From the IMG/VR virus record IMGVR_UViG_3300009433_000058, positions 1-23,677 of that record: a stretch of DNA of 23,677 nucleotides, one strand, 5' to 3'. Below are positions 1 through 23,677 of the stretch, piece after piece; position 1 is the stretch's first letter; each line of letters opens with the position of its first letter. Below the pieces are notes generated by a model that saw nothing but the letters and a program-made list of their open reading frames with translations, was not told the origin of the DNA and ran no database searches. This stretch comes from a virus. The position numbers and the translations under genes are program-made.

Positions 1-143
1 CACCACTTGGTGGTTTTGTGAATCATAGTGAAGAATTTAATTGTGAACTTATAGACATAGGACCAAATATTTACTTAATTACGACAAAAGATATTATGCC
101 GGATGAGGAATTAACTTTAAGTTATAAAACTTATTCTATTTAG
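1..143 (+). CDS. SET-domain protein, C-terminal part (5' end outside window)
   Basis: The frame is open from base 3 to a TAG at 141-143, giving the last 46 residues of a protein that begins left of the window. Seen: GGFVNHSEEFNCEL followed by DIMPDEELTLSY. These match the two diagnostic SET motifs, the NHS..(P)NC substrate/cofactor loop and the (G)EELTxxY motif near the C-terminus. SET proteins are lysine methyltransferases using S-adenosylmethionine; the target of a phage-borne one is unknown. The gene converges on the zinc-ribbon gene, and the two stop codons overlap by 4 nt. No post-SET cysteine cluster follows. The family call is fairly firm, although only a third or so of the domain is visible. 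Confidence 0.8.
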   Translation, partial: PLGGFVNHSEEFNCELIDIGPNIYLITTKDIMPDEELTLSYKTYSI

Positions 144-379
144 AACTGTTGTTTTCTTTTGGCAGCTTTACTAGCTTTTTTCTTCATCGATTCAGAAGCA
201 CCATTAGGGTTAGTATTCCAATCAATACCAACAGTTCCGTAAAGATAAACCCTATTGCTAATTTGTCTAGTAGAAATTGCTTTACATTTTTCACATTTAA
301 CCTTTGGTTCATCGTGTATTGAGTGTGTTACCTCAAACACATATTCACATTTTGAACATTTATAATCATATCTTGCCAT
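140..379 (-). CDS. FmdB-like zinc-ribbon protein (79 aa)
   Basis: Starts MARYDYKC with two CxxC pairs (C8/C11 and C29/C32), the N-terminal single zinc ribbon of the FmdB regulatory family, where Y-x-Y-x-C-xx-C is typical. The tail is lysine-rich (KKKASKAAKRKQQ), suggesting nucleic-acid contact. The start is supported by GGAGAGG just upstream. It overlaps the end of the preceding gene by 14 nt, so it is probably the last gene of the structural operon and translationally coupled. Proteins of this type are common in phage head modules, but their role is not established. Confidence 0.8.
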   Translation of the reverse strand: MARYDYKCSKCEYVFEVTHSIHDEPKVKCEKCKAISTRQISNRVYLYGTVGIDWNTNPNGASESMKKKASKAAKRKQQF

Positions 380-1109
380 TGCCTCTCCATTTTAACAGCT
401 TTCTATATGATTCTTTGAAGTATTGCTTCAAAAATACATTATTTTCTAATTCTTCATCTTTCATAGCTTGTGTCATTTGACCCACAACTAAATCAAGTTG
501 TGTTCTTTTGTAAGGAAATACTTGCATAAAAGGTGTTCCAGCTTTAATTACAAAGTCTTGCGTATCGTGAATGATTGCTGGGAAGTGTACTTGATGATAA
601 TTATCAGTTTCTACTACACCCGGCAATACAGTAAACCTTGTTTCAAACTGATACTCCGGTTGAAAGAATGCTACAGAATATCCTTTAGGTGTATATATAC
701 GCCAAGGGTTTTCAAACTTAACTGGTGTCTTAAAATCTGTAGATTTAAACTTCCAATGTGTTACTTGTTGTCCATCGTGAAATTCTAATTTAGATGGGAA
801 ACCTTTATTGTCCCACTCAAGCATCATATGGTCTCTTTGTATAAGCATATCGCACCAAAAAGGTATTACGTACCCTTGAGTTAAGAAATCCACAATGGCA
901 GGACATTTTTTTACAGTAAATGAATAGAACTGTTTTGCAGTTTCTCCTACTTTTCCGAAATAATTAGGAGGTTTCGGTTCTGGTTGTTGCTCTATTATAG
1001 ATGGCATTGTTTTGAACCATTTTGGCATATAAAAGTTTGATGGTTGAGGTGGATGTGTCTTCTCTAACCCCTCAATATCTGTTCTAAATTCAATTCCTCG
1101 AATTTTCAT
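366..1109 (-). CDS. Phage protein of unknown function (247 aa)
   Basis: A soluble-looking protein rich in aromatics and prolines, without signal peptide or membrane segment. The N-terminal stretch MPKWFKTMPSIIEQ and the motif KKCPAIVDFLTQGYVIPFWCDM resemble a family of phage and bacterial hypothetical proteins with a 'KrCPpfvDa..sGy.iPl..D' signature (DUF6065-like, from memory). Its position between the connector genes and the zinc-ribbon gene suggests a structural or assembly accessory role, which is inference. It overlaps the next gene by 14 nt. Confidence 0.7.
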   Translation of the reverse strand: MKIRGIEFRTDIEGLEKTHPPQPSNFYMPKWFKTMPSIIEQQPEPKPPNYFGKVGETAKQFYSFTVKKCPAIVDFLTQGYVIPFWCDMLIQRDHMMLEWDNKGFPSKLEFHDGQQVTHWKFKSTDFKTPVKFENPWRIYTPKGYSVAFFQPEYQFETRFTVLPGVVETDNYHQVHFPAIIHDTQDFVIKAGTPFMQVFPYKRTQLDLVVGQMTQAMKDEELENNVFLKQYFKESYRKLLKWRGNGKI

Positions 1110-1130
1110 AGCCCTCCCAGACTTTTTTAT

Positions 1131-1325
1131 TTACTTAATTGGGTATTTTTTACAAATGCTTAAGTAATCGTTTACTATATCGTCCATATCTTGAACTAAA
1201 TTAACTTTTTGCATTCTTAATGAGTTCATTTGCTCTAAAACAGCTTCCATAAACTTGTCTAGGTCAACTGCTCTTAAAAATGCTTGTCTTTGAGCCTTGT
1301 TAAATTTAATATCTTTATCTTCCAT
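1131..1325 (-). CDS. Small helical protein, unknown (64 aa)
   Basis: Predominantly helical and charged (KFNKAQRQAFLRAVDLDKFMEAVLEQMNSL), with no cysteines and no membrane segment. It lies 9 nt after the connector gene and 21 nt before the 247-aa gene, same strand, so it is almost certainly in the structural operon. The connector's TAG stop is in frame with this ATG, four codons upstream; with a normal stop this is coincidence. Function not recognised. Confidence 0.65.
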   Translation of the reverse strand: MEDKDIKFNKAQRQAFLRAVDLDKFMEAVLEQMNSLRMQKVNLVQDMDDIVNDYLSICKKYPIK

Positions 1326-1334
1326 GACTACAGT

Positions 1335-2021
1335 CTAGTCTAAAATTGATGCAGATGTGAAGTATTGTCTCTTATATTTAGTTAATACTGATTTATCTTG
1401 AGTATTAAGTATTTCTTGGTTCATTAAATCTACAACTGACTCATATTTTGCTTTATAATCACCGATGGATTCTTCTGTTACTAACTGAAACTGTGAATCT
1501 GTTGAATTATCAGCGTTATGAGTTGAAACTTCACCAGTTGATTGTTGAGATGAGAGTGCTGCTGAAGCTGTAAATAACCTTCCAGCTGCTCTAGCACTAA
1601 TAAATTTTAAGTCTGATGGTATGTTCTCTGCTGTTACTTCTGAATCTGAGTAACCAGCTGCATAAGTAAGTACAACATTTTGTAATCTAATATCTGACCA
1701 TCTTTTGTTATTTGTTCTTTTGATTTTTCCTGTTTGTTTATAAGCAACATAATGTTCTTCATTACCTTCTGTATATAGAACTGAGTCTTCATATAGTGAA
1801 GTAACTGAAATTATTGGTGCTACTGAAGTAAATAGTTCTTCTTGATTAGCCCCATCAAATGTGTCAACTATAGCTCCATTATATTCGAGCTCATAACCAA
1901 CAAAATTTTTAATTGCTGCGTCTGCTGCCGGTATAAAAATATCAGTGATGTTTGTCTCATCACTTGCTGAAACGTCTATACCAATAGCCTTTTTAACGTC
2001 TGAAACAGAAGAGAGTGCCAT
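1335..2021 (-). CDS. Head-tail connector protein, gp6-like (228 aa)
   Basis: The N-terminus (SSVSDVKKAIGIDVSAS.. ITDIFIPAADAAIKNFVGYEL) shows the helical pattern of HK97 gp6-type connectors: 'dvk..lgi..sddd..l..li..A...i..ytG'. Those form a ring beneath the portal and join head to tail. At 228 aa it is about twice the usual length, with a C-terminal extension rich in Ser, Gln and acidic residues. It ends in TAG. Its place downstream of capsid, protease and portal fits. The family call is moderately sure; the extension is unexplained. Confidence 0.7.
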   Translation of the reverse strand: MALSSVSDVKKAIGIDVSASDETNITDIFIPAADAAIKNFVGYELEYNGAIVDTFDGANQEELFTSVAPIISVTSLYEDSVLYTEGNEEHYVAYKQTGKIKRTNNKRWSDIRLQNVVLTYAAGYSDSEVTAENIPSDLKFISARAAGRLFTASAALSSQQSTGEVSTHNADNSTDSQFQLVTEESIGDYKAKYESVVDLMNQEILNTQDKSVLTKYKRQYFTSASILD

Positions 2022-2031
2022 TGGCTAAACC

Positions 2032-2286
2032 TTACTTGTCTTCTACGTCTTCTGGCTTAACGGCTTTATTTTCAATTGATTTTTTGGTTGATTTTTTCTT
2101 AGGAGCTTCTTCTTTAGGAGCTGCTTTTTTAACGCCCCAACCATGCTTTGCTAGGTAATCTGAATTGTATTCATGACCTTTTTTAGCAATCTTTGAAGCT
2201 TGACCACTAACACCGGAAACATCTCCTTCATAGAGACTTCCGTCTGCTAATTTCCAAATATCATTTTCTACTTTTATATATTCCAT
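2032..2286 (-). CDS. Small lysine-rich protein in the head module (84 aa)
   Basis: The N-terminal 50 residues are mixed (MEYIKVENDIWKLADGSLYEG) and may form a small beta domain. They are followed by a low-complexity Lys/Ala/Pro/Glu tail (KKAAPKEEAPKKKSTKKS). It lies between the major capsid gene and the connector gene, separated from the former by a strong hairpin (2321-2347). Position suggests a head decoration, head-completion or tail-chaperone role, but no family is recognised. Confidence 0.65.
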   Translation of the reverse strand: MEYIKVENDIWKLADGSLYEGDVSGVSGQASKIAKKGHEYNSDYLAKHGWGVKKAAPKEEAPKKKSTKKSIENKAVKPEDVEDK

Positions 2287-2320
2287 TTTTGTTCCTTAAT
2301 AAAAAAAATTTAATAGTTCT

Positions 2321-2347
2321 ATCTGGGGCAGGGTCACTACCCCAGAT
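2321..2347 (-). terminator. Hairpin after the major capsid gene (partial terminator/attenuator)
   Basis: ATCTGGGG and CCCCAGAT (8 bp) enclose an 11-nt loop, 13 nt after the capsid stop. On the minus strand a T-run (2301-2308) follows only after about 12 nt, so termination may be partial. Such a site would allow more capsid mRNA than downstream mRNA. Confidence 0.55.
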
Positions 2348-2360
2348 AATATTGAACTAA

Positions 2361-3584
2361 TTACATGTTTGTAATCTTACAGAAAGCTTCTTGTCTGTAA
2401 ACAGCAAGACCGACTCTCATTGTAGCTCTAATAGCTAGTTTTCCTTTAAGGAAAAAGTCGCTATGTGAGTCTGAGACAGCTAAGTCTAGACCACTTCGCA
2501 TTACAACGTGAGCTGCTTCGCCACCACCGAATTTACCAACAAGTACGGTACCTGCTGCTATTGCAGTGGAAGCTACGACTGGAAGACCCCAAATTCTTGG
2601 AGCAGCATCAGCACCAAAGCCACCAGCAACCACAAATAATGGGTTCTTAGAACCACTTGTGTCTACTTCTGTGACTGCAGTTACGATGTCGTACCAGTCT
2701 GATGGATGCATAATTATTGCATCTGGTTCTACGAAAGCATCTTTTCTGATTTCAGTGATTGCTTGGTAGATTTGACCAATTTTTCCTAGTTCACCAGCGT
2801 ATGGTAAAGCGTAGTTAAATGTATTGATTCCAGATTTTGTTAATACACCTTCCATGTTTGGAGCAGAACCGTCTCCGGAAAGGAGTTGGTTGTCCAAACG
2901 TAGTTTCATCATTGTTCCTAGTCTTGAGTTGACATAACCTTGAATTCCATTTACATCTGCTAACAATTCTTCTGTTACAGGCAAGAAAACACCGACCTTA
3001 CGGATTGGTGCAGTTTGCTCTGTGAAGTCAAGCTCAGCTTCAGCTGTAGTAGCTTCTTCTGATTGCTCGGCAGCAGCATTTGTGAAAGTTGTTTCTTCCA
3101 TATATGCAAATGAATTTTGGCTTGTTTCAATCTGGTCGAATAGACCAATGACAGCGTCTGGGTCTCTAAGAGCTGACTCTAAGATTCCCGGTTGTCTTAA
3201 TACTTCCGGAGGGAAGGATGCAGTAAGTCCGGCACCTAATGTTGCCTTTTCACCATATGCTGGTGAGAACTTTACTGTTGAGTCTATACCTTTGACTCCA
3301 TCTTCTTTGTAGCCTTTATAAGCATCAGAATTAACGAATGCTTCACCTACAGTAGATGGACCAGCTTGTGGCTCTTCTGATGCATAAACTTCTTGCTCCA
3401 TAGCTTTTTCATTTTTAGCTTTGGTACGCTCTAAGTTTTCTGCGTCAATAAGACCAGCAAGCTCAGTGTTAAGACCTTTGATTTTTTCTTTTGCTTCTGG
3501 GGTATATTTACCTTCAGTTGCAGAATCAAAAGCCTCTTTTAACTCAGCCCTTACCTTGGAAATGTCTTCTTTATAATTTGCCAT
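2361..3584 (-). CDS. Major capsid protein, HK97 fold (407 aa)
   Basis: The layout is that of an HK97-type capsid protein. An N-terminal charged coiled-coil region (about residues 1-75, KVRAELKEAFDSATEGKY.. LNTELAGLIDAENLER) serves as built-in scaffold (delta domain) and is normally removed by the prohead protease. The shell domain follows, with family-typical stretches such as APIRKVGVFLPVTEELLADV, RLDNQLLSGDGSAPNMEGVL, AIIMHPSDWYDIV and a C-terminal FLKGKLAIRATMRVGLAVYRQEAFCKI. Protease lies immediately upstream and connector downstream, as in HK97-like head modules. No separate scaffold gene is seen, consistent with a fused delta domain. Confidence 0.93.
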   Translation of the reverse strand: MANYKEDISKVRAELKEAFDSATEGKYTPEAKEKIKGLNTELAGLIDAENLERTKAKNEKAMEQEVYASEEPQAGPSTVGEAFVNSDAYKGYKEDGVKGIDSTVKFSPAYGEKATLGAGLTASFPPEVLRQPGILESALRDPDAVIGLFDQIETSQNSFAYMEETTFTNAAAEQSEEATTAEAELDFTEQTAPIRKVGVFLPVTEELLADVNGIQGYVNSRLGTMMKLRLDNQLLSGDGSAPNMEGVLTKSGINTFNYALPYAGELGKIGQIYQAITEIRKDAFVEPDAIIMHPSDWYDIVTAVTEVDTSGSKNPLFVVAGGFGADAAPRIWGLPVVASTAIAAGTVLVGKFGGGEAAHVVMRSGLDLAVSDSHSDFFLKGKLAIRATMRVGLAVYRQEAFCKITNM

Positions 3585-3613
3585 TATATTATTTCTCCAA
3601 AATAAATTATTAC

Positions 3614-4954
3614 TTATACTTCGTCGTCTAGTTCTATTTCAAGTGAATCTGCAATTAATGCTTGTCCCTCTGCGAATAAAGCGTCAATCTCATCATCTAC
3701 TTCTTCTAAAGAAGGAGCTTCTGTTTCAACTTCAACTTCAGACTCTTCGGTCTCAGAATCAGAATCATCTTCAACAGTTTCTTCAACATCAATAACTTCT
3801 ACTTCAGCTTCTGCTTCAGCAACTTCTGCATCCTCTTGAATTTCTTCAACAGGAGCTTCATTAACTGGAGCTTCTTCCTCTGTAGGAGTTTCATCAGTAT
3901 CAGAAACTTCATCTAAGATAGAATCTATTTCTGTCCAAGCGTCATTTAAGTCCTCTTGAACTGCTCTAAGAGCAGAACTAGCATTCTCCGATATTACTCT
4001 TCCATCTTTTTCACGTAAGACTGAAATTGCTTTCGCTCTTACAATGAGGCTCTCTAATGCTGCAAGCACATCTTTAACCTCGTCAGAAAAACGTTTTCCT
4101 GTCATGCTGGAATCGTCATCTGAAATCTTTAAATCTTTTTCTTTATCTTTGGCACACTTGCCACTATCGCTATAATCACAAGAGCCATACTTTTCTTCAG
4201 TAACTACTGCATGTTTTTCACAGTTGCAATTACAGGAAGACTCTTCTGAAGCCTCTTCTCCACCTTTGGAGTTGTTGCTAATCATTTCCTCATATGATTC
4301 ATGAGTTGCACATGGCATATAAACTTCTTTACCATCCATTTCATGAATGTGTGTACCAGAACAACCTAATTCTTCTGCTCTTTTTGCAGCATCTTCTTGG
4401 TTGTCAAAAATATCTTCTTCGTTTGCTGCTTTCTCTTCAGATATATTTTCTGATTCATAAACAGCTTCTTCGCCAGACTTAATTGCGAGTGTGTAAGTCT
4501 CTCTGTTAGCACCCACGAGTACTGGGCTAACTTCGAAGACTTCTAAATCTTTTAAGAAACGAACATCTATTTCGTCTTCCATACCGTCTTTTTTAAACTT
4601 ACCGGATTCATAGTCGTTAATACGGAAACCGAAAGACCATTCTTGTAGGTTACCCATTTCTTTTGCTAGATTATAAGCTTCCCTACCAGCCTCAGTTTCC
4701 ATAAAGAAACTTCCTGTGAATGTAGCTTTACTGTCATCTGAAGTTATGACACCTTTTCCAATTGGCTGGTCCCACTTGTGTGCAAACACCATTGGGACTT
4801 GGTTATCCTTGAATCCAGACTTTATTGAACCCGGAAGAACAACATCGCCGTCTGTGTCGACATTGTTGAAAACTGAAAATACAGCTTCTACACTTCCTTT
4901 TTCGTCATCAGTAGTTTTAAACTCTATTGATTTATTAAATTTGTTATTTTCCAT
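3614..4954 (-). CDS. Prohead protease with long acidic C-terminal extension (446 aa)
   Basis: Residues about 8-165 are a herpes-protease-fold prohead protease (HK97 gp4/S78 type). Seen: VDTDGDVVLPGSI, catalytic His59 in VFAHKWDQPIGKG, catalytic Ser107 in EWSFGF, and LEVFEVSPVLVGANRET. It would cleave the capsid delta domains during maturation. After it comes DAAKRAEELGCSGTHIH..YMPCATHESYE, a Cys/His motif that I recall from other environmental phage proteases, then SCNCNC, then about 150 residues dominated by Glu, Asp, Ser and Val. Usual family length is about 200 aa, so more than half is extension, possibly a scaffold-like part. Confidence 0.9.
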   Translation of the reverse strand: MENNKFNKSIEFKTTDDEKGSVEAVFSVFNNVDTDGDVVLPGSIKSGFKDNQVPMVFAHKWDQPIGKGVITSDDSKATFTGSFFMETEAGREAYNLAKEMGNLQEWSFGFRINDYESGKFKKDGMEDEIDVRFLKDLEVFEVSPVLVGANRETYTLAIKSGEEAVYESENISEEKAANEEDIFDNQEDAAKRAEELGCSGTHIHEMDGKEVYMPCATHESYEEMISNNSKGGEEASEESSCNCNCEKHAVVTEEKYGSCDYSDSGKCAKDKEKDLKISDDDSSMTGKRFSDEVKDVLAALESLIVRAKAISVLREKDGRVISENASSALRAVQEDLNDAWTEIDSILDEVSDTDETPTEEEAPVNEAPVEEIQEDAEVAEAEAEVEVIDVEETVEDDSDSETEESEVEVETEAPSLEEVDDEIDALFAEGQALIADSLEIELDDEV

Positions 4955-4999
4955 ATCTCACTCGCTTTAATATATACCTTTCATATATCATATACTATT

Positions 5000-7273
5000 C
5001 TAATCTGTCAAATCGTCAGTGTTCCCGGTAATTAGGTCAATAGCCTTCTTACGTCGTTCATCTTCCTTTTTTTTCTGTTCATTGACAATTTTCTTCATTG
5101 CAGATACGCCAGATTTCGTTACGCCACCCCATTTCATGACAGCAATAATTCCATTCAAACGAGTGTTTCCTTGATGACGAGACATAAAACGTTCTCGTCT
5201 TTTTACCCAGCTAAGTACTGAAGCACTTTTATCTCCTGCTTTGTACTTTGTCCAGTTTCTGTAGGCGTCATTACCTGTAAATGAAGTAGGAGGGTTACCA
5301 CCGGTACCAGCTCTTCTCCATATTTTTGGGTAATTCTTTTTTAAGTTGTCTACATATGCTTTATCTGGAAATTGTTTAAAATTTGAATTACTCAAACTAA
5401 TTTTTTGATTATCTCCAGAGCTAGGAAAATTTGTTATATCTTTCGGAGCTTTAGCTGATTTTTTAGAACTTAGAGGGTGACCACTAGGAAGTAAGTCTTG
5501 GTCAAAAGCTGTTCTTGGAAATTTACCTTTTAATCCTTTCAAAAAGGCGTTACTTCTGGCTATTCCCCACTGGGTTGCTGAAGAAACATTACCTCGCACT
5601 GAAGCTGGGTTAGTTCTATAGGCACCAACACCTCGTCTGAAGACAGCTGCCAACATTCCATAACTTGCTCTATATTTTGGATTCTTTGCATTGTGGTCTT
5701 CTACTTTCTTTTGTAATACTTTTTTAACCTTAGCTGATATCGGAGCAGCTTTCAATTCAATCGGAACAAACTCAGATTCTGCTGAAGAAAATTCCATACC
5801 TAAATCAATAGTTATTGTTTTCTTTGTGGGTTTTCTTTTACCAATAGTTCTTTTAGTTCTACGAACTTCTGGTTGAAATCTAGATGTATTTAAAGTAGCT
5901 TTTTCATCATCTTCTTCTTGTGCAATTGCAGAAGGGACGGGCTCCTCATCTGTTGAGTTCATAATCCCTGTATCACCTTCTGCCACTGCAATCATATTTA
6001 ATGGTCTAAGGTATACATCGTGACTATTATCAGTGTCAAGTCCCAAAGCTCTTCTAGCTTCACCAACAGTAACAAAGCCACCCTGTACACCAGAGTTCAT
6101 TGTTAATACTTGGTCTTTTTTATCGCCTGCTAATGCTCTAACTTGGTCTAAATCGAAAGCACAAAAATATTCGTAATTATCTTTTTCAAAATTATCATGT
6201 AATAATTGATGTGAAATTTCTTGAGCAACTGCACTCCACATAGGAATCATTTTTTGTTCTGTAAAGAACTCTCTTAATTCTTTCGTATTGTTGTAGGTCG
6301 CTGCGTCCAATCCAGCCCCGAGTCCGGCGAGAATTGCTGGGACTCCAAGTACAGAAGAAACTCTCTCTTCTGGCAATCTTCTTAATTGTTTAAGATTCAT
6401 TTGTTCTGGTGTAAATGAAACTACATCTACATCCATAGAGCCAGTCATAATCATTGGTGCACCTCTATTGGCACCAGCGAATTTTGATTTGAAAGACTGA
6501 GCAATTGCTTCAGCTTCTTCTCTACTTGGTCCACCCATTGTGTCGTCTTTAGGACTTAAGATAACTCCCGGAACAGCCATATTGTGCAACAAAGCTACGG
6601 AGAATTGTCCAGCTGCTTCATCACCAGCTAGTTCTCTCATAACTGAACGTAGTGGTGCAAAACCTCTACGATGGTCGTCTGGGTCCATACCTTGACGTAC
6701 GTGAACCATATTTTCTCTTGGTATTTCTATATAGTCTGCATTGAGTTGATTACCTTTTTGAACAGCGTGGTATTCATAGTGAGTAATTAATTCTCTTTCG
6801 TTACCTCTTACTTTTACATAAGAAGGCATTAATGGGACAAGCTGAACAACATTACCTTGACCGTCTTTGACTTTCAGTAAGAAAGCATCACCGTGTGCAG
6901 ATAATGAAGTAACTATATAGTGAGAAAGAATGTTACCAGAGATAAATTCATTTGGTCTTTGCATTAAAACTTCTAATGGATGATTTGTAATTTCTGCTTT
7001 ACCTTGGTCTGTTTTTTTATAAACTTTAAGCATTGGCTCAGCAAAAGAAGTTGCCAATACGTTAAGACATGCGACTACAGCTGAATTACCGAGTCCATCA
7101 CCTAGTTCATCAATTAATTTTTGTGGAAAATAACCAGATTGGGTATTGTATCCCCAAACTGAACCTTGAACTTGTTCGTATTTGTCAAGTGGTCCTCTTT
7201 TGACAGTTAATCTTTGTGGTGGAGCTTGCAAGTATTCTGCTGCTCGCTTAAAAAAACTTTTATCTTCAGCCAT
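5000..7273 (-). CDS. Portal protein with two extra C-terminal domains (757 aa)
   Basis: Residues about 25-440 are an HK97-family portal: VWGYNTQSGYFPQKLIDELG, NSAVVACLNVLATSFAEPMLKVYKK, HPLEVLMQRPNEFISG, GVPAILAGLGAGLDAATYNN. It forms the dodecameric DNA gate that docks the terminase. Normal length is 400-500 aa. Here a second domain (about 510-620, YRASYGMLAAVFRRGVGAY..ATQWGIARSNAFL..DQDLLPSGHP) and a third (about 625-735, KISLSNSNFKQFPDKAYVDN..SWVKRRERFMSRHQ) follow. Both resemble domains found fused to or near phage head proteins (the first DUF5824-like, from memory). The ATG directly abuts the terminase TAA, and the SD lies inside the terminase gene. Ends in TAG. Confidence 0.92.
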   Translation of the reverse strand: MAEDKSFFKRAAEYLQAPPQRLTVKRGPLDKYEQVQGSVWGYNTQSGYFPQKLIDELGDGLGNSAVVACLNVLATSFAEPMLKVYKKTDQGKAEITNHPLEVLMQRPNEFISGNILSHYIVTSLSAHGDAFLLKVKDGQGNVVQLVPLMPSYVKVRGNERELITHYEYHAVQKGNQLNADYIEIPRENMVHVRQGMDPDDHRRGFAPLRSVMRELAGDEAAGQFSVALLHNMAVPGVILSPKDDTMGGPSREEAEAIAQSFKSKFAGANRGAPMIMTGSMDVDVVSFTPEQMNLKQLRRLPEERVSSVLGVPAILAGLGAGLDAATYNNTKELREFFTEQKMIPMWSAVAQEISHQLLHDNFEKDNYEYFCAFDLDQVRALAGDKKDQVLTMNSGVQGGFVTVGEARRALGLDTDNSHDVYLRPLNMIAVAEGDTGIMNSTDEEPVPSAIAQEEDDEKATLNTSRFQPEVRRTKRTIGKRKPTKKTITIDLGMEFSSAESEFVPIELKAAPISAKVKKVLQKKVEDHNAKNPKYRASYGMLAAVFRRGVGAYRTNPASVRGNVSSATQWGIARSNAFLKGLKGKFPRTAFDQDLLPSGHPLSSKKSAKAPKDITNFPSSGDNQKISLSNSNFKQFPDKAYVDNLKKNYPKIWRRAGTGGNPPTSFTGNDAYRNWTKYKAGDKSASVLSWVKRRERFMSRHQGNTRLNGIIAVMKWGGVTKSGVSAMKKIVNEQKKKEDERRKKAIDLITGNTDDLTD

Positions 7274-8536
7274 TTAGTAAGCTTCCCATTTTCTCTTAGT
7301 TGCACTTTGTAAACAAGCGTACGCCAATACATCAACTGTATCGTCGTGCTCTCCAACTGGAAAAGTTAGTAACTCTCGCTCTACTGCAAGAATCCAGTCT
7401 TTATCTTTAGGAAAGTATACTTGTCCTCTCTCCATCTTAGCAGACAAAGGAAGTGCCCGTGAACGCTTGTCTTTATCAGCTCTTAATTCTTTGATTCTAA
7501 GACCTTCTCTTCTAGCGAACTGAACTATTGCTAACTGATAACCAGCACGCTCAATTCCTACCCATTCAAGATTGTGTATTCCAACCATTCTTTTTATTTG
7601 AGGAACAATGTCCGGTGCTTCAACTCTATCTCTAAACATGTCTAGTAAAAATAGTTTATCATCTTCAATGTTGTGACCAAATACACCAATAACGGTATAG
7701 TCAGCAGATTCTTTTGTGGAAACAGCTAAGTCAACAGTAGCAAATTTGACTAAGTCTTTGTCTATGTCATATTTTTTGCCATCTGCCCATACCGTTCCTA
7801 CCCCTTCTTTATAATAATTAAACCATTCAGTTCTGAATACTTGAGCACCTTCAGATATAAAATCAGCTAAATACTCTTGAGCAAAAACTAATTCACCTAA
7901 ATCTTCTCTTGCTGACTCTACTTCTGCTGGGTCAATCATTGGATTAGAAACAGTTGGGTATTGGAATCTAGCCCAATCTTCTGCTGTATCTGCTTTTTCC
8001 CATAATTTATAAAACCAATTGTCCATTCCTATAGGCGTACTGATAAATAATGCAGAACCTTTATTTTCTGTAAGAGTAGGACGAAGTACTTCTGTCCAAG
8101 TTTCTTCTCTTACGAAAGCAGCCTCATCCATAACAAGATAATGCAAACCTTCACCTCTTAATCTTTGTGGATTATCAGCAGATTTAACAGCAATAGAACC
8201 ACCACCGGGAAAATGTACAGTCATATCACCGACTTTTACATCTACACCAGCATCTTTAGGAAAAACACCTGCTGCTGCTACAACATCACGCCAACCAACT
8301 CTAGCTATTGCGAATGTAGGTGCAACCCACCAAACTCTACCACCTGCTAATGCTTTTTCCATGCATAATTGCACTCCAAGCCTTGATTTACCAAAACGAC
8401 GACCAGCACATAATATTTTCCAACGTGCTTCACTGTCTCTCACTTCTTGCTGTGCTTCGTGAAGAGGTGGAAATTTTATGTCAAGATACTTTTTCTTCTG
8501 TACTGGTGTGTCTTCAAGAATGTCTCTATTACCCAT
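7274..8536 (-). CDS. Terminase large subunit (420 aa)
   Basis: DNA-packaging motor. The N-terminal ATPase shows Walker A CAGRRFGKS (about 43-51), Walker B LHYLVMDEAAF (D137, E138) and the coupling motif FISTP (about 164-168). The C-terminal RNase H-fold nuclease shows FATVDLAVS (D269), WVGIERAGYQ (E329) and GEHDDTVDVLAYA (D398/D399, D402). Length is typical. The family is that of HK97-like siphophage terminases. It is the first gene of the head operon. The small subunit is not adjacent; the only candidate is 6 kb away at 14685-15104. Confidence 0.95.
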   Translation of the reverse strand: MGNRDILEDTPVQKKKYLDIKFPPLHEAQQEVRDSEARWKILCAGRRFGKSRLGVQLCMEKALAGGRVWWVAPTFAIARVGWRDVVAAAGVFPKDAGVDVKVGDMTVHFPGGGSIAVKSADNPQRLRGEGLHYLVMDEAAFVREETWTEVLRPTLTENKGSALFISTPIGMDNWFYKLWEKADTAEDWARFQYPTVSNPMIDPAEVESAREDLGELVFAQEYLADFISEGAQVFRTEWFNYYKEGVGTVWADGKKYDIDKDLVKFATVDLAVSTKESADYTVIGVFGHNIEDDKLFLLDMFRDRVEAPDIVPQIKRMVGIHNLEWVGIERAGYQLAIVQFARREGLRIKELRADKDKRSRALPLSAKMERGQVYFPKDKDWILAVERELLTFPVGEHDDTVDVLAYACLQSATKRKWEAY

Positions 8537-8550
8537 TATTTCTCTAGTCT

Positions 8551-8580
8551 ACTATACTTATTTACGGATATTCTGGGTAA
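8551..8580 (-). promoter_or_regulatory. Possible weak promoter for the head operon
   Basis: TATAGT (8551-8556) lies 14 nt upstream of the terminase ATG and 18 nt from a poor -35 (TTACCC, 8575-8580). It lacks the features of the strong promoters elsewhere in the window, so it may be a late, activator-dependent promoter. Expression of the head module must start near here, because a strong terminator (8623-8644) blocks entry from the right. Confidence 0.3.
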
Positions 8581-8622
8581 CTAGAGTCTCCTCTATTTTA
8601 CTACTAATTATAGAAAAAAACT

Positions 8623-8644
8623 AAACCCCTCGAAAGAGGGGTTT
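8623..8644. terminator. Intrinsic terminator, usable in both directions
   Basis: A 9-bp stem AAACCCCTC/GAGGGGTTT is closed by a GAAA tetraloop. On the minus strand it is followed by TTTAGTTTTTTT. It ends the small-gene operon that starts at 10613 and insulates the head operon. On the plus strand a shorter T-run follows. Confidence 0.9.
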
Positions 8645-8654
8645 TGTTCAAGGA

Positions 8655-9323
8655 TTACTCCTCTTCTGCGTTTGCTAAAGCAAGACCTAAGTCTTTAAGA
8701 TAAGCTATTTCTGACTCAGAAAAGTCATCGTGTAAAGCTTTATACCAAATTTCGCTATAAAACGAAGTCTGGCTACGGTAATAATTTTTAGAAAAATTGT
8801 AAAGTTTGCTTTGGAACTTACGCTTAAGTCCAACAACGAAACCTTTACTATTATTGTCTAAAAAGAATAACGTGAAGAAGAACTTCCCCCACTGAACTGG
8901 TGTTTTATGGTCGTTAATGTTGACCCTAGACCAGTTTATGTGAGAACGAAATTGTTCTACTAAATAATATTTAGCTTTTTTCCAGCCTAGTTTATACCAA
9001 CTATGAAAGAATATAGTTATGTACGATAACCAAGTACGCTGTTCCCAGCTTGGATGACCGAACCAAAAACCCGGCTCATAACCTGCGTGGCTATGACCCC
9101 AGTACATAGTAAGTGCATCTGAGTTGCCTAACCAGTTGGCAAACTTATGAGCGTGCTTATGACACAATCTAAATGTAGTTACCCCATCGTATGAGTCAAT
9201 ATAATCACCATAGCCACCAGAAACTTCGAGGTCTAATCCACCTTCGTTGTTTGGTTGCATGGGTCTACTACATTTTGCACATTGGCTGTATAGTTTAGCT
9301 TGTATTTCTGAAATTTCAGACAT
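8655..9323 (-). CDS. Zinc-binding phage protein, unknown (222 aa)
   Basis: The N-terminus carries CAKC (C15/C18), a GGYGDYIDSYDG segment and FRLCHKHAHKF, which together look like one zinc site (C-C-C-H). The remaining 150 residues are very rich in Trp, Tyr, Phe and Lys (WGHSHAGYEPGFWFGHPSW, FFTLFFLDNNSKGF), basic, with no clear membrane helix. SD AAGGGGG supports the start. It is the last gene of the seven-gene operon before the terminator. I recognise the N-terminal domain as a recurrent phage type but know no function. Confidence 0.75.
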   Translation of the reverse strand: MSEISEIQAKLYSQCAKCSRPMQPNNEGGLDLEVSGGYGDYIDSYDGVTTFRLCHKHAHKFANWLGNSDALTMYWGHSHAGYEPGFWFGHPSWEQRTWLSYITIFFHSWYKLGWKKAKYYLVEQFRSHINWSRVNINDHKTPVQWGKFFFTLFFLDNNSKGFVVGLKRKFQSKLYNFSKNYYRSQTSFYSEIWYKALHDDFSESEIAYLKDLGLALANAEEE

Positions 9324-9362
9324 ACGAACCCCCTTATGTTAAATTGAATAGCTAGCTGCTAT

Positions 9363-9554
9363 TTACTCTTCTTCATCGTGAAACGGTCGAACTTCTACTT
9401 GTCCCATTTTTGGTTTCAAGTTTAAGTTCTTTGGTGCCAAAGATAATCTTTCATCGATGCTCTTCATTGCATCTAGAAAATCAACACCAATAAGAGTTAT
9501 ACTGCCCTCTATAGGAACAGTAAACTTCTTTATCTTAATTTCATTCTCTTTCAT
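9363..9554 (-). CDS. Small unknown protein (63 aa)
   Basis: Begins MKENEIKIKKFTVPIEGSITLIGVDFLDAM and ends in acidic residues, a small alpha/beta-type composition with no motif. Its ATG overlaps the TGA of the preceding gene (ATGA) with GAGGAAGA as SD, so translation is coupled. A short hairpin (AATAGC/GCTATT) follows the stop. Function unknown. Confidence 0.7.
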   Translation of the reverse strand: MKENEIKIKKFTVPIEGSITLIGVDFLDAMKSIDERLSLAPKNLNLKPKMGQVEVRPFHDEEE

Positions 9555-9760
9555 TCTTCCTCAGCTAGTTCTTCACCCTCGGGGATGTCTTTTACTGAAT
9601 ATTGTACATCAAATAAACCTAACCCGTGTTCGGATACGTGGTTGATGAAAAAACTCTCAACCAAATTTTGGTCTGTGGTTTCTTCCCATTTATCTTCATC
9701 AAACTCCATGTTCCATATACCGGAAACATTTATTATTGCTTGTAGTCTTTTCATTGCCAT
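9551..9760 (-). CDS. Small acidic protein, unknown (69 aa)
   Basis: MAMKRLQAIINVSGIWNMEFDEDKWEE.. ends EGEELAEEE. The strand pattern at the start (hydrophobic alternation) suggests a small beta fold. AGGAG lies 8 nt before the first ATG, which settles M1 over M3. It follows a 27-aa membrane peptide by 2 nt and overlaps the next gene by 4 nt. Unknown function. Confidence 0.7.
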   Translation of the reverse strand: MAMKRLQAIINVSGIWNMEFDEDKWEETTDQNLVESFFINHVSEHGLGLFDVQYSVKDIPEGEELAEEE

Positions 9761-9762
9761 TT

Positions 9763-9846
9763 TTATACTCCTGTAAAATAGTTATAAGCAACCTGTGCCA
9801 AAATTAAAATTACTAGGACGTAAAACATTTTTTGCTCTCTAATCAT
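9763..9846 (-). CDS. Single-pass membrane mini-protein (27 aa)
   Basis: Sequence MIREQKMFYVLVILILAQVA then YNYFTGV: one hydrophobic helix with a charged N-terminus. Its ATG overlaps the TAA of the preceding gene (TAATG), and its stop is 2 nt before the next ATG, whose SD lies inside this gene. An alternative start at M7 has AGAGAG upstream. The exact fit between two coupled genes makes it likely real. Such peptides can be holin-, superinfection- or membrane-modulating factors; nothing decides which. Confidence 0.6.
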   Translation of the reverse strand: MIREQKMFYVLVILILAQVAYNYFTGV

Positions 9847-10028
9847 TATTCCTCTTCCTCCACCACTCGTTCCTTAACTGTACATACGAAATCATAAGCA
9901 TTGACTCCGTCTCTTTTAAGCTTTTCATGGACTCTCTCCCTAGCCCAATCAATAGCATCTTCATCATCATACTCACACGGAAAGACATCCATATCAGCAA
10001 TTGTAAAATGTATTGTAAACTCTCTCAT
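9846..10028 (-). CDS. Small acidic protein, unknown (60 aa)
   Basis: I prefer the start MREFTIHFTIAD at 10028, because its ATG overlaps the previous TGA (ATGA); an in-frame ATG three codons earlier (10037) is possible. FTIHFTIADMDVFPCEYDDEDAIDWARERV has a beta-strand, acidic-loop, helix pattern seen in many small phage proteins. Ends VVEEEE. No recognised family. Confidence 0.7.
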   Translation of the reverse strand: MREFTIHFTIADMDVFPCEYDDEDAIDWARERVHEKLKRDGVNAYDFVCTVKERVVEEEE

Positions 10029-10429
10029 ACAAACCATCCTACAGCATTGCTGACAGCCTTTTCTCTTTTGTATGTGACTTTATCTTTAAACTTAAGATTA
10101 ATAGTCCATCTGTAAGGTATTTCTGCGTGAACACCCATACCGTAAGGTCTATCCCACTTGTAGTGAAGTCTATAAAGAATGTTGTGTCTTAGCTTCCAAG
10201 CTCTCCAAACTTTATCGGAGTATGTGATAGAGCCACCACCAGCTTCAATCTTGTTAGATTTTAAAGCCCAAAAGAACATAAGTCTTTTAAACCATTGAAA
10301 TCTAAATTGAAAATGTTCTCTTTTGCCATCAATGATGACCCAAAAAGAATACGGTAAATAGCTATCGCTAAACCAATACTTGCCACCTATTAGTTTCCCA
10401 ATAGATTTAAAAAGTAGTTTCTCAATCAT
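10025..10429 (-). CDS. Aromatic- and lysine-rich unknown protein (134 aa)
   Basis: Start chosen at MIEKLLFKSIGK (10429), because GGGGGGAAGG lies just upstream and the ATG overlaps the end of the previous gene; a longer reading to 10474 has no SD. Very basic and aromatic (HFQFRFQWFKRLMFFWALKSNK), like the C-terminal part of the 222-aa protein downstream, with no certain transmembrane helix. Possibly nucleic-acid or membrane associated; function unknown. Confidence 0.65.
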   Translation of the reverse strand: MIEKLLFKSIGKLIGGKYWFSDSYLPYSFWVIIDGKREHFQFRFQWFKRLMFFWALKSNKIEAGGGSITYSDKVWRAWKLRHNILYRLHYKWDRPYGMGVHAEIPYRWTINLKFKDKVTYKREKAVSNAVGWFV

Positions 10430-10613
10430 TATCGCCTTCCCCCCAGTAGTTGTAATCATATGGACTTCTCTCATAAATAGCTACAAACAAAATGTCATGC
10501 ACTTTTCTAGTAGCTTTATAAGCTAGTCTTGTTAAAACAGTACTTCTAGCATCAAGTCTCTCTAAGATTCTCAATGTTATATTTCTAATGTATTTCATAA
10601 TTCTTTCTTTCAT
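10422..10613 (-). CDS. Small basic protein, first gene of the seven-gene operon (63 aa)
   Basis: MKERIMKYIRNITLRILERLDARSTVLTRLAYKATRKV: amphipathic, Arg/Lys-rich helices, then an acidic/aromatic tail (YDYNYWGEGDND). The ATG at 10613 sits exactly 6 nt after the -10 TACAAT, so the mRNA would begin at the A of ATG (leaderless). M6 (10598) is an alternative but also lacks a good SD. Function unknown. Confidence 0.65.
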   Translation of the reverse strand: MKERIMKYIRNITLRILERLDARSTVLTRLAYKATRKVHDILFVAIYERSPYDYNYWGEGDND

Positions 10614-10619
10614 ATTACT

Positions 10620-10648
10620 ATTGTATCATACATTGCAAATAATTGCAA
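10620..10648 (-). promoter_or_regulatory. Class 1 promoter, leaderless type
   Basis: -35 TTGCAA (10643-10648), 17-nt spacer, -10 TACAAT (10620-10625) preceded by TGA (extended -10). The inverted repeat TTGCAATTATTTGCAA covers the -35, as in several other promoters here. Drives 10613 to 8655. Confidence 0.8.
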
Positions 10649-10675
10649 GTACTATGATTAATTATCACAGTACTT
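10647..10675 (-). other. Hairpin across the stop codon of the 204-aa gene
   Basis: The 12-bp arms AAGTACTGTGAT/ATCATAGTACTT have one mispair that is G-U in the minus-strand RNA. The loop is AATTA, and TAA lies inside. There is no U-tract. One of about eleven such structures (see findings). Confidence 0.75.
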
Positions 10676-11272
10676 ACAAGTAATCTTGCGTCGTTTAAGT
10701 GGACACAACCCACCGTCTTTAAGAAACATCATAAGAATCTCTTCTTGAGAAACCCATTGCTGTTTCTTTTTCATGAGTGGGAAATAGTAACCTCCACCGT
10801 CTCTGCGTGCAGAGAAGTTAGAGCACCTCTCGAACCAAGTGTCTGGTCCTTTATGTCTCTCCTTAGTTGACTCAAGTAAAACATGAGTCTTCTCATACTT
10901 ACGCTTGTTGAACTTAGTGCCATCAGCATTCAAGACTTCATCTACTCGTTGGTGAGTCTTCTTGTCCAATACTGTGAACTCAGCGTTGCAAACATCATAG
11001 CTTGCTTTCCTGCCACTGTAAGGACGGTACACATAGTGAGGCACTTCAAAAGTATCACCAATCTGAAGCTGTTTAACTTCTGGCACATCTTGTGACCAAA
11101 GCTCAAAAGATTTAACATCAAAGATGCTTCTCTTCAATCCAGCAACAGACAAGTCTTTTGTATCAGACCTCTCTACTCGTTTCAAGATTTCTAAATCTTG
11201 TTTTGCACGTCTATCGGCTAATGCAGATTGTGGACCATGGTTAATAGACCACACGTATTTTTTAGTATTCAT
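10658..11272 (-). CDS. Unknown protein with C-terminal Cys cluster (204 aa)
   Basis: Basic, mixed alpha/beta composition. The C-terminus GGLCPLKRRKITCKYCDN holds three cysteines (C...C..C), possibly with an upstream Cys (ERCSNF) forming a zinc site. Near the middle is VPHYVYRPYSGRKASYDVCNAEFTVLDKK. SD AGGAGG is perfect and lies within the end of the preceding gene. Two-gene operon from the promoter at 11559-11587. No recognised family; a nucleic-acid-binding role is only a guess from charge and cysteines. Confidence 0.75.
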   Translation of the reverse strand: MNTKKYVWSINHGPQSALADRRAKQDLEILKRVERSDTKDLSVAGLKRSIFDVKSFELWSQDVPEVKQLQIGDTFEVPHYVYRPYSGRKASYDVCNAEFTVLDKKTHQRVDEVLNADGTKFNKRKYEKTHVLLESTKERHKGPDTWFERCSNFSARRDGGGYYFPLMKKKQQWVSQEEILMMFLKDGGLCPLKRRKITCKYCDN

Positions 11273-11273
11273 A

Positions 11274-11528
11274 TTATTCCTCCTCGTTGTTGGTTTCTAC
11301 GGGATACCTAAAGATAAACATATCTCTGGCATCCGTCTTGTTTTTCTTGCTATATTCTCTTTGAGCTTTAGCAGCCCATTTAGAAAATGGCTCTAGTTCA
11401 TTAGCATAACCAAATACACTCAGTTCAATACTGTCCATACCCACAACTTCGTATGTGTGGAAAGGATGTACATTTAGTCCTCTACTAATTTTTAATATGT
11501 CATAAATGAATTCTTTTTTATCGTTCAT
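11274..11528 (-). CDS. Small unknown protein (84 aa)
   Basis: MNDKKEFIYDILKISRGLNVHPFHTYEV.. FSKWAAKAQREYSKKNKTDARDMFIFRYP: a compact alpha/beta composition without cysteines, with an acidic tail. The leader has the common AAAACGAAAGG motif before the ATG, and a class 1 promoter lies 31 nt upstream. It ends 1 nt before the next ATG, so the two genes are coupled. Function unknown. Confidence 0.75.
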   Translation of the reverse strand: MNDKKEFIYDILKISRGLNVHPFHTYEVVGMDSIELSVFGYANELEPFSKWAAKAQREYSKKNKTDARDMFIFRYPVETNNEEE

Positions 11529-11558
11529 TTTTATTCCTTTCGTTTTGCTTATATATTA

Positions 11559-11587
11559 AGTATACCACATGTCTAAAGATAATGCAA
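11559..11587 (-). promoter_or_regulatory. Class 1 promoter
   Basis: -35 TTGCAT (11582-11587), 17-nt spacer, -10 TATACT (11559-11564). An A-tract lies about 15 nt upstream of the -35 (UP-element-like). Drives 11528 to 10658. Confidence 0.85.
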
Positions 11588-11621
11588 ATTAAAAAAGAAA
11601 TTTTTTTTGTCATTTTGAATA

Positions 11622-11720
11622 CGACTCTCCGAAGAGAGTCGACGATGGGAGGGTATCGGACAAAAGTGTAAACTCTTTCGAGTCTACAGCCGACTATCCT
11701 ATTATACCCTCTCGTATCGT
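11622..11720 (-). ncRNA. Candidate structured RNA with GAAA and UUCG tetraloops
   Basis: In the minus-strand RNA, ACGAT + GAGGGTAT (11720-11704) pair with ATACCCTC.. and ATCGT (11656-11642). Inside is ACTC-GAAA-GAGT. Immediately 3' comes CGACTCTC-UUCG-GAGAGTCG, an exceptionally stable hairpin. No promoter is evident directly upstream, so it may be processed from, or read through past, the terminator at 11818. It could be a 3'-end stabiliser for a longer transcript or an independent small RNA. Confidence 0.5.
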
Positions 11721-11817
11721 CCTCGTTTATGTCATCCAGCTTGTTACACATCTTAATTCATCACTATTTAAATAATGCTTCTTGCTGTACGAGTTGAGTC
11801 TTTCTCAACAAGGACAT

Positions 11818-11911
11818 AAAAAAAAGGGAGCCTATTTTTTATAACTTATACTTAATCACTACATTTAGTATCTTTGTATCTCTATACAATTTAGTCATAC
11901 TTCCGGCTCCC
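11818..11911 (-). terminator. Terminator with a long structured loop
   Basis: GGGAGCC (11911-11905) pairs with GGCTCCC (11832-11826) and is followed by eight T on the minus strand. About 72 nt lie between the arms, including TTGTAT-AGAG-ATACAA. This marks the 3' end of the helicase-loader-like operon and its structured 3' region. Confidence 0.7.
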
Positions 11912-12097
11912 TAGTGGAATATGGGGGAGTGACCCCCCAACACTGTCTCGCAACTGTAATATTTTAAGATATGTTTGTCGGCTCCAGTTCAACAATCCTT
12001 GAGAATTCTTTCTCTTGGTAAGTTTTACCTTTCCGGACAATATTCCTATATATACAAGTGTCCAGCTTATATATTTTTCTCGATTGTTCGAGAAATC
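11818..12097 (-). ncRNA. Structured 3' RNA region (about 280 nt) after the acidic gene
   Basis: Directly after the stop at 12098 come TTTCTCGA-ACAA-TCGAGAAA (12076-12095), a GGACA/TGTCC arm, GGTAA/TTACC, GAGAA/TTCTC, TTGTTG/CGACAA and TGGGGG/CCCCCA (11922-11939). The long-loop terminator ends the series. No open frame with a ribosome-binding site is present. It could be an sRNA cut from the 3' end of the operon, or a stability element. Confidence 0.5.
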
Positions 12098-12826
12098 TTA
12101 TTTTACCTCGTTGAAAATATAATTTACAACGTAGTTTATAAAATCTTTAGAAAACATTGCTTTAGAAATTAAGTCTAAGCTTTCCTCTGAATGTTCTTCA
12201 CTGTCGTCTCTTTTTGTCGGCATTCCTTCATTTGCTTTTTGGAAGTCAACAATAAGTGTATAAACATCTTTGATGGTACAAATAAACTCACTAGGCTCTT
12301 CATCGTATTCTCGTTCATCATAATCAACAATCATGAACTTCTGAATAAGCTCGTTAGTGAACTTCTTTAAAGAAAACTGAAAACTTTCTTTATAGTCATC
12401 GTAATTCCACAAAGTCTGGCGTACATAGTTCTTTTTCTCTTTAAGTGTTAATTTCCTATATTTAGAAAAATTCTTGTCTAGAAGATTAAAAGTTAACTTC
12501 TGTAAATCTTTTGTTGTCCAATCTTCTTTGTAATCACCTTTAGTAGTTTCCTCAACACTGCATTCGCTTATTGCATTGAACATAGCTACATCCATATAAT
12601 CCATAAAGTCTTGTGAAGATAATTCAGTATCATCTTTTTCAGCTTCAAAGAAATTTCCAGTTTCTGGGTCAATCTCTTGAATAACATCTAAGCTTCTGAT
12701 AAATGAATCGCCAATATTTTTAATATTGTCTCTTGTTCTAGTTGCCCAATAGAAACCAATAGCTTCTCTGACTTCTTTGGCTTTACTTTCGTAATATTCG
12801 TCTATGATATGTTGTTTGTATAACAT
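12098..12826 (-). CDS. Acidic helical protein, unknown (242 aa)
   Basis: Almost all-helical and strongly acidic (ETGNFFEAEKDDTELSSQDFMDYMDVAMF, DYDEREYDEEPSEF), without cysteine motif or membrane segment. The start has GGGGAG upstream, and its ATG overlaps the preceding TAA by one base, so it is coupled to the helicase-loader-like gene. Partnership suggests a replication-related role, for instance as a binding partner of that protein; this is inference only. Confidence 0.7.
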   Translation of the reverse strand: MLYKQHIIDEYYESKAKEVREAIGFYWATRTRDNIKNIGDSFIRSLDVIQEIDPETGNFFEAEKDDTELSSQDFMDYMDVAMFNAISECSVEETTKGDYKEDWTTKDLQKLTFNLLDKNFSKYRKLTLKEKKNYVRQTLWNYDDYKESFQFSLKKFTNELIQKFMIVDYDEREYDEEPSEFICTIKDVYTLIVDFQKANEGMPTKRDDSEEHSEESLDLISKAMFSKDFINYVVNYIFNEVK

Positions 12827-13590
12827 TACACTATCTCCCCTTGTACAGCTTCTTCTGGCTTACCATACTTCTCAATATGTTCAGCATAAGTTCTGAGATG
12901 AGGTCTAGCATTAGACAACATCCAATCAATCTTGTGGTCTGGTAATTTCATCAACTTTGCAGTTTCTACAAACTTTTCAAGCCACATTGGCTCTGGTTTG
13001 AGTAACTCTTGTTGTTTTGTTGGTGCAGTAACAACTTTCTCTGCTCCACATGCCCTAGCTTCCACAGAAACAGCCTTGTTACAAGAGAGAAAAAATTCCG
13101 GGTCTCCGTACTCATTGTGAACCCAACCTAGCTCAATCCACTCGTGCTCGCCTCCTGCCTTGCATGCTCCTACTTCACCACGAGCAATTTGTTTAATCCT
13201 TTGCTGAGTTATCACTTCTGAGTAGCCAAGCTTATTAATCTTGCCAATAATCTGTGAACTATTTGGTGCAGAGTAGGAACCTTCGTTGTGCAATTTAATA
13301 ACTGCAGACTGAATATCCTTGAATGTCCAGTATTGTAAATCTGAATACATAGCCTTTAGCTGTATATCTGTCCATTCACTAGGTGTATCATCACCTTTTG
13401 TATATCTTATTGAAAGCCATTGAACAATTTCTAAAAATTCGTTCCAAGTAACACCTACTTTGCCTTCTTGAATAAGCTCTTCCATTGTTGAAAGAACTGG
13501 TGCTTTATCTTTGCCACCTTCTACTATCTCTAGTGAAGTTTGGGCTTTTTCTAAATCGTCCTCATAAGGACTGTTAATATCGTCAGACAC
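12826..13590 (-). CDS. Possible replicative helicase loader-like protein (254 aa)
   Basis: Start is GTG at 13590 with AGGAG 6 nt upstream. Residues about 45-115 (TWNEFLEIVQWLSIRYTKG.. MYSDLQYWTFKDIQSAVIKLH..APNSSQIIGKINKLG) have the helical pattern of G39P/DnaC-N-type helicase-loader domains: 'y..L..y....v..Al......aPs...i...i'. A Cys/His cluster follows (CKAGGEHEW..SCNKAV..ACGAEK), likely a zinc site. No AAA+ ATPase motif is present, so it is not a DnaC-type ATPase. It has its own class 1 promoter and a 107-nt leader. No helicase, primase or polymerase gene is visible in the window to confirm the role. Confidence 0.55.
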   Translation of the reverse strand: MSDDINSPYEDDLEKAQTSLEIVEGGKDKAPVLSTMEELIQEGKVGVTWNEFLEIVQWLSIRYTKGDDTPSEWTDIQLKAMYSDLQYWTFKDIQSAVIKLHNEGSYSAPNSSQIIGKINKLGYSEVITQQRIKQIARGEVGACKAGGEHEWIELGWVHNEYGDPEFFLSCNKAVSVEARACGAEKVVTAPTKQQELLKPEPMWLEKFVETAKLMKLPDHKIDWMLSNARPHLRTYAEHIEKYGKPEEAVQGEIV

Positions 13591-13697
13591 TTGTTTCTCC
13601 TATTTTTTCTACTAAAAGCAAAAGTGATGAGTCGCCCCACCACCATTGCTAACTTTAAATGAACACCTGTAATATGTCTATTACAAATATTCCTTTA

Positions 13698-13726
13698 ACT
13701 ATATCACGGAATGCAATAAATTACAA
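13698..13726 (-). promoter_or_regulatory. Class 1 promoter variant for the loader-like operon
   Basis: -35 TTGTAA (13721-13726), 17-nt spacer, -10 TATAGT (13698-13703) with TGA before it. The leader carries a TGTAAT/ATTACA hairpin. The -35 overlaps the stop-codon hairpin (13720-13739) of the upstream gene. Confidence 0.75.
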
Positions 13727-13727
13727 A

Positions 13728-13991
13728 TTAAACTGTAATATCCCCAATAAAGCTAAAGTCTAAAGATTTAAACTCTTCCCATCGTTCCTCGCCATCGTAT
13801 GGTCTCCCAGCGTAATGCCAAGTTGAATACAAAGCAAACAACTTCTTATTCTTATCGTTCAGAATGCACCAGTATAAATCTTTATACGGAACACCTGCCT
13901 GCTCTAGTGCTACTAGAAACATTTTCATATCTGTGTAAATAGTTAAATCACTAATTTTGCACGGATACTGTATTCTTTCTTCTTTGTCCAT
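13728..13991 (-). CDS. Small unknown protein, leaderless mRNA (87 aa)
   Basis: MDKEERIQYPCKISDLTIYTDMKMFLVALEQAGVPYKDLYW.. GRPYDGEERWEEFKSLDFSF, mixed alpha/beta, acidic. The ATG lies exactly 6 nt after the -10 TATCAT, so the transcript should start at the ATG. The stop is spanned by ATTACA/TGTAAT (6 bp). It is the gene nearest the candidate origin. Function not recognised. Confidence 0.7.
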   Translation of the reverse strand: MDKEERIQYPCKISDLTIYTDMKMFLVALEQAGVPYKDLYWCILNDKNKKLFALYSTWHYAGRPYDGEERWEEFKSLDFSFIGDITV

Positions 13992-13997
13992 ACTACT

Positions 13998-14026
13998 ATG
14001 ATATCACATTTCGGGTTATACTACAA
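13998..14026 (-). promoter_or_regulatory. Leaderless promoter
   Basis: -35 TTGTAG (14021-14026), 17-nt spacer, -10 TATCAT (13998-14003) with TGA before it, and 6 nt to the ATG of the 87-aa gene. Confidence 0.7.
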
Positions 14027-14079
14027 GTTATTTAACAATATTTTTACTGATATACTTAATAACACAAACAAATAGTTCT

Positions 14080-14225
14080 ATAGGTATAGTTAATAGGTTT
14101 AGTTATTAGGTATAGTTCCAGTTCATCTGACGAACTACGGTAGTTCATTTAACGAACCCCTGTAGTTCATCTCTCGAACCCCTGTAGTTCGCCATACGAT
14201 ATACGGTGTTCGCCTCTCGAACCAC
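14080..14225. repeat. Candidate origin or packaging site: 13-mers plus five iteron-like repeats
   Basis: Three tandem AT-rich 13-mers (ATAGGTATAGTTA, ATAGGTTTAGTTA, TTAGGTATAGTTC; 14080-14118) are followed by five tandem units with a 21-22 bp period. GTTC occurs at 14121, 14143, 14165, 14187 and 14208. GAAC occurs at 14132, 14154, 14176 and 14219; it is degenerate at 14198. Each unit is thus an inverted repeat GTTC-N7-GAAC on about two helical turns, fitting a dimeric DNA-binding protein. 13-mers beside iterons resemble a replication origin. The terminase-small-like gene 460 bp to the right makes a pac/cos-type recognition site an alternative. Confidence 0.6.
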
Positions 14226-14448
14226 TACATATAGTGGGTATTAAAAAACATACAAGATATGGTATGCCACTAAAAATAACTATGATATAATAAAATCTAA
14301 GGATATAAAGTGTTTCCTTCACTAATCTCCTTTTTCTGTCGGTATATGTACCCTATTGCTTAAAGGCTTTAGGGTTCCCAAAAAGGCTGGCAGCCGGAAC
14401 AATTACTTCAACTCTTATCTTCCCCCCTAGGGAAAAAAATTTTTTCAC
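14226..14448. other. Gene-free stretch with short hairpins
   Basis: Follows the iterons. Seen: ACCACTACATATAGTGGG, a motif with relatives at about 16510 and 17818; an extended -10-like TGATATAAT on the plus strand (14284-14291) with no good -35; GTTCC-(GGCTGGCAGCC)-GGAAC near 14371-14399; and a G/C- then A/T-rich run before the plus promoter. A GTG-started 17-codon frame follows AAGGA near 14310 but is not convincing. No gene is called. Confidence 0.4.
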
Positions 14449-14477
14449 TTGCACAATTCCCCACTCTGTGGTATACT
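14449..14477 (+). promoter_or_regulatory. Plus-strand sigma70-type promoter
   Basis: -35 TTGCAC (14449-14454), 17-nt spacer, -10 TATACT (14472-14477), preceded by an A/T tract. Same architecture as the minus-strand class 1 promoters, but pointing right, away from the candidate origin. Confidence 0.75.
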
Positions 14478-14483
14478 TATATA

Positions 14484-14593
14484 GAGGCATAAAAAGCCGG
14501 TAAAGAAAGCACATTCATTACTGTTGCTTAACTTACTGCATAGATGGGTAAAACATATTTCCAATAAGGGTTGGACCTCGCTCGCCCTTTTTT
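14484..14593 (+). ncRNA. Candidate 110-nt small RNA
   Basis: Begins about 7 nt after the -10 TATACT and ends at AAGGG..CCCTT plus six T (14566-14593). It has a 5' hairpin GGC-ATAAAAA-GCC. The only ATG frame is seven codons without SD. It points toward the minus-strand terminase-small-like gene, whose 3' end it approaches. Possible roles are an origin-linked regulatory or primer RNA, an antisense RNA or a packaging RNA; none is shown by sequence. Confidence 0.5.
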
Positions 14594-14684
14594 AATCTAC
14601 ACTAAAACTCTAGATTTATTCTTGTCATTTGAAATTACAAAGAAATAGCATTAGGGAGCGTGGGAAGATAAATATCCCTATTTT

Positions 14685-15104
14685 TTACTTATCCCCAGAG
14701 TATTTAATCTCAATCTGAATAGGTTCGTCTTCAGAACCACCCATCTCAATCTTCTGAGGTTTAGACCATTTGTCGAAGCTTCTCTCTAACCACCAAGCAG
14801 CAGCTTGCCATTGTCCTCTACTAGCTGCAGTCTTAATGCTATTAAGGAAAATACCTTCAGCTTCTGCTCTAGCTTTCTCCATAGAGTTCAGAAAGTCACT
14901 ATGTAAAGTCTGCAATCCTGCGTCTCTATCATCTCTGCCTTTAGTTAACCAACTGTACAGAGTACCCTTGCTGATGCCAGCCATCCTAGCTGCATCTTCA
15001 ACGAAATAGCCCATTCTAAGCCAGTTTTGTACATTGATGATAAGTTCAGCCGATAACTTACTTGGTCGACCCATCTTATTTTCTTTTTTCTTTTCAATAC
15101 TCAT
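14685..15104 (-). CDS. Terminase small subunit-like HTH protein (139 aa)
   Basis: GRPSKLSAELIINVQNWLRMGYFVEDAARMAGISKGTLYSWLTKGRD is a helix-turn-helix of the terminase-small/transposase-like type. It is followed by a long helix (SMEKARAEAEGIFLNSIKTAASRGQWQAAAWWLER), the usual small-terminase pattern for ring assembly. It should recognise the packaging site and regulate the large subunit. An extended -10 (TGC TAGAAT) lies 11 nt before the first ATG (15104); an internal start at MGRPSKL is possible. Unusually, it lies 6 kb from the large subunit and near the tandem repeats at 14120-14225. Confidence 0.7.
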   Translation of the reverse strand: MSIEKKKENKMGRPSKLSAELIINVQNWLRMGYFVEDAARMAGISKGTLYSWLTKGRDDRDAGLQTLHSDFLNSMEKARAEAEGIFLNSIKTAASRGQWQAAAWWLERSFDKWSKPQKIEMGGSEDEPIQIEIKYSGDK

Positions 15105-15171
15105 TACATATATATTCTAGCATCTATTTTATTGACTCAATTGAAATGTAATATGACGTAGAGATGTGTGA

Positions 15172-15177
15172 TATAAT
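15172..15177 (+). promoter_or_regulatory. Extended -10 element for the plus-strand gene
   Basis: TGTGATATAAT: a consensus TATAAT with an upstream TG motif and no clear -35. Only 5 nt separate it from the ATG at 15183, so the mRNA is effectively leaderless. It shares a 78-bp intergenic with the divergent terminase-small-like gene. Confidence 0.6.
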
Positions 15178-15182
15178 GCCAT

Positions 15183-15452
15183 ATGGACTTCTATAAAAGA
15201 GCAAAAGAGCTCAAAAATATGCTCAGAGAGCTAGCAACTATGCGTGATGATGAACGCTTAAAAGACTATGCAGAGCAAGTAGACCCAGCAGAAATGGAAG
15301 AGTTTTCTTTAATTGTATACATAGGTACACTCACAAAGTACTTCTCATCATTACAATTCTTCAGCGAAGAGGAGATACATGCACTCGGTCTATATAATCC
15401 ATTGTTTGACCTAGACGGGTGGCGACGAATCAAGTACAACTGGGCAGATTAA
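15183..15452 (+). CDS. Small helical acidic protein, only complete plus-strand gene (89 aa)
   Basis: MDFYKRAKELKNMLRELATMRDDERLKDYAEQVDPAEMEEFSLIVYIGTL.. LGLYNPLFDLDGWRRIKYNW: mostly helical with no cysteines. No ribosome-binding site; the -10 is 5 nt upstream. Divergent from the HTH gene, an arrangement often used for regulators, but no DNA-binding motif is seen here. Function unknown. Confidence 0.75.
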   Translation: MDFYKRAKELKNMLRELATMRDDERLKDYAEQVDPAEMEEFSLIVYIGTLTKYFSSLQFFSEEEIHALGLYNPLFDLDGWRRIKYNWAD

Positions 15453-15581
15453 TAAAAAAATTTTTAGCCTTTAGACTTTACCATAACTTTTCAGATATAT
15501 AGTAATTAGTACCCCTACCCTATATACTATACGATTCAAAAATTAGGATTTATGCGAGCTGCAGTCCGGACCCTATTATAT

Positions 15582-15634
15582 CGCTTGGTTAGCGATTTCA
15601 CAAGTACCCCCAGCTTGTGCAATTCACAAGCTAG
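15582..15634. terminator. Two tandem hairpins between convergent genes
   Basis: ATCGCT-TGGTT-AGCGAT is followed by CCCC(C)AGCTTGTG-CAATT-CACAAGCT(A)GGGG, the second with 12 bp and one mismatch. They lie between the plus-strand gene ending at 15452 and the minus-strand gene ending at 15652 and probably stop transcription from both sides. Neither has a strong U-tract. The rest of 15453-15651 holds no gene. Confidence 0.5.
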
Positions 15635-15651
15635 GGGAGATTGTGCAATTT

Positions 15652-16065
15652 TTAAATGTTGCCGAGTTCCATTTCTTTCATCATTAAATTAGCTGTCTTT
15701 TTAGCATTTTCGATTCTCTGGGTTACATCCCCATCAGTTGTGATGGGGGTATAAACTATGACGGCATTTTGTTTACCAGCATTTTTTAAAGTGGCTGTAT
15801 AACCTTCTTTTCTGAATGCTCCATTTCTGAAGTGTTCAGAGGTTAATTTACCAGAGTTATTAGGTCGAACGCCGAACCAACTTCGTGGAGTTTTACCCAT
15901 TTGAGTTGGTTTAACGTATCCGACAAATGCTGAGTTGTCGGCATATTCTTTTCCTAATTTACTTTGTGTATTTGTATTTTTATTCATTGTTTTTGTCTCA
16001 TTTCTAAAATCTAGAGTACAACTTGAGATTGTCTCAGTGGCTCTAAATTTCTTATTTTCTTTCAT
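15652..16065 (-). CDS. Unknown basic protein, leaderless (137 aa)
   Basis: Rich in Asn, Thr and Lys (KTMNKNTNTQSKLGKEYADNSAFVGYVKPTQMGKTPRSWFGVRPNNSGKLTSEHFRNGAFRKEGY). The centre looks like a small beta-rich fold, and the C-terminal helix is QRIENAKKTANLMMKEMELG. The ATG at 16065 lies 6 nt after TAAATT (TGG before it), suggesting a leaderless transcript; an alternative start is MNKNTNT. Isolated gene between a hairpin-rich and an AT-rich spacer. Not recognised. Confidence 0.65.
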   Translation of the reverse strand: MKENKKFRATETISSCTLDFRNETKTMNKNTNTQSKLGKEYADNSAFVGYVKPTQMGKTPRSWFGVRPNNSGKLTSEHFRNGAFRKEGYTATLKNAGKQNAVIVYTPITTDGDVTQRIENAKKTANLMMKEMELGNI

Positions 16066-16089
16066 ACTATAAATTTACCACTTGCCAGT

Positions 16090-16526
16090 TATATGTTGAG
16101 TATTTCATAATTATTTTTTTATTTCAATTCATATATAGAAATATGAGACGTTCAAAAAAGTCAATTGGTATAAGGGTTTTTCGGGTACCCCCATACCCCC
16201 CCTATATGTCTGAAAAAAAATCTTTAGAAATTCAAAGAAATTTCCTATTTTTGACGTCAAAAAGTGGCTAAGACTTTTATTTAATTGGAACGTGTTCTAA
16301 TCTAAATATATTTACTTTAGATTTTACTCGAGATTTTTTTCAGCTTCTGAATTCTGAAATATGAAATATGAATTTTGAAAATCTGATTTTGAAAATCTGA
16401 TTTTCTAATATCTTAAATCTAAGTAATTTATATAAATAATCTAAGTAAATTTATATAGATTTTATATATACTATATATGGTATGACTGCTTCAATATACC
16501 ATATGCTGTACCACTATATATGGTAT
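16090..16526. other. AT-rich spacer with palindromes and short tandem repeats
   Basis: No gene seen. It contains a perfect 16-bp palindrome TTTTTGACGTCAAAAA (16248-16263) and a tandem pair of TTTTGAAAATCTGA (about 16371-16400). Two near-copies of AATCTAAGTAAATTTATA follow (about 16417-16456). ATATGGTAT/ATACCATAT form an inverted repeat (16475-16483/16496-16504). TTTACTTTAGATTTT (about 16310) recurs near 21391. Confidence 0.6.
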
Positions 16527-16527
16527 A

Positions 16528-16539
16528 GAACATATGTTC
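16528..16539. promoter_or_regulatory. LexA-like palindrome GAACATATGTTC
   Basis: A 12-bp palindrome followed by GAACG, resembling the Gram-positive/actinobacterial SOS box. The same core occurs as a full 16-bp palindrome at 21413-21428, also just downstream (on the minus strand) of the CATTAG..CTCCGGAG repeats. Confidence 0.45.
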
Positions 16540-16579
16540 GAACGCTCCAGTCACTAAACATTATATATACCCGGACCTC

Positions 16580-16608
16580 CATTAGTCTCTCAGAGATACT
16601 CCGGAGCA
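16580..16608. repeat. Dispersed 30-nt repeat, copy A
   Basis: CATTAG-N3-CTCAGAGATACTCCGGAG. Related copies are at 17889-17917, 21445-21474 and 21475-21504. Here it lies just after the stop of the 53-aa gene. Confidence 0.65.
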
Positions 16609-16626
16609 TTTGACAAGTAGGCTGGG

Positions 16627-16788
16627 TTATTTGTATAAACCCCAGCTCACCATGTCCCTCACGAATGAGACGGCACTCTCGAAGTGCTCGTTCCACCCTA
16701 CGGCTTCCTCGCATGCGTAGAGTGAACAGTACTCACCACAACCTTCGTCCATTGCGTCTAGTACCATCTTGAATTCTTTAACTTTCAT
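16627..16788 (-). CDS. Small acidic protein (53 aa)
   Basis: MKVKEFKMVLDAMDEGCGEY then CSLYACEEAVGWNEHFESAV and SFVRDMVSWGLYK, acidic and helical with three cysteines (C17, C21, C26). SD AAGGAG lies 5 nt before the ATG, and a class 1 promoter starts 29 nt upstream. The stop lies in a hairpin (16621-16646, GCTGGG(G)TT/AACCCAGC). Real by context although short. Function unknown; small cysteine-bearing early proteins are often host-takeover factors (inference). Confidence 0.75.
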   Translation of the reverse strand: MKVKEFKMVLDAMDEGCGEYCSLYACEEAVGWNEHFESAVSFVRDMVSWGLYK

Positions 16789-16816
16789 TGTGTCTCCTTG
16801 TTTGTCTTATACTATA

Positions 16817-16845
16817 AGTATATCACATCTTTACAAATAATGCAA
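16817..16845 (-). promoter_or_regulatory. Class 1 promoter
   Basis: -35 TTGCAT (16840-16845), 17-nt spacer, -10 TATACT (16817-16822), TGA before the -10. A-tract upstream at 16861-16865. Confidence 0.85.
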
Positions 16846-16863
16846 ATCAAATAGAAGATTTTT

Positions 16864-17163
16864 TTAAATCTTTTTTAGATTCTGAAAATCTTCTATTGTG
16901 TTGGTAAAAATCCAGCTAGATTCTGTAACCTTAGCCATAATAGAATCTTCACCTAATTGCCATGCAATAAAATTAATATAGTCTCTTACTGCTTCTGCTT
17001 GTGCTTCTGTATTTGTTACTGTAGAAAATTCAATTGAATCTTCTTTAATACCTAACCAAGCACCTTCGCATTCTTTTAATGTCCATCCAGATATCATTTT
17101 ACTAATACCTTCTGAAGCATCTTCAATAACTGCTGGTACGGTTCGTATTGTTAATTCGTACAT
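16864..17163 (-). CDS. Unknown protein (99 aa)
   Basis: Start at MYELTIRTVPAVIEDASEG (17163), fixed by AACGAAAGG upstream; the frame is open further but without a start signal. Alpha/beta composition (TNTEAQAEAVRDYINFIAWQLGEDSIM), acidic. A G/C hairpin (GGGGG/CCCCC, 17187-17205) sits just before the ribosome-binding site and may modulate translation. The stop is in an AAGATTT/AAATCTT hairpin (16855-16872). Second gene after the class 2 promoter at 17388. Function unknown. Confidence 0.75.
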   Translation of the reverse strand: MYELTIRTVPAVIEDASEGISKMISGWTLKECEGAWLGIKEDSIEFSTVTNTEAQAEAVRDYINFIAWQLGEDSIMAKVTESSWIFTNTIEDFQNLKKI

Positions 17164-17186
17164 TTTTAACCTTTCGTTTTTCTGGT

Positions 17187-17205
17187 GGGGGTATTCACCC
17201 CCCCC
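17187..17205 (-). promoter_or_regulatory. G/C-rich hairpin before a ribosome-binding site
   Basis: GGGGG-TGAATA-CCCCC plus flanking G/C, about 11 nt upstream of the AACGAAAGG of the 99-aa gene and 8 nt after the stop of the 55-aa gene. It could be an attenuator, a translational block or a processing site. Confidence 0.45.
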
Positions 17206-17213
17206 GTTATTTT

Positions 17214-17381
17214 TTAGCCCCAGTAAATCATACTGCAAATAATTAGTGTCATTGCAAATATGTCTGCTGATAATTGACTAAAGTCTCTTCTAGGTCCAAG
17301 TCCATAGCCCTTAGTAGTTGTAAAATACCAATTACCTCGGTCTGTTTTCTTGTATCCGTTTATTATGTCTGTTTTCATCAT
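17214..17381 (-). CDS. Small protein with hydrophobic C-terminus, leaderless (55 aa)
   Basis: MMKTDIINGYKKTDRGNWYF then TTTKGYGLGPRRDFSQLSAD and IFAMTLIICSMIYWG. The last 17 residues form a likely membrane helix (C-in or tail-anchored). The first ATG is 6 nt after the -10 TATAGT, so the mRNA is leaderless; M2 is three bases later. The N-terminal part (GNWYFTTTKGYGLGPRRDF) looks folded. First gene of a two-gene unit. Function unknown. Confidence 0.65.
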   Translation of the reverse strand: MMKTDIINGYKKTDRGNWYFTTTKGYGLGPRRDFSQLSADIFAMTLIICSMIYWG

Positions 17382-17387
17382 GTATAT

Positions 17388-17439
17388 ACTATATCATCTA
17401 TTGTGATTTATGTCAAATTTAAAAAGCCTATAAACATTG
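17388..17439 (-). promoter_or_regulatory. Class 2 promoter with upstream box, copy a
   Basis: -35 TTGACA (17411-17416), 17-nt spacer, -10 TATAGT (17388-17393) with TGA before it. The box CAATGTTTATAGGCTTT (17423-17439) ends 6 nt above the -35. The same box at the same distance occurs in two more promoters. Confidence 0.85.
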
Positions 17440-17481
17440 AGGTTAGAAAAAAATATTTATTTTTTTTTAAATACTATAGGG

Positions 17482-17688
17482 TTAGCTTTTAACTAACCCG
17501 ATAGCGTCAACGAACTTCATTGCATCAAAGTTTTCATTATCATTAATGAATTCTTTAATAAGAGTAGGTAATAAATTAGAGTTTAAGAATCTAAGTATTA
17601 CTTCTCTGTCTGCATCTTCTTCAGTTACAGTTGTAAGAACTGCTTCTCTTACTGCATCTGCTATAAGTTGGTAATGTTTTCTAGTCAT
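17482..17688 (-). CDS. Conserved small phage protein (68 aa)
   Basis: MTRKHYQLIADAVREAVLTT..REVILRFLNSNLLPTLIKEFINDNENFDAMKFVDAIGL matches a frequent small phage protein pattern: 'mtRkdY..iA.a......  l...la..fa.dNpnFd..rFl.a.G'. It is seen in many phages of Gram-positives and proteobacteria, without assigned function. Acidic, all-helical. SD is GAAAGAGAG. The stop lies in a perfect 7-bp hairpin GGGTTAG/CTAACCC (17479-17499). Expressed from the class 2 promoter at 17722. Confidence 0.8.
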   Translation of the reverse strand: MTRKHYQLIADAVREAVLTTVTEEDADREVILRFLNSNLLPTLIKEFINDNENFDAMKFVDAIGLVKS

Positions 17689-17721
17689 TTTCGTTACTCT
17701 CTTTCGTTGTTGTATATATAT

Positions 17722-17773
17722 ACTATATCATATAATATTATTTATGTCAAATCGAGAAAGCCTATAAACATTG
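17722..17773 (-). promoter_or_regulatory. Class 2 promoter with upstream box, copy b
   Basis: -35 TTGACA (17745-17750), 17-nt spacer, -10 TATAGT (17722-17727). The box CAATGTTTATAGGCTTT at 17757-17773 is again 6 nt above the -35. Confidence 0.85.
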
Positions 17774-17829
17774 GGGTTATAAAATTATTTTAAATTTTTT
17801 TTTAATACTATATGTAGTACCACTACATA

Positions 17830-18015
17830 TGGGGTGCCTGTCTAGGTCTGGAGACCCAATGGAATTTTCTTGATTGGCTCCGGAGAACCATTAGAAACCT
17901 CTGTATACTCCGGAGGATTTTATTTTCACAAGGTCATTCGGTTGTGAAAGTCGGGTACTTCAGAGCCTCTGTGCGAGGGCTATTTCCCAGTCTGTCTTCA
18001 CAACCTTAACCTTAT
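17830..18015 (-). ncRNA. Candidate structured RNA after a class 1 promoter
   Basis: The transcript begins about 18015. GGTTGTGAA near its 5' end pairs with TTCACAACC about 50 nt on, enclosing GGG-AAATAG-CCC and CAGA-GGC-TCTG. Then come CTCCGGAG..CTCCGGAG around repeat copy B and ATATGTAGT-GGT-ACTACATAT (about 17811-17832). A GTG frame of 13 codons is the only candidate ORF and has no SD. No protein gene lies before the next promoter at 17773, so an RNA product is the better reading. Confidence 0.5.
17889..17917. repeat. Dispersed 30-nt repeat, copy B
   Basis: CATTAG-AAACCTCTGTATACTCCGGAG; a second TCCGGAG lies 10 nt to the left, so the element is bracketed by TCCGGAG palindromes. Confidence 0.6.
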
Positions 18016-18021
18016 ACTATA

Positions 18022-18050
18022 AGTATATCATACCTTTACAAATAATGCAA
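18022..18050 (-). promoter_or_regulatory. Class 1 promoter
   Basis: -35 TTGCAT (18045-18050), 17-nt spacer, -10 TATACT (18022-18027), TGA before the -10, A-tract upstream (18062-18071). Confidence 0.85.
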
Positions 18051-18080
18051 ATCATTTATAAAGTTTTTTTTGAAGCTGGG

Positions 18081-19013
18081 TTATATTTCAAACCCAGTTT
18101 CAATTTCGTCAAGTATTTCGTTAGCTGTCTTTTGTATTCTGGTCAAAGACTCTTTAACTAATTTCTTAGTATCGCCTTTACCCCAGCTAGCAATGTAACC
18201 AAAACTGTAAGCGTCTTGTTCTGAGTGAATGCCTAGGGCTTCAGCTACAATGAACGCCACTCCTTCAGCTTCAGTTTCGTATCTTGCTCGGTTAATGTGA
18301 TAGTCTTTAATATCAGCATGCAAAATCATGTGAGCCACTTCGTGGATGAGAGTTTTGACTCTATAACCTAAGTCTGCATTCTCGTCAATCACAATCTTTT
18401 TATCAGCGTGTGAGCAAAATCCGTCACTGCCTTGAGCGTTACCAACTAAAACTCTAAAGCCGTATTTGTCTGCTAGCATCACAAAGTTAAGCCAAGTGCC
18501 GTCGTCTGCGTTGGCTACTTCGTCTTTAACCATTGAGAATGAAGTGACTACGTCATCGCCTTCAGTCTGATTAATTCCAAACACTGGCACTGACATAAAG
18601 CCCATCATTTTCTTAGCTGTTTTGTGAGATGCATCAACCCCACAAAAATTTGTTCTGCTGAATTTATTCCAAATAGTTTTACCACCATATCGTGGGCATG
18701 TTTTTTCTATACAAACAAAACCCATTCTTGGAGCCAAAATCCACATTGCTTTTTCACCAGCTTTAATTGTTCTGCCGATTTTTTCCCACTGCTTAGCACC
18801 ACGTACATGAGATGGCATCGCATCCCAGCCACGTAGTAAAGACTCAAGCCAAATCAATTGAGTGTTATTCCAACTGTATGCTCTCTCGCCTTTAACAAAG
18901 TGCAAATATTCCTTCCAATTGTTAGACTCAATTAACTCATCGATGGAATTTTCCAAAGATGCAGATATTTGCTCTACAATTTCTTGGTTAGTCAATTTTT
19001 CTTTTGTAGTCAT
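18081..19013 (-). CDS. ArdC-like antirestriction / ssDNA-binding metallopeptidase (310 aa)
   Basis: Residues about 10-100 match the ArdC N-terminal ssDNA-binding domain (FVKGERAYSWNNTQLIWLESLLRGWDA.. KQWEKIGRTIKAGEKAMWILAP). The C-terminal half is a zincin: HEVAH at 224-228 with a likely third ligand in YETEAEGVAF (about 246-253). ArdC proteins protect incoming DNA from restriction. Between the domains sit C101, C106 and C124, possibly a zinc-knuckle insertion. Leader has ACGAAAGG. The stop codon lies in a CTGGGTT/AACCCAG hairpin (18076-18097). Its place in the early-type region fits first-entry defence evasion. Confidence 0.85.
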   Translation of the reverse strand: MTTKEKLTNQEIVEQISASLENSIDELIESNNWKEYLHFVKGERAYSWNNTQLIWLESLLRGWDAMPSHVRGAKQWEKIGRTIKAGEKAMWILAPRMGFVCIEKTCPRYGGKTIWNKFSRTNFCGVDASHKTAKKMMGFMSVPVFGINQTEGDDVVTSFSMVKDEVANADDGTWLNFVMLADKYGFRVLVGNAQGSDGFCSHADKKIVIDENADLGYRVKTLIHEVAHMILHADIKDYHINRARYETEAEGVAFIVAEALGIHSEQDAYSFGYIASWGKGDTKKLVKESLTRIQKTANEILDEIETGFEI

Positions 19014-19043
19014 TTTTTACCTTTCGTATTGTCTTATAATATA

Positions 19044-19072
19044 AGTATATCATATATTGCAAATTAATGCAA
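19044..19072 (-). promoter_or_regulatory. Class 1 promoter of the ArdC-like gene
   Basis: -35 TTGCAT (19067-19072), 17-nt spacer, -10 TATACT (19044-19049). The perfect inverted repeat TTGCATTAATTTGCAA covers the -35. Confidence 0.88.
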
Positions 19073-19094
19073 GTCAGATAGAGGATTTTTTTAC

Positions 19095-19122
19095 AAAAAA
19101 AAAGCTGGTACTAAGACCAGCC
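19095..19122 (-). terminator. Intrinsic terminator
   Basis: GCTGGT-CTTAGT-ACCAGC followed by nine T on the minus strand, right after the stop of the acidic gene at 19129. The clearest canonical terminator in the early-like region; the T-run also doubles as the A/T-rich zone above the next promoter. Confidence 0.92.
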
Positions 19123-19128
19123 TTTTAA

Positions 19129-19335
19129 TTAATCTTCGTCTAAAAGGTCTTTCAACCTTTCGTATTCTGCGTAATTTTGGTCGGCTAATTCTTCCATAGT
19201 GATTATGGAATAGCCGTCAAAATAGTTATCTTCACCGAAAAATTCTGCAATTTCTTCGTCAAAGTCTGACATTATGCAACCTTGTTCGGTTTCGTACACT
19301 TCTTTGAAGCGTAATTCGGATAAATCAGTATTCAA
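19129..19335 (-). CDS. Small very acidic protein (68 aa; possibly 47 aa)
   Basis: The frame begins with TTG at 19335 (weak GTAGGT upstream). The internal ATG at 19272 (MSDFDEEIAEFFGEDNYFDG) has AAGG 7 nt before it and may be the true start. Composition is dominated by Asp and Glu (EELADQNYAEYERLKDLLDED), a DNA-mimic-like charge pattern, though such function is a guess. Lies downstream of the tRNA-like element and is followed by a canonical terminator. Confidence 0.65.
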   Translation of the reverse strand: MNTDLSELRFKEVYETEQGCIMSDFDEEIAEFFGEDNYFDGYSIITMEELADQNYAEYERLKDLLDED

Positions 19336-19386
19336 TTTATACCTACTTTCTATTAGTTTTCTCTCTTATTCATTTAACTAATAGCG

Positions 19387-19464
19387 TGGAACTGTGGGGA
19401 GTTGAACCCCAGTATCCTCAAGGGCAGAAATTAATCTGCTCCGAGGGCTAAACCCGTCAGTCCC
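19387..19464 (-). tRNA. tRNA/tmRNA-like element, atypical
   Basis: GGGACTG pairs with CAGTTCC as a 7-bp acceptor stem, including a G3-U70 wobble (the alanine identity pair), followed by A73. The T-arm is perfect: TGGGG-TTCAACT-CCCCA. The D-arm is poor (GGG/CCC, 5-nt loop). The anticodon arm is GCAGA/TCTGC with a 6-nt loop, extendable through CCTC/GAGG. CCA is not encoded (CGC follows). The acceptor plus T-arm resemble the tRNA-like domain of tmRNA. The 5' strand overlaps the last codons and stop of the 52-aa gene. It could be a degenerate tRNA, a mini tmRNA-like mimic or a processing signal. Confidence 0.5.
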
Positions 19465-19615
19465 TTTTAATTGTCTGCTTAGGTAGTACAAAAATAAGCA
19501 TGTACATAAAGCCAAGCCATAGAGGTAGCAAAGCCAAATCTAAGCCGTTGAAAATACCATCACCAGTTAAATCAAAACTGTTAATAACATAATCACTGCA
19601 ATATTCATTAATCAT
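19457..19615 (-). CDS. Small membrane protein with EF-hand/dockerin-like loop (52 aa)
   Basis: MINEYCSDYVINSFDLTGDG then IFNGLDLALLPLWLGFMYML and IFVLPKQTIKRD. DLTGDGIFNGLD fits a calcium-loop pattern (DxTGDGxxNxxD) as in dockerin/EF-hands. A hydrophobic helix of about 20 residues and a basic end follow. SD GGAAGGG is strong. Its stop TGA lies inside the acceptor strand of the tRNA-like element. The ATG overlaps the TGA of a 14-codon upstream frame (ATGA). Role unknown. Confidence 0.7.
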   Translation of the reverse strand: MINEYCSDYVINSFDLTGDGIFNGLDLALLPLWLGFMYMLIFVLPKQTIKRD

Positions 19616-19639
19616 TTTTCCCTTCCGTTAAAAGTATAG

Positions 19640-19785
19640 CGAAGAGAAGTTTTCATAACCTTCGTGTGCTATTCCCGTTCCTGCAGTTATTAAGTGGATT
19701 ACAAGTTATGCGTTCGTTATCGCTCCACTCTGCATACTACTAAGGCTTCACAGTTGAAAGTTTAAAACCCCTCTTTCTGTCGCTA
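19640..19785 (-). ncRNA. Structured leader RNA before the membrane mini-protein
   Basis: About 170 nt separate the promoter from the ATG. TGCAG+AGTGGA pair with TCCACT..CTGCA, enclosing GCG/CGC. A GAAAG/CTTTC arm lies at the 5' end and CGAAG/CTTCG near the 3' end. A 14-codon frame (MKTSLRYTFNGREK) ends in ATGA overlap with the gene start. A cis-acting leader or small RNA is likely; no known riboswitch motif was recognised. Confidence 0.4.
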
Positions 19786-19792
19786 TATTATA

Positions 19793-19821
19793 AGTATATC
19801 ATACCTTGCAAATTAATGCAA
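19793..19821 (-). promoter_or_regulatory. Class 1 promoter
   Basis: -35 TTGCAT (19816-19821), 17-nt spacer, -10 TATACT (19793-19798), inverted repeat TTGCATTAATTTGCAA, long A-tracts at 19835-19850 above it. Confidence 0.88.
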
Positions 19822-19963
19822 GGATTAAATCAAATTTTTTTTATTTTTTTTGCTGACCGGACTTCTCCGGAAAAATTTCCACCCATCCCTTTTGGGTTTG
19901 GGTTGAGGTTTTCTGTTGCCAAGTCCCTCAAAACTCCGAAGCTTATTCAATTTTCCACCTAGC

Positions 19964-20086
19964 CTAAGCTAGTGGTGTAAGGGTAACCCCTTTGCCGTGT
20001 GGATGCCTGTGAACATTACCTGTTCCACAGGTGCATTCCACAGTGCCGGCTTGGAATTCTCTTACGATGTAACCGTTAGTGGTCAT
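19964..20086 (-). CDS. Cys/His mini-protein (40 aa)
   Basis: MTTNGYIVREFQAGTVECTC then GTGNVHRHPHGKGVTLTPLA. The CTC pair with HRHPH makes a plausible small metal site. AAAGG lies upstream in the conserved AACGAAAGG leader. TAG stop inside an 8-bp hairpin (19955-19975). A 5' leader hairpin TTGAGG-AAAAG-CCTCAA precedes it. The GC content and codon pattern look like its neighbours. The downstream 19851-19950 has an inverted TCCGG/CCGGA and no gene. Function unknown. Confidence 0.7.
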   Translation of the reverse strand: MTTNGYIVREFQAGTVECTCGTGNVHRHPHGKGVTLTPLA

Positions 20087-20144
20087 ATCGGGAGCCTTTC
20101 GTTTGATTCGCTTTTGAGGCTTTTCCTCAATCGCTTATATATAT

Positions 20145-20173
20145 AGTATATCATACCTTGTTTTATTATGCAA
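20145..20173 (-). promoter_or_regulatory. Class 1 promoter
   Basis: -35 TTGCAT (20168-20173), 17-nt spacer, -10 TATACT (20145-20150), TGA before the -10, A-tracts at 20190-20205 above it. The inverted repeat over the -35 is not kept here. Confidence 0.85.
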
Positions 20174-20212
20174 GTTTATTTTAAGATTTTTTTTATTTTT
20201 TTTTTGGAAGTA

Positions 20213-20246
20213 ATGGCGAGGTAAAATCAAACAAAACCCTCGCCAC
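20213..20246 (-). other. Hairpin after the KTSC gene
   Basis: TGGCGAGG/CCTCGCCA (8 bp, 16-nt loop) follows the stop-codon hairpin (20260-20285). No U-tract on the minus strand. Together they likely form the 3' end of the KTSC transcript. Confidence 0.5.
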
Positions 20247-20267
20247 CATTCAAACCTTGCTAAGCGT

Positions 20268-20510
20268 CTATTTAAAGACGCCTAGTCTGTCGTAGTCATA
20301 CCCACCTTTTTTAATTAGTAAGTCGAATACTTTACCGACGCTTTTGTCGGCTTTGTGGGTAGACTTAAGCAATTTCCAATCGCTTCTTTCTACACCGTAG
20401 TATGTGTACTGCACACCGTTATTAAATTCAGCAGTTAGCTTTCTGTTGAATGTATTGAACCCGATGCTGTTGAGCATTGAGCTTTGTACTTTTAATGTTC
20501 TTGTTAACAT
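20268..20510 (-). CDS. KTSC-domain protein (80 aa)
   Basis: Start at MLTRTLKVQ (20510) with AAAACGAAAGG upstream; the open frame extends 20 codons further but runs through the promoter. VQSSMLNSIGFNTFNRKLTAEFNNGVQYTYYGV fits the KTSC domain ('SS.i.siGYd....L.v.F.nG..Y.Y..V'), common in phages. Its function is unclear, with suggested nucleic-acid or lysyl-tRNA-synthetase links. The KADKSVGKVFDLLIKK segment replaces the usual 'a.SkGkyfn..Ir'. TAG stop in a 10-bp hairpin with one G-U. Confidence 0.85.
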   Translation of the reverse strand: MLTRTLKVQSSMLNSIGFNTFNRKLTAEFNNGVQYTYYGVERSDWKLLKSTHKADKSVGKVFDLLIKKGGYDYDRLGVFK

Positions 20511-20541
20511 TTTTCGTCCTTTCGTTTTATCGTATATATAC

Positions 20542-20570
20542 AGTATATCATACATTATGAAATACTGCAA
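20542..20570 (-). promoter_or_regulatory. Class 1 promoter of the KTSC gene
   Basis: -35 TTGCAG (20565-20570), 17-nt spacer, -10 TATACT (20542-20547), TGA before the -10. Confidence 0.85.
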
Positions 20571-20587
20571 ATCTTATTTTTATATTT

Positions 20588-20839
20588 CTAACAATCGCTG
20601 TAAAAGTCATATTGAAACTGTTTAGTTGCAACTGGGTCGTTAAACCCTTACTCTGTGCAGGTAGTTTCCGATAAGCTCACTATGAACAACAGGGACTGAC
20701 AGGGACCCCCAGTGTCGCTGAGGTTATCACCTAGGATAAACCACAAGCGTCTTTGTGTGTGTCGAGTATGTTGCAGGTAGTTTCTTTTCGAGACTATGGA
20801 CACTTTACGAGCCAGTTTCTCAATAACTTCTACAGCCAT
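20588..20839 (-). other. Interrupted reading frame or structured RNA
   Basis: From ATG 20839 a frame runs 63 codons (MAVEVIEKLARKVSIVSKR.. SETTCTE) to TAA (20648-20650). It then continues in the same frame for 19 more codons (GFNDPVATKQFQYDFYSDC) to TAG (20588-20590), which abuts the next promoter and lies in a weak hairpin, as real gene ends do here. The middle looks less protein-like and carries two direct copies of GAAACTACCTGCA (20657-20669, 20772-20784). No good SD. Options: a decayed gene, an inserted element, or a structured RNA. Confidence 0.35.
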
Positions 20840-20858
20840 TGTTAGTTAGTATATACTA

Positions 20859-20887
20859 AGTATATCATACATTCTTAGTATCTGCAA
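20859..20887 (-). promoter_or_regulatory. Class 1 promoter
   Basis: -35 TTGCAG (20882-20887), 17-nt spacer, -10 TATACT (20859-20864). It starts 3 nt below the stop-codon hairpin of the upstream CxxC gene. Confidence 0.82.
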
Positions 20888-20889
20888 AT

Positions 20890-20927
20890 TCTATGGATGA
20901 ATTTCTTTAGCGACCTTCATCCATAGA
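20890..20927 (-). other. Hairpin across the stop codon of the CxxC mini-protein
   Basis: Perfect 12-bp arms TCTATGGATGAA/TTCATCCATAGA with a 14-nt loop that contains the TAA. The 5' arm encodes SMDE, so it is both coding and structural. No U-tract follows. Confidence 0.8.
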
Positions 20928-21050
20928 CATTTGAGCTTGGGCTTCTGCCTTTTCCATGCAGTCACCACAGACAGCCTCGTCGTCTATGTAATAGACAACA
21001 GACAAATCTGTCTCAAATATTAAGTCTTCGCATCTTTGACAATGTAACAT
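20907..21050 (-). CDS. Two-CxxC zinc-ribbon mini-protein (47 aa)
   Basis: MLHCQRCEDLIFETDLSVVY then YIDDEAVCGDCMEKAEAQAQ and MSMDEGR. C4/C7 and C28/C31 form a complete zinc ribbon, followed by a short acidic helix. SD GAAAGG in the conserved leader. Its own promoter (21081-21109) and a strong stop-codon hairpin delimit the unit. Such ribbons often bind the host RNA polymerase or nucleic acid; here that is inference. Confidence 0.8.
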   Translation of the reverse strand: MLHCQRCEDLIFETDLSVVYYIDDEAVCGDCMEKAEAQAQMSMDEGR

Positions 21051-21080
21051 TTTTAACCTTTCGTTTTGTTGTATAAATAC

Positions 21081-21109
21081 ATTGTATCATACATTGCAAT
21101 TTAATGCAA
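21081..21109 (-). promoter_or_regulatory. Class 1 promoter
   Basis: -35 TTGCAT (21104-21109), 17-nt spacer, -10 TACAAT (21081-21086). Perfect inverted repeat TTGCATTAAATTGCAA. Confidence 0.85.
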
Positions 21110-21112
21110 ATC

Positions 21113-21178
21113 TTATTTTAGATTTGTATACAATTGCGAACCCCGTCGCCATCTATAAGCAAGTATCTCTTTTACCAT
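21113..21178 (-). CDS. Possible basic mini-protein (21 aa)
   Basis: MVKEILAYRWRRGSQLYTNL then K. No good SD. It ends in a perfect 7-bp hairpin across TAA (CAAATCT/AGATTTG, 21107-21126) directly against the next promoter, the same signature as the certain genes. The preceding 90 nt of the class 2 transcript contain AACTT-GAGA-AAGTT and no better frame, so a structured leader RNA is also possible. Confidence 0.35.
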   Translation of the reverse strand: MVKEILAYRWRRGSQLYTNLK

Positions 21179-21276
21179 AGGGCAGTCGTACTACACTTAT
21201 AGGTTTTCTTCGTCCCTACTACCTTCAACAGAAGGGGGGACTGTTAACTTTCTCAAGTTCTCAACCGTATATATAT

Positions 21277-21330
21277 ATAATATCATTGATTGTTTTTTCT
21301 GTCAAATTTCAAAAGCCTATAAACATTGGG
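21277..21330 (-). promoter_or_regulatory. Class 2 promoter with upstream box, copy c
   Basis: -35 TTGACA (21300-21305), 17-nt spacer, -10 TATTAT (21277-21282). The box CCCAATGTTTATAGGCTTT (21312-21330) is again 6 nt above the -35. Confidence 0.85.
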
Positions 21331-21412
21331 TTTTAAAAATAATTTAAAAAAAATATTTTGGTAATTTTTACCAAGAAAATAATCTAGACTTTTACTTTAG
21401 ATTTTGCTCCAG

Positions 21413-21428
21413 TCGAACATATGTTCGA
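21413..21428. promoter_or_regulatory. Perfect LexA/SOS-type box TCGAACATATGTTCGA
   Basis: A 16-bp perfect palindrome matching the actinobacterial/Firmicutes SOS box (CGAAC-N4-GTTCG). It lies about 110 bp upstream of the class 2 promoter -35 and next to the dispersed repeats. LexA or a phage repressor of similar specificity may bind; distance to the promoter is larger than usual for direct repression. Confidence 0.5.
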
Positions 21429-21444
21429 TGGTTGTTGATTTGCT

Positions 21445-21504
21445 CATTAGGACTTTACATATACTCCGGAGTACCATTAGGACTTCAGAGATACTCCAGC
21501 CGGT
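21445..21504. repeat. Dispersed 30-nt repeat, copies C1 and C2 in tandem
   Basis: CATTAGGACTTTACATATAC + TCCGGAGTAC, then CATTAGGACTTCAGAGATAC + TCCAGCC, with a period of 30. Related to copies at 16580 and 17889. Confidence 0.7.
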
Positions 21505-21525
21505 TTCCCAGCTAGAGCACTCTTT

Positions 21526-21577
21526 CCCCAACGCCCAACGAAAGGCTAGCATAGAATGCTAAACTAAAACGTTGGGG
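21526..21577 (-). other. Structured 3' end of the 86-aa gene
   Basis: CCCCAACG/CGTTGGGG (8 bp) encloses TAGCAT-AGA-ATGCTA. It starts at the stop-codon hairpin GGTACA/TGTACC (21576-21594). Nested stems without U-tract; probably a transcript 3' end or stability element. Confidence 0.55.
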
Positions 21578-21583
21578 TACAAA

Positions 21584-21844
21584 TTACCTGTACCAGTAGT
21601 CGGATTTCTTGGACTTACTGTATAAGTCCCAGAATTTAGATGGGTTCTTAGCAACGTATTGCTTAACAAACGCATCTCTAGAATTAAAAGGTACTTGGTT
21701 CACGATGAACTTACCAATTAATCTAATAGCCCTATAAGACGATTTACCAACGGAAAAGCTTCCATCAGCATTTCTGAATCTAGAGTCATCAAGGTATGCT
21801 TGTACATTCCTTGGTGCTCTGTCAAAGTAGTCTTTCATAGTCAT
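21584..21844 (-). CDS. Basic unknown protein (86 aa)
   Basis: Start MTMKDYFDRAP at 21844, set by GAAAGGAAG upstream; M3 is an alternative. Sequence features: RNVQAYLDDSRFRNADGSFSVGKSSYRAIRLIGKFI..KNPSKFWDLYSKSKKSDYWYR, basic with aromatic C-terminus. It lies directly 3' of the 432-nt RNA domain on the same transcript, with a TTGTACC/GGTACAA hairpin just before its SD that can compete with the RNA's closing stem. It may bind or depend on that RNA (inference). Confidence 0.7.
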   Translation of the reverse strand: MTMKDYFDRAPRNVQAYLDDSRFRNADGSFSVGKSSYRAIRLIGKFIVNQVPFNSRDAFVKQYVAKNPSKFWDLYSKSKKSDYWYR

Positions 21845-21870
21845 TGTCTTCCTTTCTTGTACCCACCTTA

Positions 21871-22381
21871 GGTACAACTAAACTATCGTTGACCTCGCTT
21901 CACAGTTGGTTATGCTGCGACTTTGGTCTTGACAAACAAATGCGTCAATGCTTTTTAACAAACAAACTCTCATTTCGGGAACTCGTAGCTCAATCTGTCC
22001 ATCAGATACTTGACTACCCACGCTCTCACGTACAGGTCTAAAACCTGCTACCCCTTCACAAGGGTAAGGATGACTCTCACTTTACTGTCAAGTCCTATTG
22101 GTCTCACTAGCCCGGTCCGACTGATTTTTCACTACAGCAATGCAGTCAGTCTCCTCCCTCGGCTCGGCATGCGTCCCACTTGCAGGTGGGTACCGACCAT
22201 ATTTCCCGGGTAACTCTCCCTATTTGTTTGGCATCGTTTATGTAGTCAGCTGCAGATTCAAACTGCCCACCTTCTACCGTCTGCCGATAGTTTAGTTCTA
22301 CCTATTCAATTGTGTAAAGGTGTTGAAGCCGAGCGTCCATTTGTACCTCATCGCTCATTGTGGAAGCTTCCCCAACCTGTT
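21871..22381 (-). ncRNA. Large structured RNA candidate with an 18-bp closing stem
   Basis: From a class 1 promoter (TSS about 22381). GGTAGAACTAAACTATCG (22302-22285) pairs with CGATAGTTTAGTTGTACC (21888-21871), 17 of 18 pairs, closing a 432-nt domain. Inside, in order: CCCAC/GTGGG; GACTGA+CTGCA/TGTAG..TCAGTC; CCCTT-GTG-AAGGG; CAGGT-TTTAG-ACCTG; ATCTG-ATGGA-CAGAT; TTGAC/GTCAA; GAC-CAAA-GTC. This layout recalls ornate large phage RNAs (GOLLD/ROOL kind), but I cannot assign it to either. A frame of 18 codons, TAG, then 51 codons (22358-22146) overlaps its 5' part. Confidence 0.6.
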
Positions 22382-22387
22382 ATAACC

Positions 22388-22416
22388 AGTATATCATATC
22401 TTGCAAATAAATGCAA
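22388..22416 (-). promoter_or_regulatory. Class 1 promoter of the 432-nt RNA domain
   Basis: -35 TTGCAT (22411-22416), 17-nt spacer, -10 TATACT (22388-22393), inverted repeat TTGCATTTATTTGCAA, A-tract of eight (22429-22437) above it. Confidence 0.88.
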
Positions 22417-22439
22417 GTTATTAATAAACTTTTTTTTGC

Positions 22440-22967
22440 TATCATATGGGACTTGGATGCACCAAATACACTTAAGTACCGGGCAAGGTTTAGTAAGTCC
22501 AAATTTCCCCTCGCTCATCCTTCATAAATAGCTTGTAACACACAGTTTGGGGCTATCGCTCTGTTAAGGTCATCTAGTCTATACCCAAATCAATCAATTA
22601 AGTTCGAGATTACTCTCTCACACCACGACCAATGGCTTTATGTTTCCTATGTGCTACAAGCTACCTACCTTCACAGTTTCTTCCCCTAAGGTACTACCCA
22701 CTGCTACTACTATAAGTAGCTTGTAACACACACACTTGAAAAATGTATACCTTAATCAAATGCATTATGGCTCGGTTTCCCGACTTCTGACTAGCATTAA
22801 TGAACACCATATTATGTGCTACAAGCTACCTACCTCTGAACCTATTCGCCACTAGGGTATTAGGTTTCAGTAGTTAGCTTTTACAACGAACACAATTAAC
22901 GTGGTCTGCAAATAGTTGTTTCGTGTCTAGGTGGTAATGAGCCACCAACCATTATTGCCTTCGTTGT
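22440..22967 (-). ncRNA. Second large structured RNA candidate, two repeated stem domains
   Basis: TTACAACGAA/TTCGTTGTAA (22969-22960/22890-22881) encloses a GGTGG/CCACC hairpin; then comes CTGAA(A)CCTA/TAGGTTCAG. Two consecutive domains follow, each closed by the same 15-bp stem GTAGCTTGTAGCACA/TGTGTTACAAGCTAC (22829-22815 with 22730-22716; 22664-22650 with 22543-22529, the last pair weaker). Last is GGACTT/AAGTCC. The arms differ so that each helix keeps a G-U pair in the minus-strand RNA. Only short frames exist (18 codons from ATG 22952; 24 codons from TTG 22948 ending CVRCKS). Confidence 0.6.
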
Positions 22968-22973
22968 AATACC

Positions 22974-23002
22974 ATTATATCATATCTTGCAATTTAATGC
23001 AA
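22974..23002 (-). promoter_or_regulatory. Class 1 promoter with consensus -10
   Basis: -35 TTGCAT (22997-23002), 17-nt spacer, -10 TATAAT (22974-22979), inverted repeat TTGCATTAAATTGCAA. It begins right after the TGA of the 90-aa gene. Confidence 0.9.
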
Positions 23003-23003
23003 A

Positions 23004-23276
23004 TCATACAATCCAAAATTTTCGAAGAACAGTTAATTCTTCATCAGTTATATCATCAACTTTATGGACGCTTATTAGTTCATCACTGAACCAATATGCT
23101 TCCTTGTTAGTTGTAAGCGTGTCTCTATGCTTACCTTCCATTTCTGTTAGGTCATCATAGCCGTAATACACTTCGTTAATATAATCTGCGTCAGTCAATC
23201 CATCTACAGTAAAGTAGCTGAATTCTGTATATTGAGTTTCACCATTTTGTCTGGTGAAAGTAACTAACTTATTCAT
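23004..23276 (-). CDS. Unknown acidic protein (90 aa)
   Basis: MNKLVTFTRQNGETQYTEFSYFTVDGLTDADYINEVYYGYDDL.. DITDEELTVLRKFWIV: beta-rich first half, helical end, no cysteines. Its ATG overlaps the preceding TAA by one base (TAATG), so it is coupled to the 94-aa gene. No terminator before the next promoter. Function unknown. Confidence 0.75.
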   Translation of the reverse strand: MNKLVTFTRQNGETQYTEFSYFTVDGLTDADYINEVYYGYDDLTEMEGKHRDTLTTNKEAYWFSDELISVHKVDDITDEELTVLRKFWIV

Positions 23277-23560
23277 TATTTATCCTTTCGTTTTAGTAAA
23301 CTTTGTACTTCTTTTGTTAACTCTGGGTCAGAAAGTAACTCGGCTAGGTCTCTTTGAAAAGTTTCACTACCCCATCCTTCATGTCCCCAAGCATCAGATA
23401 TATACTCTGCAAATATTTCTATCTGGTCTTTGTAATAACCGTCAAGTAATAAGATGCTTAGCTTCCTAGCTAATACTTGTTTAACTTTAAAATCAATTTC
23501 GTTTAAGTCAACATCATCAATGTCCACTTCACCAAATTCATTTAATTTAAATTCAGCCAT
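23276..23560 (-). CDS. Unknown acidic helical protein (94 aa)
   Basis: MAEFKLNEFGEVDIDDVDLNEIDFKVKQVLARKLSILLLDGYYKDQIEIFAEYISDAWGHEGWGSETFQRDLAELLSD.. LLKRKDK. Acidic N-terminus, helical core and basic end. AAAACGAAAGG leader, shared with the early-like genes. Middle gene of a three-gene run that continues beyond the window. Not recognised. Confidence 0.75.
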   Translation of the reverse strand: MAEFKLNEFGEVDIDDVDLNEIDFKVKQVLARKLSILLLDGYYKDQIEIFAEYISDAWGHEGWGSETFQRDLAELLSDPELTKEVQSLLKRKDK

Positions 23561-23576
23561 TATTTATCCTTTCGTT

Positions 23577-23677
23577 TTATTTAGCTTGTGCTAATCTTTC
23601 TAATAACTCGTTAACAATTTTTGCTTCACTGTTATAAGAACCACTGCTATTTTTGTCTAGTGCATCTTCAAAGAAGA
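23577..23677 (-). CDS. C-terminal end of an upstream gene (partial)
   Basis: The last 32 residues are FFEDALDKNSSGSYNSEAKI then VNELLERLAQAK; the stop TAA is 16 nt before the next ATG, and the SD of the next gene overlaps this region. Helical C-terminus. Too little remains to identify the family. Confidence 0.65.
   Translation of the reverse strand, partial: FFEDALDKNSSGSYNSEAKIVNELLERLAQAK

Follow-up and report, generated by a model that had tools for sequence, protein, structure and literature searches.

Only a small number of large structured RNAs lack a known job, and the recently solved ones have proved to be RNA dimers or cages. The RNA described here is closest in kind to ROOL, GOLLD and OLE, all of which are large, ornate and of unknown or poorly known function, and the first two of which are found in phages (PMC12286853, PMC9723947). 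ROOL (Rumen-Originating, Ornate, Large) RNAs are multi-helix, non-coding and encoded by phages or prophages, and their function is unknown (PMC12286853). GOLLD, likewise encoded by phages and lying near tRNA-type elements, has been recovered together with ribosomes in a pull-down (PMC12286853). OLE is an ornate RNA that forms a ribonucleoprotein with known protein partners (PMC9723947).

Here, we describe an RNA of 436 nt encoded on the minus strand of an uncultured phage (IMG/VR record IMGVR_UViG_3300009433_000058). The 23,677 nt of this record are the whole stretch analysed and are called the window below. The record carries minus-strand genes of tailed phages (terminase, portal, head protease and major head), in agreement with the phage setting proposed in an earlier examination of the same DNA (hereafter the sequence-only reading); its head and terminase proteins have weak, scattered relatives by tblastn.

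The RNA shares with ROOL its large size, multi-helix and non-coding character, phage origin and a tRNA-like element in the region, and with GOLLD the proximity of a large phage RNA to such an element. It differs from ROOL in its length of 436 nt, in being followed by a conserved protein gene and in matching no Rfam model; moreover, ARAGORN finds no tRNA island around it. GOLLD often exceeds 800 nt and combines a conserved 3' part with a less conserved 5' part, whereas the present RNA is shorter and conserved throughout. OLE offers a model for a partner protein of the kind that we infer below, but it is ~600 nt long and belongs to Gram-positive extremophilic or anaerobic bacteria.

A scan of positions 21840-22400 with the 4,227 models of Rfam 15 (E 10, lax filters) returned no match to the window RNA, and the GOLLD, ROOL, OLE, HEARO and raiA models matched neither this RNA nor any site in contig-wide scans. 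Membership of these five families, or of the introns or RNase P, is without Rfam support. The likeness to GOLLD and ROOL drawn in the sequence-only reading holds for the general profile, a large structured non-coding phage RNA, and fails at the level of the Rfam models. That the RNA is catalytic, be it a group I or group II self-splicing intron or RNase P-like, is improbable: a large, compact, multi-helix phage RNA with GNRA-type loops would suit that description, but the sole Rfam match in L008, one of the homologues considered below, is a RAGATH-26 fragment of 16.6 bits, and the flanks contain no interrupted reading frame. Searches of an open-access library returned no paper whose title or abstract describes this RNA, which is weak evidence of absence.

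Because the RNA combines strong covariation with the lack of a conserved reading frame and of a convincing Rfam match, it is a real structured RNA and apparently represents a rare class within the large structured phage RNAs, and a new one, as had been suggested from its want of an assignable motif. It adds a further large RNA without a match to known models, of a size that suits cryo-EM and in vitro work, and its defined promoter, well-defined ends and candidate protein partner make the use of such RNAs by phages testable.

Homologues, covariation and coding potential

The candidate interval analysed was 22381-21869 (minus strand). A homologue search started from the 86-aa gene at 21844-21584 (minus strand) led to three IMG/VR contigs (L006, L007 and L008), in each of which the RNA lies directly upstream of the corresponding 86/87-aa gene, with 96, 82 and 57% identity to the window, respectively. 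The comparative set therefore comprises four sequences, two of them close. From stem to stem, all four RNAs measure 436 nt despite alignment indels of 1 to 9 nt, a constancy that, with n=4, may reflect constraint or chance. Further IMG/VR scans, with four independent DNA patterns and with protein queries (three scans), in every case led back to these three contigs or to chance matches; one strict pattern had no match in 84,980 bacterial and archaeal genomes, and a phage collection contained no homologue by blastn or tblastn. Since these wider searches returned nothing new, the class is rare in the collections searched. One region of a further contig (L026, oriented 8210-8560), closed by a stem CGTAAAGTTATC/GATAACTTTACG, has GAAGCTACGAGTT and ATTGACGCA in common with the 436-nt RNA; as no profile or CM match was obtained, it is left out of the homologue set, but it could be a very distant relative.

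The four homologues were aligned with MAFFT, from sequence alone, and a consensus structure was derived with RNAalifold (Table 1). Compensatory change, scored when both partners of a pair differ in one or more of the sequences and pairing is kept, affects 46 of the 128 consensus pairs, and 95.5% of cells are paired. Shuffling the 3' letters gave 17.3±3.1 doubly changed pairs, with none of 500 trials reaching 46, and sliding the structure along the alignment gave at most 6. When column-permuted alignments were refolded from scratch (n=100), 14.6±3.5 such pairs were found (maximum 25), and the consensus energy was -48.8±4.9 kcal/mol, as against -121 kcal/mol for the real alignment. The closing stem itself has 5 of 19 pairs doubly changed and 100% of its cells paired. 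Among the variable pairs, 48 cells are G-U and 5 are A-C, which assigns the fold to the RNA of the minus strand.

No minus-strand ORF of at least 60 aa lies inside the domain, whose homologues differ by internal indels of 1, 5 and 7 nt. Mismatches between the window and L007 fall 33/27/20 by phase in the RNA, without an excess at third positions, and 15/11/41 in the adjacent 86/87-aa gene of the same genome pair. The frame 22358-22146, which the sequence-only reading had singled out as the one to watch, is not open: a TAG follows 18 codons, and with no conservation in the homologues this frame is ruled out. What stands at that place is an 18-codon ORF (MSDEVQMDARLQHLYTIE, 22358-22302, minus strand) preceded by an SD-like GGGGAAG and situated between promoter and RNA. 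That an ORF with a plausible SD opens the transcript is the one point in favour of a protein-coding region mistaken for RNA, but this ORF occurs in the window only, is missing from the homologues and lies outside the structured domain; for the domain, coding is refuted, and as an account of the region it is hardly conceivable. A conserved frame without paired changes, which the earlier reading had named as the outcome that would count against an RNA, is thus the opposite of what was found. The claim of that reading that the region holds no convincing gene stands, and the covariation in homologues that it had named as supporting evidence is present, the closing stem included.

Architecture of the domain

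Table 1. Features of the RNA locus in window coordinates
Feature	Position	Strand	Details
Promoter	22388..22416	-	-35 TTGCAT, 17-nt spacer, extended -10 TGATATACT
Structured RNA, stem to stem	21869..22304	-	436 nt; fold of 19 helices with two main sub-domains, from an RNAalifold consensus of 4 homologues and counts of pairs
Closing stem, 5' arm	22285..22304	-	19 bp and conserved G·G mismatch
Closing stem, 3' arm	21869..21888	-	pairs with 22304-22285
Inner stalk (H2, H5, H6, H7)	21932..22284	-	consensus helices
H2	22284-22278/21938-21932	-	
H5	22235-22231/21943-21939	-	
H6	22230-22223/21966-21959	-	6/8 pairs doubly changed
H7	22220-22216/21981-21977	-	
5' sub-domain (H8 to H12)	22111..22210	-	invariant unpaired GGAGGA, GAAAAA
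3' sub-domain (hairpins H13 to H17)	21993..22096	-	invariant UAAAGUGA, GUGA loops
3' hairpin (H18/H19)	21891..21928	-	8/10 pairs doubly changed, 100% of cells paired
Basic protein gene, 86 aa	21584..21844	-	SD AAGGA; directly downstream of RNA
Possible A+T-rich terminator	21345..21385	-	UUGGUAA..UUACCAA then U8, past protein gene; conserved in L007

The arms of the closing stem are 396 nt apart and 95% complementary over 20 nt (19/20 positions), slightly more than the 17 of 18 counted earlier, and the lone mismatch is kept in all four homologues. Arms so long and so nearly perfect could also be read as the 20-bp terminal inverted repeats of a miniature mobile element. This origin is very improbable, however, in that the element is present in a single copy in the window (other matches being to the promoter only), its flanks show no target-site duplication, and its internal helices covary with a G-U bias on one strand.

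Measured from stem to stem, the window RNA folds with z = -6.4 relative to dinucleotide shuffles, and the whole interval with z = -3.1; two homologues gave -3.9 and -5.5. The thermodynamic folding proposed in the sequence-only reading thus gave a positive answer, and its estimate of at least six hairpins is exceeded by the consensus. The clearest helices are H6, with the arm variants CAAACAAA/TTTGTTTG, CAAATAGA/TCTATTTG and AGATATAC/GTATATCG, H11, and H18, with GACC/GGTC, TGAT/ATCA and AGGT/GCCT. The poor score of H10 stems from a one-base shift in the sequence alignment; L008 does have the arms, as CTGAC/GTCAG. A scan for additional helices produced a single convincing one, nested rather than a pseudoknot, and the 3' sub-domain is compatible with an extra closing helix UAGU/GCUA (AAGU/ACUU in L008). 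The invariant unpaired elements are UUGAA, GCAA, GGAGGA, GAAAAA, UAAAGUGA, GUGA, GAAA, UUAAAAA and UAAC; loops of these A-rich and GNRA types can serve in tertiary contacts.

Transcription unit and candidate modes of action

The extended -10 promoter upstream of the RNA reads TTGCAT-N17-TATACT and is preceded by an A-tract. It is found again at at least eight other places in the window and is for this reason taken to be the standard promoter of the phage. From its position, transcription is expected to start near 22381, the end coordinate assigned in the sequence-only reading; the RNA domain begins ~77 nt past that point in the window, and 20-80 nt past the expected start across the four genomes. 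The domain had been credited with a strong promoter of its own: the promoter is present, but its -35 box is weak (3/6), which leaves the extended -10 and the A-tract as the grounds for the label ‘strong’. In the homologues, the locus carries the promoter type of the respective genome. That of L008 is different (TTGACA-N17-CAATAT, repeated within the contig), and the RNA has therefore kept its position while the promoter changed.

All four genomes show the same order, namely promoter, short leader, RNA, a gap of 20-30 nt, SD and the 86/87-aa gene, which the sequence-only reading had missed. The gap contains no predicted terminator or promoter in any of the four. The encoded protein shares 67-89% identity with its counterparts in the three homologous contigs, with a coding-type substitution pattern, and has a net charge of +8 to +10 and a pI of about 10; the model of the 86-aa form is all-helical (pLDDT 86), and searches for sequence relatives and for the fold came back empty. 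RNA and protein occur together in all four genomes, and both are missing from seven other records that have another RNA module of the region. The possible terminator past the gene (Table 1) was read by eye and went unflagged by the terminator scan, which demanded three G-C pairs.

The favoured reading, to which we give a probability of about one half, is that of an RNA molecule acting in trans, from a new and rare class of large structured RNAs in phages. The main rival, and a serious one with an appreciable chance of being right, is a cis-acting leader, that is, a 5' UTR controlling the 86/87-aa gene by sensing a ligand, the state of the ribosome or the protein itself (autoregulation). Because the RNA heads a transcription unit upstream of a conserved gene in four of four genomes, on the same strand and with no promoter or terminator seen in the 20-30 nt between them, this reading has to be entertained; cis-regulatory leaders, too, stand directly 5' of a gene in each genome. 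In addition, an alternative hairpin between GUACC of the 3' arm and GGUAC just before the SD, present in all four genomes, would have to compete with closing-stem pairing at the base. This hairpin is, however, predicted at P <=0.007 as against >=0.99 for the closing stem, and most predicted folds leave the SD unsequestered. Furthermore, 436 nt and 19 helices are far larger than known riboswitch leaders.

Under the trans-acting reading, a single transcript would carry both the RNA and the 86/87-aa gene, and the 19-bp closing stem would keep or set the ends of the RNA. Cutting by an RNase III type enzyme in a long stem is known for pre-rRNA, and the shape of the present stem suggests that a double-strand-specific nuclease of this type might cut the RNA free there. 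With its invariant A-rich and GNRA-type loops in contact, the matured RNA could then fold up as a compact particle, and the charge of the helical, basic protein marks it as a likely RNA partner. One of the invariant unpaired elements, GGAGGA, has the sequence of the Shine-Dalgarno consensus; on this six-base match, contact with the 16S anti-SD may be guessed at as a target. A bolder version of this reading is a new type of phage RNA-protein particle: an ornate RNA of constant 436-nt length, excised at its stem, would assemble either with the co-encoded basic protein or with other copies of itself and would act on the host (e.g. on the ribosome via GGAGGA). It would then belong to a group of RNAs, closed by long stems, that these phages exchange as modules. 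As a whole, this picture is speculative and rather unlikely.

Other structured elements of the region

Several other structured RNAs lie near the 436-nt RNA, and this phage group is marked by an unusual density of them. The tRNA-like element noticed in the sequence-only reading is indeed present, 2.4 kb from the RNA, although ARAGORN called neither it nor any tRNA gene. It is 81 nt long (window 19384-19464, minus strand; L006 3673-3754; L007 7828-7909) and resembles a tmRNA reduced to its tRNA-like domain, with one hairpin in place of the mRNA part; it scores 32-39 bits with the tmRNA model, below the cut-off, and shows compensatory changes in the acceptor and T stems.

Another structured RNA (window 20590-20850, minus strand; L006 2130-2390; L007 6345-6610; L008 2455-2680) has a closing stem of ~25 bp, and 22 of its 66 consensus pairs show double changes. 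A short ORF that begins with MAVEVIEKLARKV overlaps it and is missing from L008. Tandem RNA-like modules (window 22529-22832, minus strand; L007 3927-4112; L008 800-1045; L022-L026) have in common an 18-bp closing stem, UAGGUAGCUUGUAGCACA / UGUGUUACAAGCUAUCUA or variants of it, and enclose differing inserts.

A module of ~55 nt, AATGGTTGGTGGCTCATTACCACCTAGACACGAAACAACTAnnTGCAGACC[A/C]CGTTAA (window 22892-22954, minus strand; L009; L022-L028), is almost invariant in nine phage contigs, and the surrounding stems differ in sequence with pairing apparently kept. It has no Rfam match in the scanned contigs and can alternatively be read as the peptide MVGGSLPPRHETTxCRPR. A repeated element GTAGGAGTTC..TGCCCTGTT..GAACTACCGAAAGCTAGATA, in most cases with a T run behind it, occurs in L022, L023, L025 and L026. 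What appears to be a further RNA of ~290 nt, with the ends GGTTAG/CTAACC, lies between two promoters at L007 4170-4460. Finally, a short ORF (MTTNGYIVREFQAGTVECTCGTGNVHRHPHGKGVTLTPLA; window 20093-19971, minus strand) with two cysteines and several histidines stands behind one of the repeated promoters and overlaps a weak alpha_tmRNA match.
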